Assembly: GCF_001027285.1 (NCBI RefSeq)
Contig: NZ_CP011509.1
Coordinates: 608,501 to 672,500 of the forward strand
DNA length: 64,000 nucleotides
Direction of reading: 5' to 3'
DNA from: Archangium gephyra
GTDB taxonomy: Bacteria; Myxococcota; Myxococcia; Myxococcales; Myxococcaceae
The position numbers were made by a program, and so were the translations under genes. Shown here one piece after another: positions 1 through 64,000 of the stretch (its first letter is position 1; every line of letters starts with the position of its first letter). The notes beneath the pieces are model-generated. The model saw only the letters and a program-made list of their open reading frames with translations, had not been told where the DNA came from and ran no database searches.

Positions 1-1
1 G

Positions 2-1234
2 ATGAGCAACCCCCGGACCCCCGCACCGCCCACCTCTCCCACTGCCGCGGAGCGCCTCGCGGCGGATGTCGCAGCCGTTGGCCGCATCGACGCCATCAAA
101 TCGGTGCTGCGGGTGCTCCTGCAGACCACGGGCCTGCGCCTCGCCGTGGTGGCCCGCGTCACGGCCGAGTCCTGGACGTGCTGCGCCGTGCTGGATGAGG
201 TCGACTTCGGGTTGCGCCCGGGTGACTCGCTGGAAGTCGTCACGACATTTTGAAGCACCGTTCGCGGCGCGGTCGCGCCGCTCCTCATCACCCATGCGAG
301 CGAGGACCCCCGGTTCTCGCACCATCCGGCGCCGAAGCTCTACGGCATCGAGAGCTACATCGCCGCGCCCTTGAGGCGGCGGGATGGGAGCTTCTTCGGT
401 GTGCTGTGCGCGCTGGATCCGAAGCCGGCCGCGCTCACCGAGGACAAGCTCGAGCTCTTCCGTGACCTCGCGGACCTGGTGGGCCACCAGTTGGAGCAGG
501 AGGACGAGCTGGGCCGGCGCGATGCCCAGCTGCTCAGCGCGCGCGAGGCCGCGCAGCTGCGCGAGCAGTTGATCGGCATCGTGAGCCACGATTTGCGCAA
601 CCCGCTCAACGCCATCACCTTGTCGGCCGCGACGCTGTTGAGGCGCACGGACCTGGATGACCGGGCGCGGCGGGGCATCAGCCGCATCCTGGAGGCCGCG
701 GACCGGGCCAACCGGCTCATCCGGGATCTGCTCGACTTCACCCAGGCGCGCATGGGGCAGAGGCTACCGGTGAAGCGCCAGACGGTGGAGCTCCACGCCC
801 TCACCGAGCAGGTGGTGAACGAGGTCCAGCTGGCCGCCGCGGATCGGGAGCTGAAGCTGGAGACGGAGGGAGAAGGGCGGGGCGCATGGGATCCGGACCG
901 GATCGCCCAGGTGCTCACCAACCTGCTCACCAATGCCTTGCAGTACAGCCCCGCGGGTACGCCCATCCGGGTGAGCACGCGGGGCGAGGACAAGGCAGTC
1001 ATCCTCACGGTGAGCAACGAGGGGCCGCCCATTCCGGTGGAGCTGCTGCCCACCCTCTTCGAGCCGATGACACGTGGCACGGCGGAGGGAAGTGAGCGCC
1101 GCAGCATCGGCCTGGGGCTCTTCATCGTGGACCAGATCATCCGGGCGCACGGGGGCAGCATCGAGGTGAGCTCCACGGTGGAGGCGGGCACGTCCTTCCG
1201 GGTCCTGCTTCCCCGCGACATACTCCCGGCATGA
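2..1234 (+). pseudogene. GAF-domain sensor histidine kinase interrupted by an in-frame TGA
   Basis: One reading frame from the ATG at 2 to the TGA at 1232-1234 encodes a complete soluble histidine kinase of about 410 codons, but codon 84 (251-253) is TGA. Residues about 20-160 form a GAF domain (ending FFGVLCALDP). The HisKA H-box is IVSHDLRNPL, with the phosphoacceptor His near residue 196. A HATPase_c domain follows, with an N-box (NLLTNALQYS) and a G-box (GLGLFIV). The frame does not shift at the stop: upstream and downstream parts are in phase. In related GAF kinases I remember a Cys at this position (TT-x-C-x-x-(I/V)R), and TGC or TGT to TGA is one base. The gene is therefore a point-mutated pseudogene, a sequencing error, or a selenoprotein. 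It may begin upstream of the window. It overlaps the next gene by ATGA. Confidence 0.8.
251..281 (+). other. In-frame TGA followed by a SECIS-like hairpin
   Basis: The TGA (251-253) is followed 10 nt later by a perfect 7-bp stem (264-270 with 275-281) and a GGTC tetraloop (271-274). Counting the T of TGA as 1, the loop lies at 21-24. The E. coli fdhF SECIS has a GGUC apical loop at 22-25. The match may be chance in GC-rich DNA, and no selenocysteine machinery is visible in this window. Confidence 0.3.
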
Positions 1235-1797
1235 GCGTGGAAGGTTGGGTGCGTTGGTGCCGGGGCCGCACGGCGTGGGTCTGGACGGTCGCCGCCGTCG
1301 TCCCCACCCTCCTGTGCGTGTGGCTGGACAGGTCCGGGAGTGATTTCTACATCGGCTACGGGGACGGCATCGCCCTGCCGGCCAACTTGCCCTTCCCGCT
1401 GCACACCCATGCGCAGCGGGCCGCCTATGCCAGGCTCCTCCCGGTGCTGGAAGTCGTGACGCCTTCGCTGGTGGGCGTGTCTCTCGTGCTGCTCGTGGGC
1501 GTGCTCTGGTCGCGGGCGATAGCAGCGGCGCGTCTGGCCTTCCTGCCCACGCTCGTGGCGTTCTTCGCCGCGATGAGCCTGCTGTCGAAGGCGGTCATCA
1601 GCTCGCTCTGGATGGCGATCCTGCCCGACGCGCCTGTCTGGCTCACCGACGTCCATCTGGAGATGGAACCCTGGTGGCGCGGTGCCTATGTCAGCGGGCT
1701 CTGTCTGATGGCCCTCGGTGTCGTGGCCCTCCTCCTGCGCGCCTTCCGGGTCCACGTGCTACGGACCGCGGCTCCCCTCTCGGGTCAGACGGAGTAG
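1231..1797 (+). CDS. Small polytopic membrane protein
   Basis: This is a 188-residue protein with about four hydrophobic segments, near residues 15-32, 72-92, 98-122 and 148-168. The loop after the first segment is periplasmic-like and rich in aromatic residues. Its ATG overlaps the stop of the upstream histidine kinase gene (ATGA), so the two are probably translated together and the protein may assist signalling by that kinase. I do not recognise a family, and no catalytic motif is visible. If the kinase is truly inactivated by its TGA codon, coupled expression of this gene would also suffer. Confidence 0.6.
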   Translation: MSVEGWVRWCRGRTAWVWTVAAVVPTLLCVWLDRSGSDFYIGYGDGIALPANLPFPLHTHAQRAAYARLLPVLEVVTPSLVGVSLVLLVGVLWSRAIAAARLAFLPTLVAFFAAMSLLSKAVISSLWMAILPDAPVWLTDVHLEMEPWWRGAYVSGLCLMALGVVALLLRAFRVHVLRTAAPLSGQTE

Positions 1798-1816
1798 GCG
1801 GAACGTCCGGCGCCCG

Positions 1817-2440
1817 CTACTCGGACCAGACGAGCGCCAGCTCGAGCTCGAGGGCCTCGAAGGGCTCGGCGCGCACCCGCTCCTCTCCGGCGAAGGAATG
1901 GACGAGCAGCCAGTCGCGCTCGACGAGCCGGAACACATCGAGCGTCTGGGCCACCGGGTCCATGTGCCACACGTGCCGTACGCCTTCCCGGGCGTAGATG
2001 CGCATCTTCTGGCCCTTGTCCCTGCGCCTCGTGCGCTCGGAGAGGACCTCGCACGCCCAGTCTGGCGCGAGATCGTAGTAGGCGGGGGCCTCGTCGCCTC
2101 CCACGGCGCGAGGCAGGCGCTCGCGCCTCCACCCGGCGAGATCCGGCACGAGCTTGTCCGGGCGCGGACCGAGGTGCAGCTCTGGTTCATCGAGGATGAC
2201 CCATCCGCCCGGCCCACCGTTGCCGAACATGAAGGGTCCTCCAAGGAGGACGCCGAGTCTTGACGTCACATTGGTATGCGGGCGGGCAGGACGTGGGCTG
2301 AGGTGCAGCTCACCCTCCAGAATCTGCGCCACCATCTCCTCCGGCGCTGCCTGGAAGGCCGCCTCGACGGACGGGGCGTTTCGCTCGGTGGACTCCGACT
2401 CGGGTGGGCGGCGGGTGGCCATGAGGGAGGATTTCATCAT
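1817..2440 (-). CDS. Uma2 family (DUF820) restriction-endonuclease-like protein
   Basis: This belongs to the Uma2/DUF820 family, whose members have a PD-(D/E)xK nuclease fold and mostly unknown substrates. Visible hallmarks are LVPDLAGWRRERLP (the family PDL-W-R segment), PDWACEVLS (E of the core), the R/K-rich RRRDKGQKMRIYA segment, and GVRHVWHMDP. An open frame extends further upstream to 2527, but the upstream part looks non-coding. The ATG at 2440 has a GCGAGGGGC ribosome-binding sequence just ahead; ATGs at 2437 and 2422 are alternatives. It is a single gene on the same strand as, and 65 bp downstream of, the dynamin-like gene. Uma2 genes are very abundant in myxobacteria and cyanobacteria. 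Confidence 0.8.
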   Translation of the reverse strand: MMKSSLMATRRPPESESTERNAPSVEAAFQAAPEEMVAQILEGELHLSPRPARPHTNVTSRLGVLLGGPFMFGNGGPGGWVILDEPELHLGPRPDKLVPDLAGWRRERLPRAVGGDEAPAYYDLAPDWACEVLSERTRRRDKGQKMRIYAREGVRHVWHMDPVAQTLDVFRLVERDWLLVHSFAGEERVRAEPFEALELELALVWSE

Positions 2441-2505
2441 GCCCCTCGCCCTGTGCAATGCCGGGGCCGGGAGCCGTCTCCCTTCGAGACTCTCCGCGCG
2501 AGACC

Positions 2506-3915
2506 CTACGCGCGGGCGTCCTTCCACCGCAGCTCCGTCAGCTCCCGGCCGAGTTGCTCGCGCCGGCCCTCGGCCTGGGTGACGGCCTGCCCCAGCCCCT
2601 CGACGTCATAGGCCCGCGCCTGCTCGGGCGAGAAGATCTCCGCCACCTTCCGCAGCAGCCCGCACAGCCGCTCGACATCGGCGCGCGAGCTCTCGGTGGC
2701 CTCCTTCAGCCGCCGCAGCGACTCCTCCACCAGGGGCTCGGCCACCACGCGCTTCAGCTCCTCGGCGGTGTTCACCTTCGTGCCCCTGCCCAGCAGCCCC
2801 GCCAGCACGCCTCCGAGCAGCGCCGCTCCCAGCACCGCCCACCCTCCATGTTTGCGCGCCACGCCCGCCGCCATCGCCGCGCCCACTCCCGCCACTCCGC
2901 CCGTGCGCGCCAGGCCCCAATCGAAGAAGAGCGAGCGCGGCTCCACGAGCCGGCCGAAGCGATTCGCCAACTCCAGGTGGGCCTTGCCCTCGCTCTTGCC
3001 CTCCAGGTCCCGCGCCAGCTCGCGTGCCAGCACCTCGTCGAGCCGCTGGCGCAGCGCGTGCGAGCGCGGCTCCACCCGCGCGCTCAGCTTCTCCCGGAAG
3101 GCCCGCGTCAGCGAGCGCTGGGCCTCGGGCAGCCGGGACTCCAACTCGCGAACACCCTCCTCCGCGAGCCGGGGCAGCTCCCCCTCCAGCCGCTGGCTCT
3201 CCTCCCGCAGCAGCTCGTCCAGGCTCAGTCTCAGGCGCGTGAGCGTCTCCGGCCGCAGCTTCGCCAGATCCCTCATCCCCAGCAGCGCGTGCACGTCCGC
3301 GAGCACGCCACTCCAGTCCTTCAGCGCCTCCTCGAGCAGCACCCGCTGCCGCCACGCCAGCTTCTCCGCCACCTCCGCGCGCAGGGCCTCCAGCCCCTCG
3401 CCCGTGGTGCCGGAGACGGTGAACACGGGCAGCGTCCTCTGGGGCACCACCTCCCGCAGCACCGGCTCGAGCTGCGCGCGCGCGGCGGCGGCCCTCTCCT
3501 CGGGCAACGCCTCACCGCGCGTCAGGACGATCTGGAGCGAGCCCTCGGGGAACTCCTCGGCGAGCCGCGGCAACCAGGCCAGCACCTCCCGGGACGGAGC
3601 CTCTCCCGCCGTGAGCACCAGCAGGCAGTGCTCGGCCAGCTCGCCCACGCTCAGGCCTCCTTCTTCCCCGGCGCCGCCCGATTCCACCTCCAGCCACTTC
3701 CAGGGCACGTCCGCGCCCAGCGCCCGCAGCAGTGTGCTCTTGCCCACCCCGGCCGGGCCCGCCACCGCCACCACCGGCCGGGTGATCCGCTTCAGCTCCG
3801 GCTCCCCTCGCTCCAGCTCCCGGGCGAAGGGCACCTGCTCGAAGAGATGGCTCCTCTCGGCGGACAGCCGCCGGGCCAGCCCCGCCTGCTCCCGGATGTG
3901 CGCCTCGTGCCTCAT
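2506..3915 (-). CDS. Dynamin-like / GTPase-domain membrane-associated protein
   Basis: This is a protein of about 469 residues. A P-loop (GPAGVGKSTLLRAL) lies near residue 50 and is followed by a G-domain-like region. Long amphipathic coiled-coil helices follow, then a Gly/Ala-rich hydrophobic hairpin (VGAAMAAGVARK and VLGAALLGGVLAGLLG, about residues 345-385) and a C-terminal helical tail. This order resembles bacterial dynamin-like proteins or YcjX/IRG-like GTPases that act at membranes. The expected G4 NKxD motif is replaced by LTRGEAL, so nucleotide specificity is uncertain. The ATG at 3915 has a strong GGGAGGAGGC sequence upstream; the longer frame to 3996 lacks one. It is divergent from the giant kinase gene with a shared 139-bp spacer. 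Confidence 0.65.
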   Translation of the reverse strand: MRHEAHIREQAGLARRLSAERSHLFEQVPFARELERGEPELKRITRPVVAVAGPAGVGKSTLLRALGADVPWKWLEVESGGAGEEGGLSVGELAEHCLLVLTAGEAPSREVLAWLPRLAEEFPEGSLQIVLTRGEALPEERAAAARAQLEPVLREVVPQRTLPVFTVSGTTGEGLEALRAEVAEKLAWRQRVLLEEALKDWSGVLADVHALLGMRDLAKLRPETLTRLRLSLDELLREESQRLEGELPRLAEEGVRELESRLPEAQRSLTRAFREKLSARVEPRSHALRQRLDEVLARELARDLEGKSEGKAHLELANRFGRLVEPRSLFFDWGLARTGGVAGVGAAMAAGVARKHGGWAVLGAALLGGVLAGLLGRGTKVNTAEELKRVVAEPLVEESLRRLKEATESSRADVERLCGLLRKVAEIFSPEQARAYDVEGLGQAVTQAEGRREQLGRELTELRWKDARA

Positions 3916-3997
3916 GGCCTCCTCCCTCGCACTCCCAGCGTAGCGCACCGGCCTCTCGGGATATGTCCATTGCAGAACACTCACCACTCGTGGCATC

Positions 3998-4053
3998 AGT
4001 GGTTGGAATCACAACGATTCCTGCCCGTGAAGTTTGTATGAGGCCCAACCACT
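3998..4053. promoter_or_regulatory. Divergent promoter region with a 9-bp inverted repeat
   Basis: The 139-bp spacer between the dynamin-like gene and the giant kinase gene contains AGTGGTTGG (3998-4006) and its exact reverse complement CCAACCACT (4045-4053), which ends just before the ATG at 4055. It could be a regulator site or an RNA hairpin at the kinase start. No clear -35/-10 pair was identified. Confidence 0.3.
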
Positions 4054-4054
4054 C

Positions 4055-7000
4055 ATGATGGACATCCCGGGTCACACCCTGCGGGGCGCGCTGCGGACGA
4101 CGGGCGTGAACCTCCTCTTCAGTGCCGTCTGTGGGGCGGACAACCGGCCCGTCATCGTCAAGACGCCCGCGCAGCCCTCGCCCGGCCCGCGCGAGTGGGA
4201 GCGCTACCGGCGCGAGCACGGCATCCTCCAGCGGCTGCGCAACGTGGAGGGCGTGCCCCGGGTGCACTCCTGCGAGCTCGTCCAGGAGCGCCCCGTGCTG
4301 CTGCTGGAGGAGGTGGAGGGCGAGCCCCTGTCCAAGCGCGTGGGCCAGCGGCTCGAGCTCGAGTGCTTCCTCGCACTGGCCATCTCCCTGGCCTCGACGC
4401 TGGGGGAGATCCACCGGCGCGGCGTCATCCACAAGGACCTGAAGCCCTCCAACCTCATCCTCACGCCGGAGGGGGAGGGGCGCATCCTCGACTTCGGCTC
4501 GGCCACACTGCAGCGGGTGGAGCATGTGGACTCGACGCTGTCCCACGTCATCGAGGGGACGCTGGCGTACATGTCCCCCGAGCAGACGGGACGGATGAAC
4601 CGGGCGGTGGACTACCGCACGGACTTCTACTCGCTGGGCGTCACCTTCTACGAGCTGCTCACGGGCGCGCTGCCCTTCCAGGCGAGGGACGTGCTCGGGT
4701 GGTTCCACGCGCACCTGGCCAGCCATCCCCAGCCGCCGCATCAGCTGCTCGAGTCCGTGCCGCCGTCGCTGTCCGCCATCGTGATGAAGCTGCTCGCCAA
4801 GGTGGCCGAGGAGCGCTACCAGGGCGCGGACGGGCTGAAGGCGGACCTGGAGCGGTGCCGGGAGCGGCTGCTGCGGGGCGAGCGGGACGCCTTCCCGCTG
4901 GGCGAGCACGACTTCCCCCACCACTTCCAGATGCCGCAGCGGCTCTACGGGCGCGAGGCCGCCGTGGCCACGCTGCTGGAGAGCTTCAAGCGGACGGCGC
5001 GCGAGGGGAAGCCGGAGCTGGTGCTCGTCAGCGGCTACTCGGGCATTGGCAAGTCGGCCGTCGTCCACGAGCTGCACCGGCCGGTGGTGGAGCGGCGCGG
5101 CTTCTTCCTGCAGGGCAAGTTCGATCAATTCCAGCGGGACGTCCCCTACGCCACGCTGGCGCAGGCCATCCGCGGGCTGGTGCAGCAGCTGCTGGCGGGC
5201 ACCGACGAGGAGCTGGCGGCGTGGCGTGAGCGGCTGCTCGCGGTGTGGGAGGGCCAGGGCCAGCTGCTGGTGGACCTGGTGCCTCAGCTGCAACTCGTCG
5301 TGGGCCGGCAACCGGCCATCGGGGAGCTGCCGCCCACCGAGGCCCAGCACCGCCTCCACCGGGTCCTGGAGAAGTTCCTCGGCGTCTTCTCCACCCGCGA
5401 GCACCCGCTCGTCCTCTTCCTGGATGACCTGCAGTGGGCGGACCTGGCGAGCCTGAATCTCATCCAGCACCTGCTCGTGGATCCGGAGGTGCCGCCCGTG
5501 CTGTGGGTGGGGGCCTACCGCGACAACGAGGTCAACCCGTCCCACCCGCTGACGCTGACGCTGGACGAGCTGCGCAAGACGGACGCGCGCATCACCGATG
5601 TGCGGCTCGAGCCGCTGAGCCTCGCGCAGCTGCGGCGGCTCATCGCGGACGCGCTGCCGGGGGCGGGGGAGGACGTGGTCGCGCCGCTCTCGGCGCTCGT
5701 GCTGGAGAAGACGGGGGGCAATCCCTTCTTCCTCATCCAGCTGATGGTGACGCTGCACCAGGACGGGCTGCTCGCGCGACTGCCGCGGGGCGGGTGGCGG
5801 TGGGATGCCGAGGGGGTGCGGGCCCGGGGCTACTCCGACAACGTGGTGGACTTCATGGTGGGCCGGCTGCGCCAGCTGCCCGCGGCGACCTGGTCCCTGC
5901 TGCGCCTGGCGGCGTGCGTGGGCAATGACTTCGCGCTGCGCAAGCTGGCCCTCATCTCCGGCCTGGAGCCGCTCGAGGTGGAGCGCCACCTGGAGCCGGC
6001 GCTCGAGGAGGGCATGCTGGCGCGCGCGGCCCCGGAGCGCATGCGCTTCCTGCATGATCGCATCCAGCAGGCGGCCCAGGAGCTCATCCCCGCGCAGGAG
6101 CGCAAGGCGGTGCACCTGCGCATCGGCCGGCTGTTGTTGGCGAGCCTGACGCCCGAGGAGCTGCGCGAGAAGCTCTTCGACGTGGTGGGGCAGCTCAACG
6201 CCGGGGTGGAGCTGATCGACACGCCCGAGGAGCGCCTGCGCGTGGCGCGGCTGAATGCCGAGGCGGGCTGGAAGGCGCGGAGCTCGGCGGCGCACCGCTC
6301 GGCCATCACGTACTTCAAGGTGGCCTTCGAGCTGATGCCGGGGGACCCGTGGACGGTGGACCCGGCGCTCACCTTCAAGCTGTGCCTGGACTGGGCGGCC
6401 AGCGAGCAGATGAATGGCAACGCCGCCGGGGCGCGCCGGCTGGTGGACGTGCTGCTCACGAAGAGGCGGGGCATCGCGGACACCGCGGCCGTCTACCGGC
6501 TGAAGGGCGAGCTGCACATGGGGGCCGGCGGGCAGATCGACGAGGCCGTCTCGTGCCTGCTGGAGGGCCTGGCGTCGCTGGGCATGCACCTGCCGGCCCA
6601 CCCCACCTGGGAGGAGGTGGTGGACGCCCACGAGGAGGTGCAGGCCCTGATGGAAGGGCGCTCCATCGAGAGCCTCCTGGAGCTGCCGCGGGTGAGCGAC
6701 CCGGACATGAAGGCCGTCATCGGGTTGCTGGCCTCGCTCTTCACCCCGGCGTGCTGCACCGACAACAACCTGCTCATCCTCCAGCTGTGCCGGGTGGTGG
6801 CGCTGAGCCTGCGCCAGGGCAACAGCGAGGCGTCTGTCATTGGCTACTCCTGGTACGGCCTGGTGCTGGGGCACGTCTTCAAGAAGTACCGGGAGGGCCA
6901 TGCCTTCGGGGAGCTCGCCTGCGCGCTGGTGGAGCGTCACGGCTTCTCCTCGGCCCGGGGCATGGCGCTCTACAGCATGGAGATCATCAACCCCTGGACG

Positions 7001-9343
7001 CGGCCGATGGCGCGCTCGCTGGAGCTCATCCGCAGCTCCTTCCAGCACGCGCTGCAGGCCGGGGACTTCCAGGTGGCGTGTTATTGCTGCAACCACATCG
7101 TCACGGACAGCCTCATGCTGGGCCACCACCTGGACGATGTGCACGCCGAGTCCGTGGCGCGCTACGACTTCGTGCGCCGGGCCGGCTTCCAGGACGTGCT
7201 GGACGTCATCCGCAGCACCCAGCGCTACGTGCAGCAGCTGCGCGGGCTCACGCGCTCGTTCGACACGTTCACGGGGGAGGACTTCGATGAGGAGGCCTTC
7301 GAGGCCTCGCTCACCCCCGAGCGCATGAGCACCATGCGGTGCTGGTATTGGATTCACAAGCTGCAGGCGCGCTTCATGTGCGGCGCGTACGAGGAGGCCC
7401 GCGAGGCGGGAGACAAGGCCGCCGAGCTGCTGTGGACGTCCATCGGCCACATCCAGCTGCTGGACTTCCACCTGTACCGGGGGCTGACGCTGGCGGCGAG
7501 CCTGCCGGAGGCGGCGCCCGGGCAGCGCGAGCAATGGCTGGAGGAGCTGCGCGGACACCACCAGCAGCTGGCGGAGTGGGCGTGCCAGTGCGCCGCGAAC
7601 TTCCTCGCACCCGAGCGGATGCTCGCCGGGGAGCTGGCGCGGGTGACGGGCCGGAACGACGAGGCCATGAGCGCGTACGAGGAGGCCGTCCAGTCGGCCC
7701 GGGAGCATGGCTTCACCCAGAACGTGGCGCTGGCGAGCGAGCTGGCGGCGAACTACTGGCGCGGGCGGCGCTTCCAGACCATGGCCGAGACGTATGCCCG
7801 AGGGGCCCGGGAGGCGTACCGGCGCTGGGGCGCGCAGGGCAAGGTGAAGCACCTGGAGGCCCGGTGGCCGGAGCTGATGCTCGCGGCCGGAGAGCGCGAG
7901 TCCTCGTATGACACGACCTCGTCGCAGATCGACGCGCTCACGGTGGTGAAGGCGCAGCGGGCCATTTCGGGGGAGATCGTCCAGGAGCGGCTGGTGACCA
8001 CGCTCATGCGGGTGGCCATCGAGAACGCGGGGGCGCAGCGCGGTGCGTTGCTGCTGGTGCGGGGTGACACGCTGCGGGTGATGGCCATCTCCGGCGAGAC
8101 GCCGGAGGACCCCATCGTGTTGCCTCCCGAGGGCGCGCCGGCCGAGCTGCCGTGGACGCTCATCTCCTACGTCAAGCGCACGTGCGAGCACGTGCTCATC
8201 GGGGACGCGGCGCGGGTCCACGTCTTCCCGGCGGATGAGTACCTGATGCGGGGGCGGGCGCGCTCGGTGCTGTGCCTGCCGCTGCTGCGCCAGGAAGCGC
8301 TCTACGGGGTGCTGTACCTGGAGAACAACCTGGCGGCCGAGGCCTTCACGCCGGATCGCCTCGCGCTGCTGGAGCACCTGGCCTCGCAGGCCGTCATCTC
8401 CATGGAGAACGCGCGGCTGTACGCCGAGGTGCAGCACGCCGAGGCGGCCCTGCGCCGCGCCAATGACGAGCTGGAGGCGCGGGTGGAGGAGCGGACGCGG
8501 GAGCTGCGCGAGGCGCAGATGCGCCTGGTGGACACGGCGCGCGCGGTGGGCATGTCGGAAGTGGCCTCCAATGTGTTGCACAACGTGGGCAACGTGCTCA
8601 CCAGCGCCGTCGTCAACCTGGAGGTGCTGCGCGAGACGGTGGCCGGCTCGCGCCTCAACCGGCTGAAGCAGGTGTCGGCGCTGTTCGACGAGCACCGCGG
8701 GCACCTGGGGGAGTTCTTCACCCGGGATGCACGCGGGCTGCAGATGCCGGACTACTTCGCCGCGCTCACCGACCAGCTGCTGGCCGAGCAGGCGAAGGTG
8801 CGCGATGGCCTGACGGAGATGGGCTGGCACGTCGAGCACATCCGCTCCATCGTCCAGGTGCAGCAGAACTACGCCAAGACGGCGCTGCTCATCGACGAGT
8901 GCGAGCTGTCGGAGCTGGTGGATGACGCGCTGCGCATCCAGCTGTCGGCGCTCAAGCGCCACGGCGTCACCGTCACCCGGGAGTTGAGGGACTCACGCAA
9001 GGTGCGCGTGGACCGGCACAAGGTGTTGCAGATCCTCATCAACCTCATCAGCAACGCCAAGTACTCGCTGGACTCGATGCCCGAGGGCGAGCGGCGGATG
9101 TCCGTGCGGCTGCAGATCGAGGGAGACACGGCGCGCATCCAGGTGGTGGACAACGGCGTGGGCATCTCGCACGAGGTCCGCGATCGGCTCTTCTCGCACG
9201 GCTTCACGACGCGCAGGGACGGGCATGGCTTCGGCCTGCACTCGAGCGCGCTCGCCGCGAAGCTGCTGGGGGGCAACCTGCTGCTGGAGAGCGAGGGGCC
9301 GGGGAAGGGCGCCACGGCCACGCTGGAGCTGCCGCTCCGGTAG
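4055..9343 (+). CDS. Trifunctional Ser/Thr kinase / AAA ATPase / sensor histidine kinase
   Basis: This is a protein of about 1762 residues. Domain order: a Ser/Thr protein kinase (residues about 5-265; PVIVK lysine, catalytic loop IHKDLKPSN, DFGSA, APE-equivalent MSPEQ), an AAA/PF13191-type ATPase (P-loop SGYSGIGKS near 326, Walker B LVLFLDDLQWAD), a long TPR-like helical region, a GAF domain (about 1290-1455), a coiled coil, an atypical H-box (MSEVASNVLHNVGNVL, about 1498-1515) and HATPase_c (about 1645-1762, with DNGVGI and HGFGLHSSALAA). The family is common in myxobacteria and cyanobacteria. The catalytic loop has HKD instead of HRD. A TTG at 4034 could add seven residues; the ATG pair at 4055/4058 is preferred because the kinase domain begins directly after it. 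Confidence 0.9.
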   Translation: MMDIPGHTLRGALRTTGVNLLFSAVCGADNRPVIVKTPAQPSPGPREWERYRREHGILQRLRNVEGVPRVHSCELVQERPVLLLEEVEGEPLSKRVGQRLELECFLALAISLASTLGEIHRRGVIHKDLKPSNLILTPEGEGRILDFGSATLQRVEHVDSTLSHVIEGTLAYMSPEQTGRMNRAVDYRTDFYSLGVTFYELLTGALPFQARDVLGWFHAHLASHPQPPHQLLESVPPSLSAIVMKLLAKVAEERYQGADGLKADLERCRERLLRGERDAFPLGEHDFPHHFQMPQRLYGREAAVATLLESFKRTAREGKPELVLVSGYSGIGKSAVVHELHRPVVERRGFFLQGKFDQFQRDVPYATLAQAIRGLVQQLLAGTDEELAAWRERLLAVWEGQGQLLVDLVPQLQLVVGRQPAIGELPPTEAQHRLHRVLEKFLGVFSTREHPLVLFLDDLQWADLASLNLIQHLLVDPEVPPVLWVGAYRDNEVNPSHPLTLTLDELRKTDARITDVRLEPLSLAQLRRLIADALPGAGEDVVAPLSALVLEKTGGNPFFLIQLMVTLHQDGLLARLPRGGWRWDAEGVRARGYSDNVVDFMVGRLRQLPAATWSLLRLAACVGNDFALRKLALISGLEPLEVERHLEPALEEGMLARAAPERMRFLHDRIQQAAQELIPAQERKAVHLRIGRLLLASLTPEELREKLFDVVGQLNAGVELIDTPEERLRVARLNAEAGWKARSSAAHRSAITYFKVAFELMPGDPWTVDPALTFKLCLDWAASEQMNGNAAGARRLVDVLLTKRRGIADTAAVYRLKGELHMGAGGQIDEAVSCLLEGLASLGMHLPAHPTWEEVVDAHEEVQALMEGRSIESLLELPRVSDPDMKAVIGLLASLFTPACCTDNNLLILQLCRVVALSLRQGNSEASVIGYSWYGLVLGHVFKKYREGHAFGELACALVERHGFSSARGMALYSMEIINPWTRPMARSLELIRSSFQHALQAGDFQVACYCCNHIVTDSLMLGHHLDDVHAESVARYDFVRRAGFQDVLDVIRSTQRYVQQLRGLTRSFDTFTGEDFDEEAFEASLTPERMSTMRCWYWIHKLQARFMCGAYEEAREAGDKAAELLWTSIGHIQLLDFHLYRGLTLAASLPEAAPGQREQWLEELRGHHQQLAEWACQCAANFLAPERMLAGELARVTGRNDEAMSAYEEAVQSAREHGFTQNVALASELAANYWRGRRFQTMAETYARGAREAYRRWGAQGKVKHLEARWPELMLAAGERESSYDTTSSQIDALTVVKAQRAISGEIVQERLVTTLMRVAIENAGAQRGALLLVRGDTLRVMAISGETPEDPIVLPPEGAPAELPWTLISYVKRTCEHVLIGDAARVHVFPADEYLMRGRARSVLCLPLLRQEALYGVLYLENNLAAEAFTPDRLALLEHLASQAVISMENARLYAEVQHAEAALRRANDELEARVEERTRELREAQMRLVDTARAVGMSEVASNVLHNVGNVLTSAVVNLEVLRETVAGSRLNRLKQVSALFDEHRGHLGEFFTRDARGLQMPDYFAALTDQLLAEQAKVRDGLTEMGWHVEHIRSIVQVQQNYAKTALLIDECELSELVDDALRIQLSALKRHGVTVTRELRDSRKVRVDRHKVLQILINLISNAKYSLDSMPEGERRMSVRLQIEGDTARIQVVDNGVGISHEVRDRLFSHGFTTRRDGHGFGLHSSALAAKLLGGNLLLESEGPGKGATATLELPLR

Positions 9344-9448
9344 GAAGTGGACGTGGCCGGAGGGGCCGGGAGAGGGTCGTTTGACGGGCCCGCTCGGGCC
9401 CTGGCAGCCTCGGTATCCCTTCCCCAAGGTGAGCAGGAGTCTTCCGCC

Positions 9449-10333
9449 GTGACCGACCTCTTCACGCCTCTGTCCCCGACCCAGAAGGCCGACTTCCACC
9501 GGCGCTATCTCGCCTACCTGCGCGGACGCGACGGCGAGCCGCAGTGGCAATCCCATACGTTCTCGGTCCGCGAGGCGTTCTACCAGGAGCTCGACCGGCG
9601 GCCCGTGCTGCGTACCGGTGCGCCCGTGGTGCGCCAGGACGTGTTCGACCGGCACCATATGCGGTACCGGCCCGGGGAGAAGCTGGACGCGCCCACGCTC
9701 TGGGCGCTGTGCGTGGCGAAGACGAACCGGAGCGAGCGCTTCGGCGTCGAGTACGCCCACAGCATCGGCACCGCGGAGCGCAACGGCGATCCGGGGGATC
9801 CCACGACGTACATCGGAATCGAGGAGTTCTATCACACGCGGATCCTCCGGGACGCACTGCGAGTGATTGGTATCGAGATGGAGATGGTGGATCCGGGCCT
9901 CGGGCACCAATGGCTCATCAAGACGATGGCGCGGCTGCCCAAGAAGCTGGGCCTCCCGTTGATTCTGTGCGGGGAGATTACGGGCGTGGCGATGTTCCAC
10001 CTGCTGCTGCACAAGGCGCGGGAGCTGTTCGCGGATCAGCCCGAGCCCCTGGCGCGCATCGAGGAGCTGTTCGCGCAGATCATGGTGGACGAGGTGGGGC
10101 ACGTGCACTACGCGCGCAGCCAGTTGGATGGAGCGGGGCTCGCCATCGCGAAGCGGCTGCTGCCGCTGGTGGCACGCGGCATCGTGGATGGGATGCCCGA
10201 GTACTACGAGCTCTTCGGGCGCGAGCGGATGATGGAGGAGGTGCTCCGCGCCGACGTGGACGCCGCCGCCCGGCCGTACCCGGATCGCTTCATCCCGTTC
10301 GACACGGATGAACGGACCCGGTCCGCGGCCTGA
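9449..10333 (+). CDS. Ferritin-like diiron protein of unknown substrate
   Basis: This is a protein of about 294 residues. Its likely iron-ligand motifs are spaced as in ferritin-like diiron oxygenases: EEFYH near residues 125-129, GEITG with Glu near 176, and DEVGHVHY near 214-221. Together they supply E-x-x-H and E…D/E-x-x-H pairs on a four-helix core. The family resembles uncharacterised diiron proteins and N-oxygenase-like enzymes; the substrate cannot be told. The start chosen is GTG 9449, eight bases after AGGAG. An in-frame GTG at 9347 lacks support, and its extra residues look like translated spacer. It stands alone between the giant kinase and the converging NACHT operon. Confidence 0.65.
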   Translation: MTDLFTPLSPTQKADFHRRYLAYLRGRDGEPQWQSHTFSVREAFYQELDRRPVLRTGAPVVRQDVFDRHHMRYRPGEKLDAPTLWALCVAKTNRSERFGVEYAHSIGTAERNGDPGDPTTYIGIEEFYHTRILRDALRVIGIEMEMVDPGLGHQWLIKTMARLPKKLGLPLILCGEITGVAMFHLLLHKARELFADQPEPLARIEELFAQIMVDEVGHVHYARSQLDGAGLAIAKRLLPLVARGIVDGMPEYYELFGRERMMEEVLRADVDAAARPYPDRFIPFDTDERTRSAA

Positions 10334-10372
10334 GCGCCGGGAAGACGTGGAGCCCCTGGACGGTGTCCGTTG

Positions 10373-13300
10373 TCAGCACCACCAGGGGACGGCTTTCTCC
10401 CTCCAGACAGCGTCCAGACTCTCTTCACCCGAGTCGATATGGCTCATCCAATAGAGGGCGAGCCGGTCATCCGGATGCTCACGGAGGTGGGTGACGAGCA
10501 GCTCCATGTCGCTGGGATGGACCTTCCTGACGAGATCTTCGAAGGCTTCTCGAAACGGTTCTCCCCAGAGCGAAGCTTCGAGCATGAGGCGCCGGGCAGG
10601 TTCCGCACCCACCTGTTCGATCATGCCTTTCAGCACGCGATGTGCTTGCTCATAGCCGTCGCTGTCCTCGCTCACAGGATCCTGGCGGCTCAGGTGACCG
10701 GCCATGAAGAGAAGGTGCTCTGGCAGCCGGATGTATTCGCTGGCCAGTTTCCAAACCGCATCATCATCGGTCATGACGATGGCCAGGCGCCTGGCCTGGG
10801 CTCCATCACCCTGCTGGATGACGGTTTTGGCGATGGCGTGGCGCCAGCCTGCCCAGGGGGCGTTGGGGTGCCAGTGGAAGGTAGACGCGCTCGTGAGGAT
10901 CTCGGGAGGGGATTCCACCAGTGCGATCAACTCTTCCAGCACCGCGTTGCCCCCTGTATGCGCCATGGCGATCACGGCCTCTCCGGCGACCTCGGGAGAA
11001 CACGCCAGGAGCGAGCGGAACAGAGGCAGATCTTCTTTCGTCCCCTGCCGGCCCACGAGCCGGACGGCCGCCGCGAGTACCCGCGGAGGAACCTCTGGCA
11101 CCATCAGCACGGGGCGCCAGAGCGCCGCGTCCTCTGCGCTGCCCACGATGGCGAGCAGGCGAAGCGCGATCTCACGGACCTGTACGTGAGAGGAGACCTC
11201 CAGGCTGTGCGCCCTATCGAGGATGTCCGTACGGGATGGAGTCGACTGCTCCCAGAACTTCCAGTGCTGCTGAATGAACACGATGGCCTTCTGCATCAGC
11301 GGCTTGGGGGTGCCTTCCTCCAGGAGCGGAAGGAAGGCCGCGATGCCATCGAGCTGCGAGAGCAGGTTCTCCCAGTACACGGAAATCGTCGGGCTCTTGG
11401 GTGATGCGGCTTCGGGAGCGGCTCCATCGCGTCGCGGTCTCACTTGGATCCGCCCCGTCCGGAGCTCGTCGCAGATGCACCTGGCACCCGTTGCCGCGTG
11501 GGGGGTTCCAATCAGAATGGCGATCGCGTGCTCAAGCACGGCTCCCCCCTTGGAAAGGAGTGAAAGCACCTCGTCCACAGGAAGCTGCTCGCGGAGAATG
11601 GCCACGGAGATCGGCGCCAGCGCCTCGTTCTCCAGCCCCGCCAACACGAGCTGCTGGTGATGGGGCCGGTAGAGTAGGAGCATGCGTTCCAGCATGAGCT
11701 GTGACTGCGCACTGGCCACGTATCGAGTGGGAGTCATTCGATAGGGAGCAAGCGGCCGGTTGAACGGCGGTAGGGTGTCGTACTGGGGAAGGGCGTTCCA
11801 GAGTTCCTCGAAAGTGTCATATCGCGAGAGCACCTCGGGCGAGAGCTTGGGCAGATCCATCCGTGAGATGAACCGCGAGGTGGTTTGAATCTGCTGGGCG
11901 GCGTGTCGCGCCCCATCCGCTTGGGCCTTCATCCGCCGCTGATGCTCTTCGACAGCTTTTCGAGCCAGGGCAGCAATCTCCGGGTCCGCATCATTCACGT
12001 ACGGGGCGAGGGTTTCGAGGTCAGCGCTGATGAAGAACCTGGCCGCGAATCGCCGCTGGCGAGGGCTTCCTGTGGCGAGCAGTTCCCGGATGAGCTTCAA
12101 GGGACGGGAAAAGCCCCACCACCCTGAAACAAGATCTTCGACGACGTCGGCATACGGCCCGTCGAGCAACTCGAAGAACGTGTGGATGCCCTGCTCATCC
12201 CCCAATCGTGCCCGGACTTCCTCCACGAGCGTTGAGCGTGCTTTTTCGGCGTGCTTTCGCATCGCCTTCTCCCAAGGGGTTTCGGGAGTTTCCCTGGCAG
12301 ACGGAAATGGCAATACCACCGGGCGGGGAGGCCTTGTCTGGACGAGGGCGGCCAGCAGCAATTCGGTGGGTACCCTCTTTCTCGTGTTGATGGCGGCGAA
12401 GGCCACCCAGCGCTCGTCGTCATCCATGGATGAGAGGGAGGTCGCGATGTGCGCCGGCTCAATGGATATCTTGTGTTTCGCGATCCGGGCGAGTGCCTCG
12501 ATCCGTACGGCCTTGAACCGGTCATGGAGTACCGATCGAAGCAGCGCCCGTCTTCCTCCCACCTGGAGTCTGACGCGGGCCACCAGGGCCCGCCACCTGG
12601 CCAGCCCACAGCGGTCATGAAGGAACTCCGCGTACAATGGTTCTAGAGGCGTACTGTGTTTGGAGGTATCTCCGACGAGACCGGATGCCCAGAGCAGCTC
12701 CCATTGGCTCAACCACGTCTCGGGAGGAACTTCCTTGGCGTGTCGAGCCAAGCCGGTGTTGATACATGCTGCGGCGCGGAGCAGTGCCTCGCGCTTCTGG
12801 TCCATCGACCCGTGTGCCAAGACCGTCCTGATGACGGGTTGCATCTCCACCAGCGTGCCCCGTGAGAGGGCGTCCAGCCGTTCGAGATGGCGCCCTGCTG
12901 GTGCTCGCTGCGCCCATACCGAGAGTGCAACAGATGAGGGATTGGTGCGTTGCTCATCGCTCGGTGCATCGAAGAGTGTCTCAAGCTCGATGGCCCAGGA
13001 GCCTGCTGGCCGTTCCAAGAGGAGAGACATGCCTTCCCGGAACCGGGTGAGCACGGACAGGGGGAGATCCCGCAGCCCGAGCTTCATCACGAGCTTCTCC
13101 GCGAAGTCACATGCCTCATGGAGGACACGGCGCTCCGACCAGGAGCCATGGCCACGGCGTGGATCCTGCAGCGGCGGCAGTTCACCGCGGAGGAATCGTC
13201 CGACAGCGGCCGGGCAGGCAGCGATCAGCTCCTGCGTGTGGGGGCGCAGTGTCGCAGCCCATCGTTCAATCGCCAGCCACATCTCCTTGAGATCGTCGAG

Positions 13301-15637
13301 CCCACCAGGGAGCGGGAGGCGGTCGAGACGGCTCGCGAGGCGAACTCGCCGTCGCAACACGTCGATGGCGGCTTCCGGAGCGACGCGCTCCGGCCCGTTC
13401 GCGATGAGCAGCCGTGTGGCGAGCGCGAGCGACGACATGGGACGGTGCGGATTGTTCGCGAGCGCGTGGATGAACTGTGTCAGGCGTTGGCGATCCGTGA
13501 GCAGTGCACCGAAGTGGAAGGCTACCGCATCCGGTCCTGGCTCGCCGATCCGGACCAGCAGCTCCTCCTCTGCTTCCTTTCGGCGCACGAGGTAGATCGC
13601 GGCACAGAATTCAGCCAGGCTCTTGTGGGAAAACTGGCTGAGCCCCGGGCCCACGCGTTGAACGAGGTCGCTCTTCTCAAGGGCTTCATGCACCGCATCC
13701 ACCACCTCGGGAGGCCCCAGCCCATCCAGGATCTCCAGGTCCTCGCGGGTGAGCACTGCCTCTCCCCGGCGGAGCATCGACCAGGCCGCGCCACCGAGCA
13801 CTCCGAGTCCACTGTTGGCGACCCGTCTGCGCACCTGTGCGGTGATGCGCTGATTGCCTTCTGCGCGCTCGAGCAGCCGGATGATGCAGGCCTGCAACAC
13901 CTTGGGAACATCCAGCGACTCGCCGAACATCGTCTCGGGCAGCATGGCGAGCAGTGAGACTCCCAGCGGCGTCGAACAGAGGTCGGTGAGCATCTCCTTT
14001 CGGCGGTCGACTGAGGAATGGAACCGGTCGCCACTCTCATCGCGGAGCAGCTTCCAGTAATGGGGTTTCCCCTCCAGCTCGAAGAGTTTCTGCTGATCGT
14101 ACAATTCGAGCGGACACACGCGGAAGTGAGGGGCCCCTGGAACTTCATCTGGAAGCGGGCGGGCTCCCACGATGGTGGGACCTGGCCAGTCGGCGATCAA
14201 CTCAAGAATGTGGAGGCGAGCGCTGGGGGATACTTCATCGAGCCCATCGACCAGCAGCCAGACGCTTCCCTCCATGGCCTGTGACTGCGCCAGTTGCACG
14301 ATGTGCCTGCAGCCGTCCGTGTCGAGCGTCCGCTGAGACGTGCTCGCCAGTGCCTCGGCGAGGGAGAACCCGGCATCGGCGAGTTGTCGCGCGTCTACCC
14401 GGAGTGCTGGACCGAGGAGCGGTACCTCTTGGAGGAGGTAGGCGGCCAGGCGTCGCAGGACGATCGATTTGCCATCTCCAGGTCCACCCTCGATGAAACA
14501 GGGACGCTTCTCGCCAGACAGATGGTTGGAGTGTACGTCCGAGAGGAACCCAGGTTCGTCCTGTGTGAAGCTCCCCTGGTCCTCTTCATCCTTGCTTGCG
14601 ATGCTCGTGACGAACCTGCGGTCAAGGGTCGCGGAGATGTCGCGCACCTCACCGTTCCAGCACGTCACCCTGCGGGAGCCCTGGCGAAGCTTTTCGAAGA
14701 GCTGGGTGCCGGGGCAGGACTCCAGCGAGAGCCCCAGGCGGACGAGGAGATCGAGCACGCTGCGGAAGGGCTCGATGCGGCATTTTCGCAGGTGTTCGCT
14801 GTCTGGCCATGAGTGGGCAGCGGGGACGGCAATCCGGCGATCATACCGTTTTGCTTCCTGCCATTGGGCCGCGGGCACCAGGAGCAGTCCGTTGGGGTGC
14901 TCTCCGAAGAAGCGGGCCACTTTGTCACTCAGCCCGTCGACGGGCAGTGCCAGGCCATTTGGATCCAGCTCTCCCGTTACCCCGAAAACGAGGCGATCAC
15001 CCCGGGCGCGGCGCACCTTGTCTGGATCAAGTCTTTCGGCTGCTTCGGGCCAGAGTTCAAGGATGGCCCGCAGAACGAGCGCTGCCATCTTCGAGCGTCC
15101 GGGCGCTGCCCGGTCAAATGTCCACTGAGGTGTGGCAATACCCAGGAATTGCCGTACGAGCACAGCTGTATCGCGGATGGCGTCATCGCTGGTGGTGGGC
15201 TCCACGGCCCTGCCCGTATGGAGCACGCGCGCGGGCGCATCGTTCGCGAGCAGGGCCAACACATGAGGACGTGCGACCAGCGAGTGGTGGCTGGAGAGAT
15301 CCACATCTCGTATGGGCTTGAGGGTAAACCCTCGTGCCGCCGGAGCCTGCCGGGAGGGGAGCTGGAGCCCGAGCAGGGTCGCGGCTTCGAGGCACCCGGC
15401 TCCAAGCTGGGGCGTCCCAAACTCTGGATGGGTGAGCTCATCGCTCTCGAGGGCATTCCAGATGCGGGTGAGCCCTCGTGCCGCGGCTTCGCGTGGGCCT
15501 CCCCGCGTACAGCAAATCTCCTCCACCAGGCGCGGCAACTCGACCGCGAGCGCCTTCCGTCCAGGAGGCTGCTTGGGAAGTGGTTTCTCCTCGAGCAGGA
15601 CCGCCCAGGCCCGTGTTCTCGACTCCTCAGGCGTCAT
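10373..15637 (-). CDS. NACHT NTPase with Lon-peptidase-like N-terminus and HEAT-like repeats
   Basis: This is a 1754-residue STAND protein. Residues about 175-265 resemble the Lon proteolytic domain: GVTGELDPNGLALPVDGL (219-236) and SDK match the Lon segment TGE-I…G-x-V-L-P-I-GG-L-x-E-K, with Lys239 at the catalytic Lys position and Ser182 (APGRSK) a candidate nucleophile. The NACHT domain follows: Walker A GGPGDGKS (384-391) and Walker B LLVDGLDEVS (461-470). The remaining about 1100 residues are helical repeats of HEAT/armadillo style, probably the sensor. Family knowledge: bacterial NACHT proteins act in anti-phage defence and sense ligands through C-terminal repeats. It is the last gene of a four-gene operon and overlaps the preceding gene by 11 bp. 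That it is a defence protein is inferred. Confidence 0.85.
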   Translation of the reverse strand: MTPEESRTRAWAVLLEEKPLPKQPPGRKALAVELPRLVEEICCTRGGPREAAARGLTRIWNALESDELTHPEFGTPQLGAGCLEAATLLGLQLPSRQAPAARGFTLKPIRDVDLSSHHSLVARPHVLALLANDAPARVLHTGRAVEPTTSDDAIRDTAVLVRQFLGIATPQWTFDRAAPGRSKMAALVLRAILELWPEAAERLDPDKVRRARGDRLVFGVTGELDPNGLALPVDGLSDKVARFFGEHPNGLLLVPAAQWQEAKRYDRRIAVPAAHSWPDSEHLRKCRIEPFRSVLDLLVRLGLSLESCPGTQLFEKLRQGSRRVTCWNGEVRDISATLDRRFVTSIASKDEEDQGSFTQDEPGFLSDVHSNHLSGEKRPCFIEGGPGDGKSIVLRRLAAYLLQEVPLLGPALRVDARQLADAGFSLAEALASTSQRTLDTDGCRHIVQLAQSQAMEGSVWLLVDGLDEVSPSARLHILELIADWPGPTIVGARPLPDEVPGAPHFRVCPLELYDQQKLFELEGKPHYWKLLRDESGDRFHSSVDRRKEMLTDLCSTPLGVSLLAMLPETMFGESLDVPKVLQACIIRLLERAEGNQRITAQVRRRVANSGLGVLGGAAWSMLRRGEAVLTREDLEILDGLGPPEVVDAVHEALEKSDLVQRVGPGLSQFSHKSLAEFCAAIYLVRRKEAEEELLVRIGEPGPDAVAFHFGALLTDRQRLTQFIHALANNPHRPMSSLALATRLLIANGPERVAPEAAIDVLRRRVRLASRLDRLPLPGGLDDLKEMWLAIERWAATLRPHTQELIAACPAAVGRFLRGELPPLQDPRRGHGSWSERRVLHEACDFAEKLVMKLGLRDLPLSVLTRFREGMSLLLERPAGSWAIELETLFDAPSDEQRTNPSSVALSVWAQRAPAGRHLERLDALSRGTLVEMQPVIRTVLAHGSMDQKREALLRAAACINTGLARHAKEVPPETWLSQWELLWASGLVGDTSKHSTPLEPLYAEFLHDRCGLARWRALVARVRLQVGGRRALLRSVLHDRFKAVRIEALARIAKHKISIEPAHIATSLSSMDDDERWVAFAAINTRKRVPTELLLAALVQTRPPRPVVLPFPSARETPETPWEKAMRKHAEKARSTLVEEVRARLGDEQGIHTFFELLDGPYADVVEDLVSGWWGFSRPLKLIRELLATGSPRQRRFAARFFISADLETLAPYVNDADPEIAALARKAVEEHQRRMKAQADGARHAAQQIQTTSRFISRMDLPKLSPEVLSRYDTFEELWNALPQYDTLPPFNRPLAPYRMTPTRYVASAQSQLMLERMLLLYRPHHQQLVLAGLENEALAPISVAILREQLPVDEVLSLLSKGGAVLEHAIAILIGTPHAATGARCICDELRTGRIQVRPRRDGAAPEAASPKSPTISVYWENLLSQLDGIAAFLPLLEEGTPKPLMQKAIVFIQQHWKFWEQSTPSRTDILDRAHSLEVSSHVQVREIALRLLAIVGSAEDAALWRPVLMVPEVPPRVLAAAVRLVGRQGTKEDLPLFRSLLACSPEVAGEAVIAMAHTGGNAVLEELIALVESPPEILTSASTFHWHPNAPWAGWRHAIAKTVIQQGDGAQARRLAIVMTDDDAVWKLASEYIRLPEHLLFMAGHLSRQDPVSEDSDGYEQAHRVLKGMIEQVGAEPARRLMLEASLWGEPFREAFEDLVRKVHPSDMELLVTHLREHPDDRLALYWMSHIDSGEESLDAVWREKAVPWWC

Positions 15638-16607
15638 CCCGTGCCTCTTTCAGCGAGAGGGTGACGAGGAATTGGAGCCCACCTTCAGAAGCGGAGAACC
15701 CCTCGCCCAGCAGCCGCCCCCGCAACTCCTCGACGGTGCCGAGCCGGGCGATGGCGGTACGCCGCGATGCTTTCGTGATGGGAAAGGCCCAGGTGACGGT
15801 GCGCTCCCGTGTGCTCACGTGGATTTCGATGGGCCCTGCCGCTGTCGTCCCGGAGGGGAGGTTCACTTGGACGGTCAGCTCATTTCCCTCGCGGTAGACG
15901 CCTACGAGGCTCTCCTCGGCGAAGCCTTCCGGAGCCTCGTCGCGCCGGTCAGCCGCTGCTGGCGCGTACAGCCACTTCAGGACGGGCGATTGGGACACGT
16001 CCTCCTCGAGCTTCCGAGCCGCCCGGAGCCGCCGGGCGAGCCGCTGCTGCATGACCGAGATGGGCCTCGGGGTGAGCGGGGGCAATGCCTCCACGGCCGC
16101 CTCGCCCGCCGCGCGAGCGACGTGCTCCCAGAGCTCCCGGATGCTCGCGTTCGCCGGGAGCAATTCCAGACGCCGGTCGGCATACCCGCCCAGGGCTCCG
16201 GCACGCAGGGGATGGAGTGCGAGGTATGCGTTTGCCAGTTGGACCATCCGCTGGGCGGCATTCGCACGGCCACGGGCATCCTCCACCGAGGCCACATCAT
16301 CGATGTCCAGCAGGACATCGAGCAGCTCCCCGAAGGGGTCGTCTTCGCCCGCCAGGAGCGCATCGAGCCGCGCGAGCAAGGTGTTCTCGCGCGAGATGTG
16401 GGCGGCTGGCTCGACCTGGGCTCCCAGCGAGCGCAGCCGCTCCGGCAGTGAAACCTCCTTTCCCGCTGCCTGGGCCTGATCCACCCGGGCACAGAGCGCG
16501 AGCACCCGGAAGGCGCTGCCCGGATCAAGCCCTCGCTCGATGTGCCGTCGCTCGAGAGCGTCCAACTCCGCGAGGGCGGAGTCGAGCCATGGAATCGAAG
16601 TGCTCAT
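15627..16607 (-). CDS. Unknown protein, third gene of the sigma-NACHT operon
   Basis: This is a 326-residue protein without recognised motifs. Residues 1-200 are strongly helical and charged. Residues about 225-320 look like beta structure (LTVQVNLPSGTTAAGPIEIH, then RTVTWAFPIT), reminiscent of small beta-sandwich domains. It starts by a 4-bp overlap with the gene before it and ends inside the start of the NACHT gene (11-bp overlap), so it must be co-translated with both. The fixed position beside a STAND NTPase suggests an adaptor or a regulator (for example an anti-sigma-like partner of the sigma-like protein). That role is inference. Confidence 0.6.
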   Translation of the reverse strand: MSTSIPWLDSALAELDALERRHIERGLDPGSAFRVLALCARVDQAQAAGKEVSLPERLRSLGAQVEPAAHISRENTLLARLDALLAGEDDPFGELLDVLLDIDDVASVEDARGRANAAQRMVQLANAYLALHPLRAGALGGYADRRLELLPANASIRELWEHVARAAGEAAVEALPPLTPRPISVMQQRLARRLRAARKLEEDVSQSPVLKWLYAPAAADRRDEAPEGFAEESLVGVYREGNELTVQVNLPSGTTAAGPIEIHVSTRERTVTWAFPITKASRRTAIARLGTVEELRGRLLGEGFSASEGGLQFLVTLSLKEARDDA

Positions 16608-17158
16608 GTGTCCTCCACGTCCTCGTGCTGCCAGGTGTCTTGCGCCAGCGCCTTCTTGTCATTCCACTTGCGGACGGCGGCTTCGACGAATTGCTCCGGA
16701 GTCGCGTTCTCGAAATCGTACGGGCTCACGCGGTAGGCGGAGACGGTGCGGGGCGCGCGGCCGTCCGTGCCATCCGTGGCGATGACGAAGACCCCATTGT
16801 CTCCGACCAGGGCGAGCCGGTCGCTCCCTGCGCCCAGGTGGCACACCCGGCCGAGCCCTCGCGAGGTCTCGATCGAGTGCATATAGGCTGGCCGGTAGAA
16901 GGCCTCATGGTCGGCTTCGACGAGCCGTGCACCTCCGCGGGAGAGGCGCTCCCAGCGCTCCGAGCCGTTCTGGACGCGATCGATGAGCGAGCAGCCCGCT
17001 TGGAGGGCACGCTGACGCAAGTCCTTGGGGAGCCCCTTGACCACCAGGTCCCACCGCTCACTGCGGCGGTACAGATGTTTCAGCACATGTCTGGCGCGGG
17101 GCCATCCCCGGCGCATGGGGAGGATGCCCTCGGGTGCCGTCGCGTAGGCGGTGGTCAT
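16604..17158 (-). CDS. Unknown protein, second gene of the sigma-NACHT operon
   Basis: This is a 184-residue protein. The N-terminal part is basic and helical (MRRGWPRARHVLKHLYRR). The C-terminal half has predicted strands (RLALVGDNGVFVIATDG, then TVSAYRVSPYDF) and a final acidic helix. The pair of strands ending in TAYR-like sequence faintly recalls small BECR-type ribonuclease toxins, but no catalytic set can be named and I do not assign a function. It overlaps its upstream and downstream neighbours by 4 bp each. A toxin or effector role in the operon is possible, with low confidence. Confidence 0.55.
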   Translation of the reverse strand: MTTAYATAPEGILPMRRGWPRARHVLKHLYRRSERWDLVVKGLPKDLRQRALQAGCSLIDRVQNGSERWERLSRGGARLVEADHEAFYRPAYMHSIETSRGLGRVCHLGAGSDRLALVGDNGVFVIATDGTDGRAPRTVSAYRVSPYDFENATPEQFVEAAVRKWNDKKALAQDTWQHEDVEDT

Positions 17159-17877
17159 GACGGCTCCTCTCCGGCGGAGCCGCTGGGAACGGCGAGCTGC
17201 TGGCGCAACCTGGCGTAGGCCCGCTGGATCAGCTTTCCCGTGCGTTCATAGGCCACGCGCTCCGGTGTTCCTGGGAAGAGCAGGGCGGCGATGTCATCCC
17301 GGCTGATGGCATCGGCCGGGCGGAAGGGGCGGGGAGGACGATGCCGCCCCTCGAGCTCCCGCCAGTCTTCTTCCAGGAGCCGGTCGGGAGCATGAAGGAG
17401 CAGGAGGGCGACCCGCTCCTCGAGCCGGAGCGAGCCCACGGCTTGCACCAGGCGCTGCCACAGCTGGGCCTCATGGAGGCGGGTGACGACGTCCGGGACG
17501 GAGTGAGCAAGGGTCTCCGCCGCGAGGTCCTCCGCGACGCCGGGCTCGTGGACGTCCGGCATCCGGGCCTGGCGGCGGAGCGCGTCGAGCAGGCGGTGCT
17601 TGAGCGTCGCCCGCGCGAAGGCGCGAGGCTGCTCGGCCTTGAAGAGCGCGGATTGCTTCTCCAGGAGCAGCTTCTCGATCACCTGGGCGCGGATTTCCTC
17701 CGCTGCTTCCTGGCCGAGCACGCGGACGATGTCCGGAGGCAGCAAGAGCCAGCGCTCGAGCCAGGGCAACCCTTCTTGAAGTGCCTGCTCGTCACCGTGC
17801 CGGTGCCAGCGCTCGAACAGGCGCATGACTGCGTGCTCTTCCATGCATGCTCCACAGCCGCTGATCCCCGGCTTCAT
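17155..17877 (-). CDS. Sigma-70-like (ECF-type) protein heading the NACHT operon
   Basis: This is a 240-residue protein. Residues about 60-120 match sigma region 2 (EEIRAQVIEKLLL … PRAFARATLKHRLLDALRRQ). After a linker, residues about 140-230 match a sigma-4-like helical region, but it carries an insertion around LEGRHRPPRPFRPADAIS. The ending GKLIQRAYARLRQQL resembles the last helix of region 4. Such proteins head many STAND and conflict operons in actinobacteria and myxobacteria. It could direct transcription of its own operon or act as an adaptor. The ATG at 17877 is four bases after a GAGGAG Shine-Dalgarno sequence. It overlaps the following gene by ATGA. Confidence 0.65.
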   Translation of the reverse strand: MKPGISGCGACMEEHAVMRLFERWHRHGDEQALQEGLPWLERWLLLPPDIVRVLGQEAAEEIRAQVIEKLLLEKQSALFKAEQPRAFARATLKHRLLDALRRQARMPDVHEPGVAEDLAAETLAHSVPDVVTRLHEAQLWQRLVQAVGSLRLEERVALLLLHAPDRLLEEDWRELEGRHRPPRPFRPADAISRDDIAALLFPGTPERVAYERTGKLIQRAYARLRQQLAVPSGSAGEEPS

Positions 17878-17897
17878 ACCGCTCCTCTAGGGAGGAG
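17878..17897 (-). promoter_or_regulatory. Hairpin sequestering the Shine-Dalgarno of the sigma-NACHT operon
   Basis: On the minus-strand mRNA the sequence CTCCTC-CCTA-GAGGAG (17897 to 17882) forms a perfect 6-bp stem with a four-base loop. The 3' arm is the Shine-Dalgarno sequence of the first operon gene, four bases before its ATG. This would lower translation until opened. The rest of the 175-bp spacer up to 18053 shows no clear promoter hexamers. Confidence 0.45.
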
Positions 17898-18052
17898 ACG
17901 ATGGAGCCGATTCTGGCGGACATCTGGGAACAGGCGGGCGGGATGAAACCCTGGAGTCCGCCTCATGACTGGACCCCATGCGGTCAGTCTGGAACAGGCT
18001 TCGTGGCCACCCCAAGCCGGTGGGGCCGGCAGTGCTTGAAGCCAGGTTTCCG

Positions 18053-18613
18053 CTACACCCCCGGAGCCGTGCCCTGGGCGCGCTCCTCGCGGCGGCGGCG
18101 CATGGCGCGCCAGGTGAGCCACAGCCCGAACAGCAGCACCAGCACCGCCGCCACGGTGAACATGGCACCCATGCGGCTGGCGCGCGGCCGGTTGTCGTGC
18201 CACAGCGTGAAGCCCGGTGACTCGGGGTTCTTGAGGAAGCGGTTGACGGAGACGACGGTGCGGTTGGCCTCCCGCTCCTCCTCCATCCACTGGTGCGACA
18301 GGGGGAACTCGCCCCGGGTGGTGACGAGCACCGGACGGTAGATGTTCTGCTGCTCTCCCCGGGGACTGCGGCCCCGCTCGATCCGGGCGCTCTGCAGCTC
18401 CTTCGGGGAGAAGATGATCGGCGGCTCCTTCGTCAGCCAGCCGCTGCGGATGAGGGCGCAGGCCCCGCCCCGCTGGCACTGCAGCTCGATGCGGGCCTTC
18501 GTGTTCAGGAAGCTCAGCCCGAAGATGAAGAAGGGCACGGACAGGGCCAGGACGCCAATGGCGCCGATGAACAGGGAGCGCGAGGGGGTCACCGAGGGCG
18601 TGGAATCGCTCAC
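18053..18613 (-). CDS. Hypothetical membrane protein with two TM segments
   Basis: This is a protein of about 186 residues. One TM segment lies near the N-terminus (SLFIGAIGVLALSVPFFIFG), a periplasmic-like domain of about 100 residues follows, and a second TM segment (FTVAAVLVLLFGLWLTW) precedes a basic tail (RAMRRRREERAQ). The topology fits a small inner-membrane protein with an external domain. The GTG at 18613 was chosen because the longer frame (to 18751) begins with charged low-complexity sequence. It runs in the same direction as the sigma-NACHT operon 175 bp downstream; an imperfect hairpin at 18007-18029 might separate the transcripts. Family not recognised. Confidence 0.6.
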   Translation of the reverse strand: MSDSTPSVTPSRSLFIGAIGVLALSVPFFIFGLSFLNTKARIELQCQRGGACALIRSGWLTKEPPIIFSPKELQSARIERGRSPRGEQQNIYRPVLVTTRGEFPLSHQWMEEEREANRTVVSVNRFLKNPESPGFTLWHDNRPRASRMGAMFTVAAVLVLLFGLWLTWRAMRRRREERAQGTAPGV

Positions 18614-18784
18614 GGCCCCGTCATAGACCCGCTCCCGGGTGCGGAGCACGCGCAAACGCACGTCCCGCTCCGTTGACCGGTGCGCACCCCGCCCCTCCCG
18701 AGTGTCCACCACCAGGGCTCCCGCCTCCTTCCCGGGTGCGCGCCGCGTCAATCCAGGGCATCGACAGGCTCACAGGAGGTGGCG

Positions 18785-19825
18785 ATGAAGGCGGTGGCCG
18801 TGTTCCCGAAGGGCCGCGAGGTGAAGGTCATCGACGTGCCGGAGCCCAGGCTGCGCTCGCCCACCCAGGTGCGGGTGCGCACGCTGGAGGTGGGCGTGTG
18901 TGGCACCGACAAGGAGGTGGTGGAGCAGAAGCACGGCAAGCCTCCCGAGGGGGAGGACCACCTCATCGTCGGCCACGAGTGTCTGGGCGAGGTGGTGGAG
19001 GTGGGCGAGCAGGTGAAGAATCTCGCGCCCGGGGACCTGGTGGTGCCGCGGGTGCGCCGCCCCTGCCCCCGGGCCGAGTGCACCCCGTGCCGGGCGGGGT
19101 ACTCGGACTTCTGCGTCACCGGCGAGTACACCGAGCGGGGCATTCAAGCGGCCCACGGCTTCTGCGCGGAGCTCTTCGTGGAGGAGGCGCTCTACCTGCA
19201 CAAGGTGCCACGCGAGCTGCGGGGCGTGGCGGTGCTGACGGAGCCGCTCACCATCGCCGAGAAGGCGCTGCGCGAGGTGGCGCACGTGCAGACGCGCATG
19301 CCCTGGGAGAAGAAGGAGGGCGGCCGGGCGGTGGTGCTGGGCGCGGGGCCGGTGGGCCTGCTGGGCGCCATGGCGCTGATGCGCGCGGGCTTCCAGACGA
19401 CGATGTACTCGCGTGCCCCCAAGCCCAACCCGAAGGCGGAGATGTCCGAGTCGCTGGGCCTGCCCTACGTGTCCTCCAAGCAGCACCGGGTGGAGGAGCT
19501 GGTGAAGCAGCGCGGCCGGGCGGACGTGGTGTACGAGGCGGCGGGCGTGGCCAGCGTCGGCTTCGAGCTGATGAAGGCCCTGGCCCCCAACGGCGTGTAT
19601 GTCTTCACCGGCGTGCCCGGCAGCGAGGAAGGCGAGCTGGACGAGGGCGAGCTGATGAAGCAGTGGGTGATGAACAACCAGGTGGTGCTCGGCACGGTGA
19701 ACGCGGCGCCGGAGGACTTCGAGGCGGCGGTGGCGGACCTCGGGCGCTTCCGCGCGAAGTGGCCCGGCGGACTGGAGCGGCTCATCACCGCCCGCCACCC
19801 CCCGAGGACTACGCCGAGGTGGTGA
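18785..19825 (+). CDS. Zinc-dependent medium-chain dehydrogenase (glucose 1-dehydrogenase-like), frameshifted at its C-terminus
   Basis: This is a medium-chain dehydrogenase/reductase. It has the catalytic zinc motif GVCGTDKE and GHECLGEVVEVG, a structural-zinc-like loop (PCPRAECTPCRAGYSDFC) and the Rossmann motif VVLGAGPVGLLGA. Overall it is closest in style to archaeal-type glucose 1-dehydrogenases. The ATG at 18785 has an ACAGGAGGTG ribosome-binding site; the upstream extension to 18680 is not coding-like. The last residues (HPPRTTPRW) are aberrant. In the adjacent frame the coding continues naturally (EDYAEVV … GSHIKDIIVFSRG) to a TGA at 19876-19878. One missing C in the run of six Cs at 19798-19803 would restore it. 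The true gene probably ends at 19878. Confidence 0.85.
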   Translation: MKAVAVFPKGREVKVIDVPEPRLRSPTQVRVRTLEVGVCGTDKEVVEQKHGKPPEGEDHLIVGHECLGEVVEVGEQVKNLAPGDLVVPRVRRPCPRAECTPCRAGYSDFCVTGEYTERGIQAAHGFCAELFVEEALYLHKVPRELRGVAVLTEPLTIAEKALREVAHVQTRMPWEKKEGGRAVVLGAGPVGLLGAMALMRAGFQTTMYSRAPKPNPKAEMSESLGLPYVSSKQHRVEELVKQRGRADVVYEAAGVASVGFELMKALAPNGVYVFTGVPGSEEGELDEGELMKQWVMNNQVVLGTVNAAPEDFEAAVADLGRFRAKWPGGLERLITARHPPRTTPRW

Positions 19826-19901
19826 CGGGTCGGAAGGGAAGCCACATCAAGGACATCATCGTCTTTTCCCGGGGGTGAGAAACGGGTGACACTGCGTAGG
19901 T

Positions 19902-19936
19902 CCCCTCTCCCCCTGGGAGAGGGTTAGGGTGAGGGT
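19902..19936 (+). repeat. Dispersed palindromic repeat, copy 1 of 4
   Basis: The unit is CCCTC(T/G)CCC followed by (C/T)C(T/C)GGGAGAGGG, a 3-4-nt spacer and GGGTGAGGG. The first part forms a hairpin, CCTCTCCC with GGGAGAGG. Similar repeats are widely scattered in high-GC proteobacterial spacers. This copy lies between the dehydrogenase and the cyclase-family gene. Confidence 0.75.
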
Positions 19937-19980
19937 CTCTCAACCCCAGAGGACACCCGAGTCCCGAAGAGGAGAAGCAC

Positions 19981-20622
19981 ATGGAGGGAGTCTGGCTGGA
20001 CATCTCGGTGCCGTTCGGTGAGGAGCCCTCGCCGGAGGGCGTGGGTGAGGCCCCGAGGGCGGAGCTCCCGGAGAGCTCGGCGCAGCAGGCCGAGTGGCTC
20101 AAGCGCGCGGCGTGGATGGGGACGTACGTGACGGCGCCGCCGAGCCTGGAGCTGGACCTGGAGGACATGGAGCGGCTGCCGCTGACGGCCACGGTGGGCA
20201 AGGCGCGCGTGCTGCACCTGGACGACGTGGACTGCATCCGGGCCGACTCGCTGGCCGAGTACGAGCCGAGGCCGGGGGAGCGGTTGCTGCTGCGCACGCG
20301 CAACTCGCAGCGCGAGTGGTGGAAGCGGCCGCATGAGGACTTCGTGCGCCTGTCGGACGCGGCGGCGCGGCTGCTCATCGAGCGCCAGGTGGCGTGCGTG
20401 GGCGTGGACTACGTGTCGCGCTCGGGCTTCCAGGCGGATGGCCTGGCCGTGCACCAGCTGCTGCGCGAGGCCGGGGTGTGGATCATCGAGGGGCTCGACT
20501 TGAGCGACGTGAAGGTGGGGGTGCACGAGCTGGTGTGCCTGCCGCTGAACGTGAAGGCGGAGTGGGGCTCGCCCGCCCGGGCGCTGCTGCGGGCGATGCG
20601 CGGCGACTCGTCCGTGGGGTAG
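19981..20622 (+). CDS. Cyclase/kynurenine-formamidase-family protein lacking the metal-binding motif
   Basis: This is a 213-residue protein with the cyclase (PF04199) fold. The family's middle (LLLRTRNSQREWWK) and C-terminal signatures (VGVDYVSRSG, HQLLREAGVWIIEGLDL, VCLPLNVKAEWGSPARALL) are clear. The active-site motif HxGTHxDAPxH of formamidases is changed to WMGTYVTAPPSLELD, so both His ligands and the Asp are lost. It is therefore probably not a zinc-dependent hydrolase and may bind a ligand or serve as a structural homologue. GAAGAGGAG lies before the ATG at 19981. It is co-directional with the dehydrogenase and the GH15 gene, but no common pathway is evident. Confidence 0.75.
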   Translation: MEGVWLDISVPFGEEPSPEGVGEAPRAELPESSAQQAEWLKRAAWMGTYVTAPPSLELDLEDMERLPLTATVGKARVLHLDDVDCIRADSLAEYEPRPGERLLLRTRNSQREWWKRPHEDFVRLSDAAARLLIERQVACVGVDYVSRSGFQADGLAVHQLLREAGVWIIEGLDLSDVKVGVHELVCLPLNVKAEWGSPARALLRAMRGDSSVG

Positions 20623-20700
20623 CCGGGGAGGCGGGGACTGGCCTCCCGTCACCTCGGGCCCACCGGACGCATACATCTCCTGGACGGGGAGGTGTCGGCC

Positions 20701-22566
20701 ATGGATGGGCAGCAGAAGACGTCCCGAGCTCCAGCCATCGAGGACCACGGCGTCATCGGGGACCTGCGCACGGTCGCCCTGGTGGCGACGGACGGGACGA
20801 TGGACTGGCTATGCTTCCCCCACTTCGACAGCCCGAGCGTCTTCGCGGCGCTGTTGGACCCCGAGAAGGGCGGGCACTTCCGCATTGCCCCGGAGGTGGA
20901 CGGGGAGCGGGTGGTGCACAAGCAGTTCTATTGGCCGGACAGCAACGTGCTGGTGACGCGCTTCTACTCGCCGGACGGGGTGGGCGAGCTGGTGGACTTC
21001 ATGCCCATGGGCCGGGGGGGCCACGCGGGCCGGGTGCGCGAGGTGGTGCGGCGCATCCGCGTGGTGCGCGGCGAGCTGGCCTTCCGCGTGGAGTGCGCGC
21101 CGGCCTTCAACTACGGCCGGGACACGCACCAGGTGCGGATTCTGCACGGCGGGGCGAGCTTCGTGTCGGAGACGCTGAAGCTGACGCTGGTGACGTCGGT
21201 GCCGCTGGAGACGGACGGGCGGCGCGTCACCGGGCGCTTCACGCTGCACGAGGGACAGTCGGCGGTGTTCGGCCTGCGCGAGGGCGCACCGGACTCGTGC
21301 CATGACACGGTGATGGGGCACGAGGCCTCGGAGGCGCTGTTCCGGAGCACGGTGGACTACTGGCGGCACTGGGTTGCGGGGTGCAGCTACACGGGGCGGT
21401 GGCGCGAGGTGGTGCAGCGCTCGGCGCTGGCGCTCAAGCTGATGACGTTCGAGCCCTCGGGGGCCATCGTCGCGGCGCCCACGTGCAGCCTGCCCGAGGC
21501 ACCGGGCGGCGTGCGCAACTGGGACTACCGCTACGTGTGGATTCGCGACGCGGCCTTCACGGTGTACGCGCTCTTGCGCATTGGCTTCAAGAAGGAGGCG
21601 GGGGCCTTCATGCGCTGGCTGGAGGCCCGCATCGCGGCGCTACCCGAGGGAGCGCCCTTGCCCCTCATGTATGCGTTGGACGGCGGCGAAGTGCCCAGGG
21701 AGCAGGAGTTGTGGCACCTGTCTGGCTATGGGGGCGCGAGGCCGGTGCGCATCGGCAACGGGGCGGCGCACCAGCTGCAGCTGGACATCTACGGGGAGCT
21801 GATGGACTCGGTGTACCTGTACAACAAGCACGGGGCGCCCATCTCGTATGACTTCTGGAGGCACCTGCGGCGGCTGGTGGACTGGGTGTGCGAGCACTGG
21901 CAGGAGCGGGACGAGAGCATCTGGGAGGTGAGGGCGGGGAAGCAGAACTTCGTGTACTCGAAGATGATGTGCTGGGTGGCGGTGGATCGGGCGATCCGGC
22001 TGGCGGACAAGCGCAGCTTCCCGGCGGACCGGGCGCGGTGGCTGCGCACGCGCGACACCATCTTCGAGGAGATCATGCAGAAGGGCTGGTGCGCGAAGCG
22101 GGGCGCGTTCATCCAGTCGTACGAGACGATGGCGTTGGACTCGGCGAACCTGCTGATGCCGCTGGTGTTCTTCCTGTCGCCAGTGGACCCGAGGATGCTG
22201 TCGATGCTGGACATCCTCCGCAAGCCACCGGCGCAAGGAGGGCTGGCGTCGGACGGGCTGGTGTTCCGCTACGACGCGGAGGCGACGGAGGACGGGGTGT
22301 CGAGGGGGAGGGAGGGCACGTTCAACCTGTGCACCTTCTGGATGGTGGAGGCGATGACGCGGGCGAGCGTGACGAGGCCGGATCTGCTGGACGAGGCGCG
22401 GCTGACGTTCGAGCGGATGCTGGGCTACGCGAACCACGTGGGACTGTACGCGGAGCAGACGGGGCCCTCGGGCGAGGCACTGGGCAACTTCCCGCAGGCC
22501 CTCACGCACCTGTCGCTCATCAGCGCGGCCTACAACCTGGATCGTGCGCTGGGGCACCGGGACTGA
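20701..22566 (+). CDS. Glycoside hydrolase family 15 protein (glucoamylase/trehalase type)
   Basis: This is a protein of about 621 residues. The N-terminal beta-sandwich begins [20 protein letters not shown] and contains IDWL-type [13 protein letters not shown]. The (alpha/alpha)6 catalytic barrel has [19 protein letters not shown], carrying the RD of GH15, and a later acidic segment ([19 protein letters not shown] style) near residue 420. Members hydrolyse alpha-glucosidic bonds in dextrins, isomaltose or trehalose, and bacterial ones are often cytoplasmic trehalases. No signal peptide is seen, which suggests a cytoplasmic role. The ATG at 20701 follows GGGGAGG; a GTG at 20692 is an alternative. 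It probably forms its own transcript ending at the hairpin at 22593-22617. Confidence 0.9.
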
Positions 22567-22592
22567 GCCGCCCGCCGGGCGCGCTCGTCTCC

Positions 22593-22617
22593 AACTGGTC
22601 CAACAATCGGACCAGTT
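22593..22617 (+). terminator. Hairpin downstream of the GH15 gene
   Basis: AACTGGTCC (22593-22601) and GGACCAGTT (22609-22617) form a perfect 9-bp stem with a 7-nt loop, 27 bp after the GH15 stop. There is no T-run, so it is either a weak terminator or a protein-binding palindrome. The 311-bp spacer 22567-22877 otherwise holds only repeat copy 2 and the next gene's ribosome-binding site. Confidence 0.45.
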
Positions 22618-22656
22618 CGCGCCCATCGTCACCGGAAGGCTCCTCCGCGCCTGCCT

Positions 22657-22690
22657 CCCCTCGCCCTCCGGGAGAGGGTCAGGGTGAGGG
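22657..22690 (+). repeat. Dispersed palindromic repeat, copy 2 of 4
   Basis: This copy has the same unit as at 19902 (CCCTCGCCCTCCGGGAGAGG, then a spacer and GGGTGAGGG), in the same orientation. It lies between the GH15 gene and the TIGR04222 gene. Confidence 0.75.
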
Positions 22691-22877
22691 GGCCACGGCT
22701 CCCGGGTTGCCCCGGTGTGAGGCGCCGCGGCTCCCATGAGACACTCCGGGCCGGGTGTCACCGTCCCGCCCCCCGCGAGTCACGCGGATGTCACAGGAGG
22801 AGCCGTTACCTCCGGGGTGTTCTTCCTGCAAGGGAAGGCGAAACCCGAGAAGGGCGAAGGCCCGGAGGAGGGAAGCC

Positions 22878-23780
22878 ATGAACCCGTTGGATTGGAATGG
22901 CGAGCAGTTCCTGGAAGCGTACCTGCCGTTCGGCCTGGTGATGCTGATCGCGGCGAGTCTCTGGCGGTCCCTGTTGAAGTGGAGCGAGCCGTCGGAGGAG
23001 CCGCGCCCCGGCGAGTTGGAGCTGGACCCCTACCAGGTGGCGATGCTCGAGCGGAGGGAGGGCGGGGTGAGGGCGGCGGTGGCGGCGCTGGTGCATGCCG
23101 GGGCGCTGCGATTCGAGAGCGGGGTGCTGAAGGCGGTGGACGGGCCGCCGCTGCGGCTGCTGCCCTTCGAGCGCGCGGTGTACGAGGCGGTGGCCGGTGG
23201 ACTGAAGGAGGTCTCGCAGCTGGAGACGAAGCTGAGCCGGGAGCTCGACCGGATGGAGGAGGGGCTGCGTCAGCGGGGCCTGCTGCTGAGTCCCGAGATG
23301 GCCGAGCGGTACAAGTACCCGAGGTTCCTCTTCTACGGAGTGGCGCTGGGGCTGGGAGGGATGAAGCTGCTGGTGGGGCTGTGGCGCGACAAGCCGGTGG
23401 GGTACCTGGTGATCGTGATCCTCTTCGGCATGATGATGGGCTCCCTGCTGTTGCAGGGCGCGCCGCGGCGCACGAAGCGGGGTGACAAGGCGCTGGCGAT
23501 GCTGCGGCGGGACAACGAGGCGCTGCGGACGACGGCGAAGGCGGACGGGGCGTGGGGGGCGATGAGCAGCGGGAGTGTGGCGATGGCGGTGGCGCTCTTC
23601 GGGACGGGGCTGCTGGCGGCCTCGGGGATGGGAGACCTGCGCGACTACCTGGTGCCGCCGGGGAGCGGGGGTTCCGACATCGGGGGTGACAGTGGAGGAG
23701 GCGGCGACGGCGGAGGAGACGGGGGCAGCAGTTGCGGCGGCGGAGGCTGCGGCGGTTGTGGGGGTGGAGGCGGGGATTGA
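22878..23780 (+). CDS. TIGR04222-type membrane protein with Gly/Cys-rich C-terminal tail (possible modified precursor)
   Basis: This is a 300-residue protein. It has an N-terminal TM segment (LPFGLVMLIAASLW), a cytoplasmic-looking middle domain starting LDPYQVAMLERREGGVRAAV (the TIGR04222 signature region), two further TM segments (YLVIVILFGMMMGSLLL and SVAMAVALFGTGLLAA), and a 40-residue tail almost purely Gly, Asp, Ser and Cys. The tail has three Cys near the end (CGGGGCGGCGGGGGD) and one more just upstream. The ATG at 22878 follows GGAGGAGGGAAGCC. The adjacent DUF692 oxygenase and SCO6045-like partner are typical of MNIO modification systems, so the tail may be the modified core. That role is inferred. 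Confidence 0.8.
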   Translation: MNPLDWNGEQFLEAYLPFGLVMLIAASLWRSLLKWSEPSEEPRPGELELDPYQVAMLERREGGVRAAVAALVHAGALRFESGVLKAVDGPPLRLLPFERAVYEAVAGGLKEVSQLETKLSRELDRMEEGLRQRGLLLSPEMAERYKYPRFLFYGVALGLGGMKLLVGLWRDKPVGYLVIVILFGMMMGSLLLQGAPRRTKRGDKALAMLRRDNEALRTTAKADGAWGAMSSGSVAMAVALFGTGLLAASGMGDLRDYLVPPGSGGSDIGGDSGGGGDGGGDGGSSCGGGGCGGCGGGGGD

Positions 23781-24613
23781 AGCCGCCCGCGGGAGTGGGG
23801 CTGGGGTGGAGGAGGCAGCTGGCGCACTACCTCGACGAGGCGGAGCGGGTGGACTTCGTGGAGGTGCTGGCCGAGCACCTGGATCCAAAGGGCCCGCTGC
23901 CGGAGCCGCTGAAGCGGCTGAAGGAGCGGGGAGTGCCGGTGGTGCTGCACGGGGTGTCGCTGGGGCTGGGGAGCGCGGAGCCGCCGGAGCGCGGGAGGCT
24001 GGACATGCTGGCGCGGCTGGCCGAGCGGCTGGGCGCGGTATGCGTGAGCGAGCACCTGGCCTTCGTGAGAGCGGGAGGAGTGGAGAGCGGGCACCTGCTG
24101 CCGCTGCCGCGCACGGGGGAGATGTTGGAGGTGCTGGCGGAGAACGTGCGGCGGGCGGAGGCGGCGCTGCCGGTGCCGTTGGCACTGGAGAACGTGGCGA
24201 GCCTCTTCGAGTGGCCGGGCGAGGGGATGACGGAGGCCCGGTGGCTGGCGGGGGTGCTGGAGCGGACGGGGGTGGGGGTGCTGCTGGACGTGGCGAACCT
24301 GTACGCGAACACGCTCAACCACGGGACGGACGCGGAGGAGGTGCTGGAGGCGGTGCCTCGGGAGCGGCTGGCCTACGTGCACGTGGCGGGAGGGGTGAAG
24401 CGCGGGGGCCTGTACCACGACACGCACGCGCACGGGGTGCCCGAGGGGCCGCTGGTGCTGCTGGAGAAGCTGGTGGCGCGGGTGGGGCCGGTGCCGGCGC
24501 TGCTCGAGTGGGATGACCACTTCCCACCGCCGGAGGTGCTCGGCGCGGAGCTGGAGGCGATGAAGGCGGCGCAGGCGCGAGGCGTGGCGCGGTGGAAGGG
24601 TGGGGGCGCATGA
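23777..24613 (+). CDS. DUF692 multinuclear non-heme iron oxygenase (MNIO)
   Basis: This is a protein of about 278 residues with a TIM-barrel DUF692 fold. Metal-ligand-bearing segments are visible: VVLHGVSLGLG, VSEHLAF, ALENVAS, LLDVANLYAN, YVHVAGG, HDTHAHGVPEGP and LEWDDHFP. Characterised family members (MbnB, TglH, ChrH) modify Cys residues of ribosomal peptides with the help of a partner protein. The start is best placed at TTG 23777: it overlaps the upstream TGA (TTGA), and a GGAGG lies six bases before it inside the Gly/Cys-tail codons. The longer frame to 23732 would read the tail region in another frame. It is coupled upstream to its presumed substrate and downstream to the SCO6045-like partner. 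Confidence 0.85.
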   Translation: MKPPAGVGLGWRRQLAHYLDEAERVDFVEVLAEHLDPKGPLPEPLKRLKERGVPVVLHGVSLGLGSAEPPERGRLDMLARLAERLGAVCVSEHLAFVRAGGVESGHLLPLPRTGEMLEVLAENVRRAEAALPVPLALENVASLFEWPGEGMTEARWLAGVLERTGVGVLLDVANLYANTLNHGTDAEEVLEAVPRERLAYVHVAGGVKRGGLYHDTHAHGVPEGPLVLLEKLVARVGPVPALLEWDDHFPPPEVLGAELEAMKAAQARGVARWKGGGA

Positions 24614-25101
24614 GCGCGCGCGAGAGATTGGCGAAGGCGCAGGCGGAGCTGGCGCGAGCGTTGGGGATGGGAGAGCCGGTGCCCGCGGGCTTCGACGCGG
24701 AGCGGGTGGGAGCGGCGGCCGAGGCACTGGGGATGAAGCGCCGGAGGCTGGTGCAGCGGACGTGGCCGATGCTGGCGGCGGCGTTGGGAGGGGACTTCGC
24801 GAGAAGCTTCGAGACGTGGGCGCGGGAGAATCCGTTGCTGGGAGTGGAGCCGAATCCGTTGGCGGACGGGAGGCGCTTCGCCGGAAGCCTGCGAGTGGCG
24901 GGAGCCTTCCCGGTGGAGGCGGAGGAGGAGTGGATCCACTTCGAGCTGCGCTGGAGGCTGACGAAGGAGGGAGGAGTGGAGGCGAGGAGGGGCGTGGTGC
25001 TGAAGACAGCCCGGGTGGGCAGGGCGAAGCGAAGGATGCTGGCGGTGCGTCTACCCGGAGGCCGGGTCCTCTGGTGGAGCAGCCATCGAGGAAGTCGCTG
25101 A
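24610..25101 (+). CDS. SCO6045-like partner protein of the MNIO cassette
   Basis: This is a 163-residue protein. The N-terminal half matches the SCO6045-like domain: ARERLAKAQAELARAL, then GEPVPAGFDAERVGAAAEAL, KRRRLVQRTWPMLAAALG and FETWARENPL. The C-terminal half is basic (VRLPGGRVLWWSSHRG). It overlaps the DUF692 stop by ATGA. By analogy with other MNIO systems it is probably the precursor-recognising partner of the oxygenase. The link is by context and family resemblance. Confidence 0.7.
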   Translation: MSARERLAKAQAELARALGMGEPVPAGFDAERVGAAAEALGMKRRRLVQRTWPMLAAALGGDFARSFETWARENPLLGVEPNPLADGRRFAGSLRVAGAFPVEAEEEWIHFELRWRLTKEGGVEARRGVVLKTARVGRAKRRMLAVRLPGGRVLWWSSHRGSR

Positions 25102-25146
25102 ATCAGCACGATCGAGCGCTCATCTGGCACGGATCCGGACACATAT

Positions 25147-25181
25147 CCCCTCGCCCTCCGGGAGAGGGACGGGGTGAGGGT
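25147..25181 (+). repeat. Dispersed palindromic repeat, copy 3 of 4
   Basis: This copy has the same unit as at 19902. Copies 3 and 4 sit in tandem 67 bp apart in the 301-bp spacer 25102-25402, which otherwise shows no gene, clear promoter or terminator. Confidence 0.75.
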
Positions 25182-25213
25182 ATCGAGTGTCCCAGGTTGT
25201 GCCCGTGTCAGCT

Positions 25214-25247
25214 CCCTCGCCCTCTGGGAGAGGGTTGGGGTGAGGGT
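25214..25247 (+). repeat. Dispersed palindromic repeat, copy 4 of 4
   Basis: The unit is CCCTCGCCCTCTGGGAGAGG followed by TTG and GGGTGAGGGT, in the same orientation as the other three copies. Confidence 0.75.
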
Positions 25248-25402
25248 CTGGAGACCCGCTTCTTCATCATGGTGTGTGACTCCAGGTGTTGACGGGGTAG
25301 GCCCGGTTTCACTCGTGCCGCGTCTGCTGGAGAAGCTCGCCCGGCTCCCGGACAGCCTGTGTGAGGCCCCTGTCCAAGCCCCCCGGCTGCTAAGCTGCGC
25401 CC

Positions 25403-28400
25403 GTGCGGAACGAGCCTCTCGCGGCCCACCCAACTCCTCCCGACGCCCGGCCCTACCGGGGCCTGCTGGCCTTCGAGCCCGAGCACCGCCGCTTCTTCTT
25501 CGGACGCGGCGAGCTGGAGCGCGAGCTGGTGCTGCGCGTCCGTGCGTCGATGGGAGGCTGGGGCTCGCGCTTCCAGGTGGTGGTGGGGGCCTCGGGGAGC
25601 GGCAAGTCCTCGCTGGTGCTGGCCGGGCTGGTGCCTCGCCTGCACGAGGACGCGCGTGAGCCCTGGGACACCGTCGTGCTGCGGCCCGGCGAGGCCGGCG
25701 CCCCGCGGATGCTCGAGGTGGAGGAGGGCCCGGGCCGCTTCAGCTCGCTCGGCCGGCTGCGCGCGCTGCTCTCCGGACTCCACGGCCAGGGCGGAGCGTC
25801 CACGGGCCAGGGGGCCACCGTCGCCGAGGTCCTCCGCGAAGCGAAACGGCTGCGCGAGGCGGGGCCGGAGCGGTGGCTGCTGGTGGTGGTGGATCAGCTC
25901 GAGGAGCTCTTCACCCAGGTGTCCACGGTGGAGGAGCGCGAGGCCCTCATGCGGGCGCTGTGGAGGCTGGCGCACACGCCGGAGGTGCGGGTGGTGGTGG
26001 TGGCCACGCTGCGGGTGGACGCGCTCGGGCGCTGCGAGCACGTGCGGGTGGACCACGAGGGGCCGCAGCTGGAGTCGGTGGTGTACTCGGCGGCGCACCG
26101 GCTCTTCGTGGGCCCGCCGCGGGCCGAGCAGCTCGCGGACGTCATCGAGGGCCCGGCGCGGGTGGTGGGGCTGGAGCTGGAGCCGGGGCTGGTGGAGGTG
26201 CTGCGGCGGGACGTGGAGCAGGAGCCCGGAGCGCTCCCGTTGCTGCAGCATGCGCTGGACCAGCTCTGGGAGCGGCGGACGGGGAGCCGGCTGACGCGGG
26301 CGGCGTACGAGGAACTGGGCGGGGTGGTGGGGGCGATGGCGCGCACGGGAGACCGGCTCTACGAGTCGCTGCCCGAGGCGGAGCGGCACCAGGCGCGGAG
26401 GCTGTTGGCGAGGCTGGTGGACCTGCGCGAGGAGATGAGCCCGCACGCGCGGCGCGAGGGGTTGAAGCAGCTGCGCCCGGAGCGGGAGGACGAGGCGGCG
26501 GCGTTCGACGCGGTGGTGGAGAAGCTGGTGCGGCACCGGCTGGTGGTGCGGGGCGAGGACGGGGGACAGCCGCCGGAGCCGTGGCTGAGGCTGGCGCACG
26601 AGGCGTTGATCCGCCGGTGGGGCCGGCTGGTGGAGTGGGTGCGGGAGGGCCGCAAGCAGGAGCCGCGGGCGAGCGAGGCGGAGACGCGGGAGCGCGAGCG
26701 CACGCGGTATGCGAGGGACGTGGCGCGGGTGCTCCAGGCGAGGCGGCTGCTCGAGTGGGACCTGGCGCTGGCGGTGCTGGTGCTGCGCGAGGTGGCGGAG
26801 CCGGAGCGGACGCCGGAGTGGCACCCGAGCGTGCTCGAGGCGCTGCACCGGGGGGCGATGCAGCCGCAGGTGCTCGCGGGCCACGAGGGGCGGGTGGAGC
26901 TCGCGGCCTTCAGCGCGGACGGCGAGCGGGTGCTGACGGGCTCGGCGGACGGGACGGCGCGGGTGTGGAGGGGGGACGGTGCGGGCGAGCCGGTGGTGCT
27001 CGGGGGACATGAGGGAGGCGTGTGGTCCGCGGAGCTGAGCGCGGACGGCGCGCGGGTGCTCACCACGTCGCAGGAGGGACGGGTGCGGGTGTGGAGGGCG
27101 GACGGTGCGGGCGAGCCGGTGGTGCTCGCGGCGTACGAGGAGCGGGTGTGGCCCGCGGAGTTCAGTCCGGACGGGCAGCGGGTGCTCAGCGTGTCCGAGG
27201 ACGGCACGGTGCGGGTGGGGCTCGCGGATGGCACGGGCGAGCCCGTCATGCTGCGGGGCCATGGAGGCCGGGTGCTGAGCGCGGCGTTCAGCGCGGACGG
27301 CGAGCGGGTGCTCACGGCCTCGGAGGACGGGACGGCGCGGGTGTGGCGGGCGGACGGCACGGGCAGGCCCGGGGTGCTCGTGGGCCACGCTGGCACCGTG
27401 CGCTCGGCGGCCTTCAGCCCGGACGGGCAGCGGGTGGTGACGGCCTCGGAGGATGGAACGGCGCGGGTGTGGCGAGCGGATGGCACGGGCGAGCCGGTGG
27501 TGCTCGTGGGGCACGCGGGCGCGGTGACGCGCGCGGAATTCAGCCCGGACGGGCAGCAGGTGGTGACGGCGTCGCAGGACGGGACGGCGCGGGTGTGGCG
27601 AGTGGACGGCACGGGCGAGCCGGTGGTGCTCGCGGGGCACGCGGCGGCGGTGGCGAGCGCGGCGTTCAGCGCGGACGGCCAGCGGGTGGTGACGGCGTCG
27701 GAGGACGGAACGGCGCGGGTGTGGCGAGCGGACGGCACGGGAGCGTCCGTGGTGCTCCGGGGACACGTGGCGGAGGTGCGCTCGGCGGAGTTCAGCCCGG
27801 ACGGACAGCGGGTGCTCACGGCGTCGGAGGACGGGACGGCACGGGTGTGGAATGGCCTCGGAGAGCCGGTGGTGCTCGCGGGCCACGAGGGCGCGGTGAC
27901 GCGCGCGGTGTTCAGCGCGGACGGGCAGCGGGTGCTGACGGCCTCGGAGGACGGGGCGGTGCGGGTGTGGAGGGCGGATGGCGCCGGCGAGCCGGTGATG
28001 CTCGCGGGCCCGGAAGGAGAAGTGGGAGCCGGGGCCTTCAGTCCGGACGGCGAGCGGGTGGTGACGGCCTCGCGGGCGGGGACGGTGCGGGTGTGGAGGG
28101 CGGATGGTGCGGGCGAGCCCGTGGTGCTCGCGGGGTACCTGGCGATGTTGTGGCCCGCGAAGCTGAGCGCGGACGGCGAGCGGGTGCTCACCAAGTCCCA
28201 GGAAGGGGCGGTGCGGGTGTGGAGGGTGGACGGCGCGGGCGGGCCCGTGGTGCTGCGAGGCCATGAGGAAGAGGTGTGGTCCGCGGAGTTCAGCCCGGAC
28301 GGGCAGTGGGTGCTCACCCGGTCGCAGGATGGGACGGCGCGGGTGTGGAGGGCGGACGGCACGGGCGAGCCCGTGGTGCTCGCGGGCCACACGGGAGGAG

Positions 28401-29008
28401 TGAGGGCCGCGGAGCTCAGCGCGGACCTCCAGCGGGTGGTCACCGTGGCCGAGGACGGGACGGTGCGCGTGTGGAAGGCGGATGGCACGGGCGAGCCGCG
28501 CGTGCTCGTGGGCCCGGAAGCGGAGGTGGAGCTCGCGGCCTTCAGCGCGGACGGGCAGCGGGTGCTGACGGCGTCACGGGACGGAACGGTGCGGGTGTGG
28601 AGGGCGGACGGCACGGGCGAGCCCATGGTGCTCCGAGGCCATGAAGGACGGGTGGAGCGCGCGGCCTTCAGTGCGGACGGCGAGCGGGTACTGACGGCCT
28701 CGGAGGACGGGACGGTGCGGGTGTGGAGGGCGGATGGCACGGGCGAGCCCGTGGTGCTGGGTGGACCCGAAGGACGGATGGAGCGCGCGGCGTTCAGCGC
28801 GGAGGGCGATCGGGTGCTCTCGGTGGCGGAGGACGGGACGGTGCGCCTCTGGACGGTAGGCACGGCCCGGCTCCAGGCGCTGCTGCGCGAGGCGGTCACG
28901 GGGAGCCTGACGCCAGAGCAGCGCCAACGCTACCTGCTCGAGACGCCCGAAGAGGCGCGGGCAGGTTATGAGCAGTGTGAGCGCGAGAGGACCGGACTCC
29001 CTCGTTGA
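25403..29008 (+). CDS. nSTAND1 ATPase with 16 WD40 repeats
   Basis: This is a 1201-residue protein. It starts almost directly with the nSTAND1 opening (PYRGLLAFEPEHRRFFFGR). The P-loop is GASGSGKSS (62-70) and the Walker B is LLVVVDQLEELF (159-170). The C-terminal ATPase helices end in the typical WLRLAHEALIRRW segment. Residues about 490-1152 form 16 WD40 repeats, enough for two propellers of seven or eight blades. No separate N-terminal effector domain is present. STAND proteins oligomerise on ligand binding; roles include signalling and defence. The GTG at 25403 has a weak ribosome-binding site but no better start is seen. The YhcG-type nuclease gene lies 100 bp downstream and could be its effector. 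Confidence 0.85.
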   Translation: MRNEPLAAHPTPPDARPYRGLLAFEPEHRRFFFGRGELERELVLRVRASMGGWGSRFQVVVGASGSGKSSLVLAGLVPRLHEDAREPWDTVVLRPGEAGAPRMLEVEEGPGRFSSLGRLRALLSGLHGQGGASTGQGATVAEVLREAKRLREAGPERWLLVVVDQLEELFTQVSTVEEREALMRALWRLAHTPEVRVVVVATLRVDALGRCEHVRVDHEGPQLESVVYSAAHRLFVGPPRAEQLADVIEGPARVVGLELEPGLVEVLRRDVEQEPGALPLLQHALDQLWERRTGSRLTRAAYEELGGVVGAMARTGDRLYESLPEAERHQARRLLARLVDLREEMSPHARREGLKQLRPEREDEAAAFDAVVEKLVRHRLVVRGEDGGQPPEPWLRLAHEALIRRWGRLVEWVREGRKQEPRASEAETRERERTRYARDVARVLQARRLLEWDLALAVLVLREVAEPERTPEWHPSVLEALHRGAMQPQVLAGHEGRVELAAFSADGERVLTGSADGTARVWRGDGAGEPVVLGGHEGGVWSAELSADGARVLTTSQEGRVRVWRADGAGEPVVLAAYEERVWPAEFSPDGQRVLSVSEDGTVRVGLADGTGEPVMLRGHGGRVLSAAFSADGERVLTASEDGTARVWRADGTGRPGVLVGHAGTVRSAAFSPDGQRVVTASEDGTARVWRADGTGEPVVLVGHAGAVTRAEFSPDGQQVVTASQDGTARVWRVDGTGEPVVLAGHAAAVASAAFSADGQRVVTASEDGTARVWRADGTGASVVLRGHVAEVRSAEFSPDGQRVLTASEDGTARVWNGLGEPVVLAGHEGAVTRAVFSADGQRVLTASEDGAVRVWRADGAGEPVMLAGPEGEVGAGAFSPDGERVVTASRAGTVRVWRADGAGEPVVLAGYLAMLWPAKLSADGERVLTKSQEGAVRVWRVDGAGGPVVLRGHEEEVWSAEFSPDGQWVLTRSQDGTARVWRADGTGEPVVLAGHTGGVRAAELSADLQRVVTVAEDGTVRVWKADGTGEPRVLVGPEAEVELAAFSADGQRVLTASRDGTVRVWRADGTGEPMVLRGHEGRVERAAFSADGERVLTASEDGTVRVWRADGTGEPVVLGGPEGRMERAAFSAEGDRVLSVAEDGTVRLWTVGTARLQALLREAVTGSLTPEQRQRYLLETPEEARAGYEQCERERTGLPR
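26870..28860 (+). repeat. Sixteen tandem WD40-coding repeats of about 126 bp
   Basis: Each unit encodes about 42 residues of the form VLxGHEGxVxxAxFSxDGxR followed by VLTASEDGTxRVWRADGTGEP. Repeat 8 is shortened before GLGEP. Repeats 4-8 and 14-16 are very similar to each other, which suggests recent duplication or gene conversion. Several units have Gly-Pro or Gly-Tyr in place of Gly-His. Confidence 0.9.
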
Positions 29009-29108
29009 TGAGCGGTGAAGGAGGAGCGCGTCACATCCTGCATGCCTCGTAGTGACGGGAGAGGTGGGTTGCGAGAGGGTAACTGAGCGAGTAGTGTGCA
29101 CGCGCTGA

Positions 29109-30143
29109 ATGCCATCTCGTTTGTCACTGCCCACCGGTTACGTCACGTTCCTGGAGGAACTGAAGGCAGGTATCCGTCAGGCTCAGGTTCGTGCGGTGCT
29201 TGCGGCGAACTCCGAGCTCGTCTTGCTGTATTGGCGGATGGGCCGGAAGCTCCTGGAGCAGCAGTCACGGGAAGGGTGGGGTGCACAGGTCATCGAGCGG
29301 CTCAGCGCGGATTTGCAGCGGGCCTTTCCTTCGATGAAGGGCTTCTCCGTGCGTAACCTGAAGTACATGCGGACCTTTGCCGAGGCTTGGCCCGATGAGC
29401 GAATTGTGCAACAGGTTGTTGCACAAATTCCCTGGGGTCACCACCTCCGGCTACTCGACCGTGTCCGTGACCCGGATCATCGACTCTTCTACGTGCACCA
29501 GGTTCTCGAGCATGGTTGGTCCCGCAGCGTGTTGATGCATCAGATCGAAGGGGGTCTTCACAAACGGCAGGGACATGCCATCACCAACTTCGCTCGAACG
29601 TTGCCCTCTCCTCAATCGGATCTCGCGCAGCAGTCACTCAAGGACCCGTACACCCTGGACTTCCTTCCCCTTGGCCCAGAACTCCGGGAGCGAGAGCTCG
29701 AGCGGGAACTGCTGGTGCACATTCGTGACTTCCTGCTGGAACTGGGGGTCGGCTTCGCTTTCGTCGGCAGTCAGGTGCCTATCGAAGTAGGCAGGAAGGA
29801 CTTCTATATCGACCTGCTCTTCTACCATCTCAGGCTGCGCTGCTTTGTCGTCATCGACCTGAAGACGGGCGACTTTGAACCGGAGCATGCCGGGAAGATG
29901 AACTTCTACCTGTCCGCAGTGGACGACTCCCTTCGTCACGAGAATGATCAGCCCAGTATCGGGCTCATCCTCTGCAAGCATCGGGATCGAGTCATTGTTG
30001 AGTACTCTCTCCGAGATACAAAGAAACCCATCGGGGTCTCCGCGTACAAGCTGACCGAGCGCCTGCCCAATAAGTTTGCTCGGAACCTACCTTCCGTTCA
30101 GCAACTCGAGGCAGAGCTGAAACGGAAAGGCAGGAGGCGGTGA
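29109..30143 (+). CDS. YhcG/DUF1016 family PD-(D/E)xK nuclease
   Basis: This is a 344-residue protein of the YhcG (DUF1016) family. The N-terminal helical domain has LLYWRMGRKLLEQQ, FSVRNLKYMRTFAEA and IPWGHHLRLLD. The C-terminal nuclease domain has GVGFAFVGSQVPIEVGRKDF, YIDLLFYHLRLRCFVVIDLK (D…D/E-x-K core) and FEPEHAGKMNFYLSAVDD. Family members are predicted nucleases linked to mobile elements, restriction loci or recombination; the substrate is not settled. The ATG at 29109 fits the family N-terminus. GC content is somewhat lower than in its neighbours, which suggests transfer. It lies 100 bp downstream of the nSTAND-WD40 gene in the same direction. Confidence 0.85.
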   Translation: MPSRLSLPTGYVTFLEELKAGIRQAQVRAVLAANSELVLLYWRMGRKLLEQQSREGWGAQVIERLSADLQRAFPSMKGFSVRNLKYMRTFAEAWPDERIVQQVVAQIPWGHHLRLLDRVRDPDHRLFYVHQVLEHGWSRSVLMHQIEGGLHKRQGHAITNFARTLPSPQSDLAQQSLKDPYTLDFLPLGPELRERELERELLVHIRDFLLELGVGFAFVGSQVPIEVGRKDFYIDLLFYHLRLRCFVVIDLKTGDFEPEHAGKMNFYLSAVDDSLRHENDQPSIGLILCKHRDRVIVEYSLRDTKKPIGVSAYKLTERLPNKFARNLPSVQQLEAELKRKGRRR

Positions 30144-30211
30144 CGCTAGTGCAGCGGCGCACCGGGTTCATTACCTTCCTGCCGCCGCGACCGTTGTAGG
30201 GCGGGCTCGCG

Positions 30212-31081
30212 TCACCTCCAGCAGGCCTGGTGGTCCTGGATGAACTGGCGCATGGAAATGGGCGCCCGTCCCAGCAATGTCTGGGTTTCGGGCGTCACCG
30301 TCCCCGCGAGCCCCAGCCGGCACACGGTGTAGATGCCAGTCATCACCGCGATGAAGGCGACCGGATGCTTCCGCTGGTACCAGCGCGCGGCGAAGCGCAG
30401 AGCCCCGGGCTCGGGGTAGCGGATGGGCCGGCCGAGCACCTCGGTGAAGAGCGCGGCCACCTCGGCGTAGGTGAGGGCCTCGGAGCCGGTGAGGTCATAC
30501 GCCTTGCCCTCGTGCCCGTCCTCCAGCAGCGTGCGCGCGGCCACGGCGGCGATGTCCCGCGCGTCGATGAAGCCCGTGCGCCCCTTGCCCGCGGGGACGA
30601 AAATCTCATCGTGCTCGCGGATGTCGTCGCGGTGGGTGGTGCTCAGGTTCTGCATGAAGAAGCTGGGGCGCAGGAAGGTATGCGGCAGCCCGGCCTCCAG
30701 GATGAAGCGCTCCACGTGGGCGTGGGGCATCACCGGGTTCTTCTCCACCCCGAGCAGCGACAGGAAGACGACGTGCCGCACGCCCGCGTCCTTCGCCGCG
30801 CGCACCACGGGCAGCATGTACCGCTTCACGTCCGAGATGGCCGGCGGGCGCAGGAGGAACACCTTCTCCACCCCCTCCAGCGCGGGCGCATGCGTCGCCG
30901 CATCCTCGAAGTCGAAGCGCACGGCCTTCGCCCCCACGGGCGCCCGCGTCCCCTCGCGCGAGGCGACGAGCACCCGCGCACCCCCGGCCACCAGGTGCTC
31001 CACCAGCGGCGCGCCCACGTTGCCCGAGGCCCCCGTCACCAGCACGCGCGGGCCCTTCGGCTCAGCGGCCGCGCTTGCCAT
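30212..31081 (-). CDS. NmrA-like NAD(P)-binding reductase
   Basis: This is a protein of about 289 residues of the atypical short-chain dehydrogenase (NmrA/HSCARG) group. The N-terminal Rossmann motif is VLVTGASGNVGAPLVEHL. It lacks the classical YxxxK catalytic pair and has the NmrA-typical GVRHVVFLSLLGVEKNP and LPHTFLRPSFFMQNL segments. Such proteins act as redox sensors or NAD(P)H-quinone reductases. The ATG at 31081 follows GGAGGCGAGCC; the extra residues up to 31105 lack support. It overlaps the 3' end of the TetR gene by 20 bp, so the two are transcribed together and the TetR protein probably controls this gene. Confidence 0.8.
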   Translation of the reverse strand: MASAAAEPKGPRVLVTGASGNVGAPLVEHLVAGGARVLVASREGTRAPVGAKAVRFDFEDAATHAPALEGVEKVFLLRPPAISDVKRYMLPVVRAAKDAGVRHVVFLSLLGVEKNPVMPHAHVERFILEAGLPHTFLRPSFFMQNLSTTHRDDIREHDEIFVPAGKGRTGFIDARDIAAVAARTLLEDGHEGKAYDLTGSEALTYAEVAALFTEVLGRPIRYPEPGALRFAARWYQRKHPVAFIAVMTGIYTVCRLGLAGTVTPETQTLLGRAPISMRQFIQDHQACWR

Positions 31082-31682
31082 GGCTCGCCTCCGGTGCCAC
31101 TCCACGCCAGAAGGTGTCCACCATGCGATCCAACCAGGGATCCTCGGCCTCCGTGGGGACGCTCTCGTTCGTCACGTGGGCCAGGAAGTAGCGGTACTGC
31201 AGGCCCGCCAGGAAGAGGCTGGCCATCACGCCGGGGTCTCCCTCGCGCAGCTGGCCCTGCTCCTGCGCCCGGCGGAACCAGCCCGTCATCGCATGGTACG
31301 AGCGCGCCGGGCCGGGAATCTCCGCCTTGTTCTCGCCCCGCCACTCCTCGGGGGTGATGCCCGCCTCGCGCAGCACCGCGAAGGCCGGCACCATGTTCCG
31401 GAAGAACGCATCGATGGCGCCCGCCAGCTCGCGCAGCTGCACCGTCAGCTCGCGCGTGTCCGGGCCCTCTTCCAGCAGGTGCAGCCACGGTGGAGGCTTG
31501 CCCACCGCGAACGCCGCCTTGAGCAGCTCCCGTTTGCTCCCAAACCGTTTGAGCAGCGCCGGCCCCGACACCCCCAGACGCGCGGCGATCGCCTCCGTGC
31601 TCACCGAGGCTCCGTGCTCGATGAAACACGCCCGGGCCGCTACCAGAATCTCCTCGTCCAGGACCTGTCGGGGACGCGCCAT
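31062..31682 (-). CDS. TetR/AcrR family transcriptional regulator
   Basis: This is a 206-residue protein. Residues about 8-55 contain the TetR helix-turn-helix: ILVAARACFIEHGASVSTEAIAARLG in pieces, then VSGPALLKRFGSKRELLKAA. The C-terminal ligand domain is divergent. The gene is first in an operon with the NmrA-like reductase and has a near-perfect palindrome (31701-31716) 19 bp ahead of its ATG, which suggests autorepression. The inducer is unknown, perhaps a quinone or other electrophile given the reductase partner (inference). Confidence 0.85.
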   Translation of the reverse strand: MARPRQVLDEEILVAARACFIEHGASVSTEAIAARLGVSGPALLKRFGSKRELLKAAFAVGKPPPWLHLLEEGPDTRELTVQLRELAGAIDAFFRNMVPAFAVLREAGITPEEWRGENKAEIPGPARSYHAMTGWFRRAQEQGQLREGDPGVMASLFLAGLQYRYFLAHVTNESVPTEAEDPWLDRMVDTFWRGVAPEASHGKRGR

Positions 31683-31700
31683 GACTCCACTCGCTGATTG

Positions 31701-31716
31701 GTTAGCTAGTGCTAAC
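31701..31716. promoter_or_regulatory. Probable TetR operator
   Basis: GTTAGC-TAGT-GCTAAC is a perfect palindrome in an AT-rich island of otherwise GC-rich DNA. It is followed by two more GTTA/TAAC half-sites (CTAACTAACTAAC, 31712-31724). Its distance to the TetR start codon and its size fit a TetR-family operator. Confidence 0.6.
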
Positions 31717-31742
31717 TAACTAACTCCCCGAGGGGGGTGGAA

Positions 31743-32573
31743 TCAAGTGGGCGGAGGAGCCAACCCACCAGGGTGGGTGGCCAGCGCCGCGTCGAGGAAG
31801 CGGCCGATGCGGGCGGCCATCTCCTCGGGGAGCTCCAGCATGGGGAAGTGGCTGCGGGCGGGGAGCTTCTGCACCTGGAACCAGGGGTGCGAGGAGGCGA
31901 ACGAGCGTTGGGCGTCCAGCCAGGCGCTGTCCTCGGGCTGGGAGTAGAGGTGGAGGGTGGGGACGGGGGGCGAGAGGGTGGAGAGCGCCTCCAGCGGGCT
32001 GCCGGAGCGCGTGTACACCTGCTCTATCTCCCGGCCGGCGCGCTTCCACATGTCCTCGCCGAAGGAGCCCATGTCGTCGCGGACGAAGCGGATGACGTCC
32101 GGCGAGCTCACCCCCTGCAGCCACAGGGAGAAGAGCCCGTCGCGGGCCTGCTTCCACTGGGGGGACTGGAGGGCCTTCAGGGCCTGGAGGAAGGGCGGAG
32201 GCGGCTCCAGCACGAGCCAGTCCAGGAGCACGAGGGCGGGGATGCGCGGGCCCAGCTGGCGCCGCAGCTCCAGGGCCCACCAGCCGCCGTGGGAGAGGGC
32301 CACGGGCACCACCTGGCGCGCGCCGCTGGCGTCGATGACGGCGCGCAGGGTGTCCACCACGGTGGTGTTGTCGAAGCCGGGGCCGGGCTGCTGGGACTCG
32401 CCGTGGCCGGGCAGGTCCACCACGAGCGCGCGGTGCAGGATGGAGCTCCACGGGGCGAGCTTGCGGAACACCTCGCGGCTGGTGCACCAGCCGGGGATGA
32501 AGAGCAGCGTGGGCTCTCCCTGTCCCACGTCGTCGTAACGGATGCGAGCCCCACCCACGCGCGTCTCGGCCAT
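31743..32573 (-). CDS. Alpha/beta-hydrolase-fold protein resembling cofactor-free quinolone dioxygenase (Hod/AqdC type)
   Basis: This is a protein of about 276 residues with an alpha/beta-hydrolase fold. It resembles Arthrobacter Hod along most of its length: LLFIPGWCTS, VALSHGGWWALEL (nucleophile-elbow Ser), LVLLDWLVLEPPPPF (Asp), GLFSLWLQG (Trp), YTRSGSPLEAL, LYSQPEDSAW, HPWFQVQKL and SHFPMLELP (catalytic His). Hod-type enzymes cleave 3-hydroxy-4(1H)-quinolones without a cofactor, and AqdC degrades the Pseudomonas signal PQS. The His following GWC in Hod is Thr here. The ATG at 32573 follows GGGGGAGACAC. It could instead be a plain hydrolase. It is monocistronic or linked to the cyclase gene 120 bp upstream. 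Confidence 0.75.
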   Translation of the reverse strand: MAETRVGGARIRYDDVGQGEPTLLFIPGWCTSREVFRKLAPWSSILHRALVVDLPGHGESQQPGPGFDNTTVVDTLRAVIDASGARQVVPVALSHGGWWALELRRQLGPRIPALVLLDWLVLEPPPPFLQALKALQSPQWKQARDGLFSLWLQGVSSPDVIRFVRDDMGSFGEDMWKRAGREIEQVYTRSGSPLEALSTLSPPVPTLHLYSQPEDSAWLDAQRSFASSHPWFQVQKLPARSHFPMLELPEEMAARIGRFLDAALATHPGGLAPPPT

Positions 32574-32693
32574 GTGTCTCCCCCCGGCGGCCCCGCGACA
32601 TGCCTCGTCCGCCATGGAGACGAGTCATGCTCCGGGTGGGCCGGGAAAGGACAGGGGACGGCGGTGCGGTAGGGCTGTCCGCTGCCGGGCACT

Positions 32694-33983
32694 TCAGGCG
32701 GCCTGGCGCGAGTCCAGCTCGGGCACGCCGAACACCTCGAGCTGCTGGACGCGGCCCTTCACGAAGTGGGCGCCGAGCGGCTCGAGGGCCCCGTCCTCGC
32801 CGAGGGCCTCGCGGCACTCGCGGGTGAGGAGCAGGGAGCGGCCGAGCACCTTGGTGAGATCCTGCACGCGCGAGGCGGTGTTCACCGTGTCGCCGATGAC
32901 GGTGTACTCCTGGCGCTGGGCGCCGCCCACGTTGCCCACGACGGCCTCGCCGCGGTGCAGGCCCACGCCAATGCGCAGGCCGGGGAACTCCCCCTGCTCG
33001 CGCATGCGGGCGGCCTCGGCGAGCATCTCGCGCGCGGCGGCCAGCGCCCGGCGCGCGTCGTCCGGCTGGTGCGTGGGCGCGCCAAAGACAATCAGCATCC
33101 CATCCCCGAGGAACTTGTTCACCAGCCCGCCATGGGCCGCGACGATCTCACACATGCGCCCGAAGTAGAGGTTGAGCAGGCGCAGCGTCTCCTCGGGAGG
33201 CTGGGACTCGGCGAGCCGGGTGAAGCCGCGGATGTCGGTGAAGCAGACGGTGACGGCGCGGCGCTCGCCGCCGTCGGGGAGGTTGCCGGAGAGCAGGTGC
33301 TCCATGACCTGCTCGCTCACGTGCATGCCCAAGAGGCCGCGCACGCGCTCGCGCTCGACGGCGCTCTCGGTGAGGCGCATGAGCAGCGAGCGCATGGAGC
33401 CGCTGGCCACCGTGCCGAGCGCGCCCAGGGTGACGAGGAAGATGGCCTTGGCGAGGGTGACGTAGAAGTCATACGCGCCGGTGGCGAGCATCTCCGCGGA
33501 GGCGGCGGGACGCAGGACGAAGTGGATGACGGCGACGAGCTGGGTGGCGGCGGCCAGGCCGGCGAAGAGACAGAGGCGGGGCTGGAGGCGGGGGGTGGCG
33601 GCGGCGACGCCCACGGCATACAGGGCGGGCCCGCCGGCGGACAGGGCGAAGGCGGGGCCGTTGACGTGGAGGTCCAACAGGGCGACGACGGTGCCCATGG
33701 ACACGTCGACGAGCGAGGACGCGTAGCGCATCCACGGACGGAAGTGGCCGGTGCGCAGCACCAGCGAGACGCACGAGTACCAGAGGAGGTAGCCGACGGT
33801 GGCGCAGAGGATGATGGCGGGAATCTGCGAGCCGGAGAAGAAGGCGACGAGCACCAGCACGGTGGCGATGACGCCCGCGCTGGTGGCGACGTGGGCCACC
33901 CGCGTCTCCATGTGCCGGACGGTCTCCCCGAGGACGGCGTCGAAGCCATCGGGGGCGGGGCTGGAGCGGAGGGAGGCGCGCAT
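32694..33983 (-). CDS. Class III adenylate/guanylate cyclase with N-terminal membrane domain
   Basis: This is a protein of 429 residues. The first about 200 hold five or six TM helices (for example VIATVLVLVAFFSGSQIPAI). An AC-type signalling linker and a CHD domain (about 235-410) follow, with VTVCFTDIRGFT (metal Asp), FLGDGMLIVFGAP (second Asp), GVGLHRGEAVVGNVG and VIGDTVNTASRVQ (transition-state Asn/Arg). It should make cAMP or cGMP. The open frame continues upstream to 35726 but overlaps the gene at 34027-35784 in another phase and has low-complexity composition. The ATG at 33983 is the natural start although its ribosome-binding site is weak. Confidence 0.85.
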   Translation of the reverse strand: MRASLRSSPAPDGFDAVLGETVRHMETRVAHVATSAGVIATVLVLVAFFSGSQIPAIILCATVGYLLWYSCVSLVLRTGHFRPWMRYASSLVDVSMGTVVALLDLHVNGPAFALSAGGPALYAVGVAAATPRLQPRLCLFAGLAAATQLVAVIHFVLRPAASAEMLATGAYDFYVTLAKAIFLVTLGALGTVASGSMRSLLMRLTESAVERERVRGLLGMHVSEQVMEHLLSGNLPDGGERRAVTVCFTDIRGFTRLAESQPPEETLRLLNLYFGRMCEIVAAHGGLVNKFLGDGMLIVFGAPTHQPDDARRALAAAREMLAEAARMREQGEFPGLRIGVGLHRGEAVVGNVGGAQRQEYTVIGDTVNTASRVQDLTKVLGRSLLLTRECREALGEDGALEPLGAHFVKGRVQQLEVFGVPELDSRQAA

Positions 33984-34026
33984 GTGGAGGGCAGGATAGC
34001 GCCTGGAGGAGGGACGCGGCAGGGCG

Positions 34027-35784
34027 TCAGCGTTTTGGGGCGGAAGCCACGGCCGCATCCAGCTCGGCCTGGAAGGCGCGGTGGCGGCGGAAGCCCTCCC
34101 GGAAGCCGGCGAGCAGCAGGTTGCCGCGTGCCTGCTCGCCGTGCAGCCAGAGGACCTCGGCGCTGGCGGCGAGCAACTGGGCGGCCTTGGCGTAGCTGCG
34201 CCGGTGCTGGCGGCTGACGATGGTGCTCGCGCGCTTGCGGGCCAACTCCAGACACCACTCGCGCAACCGCTCGCGCTCGGCGGACGTGAGAGACAGGGCG
34301 GGGAGGGCCTCGGCATAGGCGCGGGCCAGGCGCTCGCGGAGGGCCTCGTCGTGGCGCGCGCCGCCCGAGTACCAGGCGCCGGCCTGGGTGCCGGACTCGA
34401 GCGCCTGGCGCCAGAGCGCGTCCACGTTGCGGGGCAGCGTTGCGAGGGATTGGCCAGACAGGAGCACGAGGAAGGCGGGCACCACGAGCCCCTGGGGGTT
34501 GTCGCCAAACGTCCAGCCGAGCGCGCTCTCCCTGGCGGCGAGCGCGTGGGCGGCCTCCCAGTCATGAGCGAGCAGCCAGGCATGGGCGAGCAGCCGGCGA
34601 TCGACATGGGCGGGGACCTCGAGGGAGTCGCCGGCCTCGGGAAGGGCGGCCATGGAGCCGGAGGGAGCGCGGGGTTGCTGGAGGACGGCCTCGAGGTGGC
34701 GGGCGGCCTGGAGCAGGAGGGGCACGCGCTCGGACTCGGAGGGGAGGGGGTCGCGCAGATCGAGGAGACGGGAGAGGGTGGGTTGGGAGACGAAGGCCTG
34801 CCAGCGGGCGGAGCGGACGGTGCCGGGCTGGCCGAGCCGCTCGGCGGCGGAGGCGAGGAAGCTGGCGACGGTGGCGCGCAGGGGGAGGGAGGCGGGGAGG
34901 ACGGCGAGGGCCTCGCGGGCGGTGGTGAGCACGGCGAGCGGCGGGCCCTCGCGCTCGAGGGCGGAGAGGAGCTCCACGAAGGCCCGGGGGTGACGGGAGG
35001 GCTCGGAGAAGGCGAGCTCGCGCAGGCCGCGGGTGCCCTGGGAGAGACGGATGGCCTCGCGCAGCCAGGCATCGGCGTCGGGGCCCTCCTGGTGACGGAG
35101 GAGGGAGCTCCAGTCGCGCAGGAAGAGCTCGGAGTCGGGGAGGGGCTCGGAGGAGATGTCGAGCCACTCCTGCACGAGGGGCCGGGGAGCGCGGGGGAGG
35201 AGTTGGCGCAGGGAGCGCAGCTGCTCGAGGAGCACGGGGGCGCGCTGCTCGGGGGGCGTGGTGAAGTAGACGGAGCGGAGGTAGCGGGCGCGGGCCTCGG
35301 GAAAGTCGACGTGGGAGAGGTGCTCGGGGCGAGGGCCGCGGCCCTGCGCGTCCGTGTATTCGAGGAGGGAGAAGAGGGCGCGATAGGCCTCGCGGGCGAG
35401 GGCGTGCTGACCGCGCTCGGAGGCCTCCTGGGCGCGCTGGAAGAGGACGGTGAGGGGCTCGAGGAGCTCGGCGTAGGGGCCAAGGGTGTCGTTCTCGGGC
35501 CAGATGTCTTCCCATTCCCTGGCTTTGTCTGGGAGGGCGCGGGCCAGCTCGGAGATGTCCTCAAGCAGCGCACTCGGGAGGAGGGCCGCGTGGGCGCTGG
35601 GGTCGGCGTGGAGGGATTGGAGGAAGGCGAGCCGCTCGGAGGGCCGGACGCGGCTGGCGAGGAAGCGGAGGAGGGCGCGCAGCTCCTCGGGGGAGCGGTC
35701 CGCGAGCCGCGCGTCGACGGCCTCACGGAAGTCCTTGAGGGTCAGCTTCTCCGCCGGGGAATGGGACGGGTCGACTTCAGCCAT
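34027..35784 (-). CDS. Large helical protein of unknown function
   Basis: This is a 585-residue protein, almost entirely alpha-helical, with TPR-like rhythm (ALAREAYRALFSLLEY; YAKAAQLLAASAEVLWLHGE). The final segment (GNLLLAGFREGFRRHRAFQA) resembles the C-terminus of hypothetical proteins found beside SWIM zinc-finger proteins. No catalytic motif is seen. It lies just upstream of the membrane cyclase on the same strand (43-bp gap), so the two may be one transcript. The start ATG at 35784 is followed by a plausible soluble N-terminus; no signal peptide. Confidence 0.65.
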   Translation of the reverse strand: MAEVDPSHSPAEKLTLKDFREAVDARLADRSPEELRALLRFLASRVRPSERLAFLQSLHADPSAHAALLPSALLEDISELARALPDKAREWEDIWPENDTLGPYAELLEPLTVLFQRAQEASERGQHALAREAYRALFSLLEYTDAQGRGPRPEHLSHVDFPEARARYLRSVYFTTPPEQRAPVLLEQLRSLRQLLPRAPRPLVQEWLDISSEPLPDSELFLRDWSSLLRHQEGPDADAWLREAIRLSQGTRGLRELAFSEPSRHPRAFVELLSALEREGPPLAVLTTAREALAVLPASLPLRATVASFLASAAERLGQPGTVRSARWQAFVSQPTLSRLLDLRDPLPSESERVPLLLQAARHLEAVLQQPRAPSGSMAALPEAGDSLEVPAHVDRRLLAHAWLLAHDWEAAHALAARESALGWTFGDNPQGLVVPAFLVLLSGQSLATLPRNVDALWRQALESGTQAGAWYSGGARHDEALRERLARAYAEALPALSLTSAERERLREWCLELARKRASTIVSRQHRRSYAKAAQLLAASAEVLWLHGEQARGNLLLAGFREGFRRHRAFQAELDAAVASAPKR

Positions 35785-35892
35785 AGGTCAGCAGAATATG
35801 ACCTCGGCGGTCACGTCCGGCCACTCCGGGGTTGCTCGGCTGGCTCCTGGCCTACCCTTGAGGGAGGCACACGCAGACGGGGAGCACTGTCC

Positions 35893-35908
35893 TGGCACCT
35901 GTAGTGCT
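35893..35908 (+). promoter_or_regulatory. Candidate sigma-54 promoter
   Basis: TGGCACCTGTAGTGCT has the -24 GG and the -12 GC at the correct 10-base separation (consensus TGGCAC-N5-TTGC-W, one mismatch at the first T of TTGC). The predicted start would give a leader of about 85 nt to the gene at 36006. Myxobacteria use many sigma-54 promoters. Confidence 0.4.
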
Positions 35909-36005
35909 CATGATTGACGCAATACTGATCGTGCCGTCCCTGGCTCGAAAGTGACGGCGTTGTGTGAAAAGAAAACGAAGCCCTTCCGGGTTGACCTCTG
36001 AGCCC

Positions 36006-36602
36006 ATGTCAATTTCAGCGGAATACCTGCTTTCTGTTGCTCGGAACTACTGGCGTTCAGACCGTGAGTTCGATGGCAAGCTGGAAAGAAGTCCCGAGCT
36101 GGAGAGATTCCAGGGGCTGTGGGAAGAGAAGCTCGAGAAGATAGATGAGTGGTGGGTGCTCCATGACGAGCTCCGGGCGGCATTGCCCCACTTGAAGATC
36201 GGGGATGCCACTGCCACCGTGGATGCCTGTTTCCGCTGCCTCGTGTATGCGGAGCAGCAGCTCGTGTCCGAAGACCCGGGGAATGAGCCTCGGTCGCGTT
36301 GCTGGGCCGTTGTCGGCTGCGTCAGCATTCTGGCGCCCGTCTATACGGTTTATGGCGTGCAGTACGACTACAAAGGTAGAGAATGGATCGCTCGGAGAGT
36401 CTTTTTCGAGCCGTTGCCTCCTGAGATGCAGGCTCCCGCGGAGACCGTGGCCAGGAAGCTCGAGGAGTTGTTCGGGGTTGAGGCCCTTCCTCGCGAGATC
36501 GCCGAGACTCGAATCCCGCTGACCGTGGAGCGACAGGAGCCGCCTCATACCACTCTCTTTCATGCGCTCTTCACGAGCCGGCCCGAGAGCGTGCCTCTAT
36601 AA
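36006..36602 (+). CDS. Uncharacterised protein, paralogue of the protein at 45614
   Basis: This is a 198-residue soluble protein. It shares a family signature with the C-terminal half of the protein at 45614-46708: DACxRCxVY, VGxVSILAPxYxVY, TVARxxExxFG and LxxALFxxR. No catalytic motif is recognised. Related myxobacterial proteins often sit alone or near lipoproteins; an immunity-type role is possible but unproven. The ATG at 36006 was chosen because the protein then begins SISAEYLLSVARNYW, which matches RTAELIRIARHYYP in the paralogue. The leader (35909-36005) is AT-richer than average. GC of the gene is lower than that of its neighbours. Confidence 0.65.
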   Translation: MSISAEYLLSVARNYWRSDREFDGKLERSPELERFQGLWEEKLEKIDEWWVLHDELRAALPHLKIGDATATVDACFRCLVYAEQQLVSEDPGNEPRSRCWAVVGCVSILAPVYTVYGVQYDYKGREWIARRVFFEPLPPEMQAPAETVARKLEELFGVEALPREIAETRIPLTVERQEPPHTTLFHALFTSRPESVPL

Positions 36603-36729
36603 CGGACGGTTGAAGGAAGGACCCGCGAGCCGCCTGGAGGGACGGACGCGGCTGGCGAGGAGGCTGCACGAATCTCGAGGACCGCGCTTTATCGAGCGTC
36701 TGCCCACCGGTTGTGCGAGTTTCCAGGCC

Positions 36730-37395
36730 ATGACCTTCGACCATTTGAAGTTCATCGAAGTCGAGCTCCAGATGCCGCTTATGATGCTTCCGGTGCGCAC
36801 GAGCCTCATCGAGCTCGAGCGGGCGCGTGTGCTCTGGTCACCGGCCTCGACGCTCACCGAGGCGCAGCTGCGCGAGGCGGGAGAGGTCACCGACATCATC
36901 GCGCCCAACCTCCTGCATGGAGGAGGAATGAAGGCCGCCGCGGCAGCCCACCCGCGTGCACGCCTCTGGGGCCCGGCGGGCATCAAGGAGAAGTTCCCCG
37001 AGCTCTCGTGGCACGGCGTCCTGGGAGCCGACCCCTGGCCGTACGACGACGAGCTTCGTCACGTGGCCCTTCGAGGAATGCCTGACTTCAATGAGAGCGT
37101 GTTCCTGCACCATCGCTCGAAGGTGCTGCTCGTGAGCGACCTGGTCTTCAACATCGAGGAGTCACGCGGCCTTGGCCCCTGGCTGATCCTCCATCTGTTC
37201 GGCACGTATCGCCGCCTGGCCGTCAGCCGCCTGTTCCTCCGCCGCGTGAAGGATCGAGCCGCGTTTCAGGAGTCCATCGAGCGGCTCGCCGCGCTCGACT
37301 TCTCGCACGTCGCTCCCGCGCATGGACGCGTGGTGTCGGAAGAGGGCAAGCAGAAGCTGCTCGCCGCGCTGCGCGAGCGGGGCTACACGGCCTGA
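36730..37395 (+). CDS. DUF4336-type protein (metallo-beta-lactamase-like, degenerate)
   Basis: This is a protein of about 221 residues. It resembles DUF4336: RTSLIELERARVLWSPAS, VTDIIAPNLLHGGGMKAAA, ARLWGPAGIKEKFPEL, PDFNESVFLHHRSKVLLVSD, LVFNIEE and DFSHVAPAHGRVV. The fold is related to metallo-beta-lactamases. The HxHxDH motif is absent, but scattered His and Asp (NLLH, FLHH, APAHG) remain. The role is unknown, possibly hydrolase-like. The ATG at 36730 gives the natural N-terminus; the open frame upstream to 36562 overlaps the previous gene and is unsupported. Confidence 0.7.
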   Translation: MTFDHLKFIEVELQMPLMMLPVRTSLIELERARVLWSPASTLTEAQLREAGEVTDIIAPNLLHGGGMKAAAAAHPRARLWGPAGIKEKFPELSWHGVLGADPWPYDDELRHVALRGMPDFNESVFLHHRSKVLLVSDLVFNIEESRGLGPWLILHLFGTYRRLAVSRLFLRRVKDRAAFQESIERLAALDFSHVAPAHGRVVSEEGKQKLLAALRERGYTA

Positions 37396-37501
37396 GAGGT
37401 GATGGCGCGGGTCAGGTGTGCGGAGGTGACCGCGCGAGTCGAGCAGTCCTTGCCCGGACAGGCGGGCTCCTCTACCCTGCGGACCTCCCCATGGAGTCCG
37501 C

Positions 37502-38362
37502 GTGCGCCCACGTCCCTGGTCCGTCCTGCTCTGGGTCCTCCTCCTGTCCACGGCGGCCATGGCGCGGGAGGCGCGGCAGGGGACCGTGCTCGTCGCGGGA
37601 CACCCGGGAGCAGCGCCGCCCGTGCTGTACGTGGCCGCGCGGGTGTCCACGCTGGTGGACTTCGAGGGCCTGCTCGAACCGCGCGTGGCGCTGACGCCCG
37701 AGCTGGGCGAGCGCCTCGCGGTGCTTCCCGTGGGAGCGCGCTCGCTGGTGGTGGTGCCCGTGCGCGACCTGGCGCGGGGCGAGCGCATGCTGCTGCCGGT
37801 GACGGGGCGGACGGAGGCCGGCGAGCCCCGTGCGGTGACGCTGGCGCTCGTCACCCGGGAGGACGAGGTGGACGTGCAGGTGCAGGTGTCCCTCGGGACG
37901 CGCGAGCCCCGGGTGCTGGAGGCCTCGGCGGAGGGCGGGGTGGGCACGGTGGCGGGGATGCTGCTCGCGAGCCATGAGCCGGGGGCGAGCCCGGGGCTGT
38001 CGCTCGTCATGCCAGCCGAGGGCCTGATGCGTACGCAAGCAGGCGAGGTCGAGGGGCGGCTTGAATCCGTTCTCCAGATGGACCGGGGGCGCCTCTTCGT
38101 CACGGTGACGGTCAGGTTCACGACACGACCCCTCCGCCCATGGCGCCTTGGCCGGGCCCGGGTGGAGGCGGGATGTTGGAAGGAGCGCGCGAGGGCGGAT
38201 GTGGCGCTCCCCGTCGTCGTCACCTCCGCCATCTCCGGACCACGAGTGCAACGCCACACCCTGGCCATCCGGCTGCCGGAAGGGGCCGGGTGTCTGTCAT
38301 TGACCCTGGAGGAGGATGGTCCCCGGACACTGCACCTCCAGGACTGGAGGCTCCCTCCATGA
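37502..38362 (+). CDS. DUF2381 family myxobacterial secreted protein
   Basis: This is a 286-residue protein with a signal peptide (WSVLLWVLLLSTAAMA) and a beta-rich body typical of DUF2381 (TIGR02268-type) proteins, a family nearly confined to Cystobacterineae. Features are RSLVVVPVRDLARGERMLLP and the late WRLGRARVEAGCW and TLHLQDWRLPP. The start is GTG 37502, six bases after GGAG. It overlaps the following Ser/Thr kinase by ATGA. DUF2381-kinase gene pairs recur in these genomes, so the two probably serve one signalling unit; the ligand is unknown. Confidence 0.8.
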   Translation: MRPRPWSVLLWVLLLSTAAMAREARQGTVLVAGHPGAAPPVLYVAARVSTLVDFEGLLEPRVALTPELGERLAVLPVGARSLVVVPVRDLARGERMLLPVTGRTEAGEPRAVTLALVTREDEVDVQVQVSLGTREPRVLEASAEGGVGTVAGMLLASHEPGASPGLSLVMPAEGLMRTQAGEVEGRLESVLQMDRGRLFVTVTVRFTTRPLRPWRLGRARVEAGCWKERARADVALPVVVTSAISGPRVQRHTLAIRLPEGAGCLSLTLEEDGPRTLHLQDWRLPP

Positions 38363-40215
38363 CGAATCCCTTCCATCCGGACCTGATTCAACCCGGAGAC
38401 ATGGTGCGGCACTACCGGGTGGTGAGCCGCCTCGGTAGCGGTGGCTTCGCGAACGTCTTCCTGGTGGAGCACGGTGGGCGGCCCTACACACTGAAGATCG
38501 CGGCCCGCCCACCGGGGGATGAGGACGAGGCCCGGGAAGACGAGCGGGCCTTCCGGGAAGCCATCTCCCTGGGGCACTTCCGCCACCCCAACCTGTTGAC
38601 GGTCCGCGAGCTGGGCCGCTGGCCGGACCTGGAAGGGGGTCACTTCTTCTTCGTCACCGACCACGTCCCTGGCTCCACCTTCAACACGTGGCGCTGGAGG
38701 ACGCAGGCCTCGTTGAGGCGCTTCATCCGGGTGCTGGCCGAACTGGTCCTGGTGATGGCGGAGCTGCACGAGCGCGGCGTGTGCCACCGTGACATCAAGC
38801 CCGACAACGTCCTGGTGAGGGAGGGTGATGACAAGCCGTTCCTCATCGACTTCGGCGCGGTGTTCCTGCCCGGCGCCTACACGCTCACGCGGGAGCTCCC
38901 TCCGGTGACGTTCCACAACATGCCGCCCGAGGTCGCCGCCTTCCTGCGAGGGGGAGAGTGGGAAGAGGGCGCGCACTTCCCCGCGAGTCCCGCGGCGGAT
39001 CTCTACGCCCTCGGTGCCCTGCTCTACGAGGCGCTCACGGATTGCCACCCCTTCAACCCACGCCTGCCGTTGGACAAGCTCCTGCTCGCCATCGAGTTCG
39101 TCCCGCCGGTGGAGCCCGGCCAGTTGGAGCCCCGTGTCCCGCCGGGCCTGAGCCGCCTGGTGATGAGGCTCCTGGACAAGGACCCGGCGCAACGGCCCCC
39201 GAGCGCCCGGGCCGTCCACGAGGAGTTGATGCGGTTGCTGGAGAGCGAAGGGGACACGGAGGCCTGGACGCAGCCGTATGCCTTCGCCACGCAGGAGGAC
39301 GCAGCGGCTCTACCCGGGGCGTCCCAGTCCAAGGCGGCGGCGGGTACGCGGGAGGTTTCCGAATCCCCCCCAGTGTCCGAGAGCGCCGCTCCGGCGGCCC
39401 CTGACTCCGCTGGGACGGGTGGAGAGGAGCGGGGCACCGGGCGGCCTTCCGGCGGGTGGTGGAGGGGACTCGCCGTGTTCGCCTTCGTGTTGCTCCTGCT
39501 CGGGATAGCGTGGGGCTTCGGCCGCACGGTGTTCGCGTCCGCCCTGGAGGCGGTGTGTTCCGGCGCGGCATCCACTGCGTTGGTTCCGCCAGCGCCCTCC
39601 GAGAAAGGATGCGAAGCCTTGCTCTTCACCCCACCGAAGTCCTTCCGCGACACCCACGCGCTGCTCTGTGCCGCCTCCGTGCAACTCCTGGCCTGCTCGG
39701 GGGTACCGGTGCGCCCTGATGCTGGAGGTTTCCTGGAGCAGTGCCCTCCCGAAGCCCGTCAGACGGCCGCGCGGGCGGGCTTCGGGCAGATGCCCTTCAC
39801 GGATGTCGAGCTGGTGACCGGTGTGCACGTTGGCACCGTGGCGAGCCCGGGCATGCTCAACGTCAAGAGTGGACCGGTGGAGGGATGGATGTTCCTGCCC
39901 GGTGATGAGAGGAGCTACCGGGTGACGGGTGAGGCGAAGGTGTTCCAGAAGCGGTTCTACGCGCAGTTCGACCGGATCTACCTCGACGCGCTCTACCCGA
40001 CACCCGGCATTGTGCCGTCCCCCATCTGCGCTGTGGTCGTGAGCGATAGGGAGCCGACGAAGAAGTTCGGGGTGCTGACGTACGAGGTCGACAAGCCCAT
40101 CGGGGCCGAGCTCGATCCCGCCAAGGTGGTGTATCGAGGCGCCGACGCCGCCATTCTCAACGCGCAGTTGGTGGACGTTTATGTCCAGCTCCCCGGCCGC
40201 CACTTCCCGAAGTAG
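38359..40215 (+). CDS. Transmembrane Ser/Thr protein kinase paired with DUF2381
   Basis: This is a 618-residue protein. The cytoplasmic kinase domain (about 15-300) has the Gly loop GSGGFANVF, lysine in YTLKIAARP, catalytic CHRDIKPDNVLV (near 142) and DFGAVFLPG (near 162), and MPPEVAAF in place of APE. A Pro/Ala-rich linker, a TM helix (GLAVFAFVLLLLGIAWGFG, about 370-393) and an external domain of about 215 residues with several Cys pairs follow. Catalytic residues look intact. The ATG at 38359 is coupled to the upstream DUF2381 stop; the longer frame from 38140 lies inside that gene and is rejected. Confidence 0.9.
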   Translation: MTNPFHPDLIQPGDMVRHYRVVSRLGSGGFANVFLVEHGGRPYTLKIAARPPGDEDEAREDERAFREAISLGHFRHPNLLTVRELGRWPDLEGGHFFFVTDHVPGSTFNTWRWRTQASLRRFIRVLAELVLVMAELHERGVCHRDIKPDNVLVREGDDKPFLIDFGAVFLPGAYTLTRELPPVTFHNMPPEVAAFLRGGEWEEGAHFPASPAADLYALGALLYEALTDCHPFNPRLPLDKLLLAIEFVPPVEPGQLEPRVPPGLSRLVMRLLDKDPAQRPPSARAVHEELMRLLESEGDTEAWTQPYAFATQEDAAALPGASQSKAAAGTREVSESPPVSESAAPAAPDSAGTGGEERGTGRPSGGWWRGLAVFAFVLLLLGIAWGFGRTVFASALEAVCSGAASTALVPPAPSEKGCEALLFTPPKSFRDTHALLCAASVQLLACSGVPVRPDAGGFLEQCPPEARQTAARAGFGQMPFTDVELVTGVHVGTVASPGMLNVKSGPVEGWMFLPGDERSYRVTGEAKVFQKRFYAQFDRIYLDALYPTPGIVPSPICAVVVSDREPTKKFGVLTYEVDKPIGAELDPAKVVYRGADAAILNAQLVDVYVQLPGRHFPK

Positions 40216-40363
40216 GGCCTCGGCCCGGAGCAGGACCCTTCTGGCCGCGAGGTGTACCGGATAGGGGGGCTCCCCCTCTCCACGAGGTCTCCTGCTCCAT
40301 GGAGGATTCAAGAGGTCGTAGGGAGGGCTTGAGTGAATCCCGGCGCAAGCTAACCTGGTCGCA

Positions 40364-43126
40364 ATGGTCGCAGCTGCTGAGCACTCGATTCTGAATCTCC
40401 CCGGCGAGCCCCGCATGCTCGATGCCGTACGCGAGGGCCTCGCTGGGGCGGAAGAGGTTCTGCTCGCCGTTTCCTTCACCCGCTGCAGTGGCTTGCAACT
40501 CCTCATCGATCCACTCCAGGAGGTCGCGAGGCGAGGCCGCGTCAGGGTGCTCACGTCCACCTACCAGCAGGTGACTCAACCCGAGGCGCTGGAGGCCCTC
40601 CTGGAAATGGAGGGCGTCGAATGCCGGGTCCAAGGAGGTCCGACCGGCTTCCACTCGAAGTTCTGGTGGTTTCGCGGAAAGAGTGGCGCCGAATGCTGGG
40701 CGGGCTCCTCCAATCTCACGAGGGGTGGGCTCGCCACCAACCTCGAGTGGAACATCCGTTCCCTGGAGCAGGCGCGTATCGAGCAGACCCGGAGGCAATT
40801 CGATGCCCTCTGGGGCCGCTCCGATGTGCTGCCCCTTTCGCGCGAGCTGATCCACCGCTACCGCTTGCACCGGCGGCCCGAGCGCGCGGCACCCACGCCC
40901 CTCTTCCTGGCCGCCGACGAGCTACAGCAGACACCCAAACCCAACCCAGCACAGCAGGAGGCCCTGAAGAAGCTGGCCGAGCTTCGTGAGCGGGGTGAGC
41001 GGCGTGCCGCGGTCATCGCGGCCACCGGCCTGGGCAAGACGTACCTGGCGGCGTTCGATGTCGCCGCCAGTCGGGCGCGGCGGGTCCTCTATGTCTCGCA
41101 TCGTCTCGAGCACCTCACGCAGGCCATGAGGGCCTTTGGCCTGGTGCTCGGAAAGAAGCACCTCGGACTCGTCGGTGGAGGCCGAGAGGAGTCGGACGCG
41201 GACATCGTCTTCACGACGGTGCAGAGCCTTCGTGGTCATGACACGCTGCTCGGACGCCGTTGGGACTACGTCATCATCGATGAATTCCACCACGCGGAGG
41301 CACCTGGCTATCAGCCGCTGCGCGAACTCATCGAGCATGCGTTCTTCCTGGGGATGACGGCGACTCCCGAGCGCCAGGACGGGCATGACGTGCTCGAGTG
41401 GTGCAACTGGAACATCGCCTACGAGCTCCGTCTCCCCGAGGCGATCGACCGTAGCTGGCTGCTCCCGTTCCACTACTTCGGCATCGCGGACGAGACCGTC
41501 GACTTCGCGCGGATTCCCTGGCGCAATGGGAAGATTCCCATCGACGTCCTGGAGCAGGAACTCTCGATCGAGACGCGCGCCGAGCTGGTGCTCGAACAGG
41601 CATTGCTGCGCGGCTTCGATGGCCCGAAACGAGCGACGGTCGGCTTCTGCGCCAGCATCCGGCATGCGGAGTTCATGGCGAAGGCCTTCAACGCGCGGAA
41701 GCAAACCGCCGTGGCGGTCTCGGGAAACCAACGCGTCGAGGAGCGGGAGGAGATCTACCGCCAGCTGGCGGACGTGTCGAATCCGCTCGAATGGGTCTTC
41801 GTCGCCGACGTGCTGAACGAGGGAGTGGACATCCCGGCCATCAACTCGCTGCTCTTCCTGCGGCCGACGGATTCGGCGGGACTGTTCCTCCAGCAGCTTG
41901 GACGAGGACTGCGCCTCTTTCCCGGAACGGAGGTCCTGACCGTTCTCGACTTCGTTGGCCATCACCGGAGCAGCTGGATCACGTTGCAGGCGCTCCACGA
42001 CCCGAAGGGAACCGGGGCGCGAGTCGACGTCACCGAGGGATTCACCCTCAAGCCGCCGCGTGGTTGCGAAGTGGTTCTCCAGACGCGCACGCGGGAGATC
42101 CTCGCGAAGATACGCCGGCTCACGACGCGGCAGCGCTGTGACGAGGCCTACCGCTTGCTCCGGGACGAGCTGGGACGTCCTCCGCTTCCCGTCGATCTCT
42201 GGCTTCGCGAGGAGCTGCCGGAGCTGAAGGATTTCCGTGGGGCCTATGGCTCGTGGCTGAAGTGCCAGCAGGCCCAGGGGGACTCTCCCGCCTGGGCGAA
42301 GGGACTGCCGGAGGAGCATCCGGTCCACCAGCTCCTCTCGGCAGCGGAGACCGACTGGCAGGCTCAACGGGTGGGGCCCTACGCGCTCTTGTGGGGGCTG
42401 GCCGCGCATCCGGATGAGCCACGGGCCGGTTACGAGGAATTCTTCCGCCGGTACCCCCAATGGGAGGGGGAGCACGCGTCCTTGGACAGCTCCAAGTCAT
42501 GGACGACGCTGCGCAAGAAGGTACCGGCGGCGGTATTCACACAGGAACAGCTGGCGAGCTCCATCATCACCGCCCTCGGCTCGGAACTGCTCGAGCAGGT
42601 GGAAGGGCGTCTGCTGTACACCGTGAACAAGGATCATCAGGAGCGTCACGGAGGCGTACTCCGGACTCCTTCGGACCTGGCCCGGTATGGGCAGTACACA
42701 CGGCCGGAAATCGTCCGGCACTTTGGAGCGCAGTACGACCCCGCGCGCCACAACATGGGCATCCTCTGGTTCGAGCAGCGTGGCGTCATCATCACCAAGC
42801 TCGATACGAGCAGCGCGAAGGAGGGGCAGCGCTATCTCAACCGCTTCATCACGAATCGGCGTTTCTCGTGGAGCAGCCAGCCCAAGATGACCCGGACGAA
42901 CGAGGCGGGCCGGAAGGTGCTCGAACACGAGGGACGCGGCTCGACGCTGTACCTGTTCGTCCAGGGGCGCTCGCATGAGCCCGCCCTCTACATGGGCGAG
43001 GCGAGATTCGTCGCGGTCGAGGGGAACAAGCCGATGGCTGTCACCCTGAAGTTGGATCGGCCCGTTCCGGCCGACGTGCAACGCGAGCTCAGAGTGGAAC
43101 TCCCGGATGATGAAGACCTCACCTAA
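40364..43126 (+). CDS. PLD-domain superfamily 2 helicase with DUF3427-like C-terminus
   Basis: This is a 920-residue protein. Residues 1-180 form a single phospholipase-D-type domain (HSK at 97-99, then GSSNLTRGGL). An SF2 helicase core follows: Walker A AATGLGKT (near 220), DEFHH (near 305), motif III MTATPER and motif VI QQLGRGLRLF. The C-terminal 280 residues resemble DUF3427 (RPEIVRHFGAQYDPARHNMG). Such PLD-helicase fusions are thought to act in DNA repair or defence; PLD domains of this kind can be nucleases. The stop codon lies within the first bases of a 90-bp palindromic element, so the natural C-terminus may have been altered by its insertion. Confidence 0.85.
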   Translation: MVAAAEHSILNLPGEPRMLDAVREGLAGAEEVLLAVSFTRCSGLQLLIDPLQEVARRGRVRVLTSTYQQVTQPEALEALLEMEGVECRVQGGPTGFHSKFWWFRGKSGAECWAGSSNLTRGGLATNLEWNIRSLEQARIEQTRRQFDALWGRSDVLPLSRELIHRYRLHRRPERAAPTPLFLAADELQQTPKPNPAQQEALKKLAELRERGERRAAVIAATGLGKTYLAAFDVAASRARRVLYVSHRLEHLTQAMRAFGLVLGKKHLGLVGGGREESDADIVFTTVQSLRGHDTLLGRRWDYVIIDEFHHAEAPGYQPLRELIEHAFFLGMTATPERQDGHDVLEWCNWNIAYELRLPEAIDRSWLLPFHYFGIADETVDFARIPWRNGKIPIDVLEQELSIETRAELVLEQALLRGFDGPKRATVGFCASIRHAEFMAKAFNARKQTAVAVSGNQRVEEREEIYRQLADVSNPLEWVFVADVLNEGVDIPAINSLLFLRPTDSAGLFLQQLGRGLRLFPGTEVLTVLDFVGHHRSSWITLQALHDPKGTGARVDVTEGFTLKPPRGCEVVLQTRTREILAKIRRLTTRQRCDEAYRLLRDELGRPPLPVDLWLREELPELKDFRGAYGSWLKCQQAQGDSPAWAKGLPEEHPVHQLLSAAETDWQAQRVGPYALLWGLAAHPDEPRAGYEEFFRRYPQWEGEHASLDSSKSWTTLRKKVPAAVFTQEQLASSIITALGSELLEQVEGRLLYTVNKDHQERHGGVLRTPSDLARYGQYTRPEIVRHFGAQYDPARHNMGILWFEQRGVIITKLDTSSAKEGQRYLNRFITNRRFSWSSQPKMTRTNEAGRKVLEHEGRGSTLYLFVQGRSHEPALYMGEARFVAVEGNKPMAVTLKLDRPVPADVQRELRVELPDDEDLT

Positions 43127-43213
43127 TACTACTCGGTTGCTTCGGGTGCCCTCCGAGGAGGAGTTCCCCTCGGAGTTCCACGTGGCCCTCGGGAAGTGAC
43201 CGGGTCGTACTAG
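43124..43213 (+). repeat. 90-bp MITE-like palindromic element, left copy
   Basis: The element runs TACTACTCGGTT … CCGGGTCGTACTA. Its two ends are imperfect inverted repeats and its centre (CCGAGGAGGAGTTCCCCTCGG) can form a second hairpin. It matches the reverse complement of 43634-43724 at most positions. The TAA stop of the helicase gene lies at its left edge. It may also work as a transcription terminator. Confidence 0.8.
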
Positions 43214-43234
43214 CACTGCTTGGCCAGTAGTCTG

Positions 43235-43564
43235 CTAATCCTCGAGGAACACCGTCTTCTGCTCGCCGATGTCAATGGTGAGCCCATTATCCTCGCCGGG
43301 ATTGATCTGTACCTGCTTGAACTGATGGGCCTTGACCATTTGCTGGAAGCGGAAGGGCTTTGGGGTGCCCTTCATCGGCCCCGGCTCTTCGGCCACGCTC
43401 ACGCGCAGCATGAAGATGGTCGGATTGAAGGAGCCTTCAATCTCCTCCACAGTCACTTGCGCGCTTTGCGTATAGACGAGTACATCACCCTTTACTTGAA
43501 GCCACCACCCAGCCTTTGCATTTCCCTGCACCGCCCGAACATTTTCGATTGTGTTGCCAGCCAT
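43235..43564 (-). CDS. Small unknown protein between two palindromic elements
   Basis: This is a 109-residue soluble protein, beta-rich with hydrophobic strands (GWWLQVKGDVLVY; TIFMLRVSVAEEP) and an acidic C-terminus (GEQKTVFLED). It has no recognised domain. The Shine-Dalgarno sequence AAAAGGAGGATGAA before the ATG at 43564 is the strongest in the window. GC is lower than in the neighbours, and the gene is bounded by inverted 90-bp elements at 43124 and 43634. It may have arrived as a passenger. Function unknown. Confidence 0.7.
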   Translation of the reverse strand: MAGNTIENVRAVQGNAKAGWWLQVKGDVLVYTQSAQVTVEEIEGSFNPTIFMLRVSVAEEPGPMKGTPKPFRFQQMVKAHQFKQVQINPGEDNGLTIDIGEQKTVFLED

Positions 43565-43633
43565 TTCATCCTCCTTTTCAATTACGAGTGTAGACCAGAA
43601 AAGGACGACGTGGAGCGGATTTAAATCCGGCAG

Positions 43634-43724
43634 CTAGTACGACCCGGTTACTTCCGGAGGGCCACCGTGGAACTCCGAGGGGAACTTCTCCTCGGAAGGC
43701 GCCCGAAGTAACCGAGTAGTACTA
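43634..43724 (-). repeat. 90-bp MITE-like palindromic element, right copy (inverted)
   Basis: This is the inverted copy of 43124-43213, with ends TAGTACGACCCGG and CCGAGTAGTACTA. Terminal TA dinucleotides fit TA target duplication as in Tc/mariner-type or IS630-type MITEs. The two copies enclose about 420 bp with a single gene. Confidence 0.8.
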
Positions 43725-43740
43725 AACGGTGGGTGGCCTT

Positions 43741-44847
43741 CTATGGGTGCTTTTGGAGGTTCGCCTGCAACTCGACCGCGAATAGCCCTGGGTCGAGCTG
43801 CAGGCTGTCCGCCGTGACTCTGTCCGGCAGAGCGTTGAGCGTTTCGATGAGCCGCTCGGCAATCGCCCGGATGCCGGTCAGGATGCGGAGCTTGGGTGTC
43901 GCGCTCTCGATATCGTACAGGCGCGCGATACGACAGTTCTCCCTTTGTGCTGCGAAGCGCAGTTCGGAGAGGGTCATGTGTATGGGCCGAGCGAAAGCCG
44001 CGCGCGTCGCCCTGACATTGACGAACACAGGGGGTGCACCCTCAAGCCATCTGGCTGCGTGCACTTCGTAGTCGTAGGCCGAGCGCGGGAGTGCTTGCGA
44101 AACCCACTTGAAATCGTCGTCGTGGCCAGTAGTGGTGAGCCAAGCGCCGAAGAGCTCCTCGCCTCGCTGACGGGTCTCCTCGGCAGTGAGAAGCCGCCGG
44201 TGCCAGTCCTCGGGCGAGGCGATTTCCGTCCGACTGGGAGCGTGTACACCGGAAGAGGCGAGCGCGCCGGTGCCGAAGAGAACATCTTCGATCGTTTCGC
44301 CAGAGATGAACGAATCGAGTGGGTGCTCGCCATCCGGGTAGGCACCCATGGTGCTGGCGCGCAGATGGGCCAGGGCTGTTTCCGAGACCTCGATCATGGC
44401 GTGCTGGGCGGGAAGTTCGAAGCGATCGGCGATGGCCGCGTGTAATTCGGCGGCTTCAACGGCCGACACGAGGGTGAGCCTCACGGCTCGTGGCCGTTCG
44501 TTACCCTCGAAGGCCATGATGGCGAAATCATTCTCCGCGAGCTTGTCATAGCGACCCGGCTCCTCCGCCGGTTCATGGATGAGCTCACCCTTGATGTGCC
44601 AGTTCTTTGAGCCCAGCGAGCGCATGGCCATTCGCGTCAACCGGTGCGCTGTCCTTGCACCGGGGTCAATGATGAGCAAGGCGAAGAGTACCTGGTCATG
44701 AGAGAGCTGGAGCCCAGGGTAGAACCGCTCGATGAAGATCTCGTGATTGAGGCTGAGCGCTCGCTGGTTGGAGCGCATCGAGTGGACCTTGAAAAACGAC
44801 AGGTCTGACCATGTCAACACCTTGATGGCGATCTTGGTTCCGCTCAT
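43741..44847 (-). CDS. DUF3883-like protein with altered nuclease motif
   Basis: This is a 368-residue protein. Residues 1-230 are unfamiliar (begins GTKIAIKVLTWSDLSFFKVH). Residues about 265-345 resemble DUF3883, a PD-(D/E)xK-related domain: YDYEVHAARWLEG, PPVFVNVRATRAAFARPIHM and TLSELRFAAQRENCRIARLYDI. In active members the middle segment is IEVKxT; here it is FVNVRAT, so Glu and Lys are replaced by Asn and Arg. It may be a catalytically dead homologue. DUF3883 proteins are common beside restriction and helicase genes, which fits the nearby PLD-helicase. Convergent to the mobile-element-flanked gene and divergent from the lipoprotein at 45054 (206-bp spacer, nothing recognised in it). Confidence 0.6.
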   Translation of the reverse strand: MSGTKIAIKVLTWSDLSFFKVHSMRSNQRALSLNHEIFIERFYPGLQLSHDQVLFALLIIDPGARTAHRLTRMAMRSLGSKNWHIKGELIHEPAEEPGRYDKLAENDFAIMAFEGNERPRAVRLTLVSAVEAAELHAAIADRFELPAQHAMIEVSETALAHLRASTMGAYPDGEHPLDSFISGETIEDVLFGTGALASSGVHAPSRTEIASPEDWHRRLLTAEETRQRGEELFGAWLTTTGHDDDFKWVSQALPRSAYDYEVHAARWLEGAPPVFVNVRATRAAFARPIHMTLSELRFAAQRENCRIARLYDIESATPKLRILTGIRAIAERLIETLNALPDRVTADSLQLDPGLFAVELQANLQKHP

Positions 44848-45053
44848 GGGGAGGGTACACCATGCCAGCAGTCACCTTGTCCAGAGTGACGTGAGAAGTG
44901 GGGTGGCCACTGGTTGGCCTGCAACAAAGCCGGGCAGTTCCAGCCTTCCGAGTTCGCGCCCACCGGCTGAAGCAAAGAAGGGGTGGGAAGGTCCTCTTGT
45001 CTCTCTGCATGCCGTCCCTCAGAATCCTCCTGTTCCAATCTGGGAGAGAACCC

Positions 45054-45581
45054 ATGGCAGGCTTGCTGGTGCCTCGGTGCCCACCGCTGGTGGTACTGGT
45101 GGTCGTGCTGTTGTGGGGGGGTGGAGGGTTGACTGGCTGCGCCACGGGCCGCAACACCGTCACGGGCCGAATCACTCCGGCGTACTTCGAGTTCACGAAG
45201 GTCGTGGAGAAGTCGGGGCCGGAGGATGAACCGGGCGGGTGGTGGGCGGTCTGCATCCACGCCCGAATCACCATGGGGGACTCGGGTGCCACGTCCGTCT
45301 GCAAGTTCGAGGTCGGTCTACCCGTGCGTAATGATGCGCAAGGGGAAATCTCCCTGGCGGATGCACAAGAGGCGGCGGCGAACATGGCCAATCGGGCCAT
45401 GTACAAGATCCTTTCGGAAGCCCACCCCTCCGAGATGCTCGGCACCCACTGCCGCAACTTCAAGGAACTCTATGTGCTGATGCTCGACGAGAAGATCAAA
45501 GGTGCGCGGGTGAGGCAGTGCATGATGCAGGGCGTGAAGACCGTTCACTTCAACGAGCCCTATCATTGTGACTACGAGTGA
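45054..45581 (+). CDS. Lipoprotein of unknown function
   Basis: This is a protein of about 175 residues with a lipoprotein signal (PPLVVLVVVLLWGGGGLTGC; lipobox LTGC near residue 27). The mature part has several Cys (WWAVCIHARITMG, VCKFEVGLPV, HCRNFKELYVLML) and ends in YHCDYE. The ATG at 45054 follows GGGAGAGAACCC; the upstream extension to 44898 is unsupported. The next gene begins 32 bp later and belongs to a duplicated unknown family, so this may be a lipoprotein-partner pair. I see no specific family. Confidence 0.65.
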   Translation: MAGLLVPRCPPLVVLVVVLLWGGGGLTGCATGRNTVTGRITPAYFEFTKVVEKSGPEDEPGGWWAVCIHARITMGDSGATSVCKFEVGLPVRNDAQGEISLADAQEAAANMANRAMYKILSEAHPSEMLGTHCRNFKELYVLMLDEKIKGARVRQCMMQGVKTVHFNEPYHCDYE

Positions 45582-45613
45582 TGCGTCGACAGCGCTCGAG
45601 GATGTGTGACTGA

Positions 45614-46708
45614 ATGAAGACGTACAAGGCCCTCACGCAACCACTTCCCATCGATGCCGTAGGGCCCGACGGCAAGAAGCGGCCCATTCAAATCTTTCCA
45701 AAGGTTGGTGCCCTCAAAAGCCCCGGGCTGGAAGCGTTCAAGGTCTACTTCCCGCACTTCCTCAAGAAGCGGCGCGGCAGCGATGTCCTGACTCCAGAGC
45801 TGGGTACATCCCTTCACGCGCTTCTGGAAACGGAGGACGAGCAGTTGCGAGCTGAAATCGTCCGCCGCGTGGCGCACGAAGAAATCCCGGAGACCTTTGG
45901 CAGGTACCTCGATGCCATCCGCTCCTTCGATGTCACTGTGCTCCCCGAGGCGCGCACGATGCAGGTGTCTCTGGAGCTGAAGCCTCACGGGGCCGAGTGG
46001 GTGTCGTGGAGCTTCGAACTGCACTTTCCTCCGCAAGAGGAGGGCAGGACCCAGGAGCCTGTCAGACCTCGCCCGAGTCCCGAGGCGATGAGCGACCCCC
46101 GGACCGCGGAGCTCATCCGCATTGCGCGGCACTACTACCCGGCGGGATATCCCGTTTGGGAAGACGATGATGGCGACGACCACGAGACCGAACCCGCCTA
46201 TCGGCGGACGTCCGAGTACCAGCGGTGGCTCACACTCCGGAAGCAGACGTGTGACGGTTGGAAGGAGTGGGAAGAGTTCCTGCGGCGTTTGCGTGCCGTG
46301 TTCTCAGGGCACCCTGTCTCTGATGTGACGTATCCCTTCGCGGACGCCTGTTCCCGCTGTTGTGTGTACCTGAAGACGCCTCTGCCAGACGGCGGCCGTG
46401 TCGTGACCCGAGTAGTGGGAGCCGTGAGCATCCTCGCGCCGCTGTACCTCGTCTACGTGACCACGCAGCGCGTAGGTTCCGACGACACGGCGACTCGACC
46501 GCAACTCGAGTTCACGCCCACGGGCGAGGCGAAGTCCTTCGCGGACACGGTGGCCCGCCTCATCGAGCAGGTGTTCGGCTACCGTCCCTTCCCGATGGAA
46601 CTGGCGGACATCCCCCTGCCGGATCTCCGGGTCGAGTCGCTGCACGAGTCCGCCACGCTCCTCGGAGCTCTCTTCGCGGACCGGGGCACGTTGGCCCACC
46701 TGCCCTGA
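45614..46708 (+). CDS. Uncharacterised two-domain protein, paralogue of the protein at 36006
   Basis: This is a 364-residue protein. Residues 1-140 are a separate alpha/beta domain (GALKSPGLEAFKVYFPHFLK). Residues about 160-364 are homologous to the whole protein at 36006, sharing ADACSRCCVYL, VGAVSILAPLYLVYV, ADTVARLIEQVFG and LLGALFADRG. The family is unknown to me but seems widespread in myxobacteria. It follows a lipoprotein gene by 32 bp, an arrangement like toxin-immunity or lipoprotein-exchange pairs; this is a guess. No catalytic motif is seen. Confidence 0.65.
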   Translation: MKTYKALTQPLPIDAVGPDGKKRPIQIFPKVGALKSPGLEAFKVYFPHFLKKRRGSDVLTPELGTSLHALLETEDEQLRAEIVRRVAHEEIPETFGRYLDAIRSFDVTVLPEARTMQVSLELKPHGAEWVSWSFELHFPPQEEGRTQEPVRPRPSPEAMSDPRTAELIRIARHYYPAGYPVWEDDDGDDHETEPAYRRTSEYQRWLTLRKQTCDGWKEWEEFLRRLRAVFSGHPVSDVTYPFADACSRCCVYLKTPLPDGGRVVTRVVGAVSILAPLYLVYVTTQRVGSDDTATRPQLEFTPTGEAKSFADTVARLIEQVFGYRPFPMELADIPLPDLRVESLHESATLLGALFADRGTLAHLP

Positions 46709-46762
46709 AACGGCCCTCCGCCCTCCCGGACACACGGCCCCCAATGACGTAGCCTGCGCTCC

Positions 46763-47392
46763 ATGCCTCCGCTCGCTCTCCGGAAGGGGCCCGGTGCCTT
46801 CCGCAAATGGCTCTTCGTGGGCCTCGGTGTCGCCACCTTCGGCCTCTATGGCATGGCCTTCGTGGTGGACCGCTTCGGCCAGCACGAGCGCGCCGTCCCC
46901 TCCGATGTCCTCGTGGTGCTCGGCGCTCGCGTCCTCCCCGGTGGCCAGCCCTCTCCCGCCCTCCGCGCCCGCATCGAGAAGGCCGTCGAGCTCTACCACC
47001 AGGGACTCGCCCCCCGGCTCCTCTTCTCCGGCGGCGTGGGCGTCAACCCTCCCGCCGAGGCCCGCGTCATGCGCGACCTCGCCGTGCGCCTCGGCGTCCC
47101 CCCCGAGGCCTGTCTCCTCGAGGAGCAGAGCCACTCCACCGAGCAGAACGCGCGCTTCTCCTCGGAGCTGCTGCGCTCGCTCGGCGCCCGGCGCGTCCTG
47201 GTCGTCTCCGACCCCTACCACCTCCTGCGCGCCCGCCAGTACTTCCGCCTCCACGGCTTCGAGGTGGCCACCAGCCCCGCCTTCCTCACCGAGCGCAACC
47301 TCAGCCTCGTCGACCGCGTCTACTGGACCGTCCGCGAGGCCGCCGCCCTTCTCCTCCACCCCCGCGTGCTCCTCGCTCGCAGGCCCTCCTGA
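46763..47392 (+). CDS. YdcF family (DUF218) protein
   Basis: This is a 209-residue protein with an N-terminal TM helix (WLFVGLGVATFGLYGMAFVV) and a periplasmic DUF218 domain. Motifs are DVLVVLGARVLPGGQPSPAL, LLFSGGVGVNPPAEARVM, EEQSHSTEQNARF and RVLVVSDPYHLLRARQYF. The family includes SanA and YdcF, linked to envelope barrier functions and S-adenosylmethionine binding. It stands between the duplicated-family gene and a DUF2167 gene, all in one direction. Confidence 0.85.
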   Translation: MPPLALRKGPGAFRKWLFVGLGVATFGLYGMAFVVDRFGQHERAVPSDVLVVLGARVLPGGQPSPALRARIEKAVELYHQGLAPRLLFSGGVGVNPPAEARVMRDLAVRLGVPPEACLLEEQSHSTEQNARFSSELLRSLGARRVLVVSDPYHLLRARQYFRLHGFEVATSPAFLTERNLSLVDRVYWTVREAAALLLHPRVLLARRPS

Positions 47393-47500
47393 GTTTCACT
47401 CCCCAGCAGCGCTACCGGGGGGGTGGGTTGTGTCCGCCCGTCCCGAGCGGCTATACCGCGCCGCCATCTCCCCGCTGTCGCCCCGAAGAGAGGCCGAGCG

Positions 47501-48421
47501 ATGCGAATCGCCTGGAGTTGGACTGTCGCCGCCGTGCTGGTGCCCCTGCTGGTGTGGGCCGCCCCCCATCCCTCGCAGGAATCCGCCGCCCAGGAGGAGC
47601 CCGGTCCGGTCTTCAACTGGAAGCCCGGTCCCCGCAAGGTGGAGCTCGGCCATGAGCTGACGTTGGACCTGCCCGAGGAGCACCTCTTCCTCGAGAAGGC
47701 CGAGGCCGCCAAGCTGATGGAGATGAATGGCTCGTTCTACAACGACAACCTGCTCGGCGTGGTGACGTCCAAGGACGAGTCGTCCTCCTGGGTCGTCATC
47801 GTCCGCTACGAGGACGAGGGCTACATCAAGGATGACGAGGAGATCGACGCCAAGGAGCTCCTCACCGCCATCAAGGAGGGCACCGAGGAGGCCAACAAGG
47901 AGCGCGTGGAGCGCGGCTTCAAGCCCCTGCACGTGAAGGACTGGTCCGAGTCCCCCCACTACGACAAGGCCCGCCACCACCTCATCTGGGCGCTGGATGC
48001 CTTCTCGGACAATGGCACCTCGGTGAACTACAGCACGCGCGTGCTCGGCCGCCGCGGCTATGTGTCCATGAACCTGGTGGTGGATCCGGTGGGGCTCGCC
48101 GACAGCAAGCCGCACATGTCGAAGCTGCTCGCGAGCACCCAATTCAACCCGGGCGCGCGCTACGAGGACTTCCAGGAGGGCACCGACAAGGTGGCCGAGT
48201 TCGGCCTCGCGGGCCTGGTGCTCGGGGGCGCCGGCCTGGGCGCCGCCAAGCTGGCCAAGGTGGGGATTCTCGCCAAGTTCGGCAAGTTCTTCGTGGCCCT
48301 GCTCCTCGCCGGCAAGAAGGCCATCATCCCCCTGCTGCTGGCCATTGGCGCCCTCGTCTCCAAGCTCTTCGGTGGGAAGAAGACGGAAGCGGCCCCTCCC
48401 CCCGCCAATCCGGGCGAGTAG
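47501..48421 (+). CDS. DUF2167 family membrane protein
   Basis: This is a protein of about 306 residues with a cleavable signal peptide (WTVAAVLVPLLVWAAP). The DUF2167 body has FNWKPGPRKVELGHELTLDLPEE in pieces, EMNGSFYNDNLLGVVTSKDE, WVVIVRYEDEGYIKDDE and GYVSMNLVVDP. The C-terminal region is hydrophobic (GLAGLVLGGAGLGAAKLA; ALLLAGKKAIIPLLLAIGAL). E. coli YjcG-style homologues are uncharacterised. The ATG at 47501 follows a GAGAGGCCGAGCG sequence. A C-terminal LFGGKK motif is usual for the family. Confidence 0.8.
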   Translation: MRIAWSWTVAAVLVPLLVWAAPHPSQESAAQEEPGPVFNWKPGPRKVELGHELTLDLPEEHLFLEKAEAAKLMEMNGSFYNDNLLGVVTSKDESSSWVVIVRYEDEGYIKDDEEIDAKELLTAIKEGTEEANKERVERGFKPLHVKDWSESPHYDKARHHLIWALDAFSDNGTSVNYSTRVLGRRGYVSMNLVVDPVGLADSKPHMSKLLASTQFNPGARYEDFQEGTDKVAEFGLAGLVLGGAGLGAAKLAKVGILAKFGKFFVALLLAGKKAIIPLLLAIGALVSKLFGGKKTEAAPPPANPGE

Positions 48422-48452
48422 TCTCGCGGGCCGCTGGTAGACTCCGGCGGCC

Positions 48453-49613
48453 ATGTCCCGGAAGCCTCCACATCCCCTCGTCAAGCTCGCCTTCCACGTC
48501 GAGCACAACGTCGAATCCTGGGGCTGGCGCGTCCGGCGCAAGCTGGGGCTGGCGCGTCCGCCGCGCATCCTGCCGTACCGCGGTTACGGCAACCCCCGCC
48601 AGGCCGTCATCAAGGCCCGCGTGCTGGAGAACCGGCACGTGCGCCCGCCCTGGAAGCGCCACACGCTGCTGGGCAGCGCCGTCGCCTCGTGGAAGCGCTA
48701 CAACACCGTGGAGATTCCCCGCGCCCGCGTGCTGGCCCGCTGGGGCGAGCACCGCTGGGAGGGCACCACCGACGAGGAGGGCTTCCTCGAGCTGTGGGTG
48801 GAGCCTCCCCCCGAGGCCAGGGCCGGCTGGAATGACGTGGAGCTGGAGCTGCTCTCGCCCTCGCCCGAGGGGGTGGAGCGGGTCCGCGCTCCGGTGCTGC
48901 TGGCGGGCCCCGAGGCCCAGTTCGGCGTCATCAGCGACATCGACGACACCGTCATCGTCACCAACGTCACCAACTTCCTCAAGCGCGCCTGGACGCTCTT
49001 CCTTACCGAGCACCGCACGCGTCTGCCCTTCGAGGGCGTGGATGCCTTCTACGAGGCCCTGCACCTGGGCAGCAGCGGCTCAGCCGTCAATCCCATCTTC
49101 TATGTCTCCTCCAGCCCGTGGAACCTCTACGAGCACCTGGACGAGTTCCTCCAGCTGCACCGGATTCCCGCCGGGCCGCTGCTGTTGCGCGACTGGGGCC
49201 TGAGCCGCACCGGCTTCGCGCCCGGCGGCGGGCACGGGCACAAGCTGGAGAAGATTCGCGGGCTGATGGGCACGCTCGAGTCGCTGCCCTTCCTCCTCAT
49301 TGGCGACAGCGGGCAGGAGGACGCCGAGCACTACCGCACCATCGTCCGCGAGTTCCCCGGCCGCATCCGCTGCGTCTACATCCGCAATGTGTGGCACCGC
49401 GCGGGGCGCGAGAAGGAGCTGGCCTTCATCGCCGCGGACATCCGCGCCGCCGGCAGCGAGATGCTCACCGTGGATGACACCGTGACGGCCGCCCGCCATG
49501 CCGCGAGCCAGGGGTGGATCCGCTGGCAGGAGGTGGCCGAGGTCCAGGCCCACCAGGCCGAGGACGTCCAGGCGCGCACCCTGCTCGACAAGCTGGACCG
49601 CGAGCACGGGTGA
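48453..49613 (+). CDS. App1-like phosphatidate phosphatase (DUF2183)
   Basis: This is a 386-residue protein. The C-terminal half matches the App1/DUF2183 HAD-type phosphatase: motif I VISDIDDTVIVTNV, motif II FYVSSSPWNLYEHLDEFL, and motif III/IV FLLIGDSGQEDAEHYR. Family members dephosphorylate phosphatidate or related lipids. The N-terminal half is a beta-rich domain seen in bacterial homologues (RVLARWGEHRWEGTTDEEGF). No signal peptide, so it acts in the cytoplasm or at the membrane face. It directly follows the DUF2167 gene (31-bp gap). Confidence 0.85.
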   Translation: MSRKPPHPLVKLAFHVEHNVESWGWRVRRKLGLARPPRILPYRGYGNPRQAVIKARVLENRHVRPPWKRHTLLGSAVASWKRYNTVEIPRARVLARWGEHRWEGTTDEEGFLELWVEPPPEARAGWNDVELELLSPSPEGVERVRAPVLLAGPEAQFGVISDIDDTVIVTNVTNFLKRAWTLFLTEHRTRLPFEGVDAFYEALHLGSSGSAVNPIFYVSSSPWNLYEHLDEFLQLHRIPAGPLLLRDWGLSRTGFAPGGGHGHKLEKIRGLMGTLESLPFLLIGDSGQEDAEHYRTIVREFPGRIRCVYIRNVWHRAGREKELAFIAADIRAAGSEMLTVDDTVTAARHAASQGWIRWQEVAEVQAHQAEDVQARTLLDKLDREHG

Positions 49614-49712
49614 GCGGACGGGTGGCGCTTCAAGTGTCAGGGAGTTTCTCCCATGTTACTTGAATTACTTGAATCCCCATGCCACACCCCGGGTCCCCCA
49701 ACCCCGAGGTGG

Positions 49713-50393
49713 ATGATGATGGGTCGCAAGCTGATGGAGACGCTGCTCGTGCTGCCGATGGCGGTGCTGGCCGCCTGTGGTGGTGACGTGGCCGGGACGG
49801 AGCAGGCCGTGGAACTGGGCGAGAAGGCCCAGGGCGTGTTGTACGCGCCGCCGCCGGTGAGCTCGGGCAACAGCTCGGGCAAGCAGTTCCCCCAGCAGAC
49901 GGCCTGCGCGGGTGGCGCGTGCACGTCGCTCACGCTGCCTCCGGCTCCCGCGGGCTACGCGCTCACGCTGTCGGAGCAGGCCATCACCTCGCAGCTGCAG
50001 GCGACGCTCGACACCGGTGAGGACGCCTACGAGTACACGACGGGCTCGCTGCGCCGGTTCGACTTCGCGTGGCCGTACGCGGGCGAGCCCACCCTGGCCC
50101 AGGCGGACGCGGCGGTGCTCGGCATCCAGGACTACGACTACTCCTACGGTGGCACCCCGGGCACCGCCATCACCTATGCCCAGCTCCATGGCTATCTGTA
50201 CTCGGAGTTCCAGCCGCTGCACCCGCAGATCCTCTCCACGTATGCCAATGGGGTGGAGAACGTGCAGGTGATGACGCACTACTTCACGCGGCTGGTGGCG
50301 CCCGGTGCGTCGGGCTGGTTCCGGCTCAACGTCATCCTCTTCCCGCAGTCGAAGAAGATCCTCGTCTTCGAGCAGCAGGCGTACGAGACCTGA
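49713..50393 (+). CDS. Lipoprotein of unknown function
   Basis: This is a protein of about 226 residues with a lipoprotein signal (LMETLLVLPMAVLAACGGD; Cys near residue 22). A low-complexity linker (PPPVSSGNSSGKQ) follows and then a single beta-rich domain rich in Tyr (YDYSYGG; YAQLHGYLYSEF). Three successive ATGs (49713, 49716, 49719) compete as starts; GAGGTGG lies just before. No family recognised. It converges on the ATPase operon whose last gene ends at 50451. Confidence 0.7.
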   Translation: MMMGRKLMETLLVLPMAVLAACGGDVAGTEQAVELGEKAQGVLYAPPPVSSGNSSGKQFPQQTACAGGACTSLTLPPAPAGYALTLSEQAITSQLQATLDTGEDAYEYTTGSLRRFDFAWPYAGEPTLAQADAAVLGIQDYDYSYGGTPGTAITYAQLHGYLYSEFQPLHPQILSTYANGVENVQVMTHYFTRLVAPGASGWFRLNVILFPQSKKILVFEQQAYET

Positions 50394-50450
50394 GTCCCGC
50401 TCTGCCTGCGGGAGTAGGACTCGCGCCGGTGGGGGGCCGGCGCTTCGCCG

Positions 50451-53015
50451 TCAGCTCAATTTCGACAGCAGGAACTTGAATAGCTCCCGCAGCTCGGCGG
50501 GCACACGTCCGAGTTTCTGTCGCAAGCGGGGGCGTTCTTCGGGAGTCAGGGCTGTGGCGACCTCCAATAGCTCCGCGACCCTGAGATGGAGCCGGAGCTG
50601 CTGCTTGTGCTCGTCGGCGAGAGGGGTCTCCATCAGCTGCTTCAGCCATGCGGCCAACTCTTTGGGAGAGGAGTTCAAGAAGAATAGAGTTGGGGTCCTC
50701 AAGAAGTTCAGGGCAGAGCCAGGCGTAACTCTGCTCATCATGTGCTTGTACAAGTTCCGCAGGGTATCAGTACGGGGCGGTCTTCCTTGCTTATCCGCTT
50801 CAGCCATTTCACGGACGCTGGAGAAGAAGCTGAAGAATTCGGGTAGATCGTTGGAGAGCAGAGCACGAGATTGTTCGAACCACGCATCAATGGCATCCAA
50901 TCGGTCTTTGGGGCGGAGTCGGCCATCCGCGGCTTGGTACGTGATGAGACTGAATCTTGCGAGGGCTGAGTTTCTGCGGAGTTGCATATCAAGGCCGCTT
51001 TCATCCATCCGCACCAGTTCCTGGAGAATCGCTTCCTCGTCGCGCCGGTTTCCTGTGTCACCGTAGGCCAGTGAAAGCCACGTGAGCACCCGGTGGACGA
51101 ATCGTCGTCTGTCAGTTGAGGGGTCCTTTCTGGCTTCTTCTAGGAAGTGGTTGCCCGCATCAATCGCTTCTTTATAGCGGCCCAGGTTGTATAGGAGCCC
51201 CACCTGCATCATCAATGCAGTTAGCCGAAGAGGGCTCGGACTCCTGAGCTGATGTACCTCCGGCATCGCGAGGATGACGTCTACTTGTACCAAGGCCTCA
51301 TTGAGATGATTGAGTTCCTGGAGGTCGTCAATCAGGATGATTCGCGTGTATGCCGCCAAAAGACGAACCCACGTATCGTGGCTGGTGCCAAAGCTCGCCG
51401 CAAGCAGCCCGAGGAGCGTGACACGTGGAACCTCCGCTTCTTGGGTTGCCTTCCGGACTCCCTCGATGACGAAGTCGGCGGATTCGAAAGCCGTCTTCTC
51501 TGACAAGGGTTCTTGAGAGGCAATGGCTTTCTCAAGAGCCTCCCGGGCCTCTTCGACCTTGTTGGAAAGTGCCAAAGTGATGGCCTCGGAGAGGGCTTGT
51601 TGGAGGAATGGGGGGAGGGTCGGGGCGGAGCCAGAATTGGTGGCGCGTTCCACTGCTTGACGGCATTCCTCCCAGAGGCGCTGCCGTTCCAGCCGCCCTC
51701 GTTCGGAAGTCGCGAGCCGGACGGCCGCTTCGATTTGCAGCAGCGTGAGCTTCGCGGTGTGCCCACCCTTCGCCCCCTGCTGGGTGAGGCGCTGTTGCAT
51801 GGCGTCCGCCACGCTCTGCAACTCGTTGGGGTCGTACCAGTAGGCCAGGAACCGGACGAGAGGTTCCAGGAGGAACCGGCCCTTGCGGTACTGGTACCAG
51901 ATGCGGAAGAGGCCCTCGCTGAGTCCATACAGCGTTCCCTTTCCGCCCGAGCCCTCCATGGCCTCCACATGTCCCTCCTGCTCCAGCCGGGACACGTGGG
52001 TGGACAGCGTCTTCTCCGGCAGGAGGCTCTTCTCGGAGATCTCCTTGAGGGTGAGGTTCTGGTCGGCGAGTGCCAGGGTGGTGACGATGGAGCGCTCGCG
52101 CGGCGCGAGCCGTGCCAGGCGGGCCTCGAAGTAGGCCGTCTGTGCATCCAGGAAGACCCGCAGATCCTCGACGAGGGGTTGGATGCCCTCCTTGTCCCTC
52201 AGGACCTCGAAGGCCATGATCGCCGAGCGCGGCAGGCCGCCCGTGAGTTGATGGATGATCCGCTGCTTCAACGCGGCATCCGGACCTTCTCCGAGCAGCT
52301 CCTTGCGGCCCGTGATCTGCGTCAGCTTGGAGAAGAGGGCCCCCACTTCTTCCACCTGCAGTGCGTTGAGTCTCCGCTCCTTGAGGTGGGCGAAGAGCGG
52401 TGCCTTGGGATCGCTCAGCTCCTTCAGATGCCGGGTGGGCGTGGTGCTGATGAAGAGGAAGCGCGGGTTGCCGAGCAGCAGGGAGCGCAACTGCCGCGTC
52501 TGGGCCGTGCGCTGTTTGGGCGCGAAGCTCTCGAAGAGCGCGTCCAGGTTCTCCATCAGCACGAGCAGGATGCGCTCCTGTCGCTCTGCTTCGTCCGTCA
52601 GGTGGGCCGCCAACTCCTCGAAGAGCGTGTCCTCGTCGCCGGTGCCCTCCAGCGTGCGAAGCTCCTCCGCGAGCTTCGCACCCGGTACCGCCTCCACGAG
52701 CCGCTCGGCGATGCGCATCAAGAGAGTCGCCGGCGAGTAGACCTCGTAGACATCCGCCTCGCCCAACCACAGCGGGAGGTAGACCTTGGATAACGCGGGG
52801 TCGGTGCTGACACGGTGATGGATGATGCCCGTGAGGTGCGTCTTGCCGATGCCTCTGGGTCCCCGGAGCAGCCAGTGTTGGCGGGTCGGGGCCTCCGCCT
52901 GTTCACGCAGGCTGTCGAGGATCTCCTTCAGCAGGGGCTCCCGCCCTGTCAACATCGCTTCTAGCTGCTCGGGAGGGGTGTCCCGTGGGTTGTAGAGGGA
53001 AACCTTCTCGCTCAT
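50451..53015 (-). CDS. STAND-type ATPase with winged helix and TPR-like repeats
   Basis: This is an 854-residue protein. The ATPase domain (residues about 15-280) has the P-loop LRGPRGIGKTHL and a Walker-B-like strand ERILLVLMENLDALFE. Here the DE pair is replaced by MENLD. A winged-helix segment follows (about 300-365: APRERSIVTTLALADQNLTL, ISEKSLLPEKTLSTHVSRLE), then about 480 residues of TPR-like helices. It resembles STAND regulators of archaeal ATPase_2/MarR-fused type. It overlaps the preceding ATPase gene by ATGA and is last in a three-gene operon behind the RelA/SpoT-like gene. It could be a sensor, or regulate the palindromic operator upstream. Confidence 0.75.
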   Translation of the reverse strand: MSEKVSLYNPRDTPPEQLEAMLTGREPLLKEILDSLREQAEAPTRQHWLLRGPRGIGKTHLTGIIHHRVSTDPALSKVYLPLWLGEADVYEVYSPATLLMRIAERLVEAVPGAKLAEELRTLEGTGDEDTLFEELAAHLTDEAERQERILLVLMENLDALFESFAPKQRTAQTRQLRSLLLGNPRFLFISTTPTRHLKELSDPKAPLFAHLKERRLNALQVEEVGALFSKLTQITGRKELLGEGPDAALKQRIIHQLTGGLPRSAIMAFEVLRDKEGIQPLVEDLRVFLDAQTAYFEARLARLAPRERSIVTTLALADQNLTLKEISEKSLLPEKTLSTHVSRLEQEGHVEAMEGSGGKGTLYGLSEGLFRIWYQYRKGRFLLEPLVRFLAYWYDPNELQSVADAMQQRLTQQGAKGGHTAKLTLLQIEAAVRLATSERGRLERQRLWEECRQAVERATNSGSAPTLPPFLQQALSEAITLALSNKVEEAREALEKAIASQEPLSEKTAFESADFVIEGVRKATQEAEVPRVTLLGLLAASFGTSHDTWVRLLAAYTRIILIDDLQELNHLNEALVQVDVILAMPEVHQLRSPSPLRLTALMMQVGLLYNLGRYKEAIDAGNHFLEEARKDPSTDRRRFVHRVLTWLSLAYGDTGNRRDEEAILQELVRMDESGLDMQLRRNSALARFSLITYQAADGRLRPKDRLDAIDAWFEQSRALLSNDLPEFFSFFSSVREMAEADKQGRPPRTDTLRNLYKHMMSRVTPGSALNFLRTPTLFFLNSSPKELAAWLKQLMETPLADEHKQQLRLHLRVAELLEVATALTPEERPRLRQKLGRVPAELRELFKFLLSKLS

Positions 53016-54433
53016 GCGCCTGCTCCTCCATGGGTCCGCCAGTAGCGGCGGAAGAGGCGTGAGGCCAACTCCACGCGCTCTCCCTCTACATTCAAGGGGA
53101 AGTGCTCCACCAACCAGCTGAAGTTCGCGGCCTGCTCCGCCGGTTCGCGGCCGAGAACCGCCTTCACATCGGACACATCGAGCGGCCCGCTGGCTCGCGC
53201 CAGGCGGTCGAGTGCTTCCTCCAGTGCCTCCGCGCTCCGGGGCTCCTGCTGGGCCAGTTGCTTGAGTTGCTCTTCCAACTCGGCGAAGGCGTCAGTGCTG
53301 GCCAGGTCGTCTATCAGTTCCTGTTCCAGCCGTTCGGGAGAGAGCGGCCGATCATGGGCGACGGAGGCGAGCTGTCCCAGGAAGCGCATCGCGGGGTAGG
53401 GCATGGCCAGATCAACGCTCTCCACGAGCCAGGTGAGATCCCCTGGTTGGAGCACCAGACCGGTTCCGAGCAGCACCCGGCGCAGGTTGAGCACGAGCCG
53501 CGATTTGGCCAGAGGGGGAAGAGGGAAGCGGTGAAGCTTGCCGAACAGGCCCGGGAGACGGATGCCGAGCTGATCGCGTGCGACCCGTTCCACATCCAGC
53601 GAGCCCGCGATGACGAGCCGCGCATGCGTCTTCACCAACGCCTCTCCGAGTACCTCCAGCAGCGCGTACGCCATGTCTCCTTCGAGATGCTCCAGGAACC
53701 AGGCCAGCTCGTCCAGGATGAGCACGAGCGGACCGGGGCCCCGGGCCAGCGCCTCGATGGCCTCGGGCAGCACCACCCGCCAACCCCGGCTCCGCACCTG
53801 CTTCAGCGCCTCGACGAATCGTTGGGAGGAGGCGTGCGCCAGCAGCCCGGCGGTGAGCGCCTCGGCGTTGCGGAACTTCTCGACGTCGAACAGCACCGGA
53901 TGGCACCGTGGGGTGAGCTGCTCCGCCAACCTGTGCAACAACGAGGTCTTTCCGGAGCGCCGGGGGGCGACGAGCAGGACGTGCAGGCCCTCCTCCACCA
54001 GCCGCTGAAGTGCCGTCAGTTCGTCCTCCCGGTCCAGGAAGTCCACCCCCTTGGCCACACTGCCCTCCGTCCGGGTCGCGCTGGGGAAGCGCACCTTCTC
54101 GGCTTCACCCAGTTGGGCGATGGCTGGAGCGAGCAGGGCGCGCAGCTCTGGCCGGGACAGCCCATGGAACTCGGCGACCTCGAACCGGGTCACCCGGACC
54201 GAATCGAGGCGCGCGTCCACCGCCGTCAGCTCGAGCTGATTGGCCACGGTATGCCAGTGGAAGCGGTCATCTCCGGCGATCAATTCCTGACAGGTGCTCT
54301 CGATATCTCGTAGGGGCGCGATGTCCGCGGCTCCCTCGACGAGGAAGAGGAGGCTGGCATTGCGCCGGGGGTTCTCCCGGTCGAAGAAGGCCAGCAGGGT
54401 TCCGGTCCTGAGGGATTCGTTGCGAAGGCGCAT
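53012..54433 (-). CDS. AAA/ATPase_2-type ATP-binding protein
   Basis: This is a 473-residue protein. Residues 1-115 are an unfamiliar N-terminal domain. The ATPase domain begins DFLDREDELTALQRLVEEG and has the P-loop LLVAPRRSGKTSLLHRL and Walker B LVLILDELAWFLEHLE. The C-terminal helices include a likely winged helix ending GERVELASRLFRRYWR, as in archaeal-type ATPase_2 (PF01637) proteins. It is the middle gene of the RelA/SpoT-like operon; the gap to the upstream stop is 23 bp and the downstream gene overlaps by 4 bp. The two ATPases may form a complex (inference). Confidence 0.75.
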   Translation of the reverse strand: MRLRNESLRTGTLLAFFDRENPRRNASLLFLVEGAADIAPLRDIESTCQELIAGDDRFHWHTVANQLELTAVDARLDSVRVTRFEVAEFHGLSRPELRALLAPAIAQLGEAEKVRFPSATRTEGSVAKGVDFLDREDELTALQRLVEEGLHVLLVAPRRSGKTSLLHRLAEQLTPRCHPVLFDVEKFRNAEALTAGLLAHASSQRFVEALKQVRSRGWRVVLPEAIEALARGPGPLVLILDELAWFLEHLEGDMAYALLEVLGEALVKTHARLVIAGSLDVERVARDQLGIRLPGLFGKLHRFPLPPLAKSRLVLNLRRVLLGTGLVLQPGDLTWLVESVDLAMPYPAMRFLGQLASVAHDRPLSPERLEQELIDDLASTDAFAELEEQLKQLAQQEPRSAEALEEALDRLARASGPLDVSDVKAVLGREPAEQAANFSWLVEHFPLNVEGERVELASRLFRRYWRTHGGAGA

Positions 54434-54456
54434 GGGCGTGTTCCGGGTCGAGCGGC

Positions 54457-55284
54457 TTACTCCGGCTCGCAGCCGCCGCGCGGGTCCTGCCGCGTGCTGG
54501 CCTGCTTGAGCTGATCGAAGTTGCGGTCGGTGAGATACAGCTGCTCGCTGAGGCTGAAGCTGAGCTGCTCATGCTCCTCGTCCACCGGGTAGCCCGCGCG
54601 CCGCCGCTCATAGATGAGGAAGTGATCCTTCTTGTCCCAGGCCTCCTGGAGCACGGTGAGGATCTGCACCTCGACGCGGCGGGCGTGGTGCTCGGGCGCC
54701 TTGGGGGAGAAATGTCCCTTCCGGCAGCGCTCTCCGCTCGTACGTTTCCGGGGGTGCACCTTGAGCAGATCCTCGAAGCGGTTGGCTTGGAGGCTGAACT
54801 CCTGGCGCAAGGTCTGTTGCTGTGCGGAGAGGCGAGTCCGTTGCCGGGTGTCGAAGGGCTCCTCGAGGTGGCGGCAGATCCACGTCACGTCAGACAGGAA
54901 GTTGGTGACGATGCGGAAGCGGCCCAGGTCATTCAGCTCGTCGAGGTTGTTGAAGCCGATGGGAGGTGCGTGGGACGGGTCCTCCCACCGCCGGACCATC
55001 TTCTCCAGGATGCTCTCCGGTGTCTTGAGCACGTGCCGGTCGTCAATCCGGTAGAGGAAGCGGCCCCGTTCCGGAGGCGGCAGTTCCTGCTGCAGGCAGG
55101 ACAGGATGGGATCGATCCGGGCGATGAGCGCCGTGGCGACTGCCCGGTAGATGGCGGTCTCCTGCTCCAGCCAGCGCTGGACATAGGCGAGCCGCTCCTC
55201 CCAGCGCTCCGGCACCGGTCCTTCCCAGGGAAAGTGCTCGTCCACGAGCAGGGAGACCTTCTTGCGCACGGGTTCCGGAAACAT
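54457..55284 (-). CDS. RelA/SpoT-domain protein (possible small alarmone synthetase)
   Basis: This is a protein of about 275 residues. The RelA/SpoT signatures are partly kept: VLKTPESILEKM (basic/Ser/Lys pocket), ELNDLGRFRIVTNFLSDV (D-x-x-G-x-R) and RRVEVQILTVLQEAWDKKDH (the E(I/V)Q(I/V)-x-T motif with catalytic Glu). The GYRSxH motif that stacks the acceptor nucleotide is replaced by a basic region (RKGHFSPKAPEHH). It may make (p)ppGpp or (p)ppApp, transfer pyrophosphate to another target, or be a degenerate toxin-like relative. The ATG at 55284 after GGAGAGCGGC is preferred; the TTG at 55317 lies within the operator palindromes. Confidence 0.7.
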   Translation of the reverse strand: MFPEPVRKKVSLLVDEHFPWEGPVPERWEERLAYVQRWLEQETAIYRAVATALIARIDPILSCLQQELPPPERGRFLYRIDDRHVLKTPESILEKMVRRWEDPSHAPPIGFNNLDELNDLGRFRIVTNFLSDVTWICRHLEEPFDTRQRTRLSAQQQTLRQEFSLQANRFEDLLKVHPRKRTSGERCRKGHFSPKAPEHHARRVEVQILTVLQEAWDKKDHFLIYERRRAGYPVDEEHEQLSFSLSEQLYLTDRNFDQLKQASTRQDPRGGCEPE

Positions 55285-55295
55285 GCCGCTCTCCA

Positions 55296-55345
55296 CAACA
55301 AGCTTGTTGGGCAACAACCTAGTTGTACAACAAGCTTGTTGTCAA
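55296..55345 (-). promoter_or_regulatory. Promoter with two identical palindromic operators ahead of the RelA/SpoT-like operon
   Basis: CAACAAGCTTGTTG occurs as a perfect palindrome at 55296-55309 and again, extended to a perfect 16-mer (ACAACAAGCTTGTTGT), at 55327-55342. The centres are 32 bp apart, about three helical turns. Between them lies GTTGTACAAC (55322-55331). On the minus strand TTGACA (55345-55340) and TAGGTT (55321-55316), 18 bp apart, form a plausible promoter overlapped by the upstream palindrome. This is a strong candidate for cooperative repression. Confidence 0.65.
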
Positions 55346-55472
55346 CGGCGAGGGGTCGGCATGGGGGGTGTCCGAGGGACGCTCCCTGGCGCCTGCCTCA
55401 AGGTCCACCTGTGAAGCCTACATACCGCAAAGGTCGCCAACGTCACAAGTCAGGCGGGCCTACACCCTGCGT

Positions 55473-57710
55473 TCAGCGGCAGTCGGAGTCGGCCTCGTCC
55501 GCGCGGCCGTCCGCGTCGTCATCCGCGCCGTTGGCGCAGCGGCCGGCCTCGCGGGAGGCGTACTCGGTGATGTGCAGCGTGTAGCGGATGGGCGAGGCCG
55601 TCTCCGTGCCATTCATCCCATCCACCACCACCAGCACCCGCTGCCCCTTCTCCAGCGTCAGCTTCACCACCGGCGCGCCCGTCTTCCCCGCCGTCCGGCT
55701 CGCCGAGCAGCCCAGCTCCAGGCCCCGGCACCCCGTCAGCACGTACAGCGCATTGCCGTAGCCACCGCCCACCGTGTCGAAGACGAAGGTGCCCGCCTTG
55801 GGCGCCGTCCACAGGTGCGCCCGGTCCTGCTGCAGCAGCGCGCCGCACGTCCCCTGGTAGCCGTCTCCCGCCTGCGCCGTGTCCCCGGCGAACGTCACCG
55901 GCAGCGCGCTGCCCAGGTCCGTGTCCGCGCACCCCCGTCCGTCGCAGAAGGGCTCGCCCTGGCAGTCCGTGTCCGCGCAGTCCACCCACCGGTCCCCGTC
56001 GTTGTCCGCTCCGTCGAAGCACCGGCCCGCCTCGGTGGCCGCCAGCTCGTGGATGTGCAGCTCGAAGTCCCCCTTGCCGAAGCCGCCTCCAATGGCGCCG
56101 TCCACCACCACCAGCACCCGCTGGCCCGCCTCCAGCGCCGCCGACACCCGCGCCCCTCCGCCGTAGCTGATGCCGCCCGTGGCGCACGCGAGCTCCTCGC
56201 CCCCGCAGCCCTCCCGCCTCAGGCACACCAGCGAGTCCATCGCCGAGCGCGCCGTGTCGAAGGTGAAGGTGCCGCTCCTCGGCGCCGTCCACAGCAGGCC
56301 CCGGTCCGGCGTGCCCCCGCCTCCACACGTGCCCTGGTGGTCATCGTGGGCCCACACCGTGTTGCCCTTGAGCCGCACCGGCAGCGCGCTGCCGAGGTCC
56401 CGGTCCACGCACACCGGCGGGGCGCGGGAGCACACGTTGGCCACGCCCGCGCCGCCACACGTCTCCCCCGCCGCGCACGCGCCGCAGTCCAGCACCCCGC
56501 CGCACCCGTCCGGCACCGTGCCGCAGTCCTTCCCCAGGAAGGCGCACGTGGTGGGCCGGCAGCCCGGCTCGGCGCAGACGTTGGGCACGCCCCCGCCGCC
56601 GCACACCTCGCCCGCCGCGCACGCGCCGCAGTCCAGCACCCCGCCGCACCCGTCCGGCACCCCGCCGCACTCCGTGCCCAGCTCGGCGCACGTGGCCGGC
56701 AGGCAGCGCGTGCTGCCGCACACGTTGGCCACCCCGCCGCCGCCACACGTCTGTCCCGAGAAGCACTCGCCGCAGTCGAGCAGCCCTCCGCAGCCGTTGG
56801 ACAGGGTGCCGCAATTCTTCCCCCGCGCCGCGCACGTGGTGGGAATGCACGAGGCCGGGCCGCACACGTTGGGGCCCCCGCCGCCTCCACACGTCTCGCC
56901 CTGGGGGCAGGTGCCACACTCCAGCAGCCCGCCGCACCCGTCCGGAACGGGGCCGCAGTTCATCCCCTGTCCCGAGCACGTCATGGGCGTGCACGGGGGA
57001 ATGCCGCAGACGTTGGGCACGCCATCGCCGCCGCACGCCGTGCCGTCCGGGCAGGTGCCACAGTCCAGCACCCCGCCGCACCCGTCCGACAGCGAGCCGC
57101 AGTTCTTCCCCAGCTCCGCGCAGGTGAAGGGCCGGCAGGCCGCCCGGCCACACTCGTTGGGGGCGCCGCCGCCGCCGCACGTCTCGCCCTCGGGGCAGGT
57201 GCCGCAGTCGAGCGTCCCGCCGCACCCGTCCTGCACGCCGCCGCAGTTCTTCCCCAGCCCCGTGCAGGTGGCCGGGGTGCAGGAGGCCTGGCCGCAGACG
57301 TTGGGCACGCCGCCGCCGCCGCACGTCTCGCCCGCCGCGCAGGTGCCGCACTGGAGCATGCGCCCGCACCCGTCCGGCATCGGGCCGCAGTTCTTCCGCG
57401 CGGAGGCGCAGGTGGCCGGGGTGCAGGGCGCCGGGCCGCAGACGTTGGGCACCCCGCCGCCGCCGCACACCTCGCCCTCGGGGCAGGTGCCACAGCGCAG
57501 CACGCCGCCGCAGCCATCAATGGCCGTGCCGCACTCCAGGCCCTGCTCCTCGCATGTCTGGGGTTGGCACCCGTTGCGCGCGAGGGTGCCCGGGCGCGCG
57601 TCCGTCGTCTCCGTCCCACCACAGGCCAGCCACCCCACCGCCAGCCACCCGCACGCCAGCCACATCACGGCCAGGGTCACCCAGCCCGGCCCGCTCCCTC
57701 GCCCGCCCAT
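55473..57710 (-). CDS. Large surface lipoprotein with eight Cys-rich repeats and Asp-rich calcium-type motifs
   Basis: This is a protein of about 745 residues. The lipoprotein signal is WVTLAVMWLACGWLAVGWLA followed by CGG (lipid Cys near residue 30). Residues 47-422 hold eight tandem 47-residue repeats with eight Cys each. Two beta-sandwich domains follow, each starting DLGSALPV; they resemble bacterial pre-peptidase C-terminal-type domains, and each is followed by a MopE-like Asp-rich motif (CFDGADNDGDRWVDC; ANGADDDADG). The pattern fits a disulfide-rich, calcium-binding cell-surface protein of myxobacteria. The ATG at 57710 follows GGAGGACGGGAC; the longer frame to 58088 overlaps the divergent kinase and is rejected. 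Confidence 0.8.
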   Translation of the reverse strand: MGGRGSGPGWVTLAVMWLACGWLAVGWLACGGTETTDARPGTLARNGCQPQTCEEQGLECGTAIDGCGGVLRCGTCPEGEVCGGGGVPNVCGPAPCTPATCASARKNCGPMPDGCGRMLQCGTCAAGETCGGGGVPNVCGQASCTPATCTGLGKNCGGVQDGCGGTLDCGTCPEGETCGGGGAPNECGRAACRPFTCAELGKNCGSLSDGCGGVLDCGTCPDGTACGGDGVPNVCGIPPCTPMTCSGQGMNCGPVPDGCGGLLECGTCPQGETCGGGGGPNVCGPASCIPTTCAARGKNCGTLSNGCGGLLDCGECFSGQTCGGGGVANVCGSTRCLPATCAELGTECGGVPDGCGGVLDCGACAAGEVCGGGGVPNVCAEPGCRPTTCAFLGKDCGTVPDGCGGVLDCGACAAGETCGGAGVANVCSRAPPVCVDRDLGSALPVRLKGNTVWAHDDHQGTCGGGGTPDRGLLWTAPRSGTFTFDTARSAMDSLVCLRREGCGGEELACATGGISYGGGARVSAALEAGQRVLVVVDGAIGGGFGKGDFELHIHELAATEAGRCFDGADNDGDRWVDCADTDCQGEPFCDGRGCADTDLGSALPVTFAGDTAQAGDGYQGTCGALLQQDRAHLWTAPKAGTFVFDTVGGGYGNALYVLTGCRGLELGCSASRTAGKTGAPVVKLTLEKGQRVLVVVDGMNGTETASPIRYTLHITEYASREAGRCANGADDDADGRADEADSDCR
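56445..57572 (-). repeat. Eight tandem 141-bp repeats encoding Cys-rich 47-mers
   Basis: Each unit encodes CxPxTCAxLGKNCGxVPDG followed by CGGVLDCGTCPEGETCGGGG and VPNVCG, with small changes. All eight have the same length, so no Cys register is broken. Confidence 0.9.
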
Positions 57711-57927
57711 GTCCCGTCCTCCACTCGGCCTCCGAGTGGCCCTGGGGGCACAACCTGGGGTGGCGCCCCTCGGGGCGGAAGGGGCCCCGGAGCGCGAGCC
57801 GCCCGGTGATGAACGCATGGGGTTGCCCCCGGGGACAGGGGAGGTGCCCGGTTTCCGACGTCTCCTTGCCCGGGAGCCCCGATTCCTGCACGTGCGCGCA
57901 TGCGCCACTTTGTAGGGCTGGCTACGG

Positions 57928-60225
57928 GTGGGTGGGGGGAGGAGCTTGAGGCGTCCCTGGACTTTCACGCGGCGTATCGCCGTGGGCTTCTCCGTCTCGC
58001 TGGGGGTCGCCCTGGCCATCGCCGCCATCACCGCGCTCGCGCTGAGCTCGGTGCTCACCGGCAACGAGCACGTCTCCGAGGAGGGCATCCGTCACCGCCT
58101 GGCGGTGGAGCAGTTGCGCCGCGTCTTCAGTGACAAGCTCGCCAGCCAGCATGCCCATGAGCTCACGGGCGGGCCGTCCCACCTGGAGGATGCGCGGCAG
58201 GCCCGGCTCCAGTTCCAGGCGTTGCTGCTGCTGTTGCGCACGCACGAGGACGGACAGAAGGAGCGGGGCCTGCTGGACGGGCTGGAGCAGGCCGAGCGGG
58301 GGCATGAGGACGCCACCCAGGAGCTATGGGTGGCCCGGAGCCAGGGCCTCTCCCCGGAGGGGCTGGAGGGACTGCGCGGCGGACAGGAGGAGGCGCGCTA
58401 CCAGACGTACGAGGCGTTGGACTGGCTGGCCTGGTACACCGAGGACACGTTCACCCAGCGGGTGCTGCGGGCGGACCAGGCGGAGCGGCGGGCCTTCTGG
58501 CTCATCATCCTGGTGGCCACGCTGGGGCTGCTGGTGGCCATGGGGCTGGCCTGGGTGCTCACCCGCGCGCTGTGGCCGCTGCACCACGAGGCCCGGGCCA
58601 GCGAGGCGCGCTTCCGGCTGCTGGTGGAGGGGGTGAAGGACTATGCCCTCTACATGTTGGATCCGGAGGGCCGGGTGGTGAGCTGGAATCCCGGCGCCGA
58701 GCGCATCCAGGGCTGGCGGGCCGAGGAGATCATCGGCCGCACGGGGGAGGTCTTCTATGCGCCGGAGGCCCGCGCCGCGGGCCAGCCGCGCGGGGACCTG
58801 GAGCGGGCGGCGCGCGAGGGGCGGCTGGAGTGGGAGGGCCCGGGGGTGCGCAAGGACGGCTCGCGCTTCTGGGCCGAGTCGCTCGTCACCGCGCTGCGGG
58901 GCGCGGACGGACGGCTCGAGGGCTTCGCGGTGCTCACGCGCGACAGCTCCGAGCGCAAGCGCCTGGAGCGCGCCCAGCACCTCTTCGTCGAGGCCGAGCG
59001 CCTCTTCCTCACGGAGAAGGAGCCGGACGAGGCGGTGGAGGAGCTGACGCGGCTGCTGGTGCCGGAGCTGGCGGATGGGTGTCTGCTCTTCCTGCTCACG
59101 CCCGCGGGCGAGCTGGTGCCCCGCGCCATCACCCACGTGTCGCCGGAGAAGGAGCGGCTCATGTGGGAGCTCGTCCAGGGCGGTGGAGGGCCGCGGCCGG
59201 ACAGGCGGCACGGGGCGTGGCAGGCGCTGCGCACGGGGCGGACCGAGCGCATCACGGAGGTGTCGCCGGAGTCCATGGCGGAGGCGGCGAGCGACGCGGA
59301 AGAGCTGGAGCGCATGCGGGAGCTGGAGCCCGTCTCGTACCTGTCGGTGCCGCTGCGCGCGGCGGGGCACGCGGTGGGGGTGCTGATGCTGGTGTCGCAG
59401 CGGCCGGAGCGGCGCTTCACGGAGACGGACCAGGTCTTCGTCGAGGAGCTGGCGGGCCGGGCGGCGCTGTCGCTGGAGAACGCGCGGCTGTTGCGCGAGG
59501 CGCAGGCGGCGTTGGATCTCATCGGCGTGGCGGCGCATGACCTGGGCAATCCGTTGCAGGCGTTGCAGTTGATGCTGGGCAAGCTGCGGCGCCTGCCGCC
59601 GTCGGAGCCGGAGAAGCTGCGCGAGGTGCTCACCGCGGCGGTACGGCACACGCAGCGGCTGGGGCGGCTGTTGCACAACCTGTTGGATCTGTCGCGGTTG
59701 TCCTCGGGGAAGATGGAGCTGGAGGTGGGGGAGGTGGACCTGGCGGAGCTGGCGCACGAGGCGGTGGAGCGGCACGCCGAGCAGGCGGCGGAGGTGGGCA
59801 GCCAGGTGGTGCTGGAGGTGGAGCCGGGGGTGGTGGGGCGGTGGGACCGGCTGCGGCTGGAGCGGGTGCTGACGAACCTGCTGTCCAACGCCTTCAAGTA
59901 CGGCAAGGGCCATCCCATTGAGCTGCGGGTGGAGCGCACGGACGGCCACGGGCGGCTGAGCGTGAGGGACCACGGGCCGGGCATCCCCGAGGAGTTGCAG
60001 CGCACCATCTTCGAGCGCTTCAAGAAGGCGCCGGCGAAGGGCGAGAAGAAGGAGGGCTTCGGGCTGGGCCTCTACATCGTCCAGCAACTGGTGGAGGCGC
60101 ACGGGGGCTGCGTCCGCGTGGAGAGCCGGGAGGGCGAGGGCGCGACGTTCACCGTCGAACTTCCGTTGGCGGCGGCGAGCCGGGAAGTGGACGACAGCAC
60201 ACAGCCTCCAGGGATGGTGCATTAA
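57928..60225 (+). CDS. Membrane PAS-GAF sensor histidine kinase
   Basis: This is a protein of about 765 residues. It has TM1 (AVGFSVSLGVALAIAAITAL), an external four-helix sensor domain (about 40-190), TM2 (AFWLIILVATLGLLVAMGLA), a PAS domain (about 225-345; WNPGAERIQGW), a GAF domain (about 350-510), HisKA (VAAHDLGNPLQAL, His near 535) and HATPase_c (NLLSNAFKYG, DHGPGIP, GFGLGLYIV). All kinase motifs look intact. The start is GTG 57928; TTG 57946 is an alternative nearer a GGAGGAGC sequence. It diverges from the Cys-rich lipoprotein gene (217-bp spacer, no clear signal found) and is followed by a small receiver-like protein that may be its partner. Confidence 0.85.
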   Translation: MGGGRSLRRPWTFTRRIAVGFSVSLGVALAIAAITALALSSVLTGNEHVSEEGIRHRLAVEQLRRVFSDKLASQHAHELTGGPSHLEDARQARLQFQALLLLLRTHEDGQKERGLLDGLEQAERGHEDATQELWVARSQGLSPEGLEGLRGGQEEARYQTYEALDWLAWYTEDTFTQRVLRADQAERRAFWLIILVATLGLLVAMGLAWVLTRALWPLHHEARASEARFRLLVEGVKDYALYMLDPEGRVVSWNPGAERIQGWRAEEIIGRTGEVFYAPEARAAGQPRGDLERAAREGRLEWEGPGVRKDGSRFWAESLVTALRGADGRLEGFAVLTRDSSERKRLERAQHLFVEAERLFLTEKEPDEAVEELTRLLVPELADGCLLFLLTPAGELVPRAITHVSPEKERLMWELVQGGGGPRPDRRHGAWQALRTGRTERITEVSPESMAEAASDAEELERMRELEPVSYLSVPLRAAGHAVGVLMLVSQRPERRFTETDQVFVEELAGRAALSLENARLLREAQAALDLIGVAAHDLGNPLQALQLMLGKLRRLPPSEPEKLREVLTAAVRHTQRLGRLLHNLLDLSRLSSGKMELEVGEVDLAELAHEAVERHAEQAAEVGSQVVLEVEPGVVGRWDRLRLERVLTNLLSNAFKYGKGHPIELRVERTDGHGRLSVRDHGPGIPEELQRTIFERFKKAPAKGEKKEGFGLGLYIVQQLVEAHGGCVRVESREGEGATFTVELPLAAASREVDDSTQPPGMVH

Positions 60226-60282
60226 TCCGGTTGAGCGGGATATCGGGCTGGTTCACCGTGGGGACGTTCACGAGGTGAGTCC

Positions 60283-61032
60283 ATGGTGAAGCTGGCCCTT
60301 CTGGGAGAGTCCTATCCGGCGCAGCTGCGGGAGAATCCGCAGGCGCTCCGGGACGTGGAAGTGGTGTGGTCCGGGAGCTCGGTGGAGGCCTTCCGCGAGG
60401 AGGTGCCGAGGGTGCGGCCGGACGTGCTGGCGTTGGACTTCCTGGAGCTGAACGGGGTGCAGACGGGGGTGGTGCCGGCGCTGCTGGAGGGCAGTGGGGC
60501 CAGGCACGCCATCGTCACGTACCGCTTCGCGCGGCGCGGGGTGTTGCAGCAGTACCCGGCGGGCAAGGTGCGGCTGCTGCAGGGCCCCATCTCGCTGTCC
60601 CTGCTGCGCGCGCACGTGCACCTGGCGGTGCTGGACGACATGCTGCAGCCCCAGCCGGCGAGGGCGGCGGCGCCCGCGGCGGCTCCGGCGGCTCCCACGG
60701 CCTCCGCCTCGACTCCGGCGCTGCAGCTGGGGGCTCCGGGCGCGGTGTCCACGGTGACGGTGCCGGCCACGCCCAAGGCGCCGCTCTACTCGCCGGAGCA
60801 GCTGGGCGTGCTGCTGGAGGTCTCCAGCGCCGTGCAGTGCGAGTGCCCCAACCACCTGTCGCAGATCGTCAGCAGCCTGCAGGCCTTCGAGGAGTACTCG
60901 AAGCACTGCGAGAACCGGAACGAGGCGGACCGGCAGGTGCACGCGCTGCTCTACCGCTACACGGCGGCGGCGCGCGCGGTGATGGAGGAGGCGCTCACCG
61001 CGCTGGTGAAGCACGAGAACATCAAGCTGTAG
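60283..61032 (+). CDS. Receiver-like protein with a myxobacterial C-terminal module
   Basis: This is a 249-residue protein. The N-terminal 120 residues have a response-regulator-like rhythm (VKLALLGESYPAQL; RPDVLALDFLELNGVQTG with a candidate phospho-Asp; HAIVTYRFARRGVLQQY). An Ala/Pro-rich linker follows. The C-terminal module (LEVSSAVQCECPNHLSQIV, SSLQAFEEYSKHCENRNEAD) recurs at the end of some myxobacterial MerR-type and cobalamin-domain regulators. It has no DNA-binding domain of its own. GAGGTGAG precedes the ATG at 60283. It may be phosphorylated by the upstream histidine kinase (inference from order). Confidence 0.6.
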   Translation: MVKLALLGESYPAQLRENPQALRDVEVVWSGSSVEAFREEVPRVRPDVLALDFLELNGVQTGVVPALLEGSGARHAIVTYRFARRGVLQQYPAGKVRLLQGPISLSLLRAHVHLAVLDDMLQPQPARAAAPAAAPAAPTASASTPALQLGAPGAVSTVTVPATPKAPLYSPEQLGVLLEVSSAVQCECPNHLSQIVSSLQAFEEYSKHCENRNEADRQVHALLYRYTAAARAVMEEALTALVKHENIKL

Positions 61033-61044
61033 CCCCCGTGGGAC

Positions 61045-61971
61045 TCACACCGTGGGGAGGTTCGGCAGCGGTGGCTCGGGGAGCCGCACCCGGGGCTCCT
61101 CCACCGCCACCTCGCCACGCAGCGCGTGGGTGCGCGACTCTTCCTCCAGACGCTCGAACTCCACCGCGTCGTGGGCGCAGAAGACGCGCACGTCCCGGCT
61201 GTGCAGGCGCACCAGCTCGCGCAGCCGCTCCTGGTTGATCTTCCGCAGCCGCCCATCCTTCTGCATCAGCTCCTGATAGGCCAGCAGGCCCGGCGTGCAC
61301 CGGGGGTGGTGCGGGTCCATCTCCTCGTGGAAGAAGTACGCGTCCCCCGCGTGCAACAGCCACTGATCGGACTGACGAATCGCCACGCCCGTGTGTCCCA
61401 GCGTGTGCCCCACCAGCGGCACCATCAGGATCTCCGGCGGCAGGCCCGACAGTTCCCGCACGCACTCGAAGCCGAACCAGCGCTCGCCCCCGAAGGGCAT
61501 GGGGTACGTCACCCAGTGCGGCTGCGTGCTCCACTGCCTCGGACGGAAGCGCCGCCGGTCCAACCACGTCGCCTGCGCCACCGCCGCTTCCGCCTCGGCC
61601 GCCATCACGTGCACCCGCGCCGCCGGGAAGTCGTCCAGCCCTCCGGCATGGTCGAAGTCCAGGTGCGTCAGCACGATGTGCCGCACGTCCCCGGCGTTGA
61701 AGCCCAGGCGCTCAATTTGACGGATCGCCGTCATCTCCTCGTTGAAGCTCGGGCGGTTCATCGTGAGGAAGAAGGGGCTCAGCCGGGGCCTCGGGTTGCG
61801 CACGTCCTCCAGGCCGAAGCCCGTGTCCACCAGCACCAGCCCCTGCTCCGTCTCCACCAGCAGGGTGTGGCACACCAGCGCCGCCGGAATGCCCTTGGGC
61901 CGCCGGCGCCCGTCCATCAGCCGCCCGCCCGGTGGGCACATGGTGATGCAATTCAAATGGTGGACGCGCAT
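61045..61971 (-). CDS. Metallo-beta-lactamase-fold hydrolase
   Basis: This is a protein of about 308 residues. The metal motif is intact: LTHLDFDHAGGL (HxDxDH), a later His in VPLVGHTLGHTG, Asp in LLHAGDAYFF, and a final His in VFCAHDA. The pattern matches AttM/AiiA-like lactonases and related MBL hydrolases (LVDTGFGLEDV near the N-terminus), so a lactone or ester substrate is possible. The ATG at 61971 follows GTCGGGGA; the extension to 62004 is unsupported. It ends 12 bp from the receiver-like gene in convergent orientation. Confidence 0.8.
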   Translation of the reverse strand: MRVHHLNCITMCPPGGRLMDGRRRPKGIPAALVCHTLLVETEQGLVLVDTGFGLEDVRNPRPRLSPFFLTMNRPSFNEEMTAIRQIERLGFNAGDVRHIVLTHLDFDHAGGLDDFPAARVHVMAAEAEAAVAQATWLDRRRFRPRQWSTQPHWVTYPMPFGGERWFGFECVRELSGLPPEILMVPLVGHTLGHTGVAIRQSDQWLLHAGDAYFFHEEMDPHHPRCTPGLLAYQELMQKDGRLRKINQERLRELVRLHSRDVRVFCAHDAVEFERLEEESRTHALRGEVAVEEPRVRLPEPPLPNLPTV

Positions 61972-62129
61972 TCCCCGACACCCCTTCGGCTTGGTTCGCC
62001 GCAAAGGTGGTGTGTGTTCCGGGGACGGACCAGCGGCCCCGGAGGGCGTGCATGGCTGGCCGCTCTCCGGACGGGCGTGTTCAGTTGCATGGCGGGCCGC
62101 TCGCCCCGGCCTTATTGGCAGACGCCAAC

Positions 62130-62783
62130 ATGGACAATCCCCTGCTCGAACGGGCGTTGATGCTCATTCCCCTCGTGCTGTCGCTCACCGTGCACGAGTT
62201 CGCCCACGCCTGGAGCGCCCGGCTCCTCGGCGACGACACCGCCGAGCGCATGGGCCGCTACACCCTCAACCCGCTCGCGCACATCGACGTCTTCGGCACG
62301 CTGCTGCTGCCGCTGCTGGGCATCCCCTTCGGCTGGGCCAAACCCGTGCCCGTGGACCCCTCGCGCTTCCGCCGCGATGTCTCCATGCGCACCGGGTGGA
62401 TGCTCACCGCCGCCGCCGGGCCCCTGTCCAACCTCGTCCTGGCCGCCCTGAGTGCCATTGCCTTCGGCCTCACCTGGCGCCTGGCCCCGGGCTTCCTCCC
62501 CGCCAACCCCGGGCTCGAGTTCTTCCTGAAGATCATGATGGTGGCCAACGTGGGCCTGGCCCTCTTCAACCTGCTGCCCGTGCCGCCGCTCGATGGCAGC
62601 CGCGTCGTCGAGGGGCTCCTGCCCCAGAGGCTGCTCGGCCCCTGGCAGCGGGTGCTCGCGCTCGGGCCGCTGTTGCTGATCGCCGTCGTCTTCTTCGGCG
62701 CCCGGCTCATCTCCGGGCCCACGCACTACGTCATCGGGCTGCTGGAGCGGCTCATCACCGGCGTGGCGCTCATCGGGGCATAG
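62130..62783 (+). CDS. Site-2 protease (M50) family membrane metallopeptidase
   Basis: This is a protein of about 217 residues with five or six TM helices. The zinc motif HEFAH lies in TM1-2 (VLSLTVHEFAHAWSARLLGD) and the third ligand is in NLLPVPPLDGSRV, both typical of the short M50B rhomboid-like group (YwhC/SpoIVFB type without a PDZ domain). It would cleave membrane-embedded regulators; the substrate is unknown. The ATG at 62130 was chosen over the longer frame from 62007, whose first 41 residues overlap promoter-like sequence. It faces away from the MBL hydrolase gene. Confidence 0.85.
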   Translation: MDNPLLERALMLIPLVLSLTVHEFAHAWSARLLGDDTAERMGRYTLNPLAHIDVFGTLLLPLLGIPFGWAKPVPVDPSRFRRDVSMRTGWMLTAAAGPLSNLVLAALSAIAFGLTWRLAPGFLPANPGLEFFLKIMMVANVGLALFNLLPVPPLDGSRVVEGLLPQRLLGPWQRVLALGPLLLIAVVFFGARLISGPTHYVIGLLERLITGVALIGA

Positions 62784-62818
62784 CCTCCCCCGGGGCGAGC
62801 GGGGTAGGGTCCCCGCGC

Positions 62819-63352
62819 ATGCGTCCCTGGTTGCTCCTCACGGCCGTGCTCTTCCCGGGTGTCGCGGCCGCCGGACACGATGTGTCCCTCGGCGTCACCG
62901 CCGTCACCCTCACCAACGGTGGCGTCTACAACGTCACCACGCCCCGGCTCGGCCTCGACGCCACCTATGCGTACGAGCTCGGCTCCTGGCGGCTGGGCGG
63001 CGGGCTGCGCTGGGCTCCCTCGGGCCGCGGCAACCTCCCGGTCGAGGTGTATGCGCGCGCCCTGCTCACCCCGCAGCTGGGGCGGTGGCGGCCCGCGGTG
63101 GGCCCCGAGCTGGGCGTGAGTGGTCTGCCCGTCATCCTCCCGCCCGAGGGCGGCTTTCCCGATGACCTCATGCGCCGGCAGGCCTCGCAGCTCGGGCCCG
63201 CGTACGTGGCCGTGCACGCCGCGCCCCTGCGCTTCGACTTCCGCCCCTTCACCGTGAGCGCGCTGGAGCTCCAGTGGGGCACCACGCTCAACCAGCCCGG
63301 CGCCACCCTGCGCCTGCAGTTCGGCCTCGTGCACCTGGGGGTGACGCTGTGA
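62819..63352 (+). CDS. Exported beta-rich outer-membrane-like protein
   Basis: This is a 177-residue protein with a signal peptide (PWLLLTAVLFPGVAAAGHDV). The body alternates strands with aromatic or Gly turns (TPRLGLDATYAYELGSWRLG; LRLQFGLVHLGVTL), and the C-terminus ends in an L-x-V-x-L strand, as in small outer-membrane barrels. No named family. The open frame starts far upstream (61742), but only the part from ATG 62819 is protein-like. Its stop overlaps the GTG of the M28 peptidase gene (GTGA), so both are co-translated. Confidence 0.65.
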   Translation: MRPWLLLTAVLFPGVAAAGHDVSLGVTAVTLTNGGVYNVTTPRLGLDATYAYELGSWRLGGGLRWAPSGRGNLPVEVYARALLTPQLGRWRPAVGPELGVSGLPVILPPEGGFPDDLMRRQASQLGPAYVAVHAAPLRFDFRPFTVSALELQWGTTLNQPGATLRLQFGLVHLGVTL

Positions 63353-64000
63353 GGACCCTGTCCGCGCTGCTGCTGCTCGCCGTGAGCTCCTGTGCCTCGC
63401 GGCCCTCCGTCGAGGACTCCGCCGTCTCGCGCGCCGGGGAGTTCGCCTCGGGCGTGCGGAAGGCGAACCTGGTGTCGGACGTGGACGCGCTCGTCGCGGC
63501 CCATGACAGTGACACGCCGCTCGACTGCGCGCTCTTCGATACGTCTGTGATTGACACCGACCGCCGGCCCGTGTGCCACGTCACCCGCGAGAAGGCCCGC
63601 CAGCTGGTACGGGAGCGCTTCGAGGCGCTCGGCTACACCGTCAGCACGCACGAGACGGCGGATGAGCGCTTCCCCACCATCAACGTCATCGCCGAGCTTC
63701 CCGGCGCCGAGCACCCCGACGAGGTGGTGGTGGTGGGGGCGCACTACGACGCGTACTACTCGGGCGCGGATGACAACAGCTCGGGGGTGTCGGCCATGCT
63801 GGAGATGGCGCGGCTGGCCGCGGGCAAGCGCTTCGCGCGCACGGTGCGCTTCGTGGGGTTCGACCTGGAGGAGATCGGCCTGGTGGGCAGTACGCGCTAC
63901 GTGCAGAACCGCCCGGGAGAGGAGATCGTCGCGTCGATCATCTTCGACTGCATCGGCTACCGGGACGCGACCCCTGGGGCGCAGACGGGCCTGCCCGGAC
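63349..64000 (+). CDS. M28-family zinc metallopeptidase lipoprotein (3' end beyond the window)
   Basis: This gene runs off the right edge, with about 217 residues visible. GTG 63349 overlaps the previous stop. A lipoprotein signal (RTLSALLLLAVSSCAS) is followed by the M28 catalytic domain. Zinc ligands visible are His and Asp in GAHYDAYYSGADDNSSG, the catalytic Glu pair in FDLEEIGLVGS, and Asp in IIFDCIGYRD. It should be an aminopeptidase-like surface enzyme. Its coupling to a small outer-membrane-like protein suggests an envelope or predatory-digestion role (inference). Confidence 0.85.
   Translation, partial: MRTLSALLLLAVSSCASRPSVEDSAVSRAGEFASGVRKANLVSDVDALVAAHDSDTPLDCALFDTSVIDTDRRPVCHVTREKARQLVRERFEALGYTVSTHETADERFPTINVIAELPGAEHPDEVVVVGAHYDAYYSGADDNSSGVSAMLEMARLAAGKRFARTVRFVGFDLEEIGLVGSTRYVQNRPGEEIVASIIFDCIGYRDATPGAQTGLPG

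Follow-up and report, generated by a model that had tools for sequence, protein, structure and literature searches.

Does an oxygenase encoded next to a membrane protein act on the cysteines at the end of that protein? The question is raised by a three-gene unit of Archangium gephyra, a soil bacterium, located at positions 22878–25101 (+) of the 64,000-nucleotide stretch that was analyzed (the window) and coding for a TIGR04222 membrane protein, an oxygenase of the MNIO (DUF692) family and a third protein of 163 aa. The answer favored here, which we hold to be reasonably likely, is that the oxygenase and its partner modify Cys-Gly dyads, most likely into thiooxazoles, on the cytoplasmic tail of the membrane-anchored TIGR04222 protein.

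Organization and Recurrence of the Locus

According to the first-pass annotation of the window, a TIGR04222 protein with a Gly/Cys C-terminus is translationally coupled to a DUF692 enzyme and its probable partner, and this description was confirmed. The 300-aa protein matches TIGR04222.1 with 134.8 bits (curated cut-off 43), its translation ends in ...SSCGGGGCGGCGGGGGD, and both gene junctions overlap: the TTG start of the MNIO gene lies on the TGA of the TIGR04222 gene (TTGA, 23777–23780), and the MNIO and partner genes share an ATGA (24610–24613). The features of the locus are listed in Table 1.

Table 1. Features of the three-gene unit and the basis of their assignment
Feature	Position	Strand	Basis
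Likely ribosome-binding site (GGAGGA), 8 bases 5' of ATG	22864..22869	+	sequence reading; putative function
TIGR04222 membrane protein, 300 aa	22878..23780	+	TIGR04222.1 profile match
Gly/Ser/Asp/Cys tail, residues 262-300	23661..23777	+	translation
MNIO (DUF692) oxygenase, 278 aa	23777..24613	+	PF05114 match; TTG start
MNIO partner protein, PME-type-2-like, 163 aa	24610..25101	+	predicted fold

The unit was also found in Myxococcota, Actinomycetota, Singulisphaera and one Dormiibacterota MAG. Among 80 loci anchored on the enzyme, 78 contain both MNIO and partner and 73 contain a TIGR04222 gene; both partner-less loci and four of the seven TIGR04222-less ones are shorter than the full stretch. 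Since the three genes are kept together in related genomes, their arrangement is not a matter of chance. A phylum-wide draw of Actinomycetota yielded over-cut-off matches in only 6 of 149 genomes, and sampling was therefore performed by order; sub-cut-off rows were mostly omitted from the two order samples (one of two taken in one sample, none of five in the other).

The Oxygenase and Its Partner

The 278-aa enzyme matches PF05114 (MbnB_TglH_ChrH) with 265.9 bits (gathering score 25), and nine of its residues (His58, His93, Glu138, Asp171, His202, Asp215, His217, Glu244 and Asp246), which we take to be the MNIO metal ligands, are invariant in all 12 aligned sequences. It scores below the threshold of the bufferin maturase family MNIO_BufB (NF050167; 205.8 bits vs. 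310), and two further MNIOs of the Archangium genome pass it (332.6 and 317.9 bits). In 16 chosen genomes, identity to the window enzyme is 57–100% within its subfamily and at most 39% for other MNIOs; judged by these identities, the enzyme belongs to a distinct MNIO subfamily.

The 163-aa protein has no match in Pfam (E-values up to 1) or NCBIfam (E-values up to 10). The label "SCO6045-like", proposed in the first-pass annotation, was not confirmed, as the NCBIfam scan puts no name on the protein, and the one paper found to mention the SCO6045 locus lists its product as hypothetical. The AlphaFold2 model (pLDDT, 88.3; pTM, 0.80) is more informative: the first three Foldseek ranks are occupied by MbnC, TglI and NGO1945 (E-values, 0.04–0.15), with no match at E ≤ 0.001, so that the call rests on rank order together with VIA scores. 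VIA-align matched the model to TglI with a Z of 8.0 (149 residues; rmsd, 4.0) and to NGO1945 with a Z of 7.4 (118 residues; rmsd, 4.3), and MNIO partners fill the top seven rows (Z 8.0 to 4.3), ahead of an unrelated row with a Z of 3.3. The features that define PME-type 2 proteins were found here as well: the gene follows that of the MNIO, the product is devoid of the DUF2063 signature, and its predicted structure is related to NGO1945 and TglI. In addition, MNIO and partner share one reading frame in 32 of the 80 related loci. The earlier suggestion of a DUF692 partner thus agrees with both the fold (TglI, NGO1945, MbnC) and these fusions, and the assignment of the 163-aa protein as an MNIO partner is well supported. 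To our knowledge, the MNIOs for which thiooxazole formation has been reported work with PME1 (DUF2063) partners, and not with the partner type of the window.

The TIGR04222 Membrane Protein and Its Family

The AlphaFold2 model of the 300-aa protein (mean pLDDT, 86.3; pTM, 0.79) contains three membrane-length helices (residues 8–35, 147–169 and 175–192) that contain the hydrophobicity maxima of the averaged family, as expected for the three-TM protein that had been predicted at first. The soluble domain lies between TM1 and TM2, and TM3 is followed by C-terminal helices (200–258) and a disordered tail, in which pLDDT falls below 50 at residues 266–280 and 282–287. The N-terminus, from a reading of the sequence alone, is an acidic lead with no Lys or Arg, followed by a TM-anchor-like segment.

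Profile comparison by hhalign matched TIGR04222 with DUF2207_C (probability, 97.6; E-value, 3 × 10−12) over 206 columns across the membrane domain, and 13 of 41 TIGR04222 family members match PF20990 weakly (best E-value, 1.1 × 10−5). On these profile matches, TIGR04222 is homologous to DUF2207_C, a relationship that is new here. For the full model, Foldseek gave no hit at E ≤ 0.001. A relation to GPP34/GOLPH3 is only suggestive: VIA aligned the model with GOLPH3 (Z 7.7; 153 residues; rmsd, 5.6), but the hhalign probability is only 20.7, and PF05719 is matched by one of the 41 members (E-value, 0.0028). No similarity was detected between the TIGR04222 and partner profiles.

Membrane Topology of the Tail

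The distribution of Lys and Arg, along with the homology to DUF2207_C, suggests that the tail faces the cytoplasm and not, as published, the periplasm; this placement is new here. Given three TM helices, the tail and the soluble domain share one side of the membrane, and K+R favor a C-in orientation in 127 of 135 usable proteins by density (the other eight favor the opposite side) and in 135 of 135 by count. The side of the tail and soluble domain holds 9.94 K+R over 45 residues, the other side 0.96 over 13.7. Against this placement, the TM2–TM3 loop, with 0.183 K+R per residue, equals the stretch after TM1 (0.184). In its favor, those DUF2207 relatives whose first helix is signal-like place the homologous domain on the inner side. 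The protein would thus be N-out/C-in, with three TM helices.

In an alternative that keeps the published periplasmic location, the tail would be modified in the cytoplasm first and then cross the membrane. PMC12452194 gives a periplasmic tail from predicted TM topology and describes bufferins as periplasmic. The window protein itself offers a candidate for the fourth helix that would place the tail outside, since the hydrophobic segment 233–251 averages 1.68, above the windows of TM1 (1.17) and TM2 (1.32). Such a helix is, however, less likely, because residues 231–250 form a broken helix of 11 + 5 residues in the AlphaFold2 model, the mean hydrophobicity of 41 relatives is 1.21 at this position, lower than in their TM helices (1.78, 1.91 and 2.28), and tail-less Streptomyces relatives have an Arg inside the stretch. 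With the K+R excess on the side of the tail and the inner placement of the DUF2207 domain also speaking against it, transfer of the tail to the periplasm is considered unlikely. A tail in the cytoplasm would be accessible to a cytoplasmic enzyme with no need for export. Which side the tail is on decides its function: facing inward, it would guard or sense intracellular metal, and facing outward, it would buffer metal outside the cell.

Conservation of the Cys Tail

The window tail has three cysteines (Cys286, Cys291 and Cys294), each directly followed by Gly. Of 39 Cys tails from Myxococcota, 37 have a C-terminal C-x2-C in which x is Gly or Ser. Gly occupies the +1 position of tail Cys in 131/164, 41/53 and 57/60 cases in three groups, and none of 1000 shuffles reached the observed value in any of them; this Cys-Gly enrichment in the tails of three groups is new here. 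It matches the preference of a thiooxazole-forming MNIO, FonB, for which PMC12668002 reports a preference for the Cys-Gly dyad.

The tail could alternatively be low-complexity sequence that evolves neutrally in a GC-rich genome, with the gene order inherited in the absence of function. Although tail length and Gly/Ser content do drift and the independent events are few, such neutrality is very improbable in view of the C-x2-C kept near the end, the +1 Gly enrichment in three groups and the retention of the unit across several phyla.

Linkage between the Tail and the Enzyme

In two Actinomycetota samples, all 27 Gly/Ser-rich tails (half or more Gly/Ser) linked to the enzyme have at least two Cys in the last 40 residues, as compared with one of nine unlinked tails. 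The linkage is nevertheless incomplete in both directions. Eighteen complete Streptomycetales TIGR04222 proteins encoded within 1.6 kb of the enzyme have no Cys tail, 4 of 16 chosen Streptomyces genomes possess the enzyme with no TIGR04222 match, and 11 of the 12 with any TIGR04222 lack one bearing at least two tail Cys. Conversely, nine Myxococcota Cys tails do not adjoin an MNIO, and genome G056 encodes a Cys-tailed protein and no MNIO at all. On a tree of 109 proteins, the tail state changes only seven times and an independent-pairs test of the tail–enzyme association was not significant; once relatedness is taken into account, few independent events back the association.

Some unlinked Streptomyces TIGR04222 proteins have Gly/His-rich C-terminal tails, which suggests metal binding that does not involve the enzyme. 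Fourteen Streptomyces loci whose TIGR04222 protein is tail-less were searched for small precursors between 1.5 kb upstream and 1 kb downstream, and three small Cys-containing frames emerged, in L223, L224 and L236. One of these, the L236 frame, codes for 59 aa with 6 Cys and reappears in 20 of 195 loci. These loci are all of Streptomyces type, some with and others without a Cys-tailed TIGR04222 protein, and the small protein may be a substrate there.

These observations bear on a further explanation, namely that the Cys tail stays unmodified and has a metal or redox role, while the MNIO and its partner modify another substrate and the TIGR04222 protein serves as a scaffold, sensor or metal donor. 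The many Streptomyces that carry the enzyme with no Cys-tailed TIGR04222, the tail of MNIO-less G056 and the Gly/His-rich tails favor it, but the Cys-Gly dyad fits MNIO substrate preference, eight of the nine unlinked Gly/Ser-rich Actinomycetota tails have fewer than two Cys, and no Cys occurs in the eight DUF2207 tails that were read; we regard this explanation as rather doubtful. The survey of TIGR04222–DUF692 neighbors and tail Cys that had been proposed as a check gave a divided result, with the unit and the Cys-Gly dyads conserved and the enzyme and tail also occurring apart. Likewise, the suggested modification of the tail gains from gene order, the dyad and the Actinomycetota contrast, and loses from the incomplete linkage and the few independent events. 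Taken together, the sequence evidence indicates that the enzyme unit probably alters the tail cysteines chemically.

Proposed Mechanism

In the favored reading, in which the tail is modified, MNIO and the 163-aa protein would form a heterodimeric oxygenase that acts on Cys-Gly dyads within the disordered TIGR04222 C-terminus. The likeliest product, by analogy with captophorins and bufferins, would be up to three Cys-derived 5-thiooxazoles, a group for which PMC12668002 gives an absorbance maximum near 305 nm; the modified protein would stay in the inner membrane, and the tethered site may bind copper or another soft metal. A more specific proposal, which we put forward tentatively, is that MNIO-made metal-binding heterocycles sit on a never-exported, uncleaved cytoplasmic tail, a membrane-tethered inward metallophore for which the DUF2207 superfamily would have supplied the Gly-rich tail and which involves no secreted peptide. 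If true, MNIO chemistry also modifies a widespread membrane-protein family, beyond the small-peptide route.

Comparison with Known Systems

DUF2207 membrane proteins resemble TIGR04222 in their homologous membrane domain with a TM hairpin and a Gly-rich tail, but differ in that a signal-like helix and an N-terminal domain come first, and in that the eight tails read are free of Cys and mostly end in SW. TglHI and MbnBC consist, as here, of an MNIO and a partner of the same fold (partner identity, 9–11% in structural alignments), and their precursors are free peptides. Bufferins and captophorins share a related MNIO and Cys-Gly dyads as the likely target; their precursors mostly have Sec signal peptides, whereas the candidate substrate here, an integral membrane protein, has 300 aa, and their partner is of the DUF2063 type (PME-type 1), whereas that of the window has no DUF2063 match in Pfam.

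The closest systems are the TIGR04222–MNIO clusters described by Antoine et al. 2025 (PMC12452194), who proposed Cys tails of integral membrane proteins as MNIO substrates; the general idea of a modified membrane-protein Cys tail is thus already published. Those clusters are alike in the TIGR04222 Cys tail and the MNIO, with a PME-type 2 partner in part of them, but the tail is given as periplasmic and the family as mostly actinomycetotal. In the present analysis, by comparison, a cytoplasmic tail is predicted, and the description extends to a myxobacterial branch marked by a C-x2-C end.

A Conserved Three-Gene Unit

The unit lies in a genome of 12.49 Mb, assembled as one contig. Its genes overlap at TTGA (TIGR04222 and MNIO) and at ATGA (MNIO and the 163-aa protein), and the TIGR04222 protein ends in the tail SSCGGGGCGGCGGGGGD, in which Cys286, Cys291 and Cys294 are each followed by Gly. 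Among the sequences of solved structures, two match the MNIO at E ≤ 0.001: one is a structural-genomics entry of the DUF692 family, the other the DUF692 subunit in the TglHI structure.

Features of the three-gene unit and of related loci
Feature	Length	Position	Strand	Evidence or remark
TIGR04222 protein	300 aa	first gene of 22878-25101	+	TIGR04222.1, 134.8 bits (cut-off 43)
MNIO	278 aa	second gene of 22878-25101	+	PF05114, 265.9 bits (cut-off 25)
Partner protein	163 aa	third gene of 22878-25101	+	no Pfam or NCBIfam match
Second TIGR04222 protein, window's genome	191 aa	L041:7138-7713 (C1:6376637-6377212)		GCGGC tail
Tandem TIGR04222 genes (genome G093)		L042:6648-10532		four genes, one tail-less
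TIGR04222 and partner genes		L048:6564-7982		adjacent, without MNIO
TIGR04222 and partner genes		L055:6924-8297		adjacent, without MNIO
Cys-tailed TIGR04222 gene (genome G056)		L068:6800-7648
Cys-rich ORF	59 aa	L236:1193-1372		six Cys

Named genomes were searched with the enzyme as the anchor, and the best 80 of 366 loci, a sample biased towards the enzyme, were taken. They span Myxococcota, Singulisphaera (Planctomycetota), a Dormiibacterota MAG and many Actinomycetota. Among these best 80 loci, 78 contain both the enzyme and the partner, 73 a TIGR04222 gene, and 62 a TIGR04222 protein with at least two Cys in its last 40 residues. The three-gene unit described in the first pass is real and conserved.

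Variants of the arrangement were also seen. In L042, the tandem TIGR04222 genes precede a single MNIO–partner pair. The genomes of L048 and L055 have a TIGR04222–MNIO pair without a partner elsewhere, as if the unit had been divided between two places.

The 163-aa Protein as an MNIO Partner

The third protein, annotated at first as a probable partner, has no match in the Pfam or NCBIfam profile libraries. Its AlphaFold2 model, built on 23 relatives (pLDDT 88.3, pTM 0.80), was compared with 350,542 PDB chains by Foldseek, and the first three ranks were MbnC (probability 0.95), TglI (0.91) and NGO1945 (0.82); their E-values (0.04 to 0.15) are weak when taken by themselves. VIA-align 2 gave Z-scores of 8.0 for TglI (149 residues, rmsd 4.0), 7.4 for NGO1945 (118 residues, rmsd 4.3) and 5.4 for MbnC (132 residues, rmsd 5.0). 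The program warns that Z ≤ 8 can reflect a merely common arrangement; the result counts because all of the first seven rows are MNIO partners and a gap separates them from row 8, a cyclin (Z 3.3). Moreover, MNIO and partner share one open frame in 32 of the best 80 of 366 loci of the enzyme-profile search, with the MNIO first in every case. Taken together, predicted fold and gene fusion make the partner role well supported.

Association of the Cys Tail with the Enzyme

Three further samples were drawn through TIGR04222. A match above the cut-off was present in 32 of 195 genomes from Myxococcota, in 30 of 50 from the order that includes a Streptomyces (Streptomycetales) and in 25 of 41 from the order that includes a Nonomuraea. 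A Cys tail was defined as at least two Cys in the last 40 residues and linkage as a same-strand MNIO within the fetched stretch, and only complete proteins were counted (42 of 43, 43 of 44 and 31 of 32, respectively). In Myxococcota, where one broken gene in two pieces (L038) enters twice, 30 linked proteins have a Cys tail and one lacks it, and the unlinked ones divide into nine and two. The corresponding figures are 11 and 18 (linked) and two and 12 (unlinked) for Streptomycetales, including L257, which falls under the family cut-off and has a tail not of the Gly type. For the Nonomuraea order they are 16 and none (linked) and one and 14 (unlinked), the tail of that sole unlinked protein again not being of the Gly type. 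When tails of at least half Gly and Ser are considered, at least two Cys occur in 27/27 linked against 1/9 unlinked proteins of the two Actinomycetota samples, so that in Actinomycetota Gly tails unaccompanied by the enzyme are almost always free of Cys; Myxococcota (30/30 linked and 9/9 unlinked) show no contrast.

Seven of the nine unlinked Cys-tailed proteins of Myxococcota come from genomes that hold an enzyme of the same subfamily elsewhere (57–100% identity to the window enzyme, whereas other MNIOs reach 39% at most); for one of them, the contig stops shortly behind the gene. Most unlinked Cys tails of this phylum could be served by an enzyme in trans. Of the remaining two, one belongs to G163, in which the gene is broken; the other is the Cys-tailed TIGR04222 protein of G056, a 98% complete genome with no MNIO match.

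The window's genome encodes a second TIGR04222 protein, with no adjoining MNIO at its locus; it retains the first TM helix and the soluble domain, whereas most of the TM hairpin, as well as the C-terminal helices, is missing.

Relatedness was taken into account with a tree of 109 domains, tails removed, which requires at least seven changes of tail state and 13 of linkage. Over seven supported independent pairs differing in adjacency, the tail differs in the same way in 1.9 and in the opposite way in 0.0 on average (1.8 and 0.3 for linkage at any distance). Significance was unreachable for a sign test on these pairs, which are consistent with the association and do not prove it.

In Streptomycetales, the 18 linked proteins that carry no Cys resemble a single paralogue without a tail, encoded on the enzyme's strand; enzyme and partner are fused in the 14 loci for which gene order was mapped. 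Some Streptomyces have the order seen in L130, namely DUF4142, fused enzyme, Cys-tailed TIGR04222, DUF4142 and tail-less TIGR04222; other Streptomyces have no Cys-tailed gene. Among 16 Streptomyces genomes chosen for a locus without a Cys-tailed neighbour, four have the enzyme and no TIGR04222 match, and 11 of the 12 with matches have none with at least two tail Cys; the twelfth has one Cys-tailed protein, beside another MNIO frame. The suggested survey of neighbours confirmed that the unit is conserved and that linked Gly tails carry Cys; linkage is incomplete in both directions, and it fails more often from the enzyme side.

In L103, L114, L122, L141 and their relatives, all from Streptomyces, the MNIO–partner gene is kept without a Cys-tailed TIGR04222 gene; those loci that were scanned also carry DUF4142 genes. 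The 59-aa ORF of L236 recurs upstream of the fused enzyme in 19 more loci (20/195 in total), with and without a Cys-tailed TIGR04222 gene, and could encode a substrate or an unrelated zinc-ribbon protein.

Predicted Topology of the Tail

A model based on 41 sequences (pLDDT 86.3, pTM 0.79) predicts three TM helices, with a soluble domain between TM1 and TM2 and the tail behind TM3; such a three-helix arrangement would place the tail and the soluble domain on one side of the membrane. The 41 aligned proteins have on average 0.05 Lys and Arg at the N-terminus, 2.66 after TM1, 2.00 before TM2 and 5.51 after TM3, and 1.46 in the short TM2–TM3 loop, a density equal to that after TM1. The summed charges favour a cytoplasmic C-terminus in 41/41 proteins by count and 37/41 by density. 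A larger collection comprised 144 Cys-tailed proteins, with some named loci duplicating unnamed ones. Of these, 135 were usable (eight have another layout and one lacks three TM peaks), and the same orientation was favoured in 135/135 by count and 127/135 by density, with 9.94 Lys and Arg over 45 residues on the C-terminal side against 0.96 over 13.7 on the opposite side. According to the positive-inside rule, the side rich in Lys and Arg is cytoplasmic, so the bias would place the tail in the cytoplasm. The weak point of this topology is the stretch 233–251 of the window protein, whose hydrophobicity exceeds that of the TM1 and TM2 windows.

An independent anchor for a cytoplasmic tail comes from the homology of TIGR04222 with DUF2207_C (hhalign probability 97.6; E-value, 3 × 10−12; 206 columns, TM hairpin region covered). 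Eight TIGR04222 matches under the cut-off are readable in frame (L198, L200, L203, L208–L211 and L215). Pfam confirms L200, as well as L199, as DUF2207, and the remaining seven readable matches share its layout. Basic residues lead into a first hydrophobic helix and an N-terminal domain; next come a TM helix with Arg/Lys behind it, the homologous domain, the TM hairpin (in L210, one of its helices falls under the threshold) and a Gly-rich, Cys-free tail. Antoine et al. (2025; PMC12452194) conclude from predicted topology that TIGR04222 tails probably lie in the periplasm; contrary to that view, the charge bias and the homology make a cytoplasmic tail likely.

Residues 43–262 of the model have a weak fold likeness to GOLPH3/Vps74 (GPP34; best Z 7.7), which profile comparison did not confirm.

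Cys-Gly Dyads and Putative Chemistry

Gly follows the tail Cys in 131/164 cases in Myxococcota (39 tails; shuffle mean 80.1), 41/53 in Streptomycetales (12 tails; 21.4) and 57/60 in the Nonomuraea order (16 tails; 37.2), these 67 tails including 10 without MNIO linkage. None of 1000 shuffles, in which Cys were fixed and other residues permuted, attained the observed count in any group, a certainty that is overstated because related tails are not independent. Other positions show no consistent trend: Gly at −1 is enriched in Myxococcota, depleted in Streptomycetales and neutral in the Nonomuraea order, and Gly at +2 is enriched, neutral and enriched, respectively.

The thiooxazole-forming MNIO FonB is reported to prefer a Cys-Gly dyad (PMC12668002), and Asp249, preceding Phe250, is its proposed catalytic base; alignment by eye through 3bww suggests that the invariant Asp246 of the window MNIO is the equivalent residue. 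Tail modification is the best reading and is regarded as fairly probable, and by analogy a thiooxazole is a plausible product.

Functional Hints and Comparison with Known Systems

Several unlinked Streptomyces TIGR04222 proteins (L180, L182, L183, L185–L187) have Gly/His-rich ends such as ...GGHDHGGHDYGGGCGGGG, which suggests that TIGR04222 tails may bind metal more generally, Cys and enzyme being one version. A DUF2207 deletion made Streptococcus mutans less tolerant of acid and peroxide (PMC10457818), which hints weakly that the superfamily has a role in stress.

The literature search for an MNIO combined with a Cys-rich membrane protein found nothing beyond PMC12452194, which is also one of two papers that mention TIGR04222 in the literature searched; no experiment on such a protein was seen among the papers listed. 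Judged by the features compared, the unit is not a bufferin system: it has no DUF2063 partner, no basic lead precedes the first helix, and the MNIO falls under the cut-off for BufB (205.8 vs 310 bits). The MNIO also falls under the HvfB cut-off (166.2 vs 360 bits). Two other MNIO operons of the same genome (L077 and L078) are of the bufferin type, their enzymes both over the BufB cut-off and with a DUF2063 partner beside each; a 99-aa ORF ahead of the L077 enzyme may be a precursor. In PMC12452194, subsets of TIGR04222 proteins are proposed as MNIO substrates, and PME-type 2 (NGO1945/TglI-like) partners are reported in at least 10% of TIGR04222–MNIO clusters. The myxobacterial unit is a new member of the kind already proposed there.
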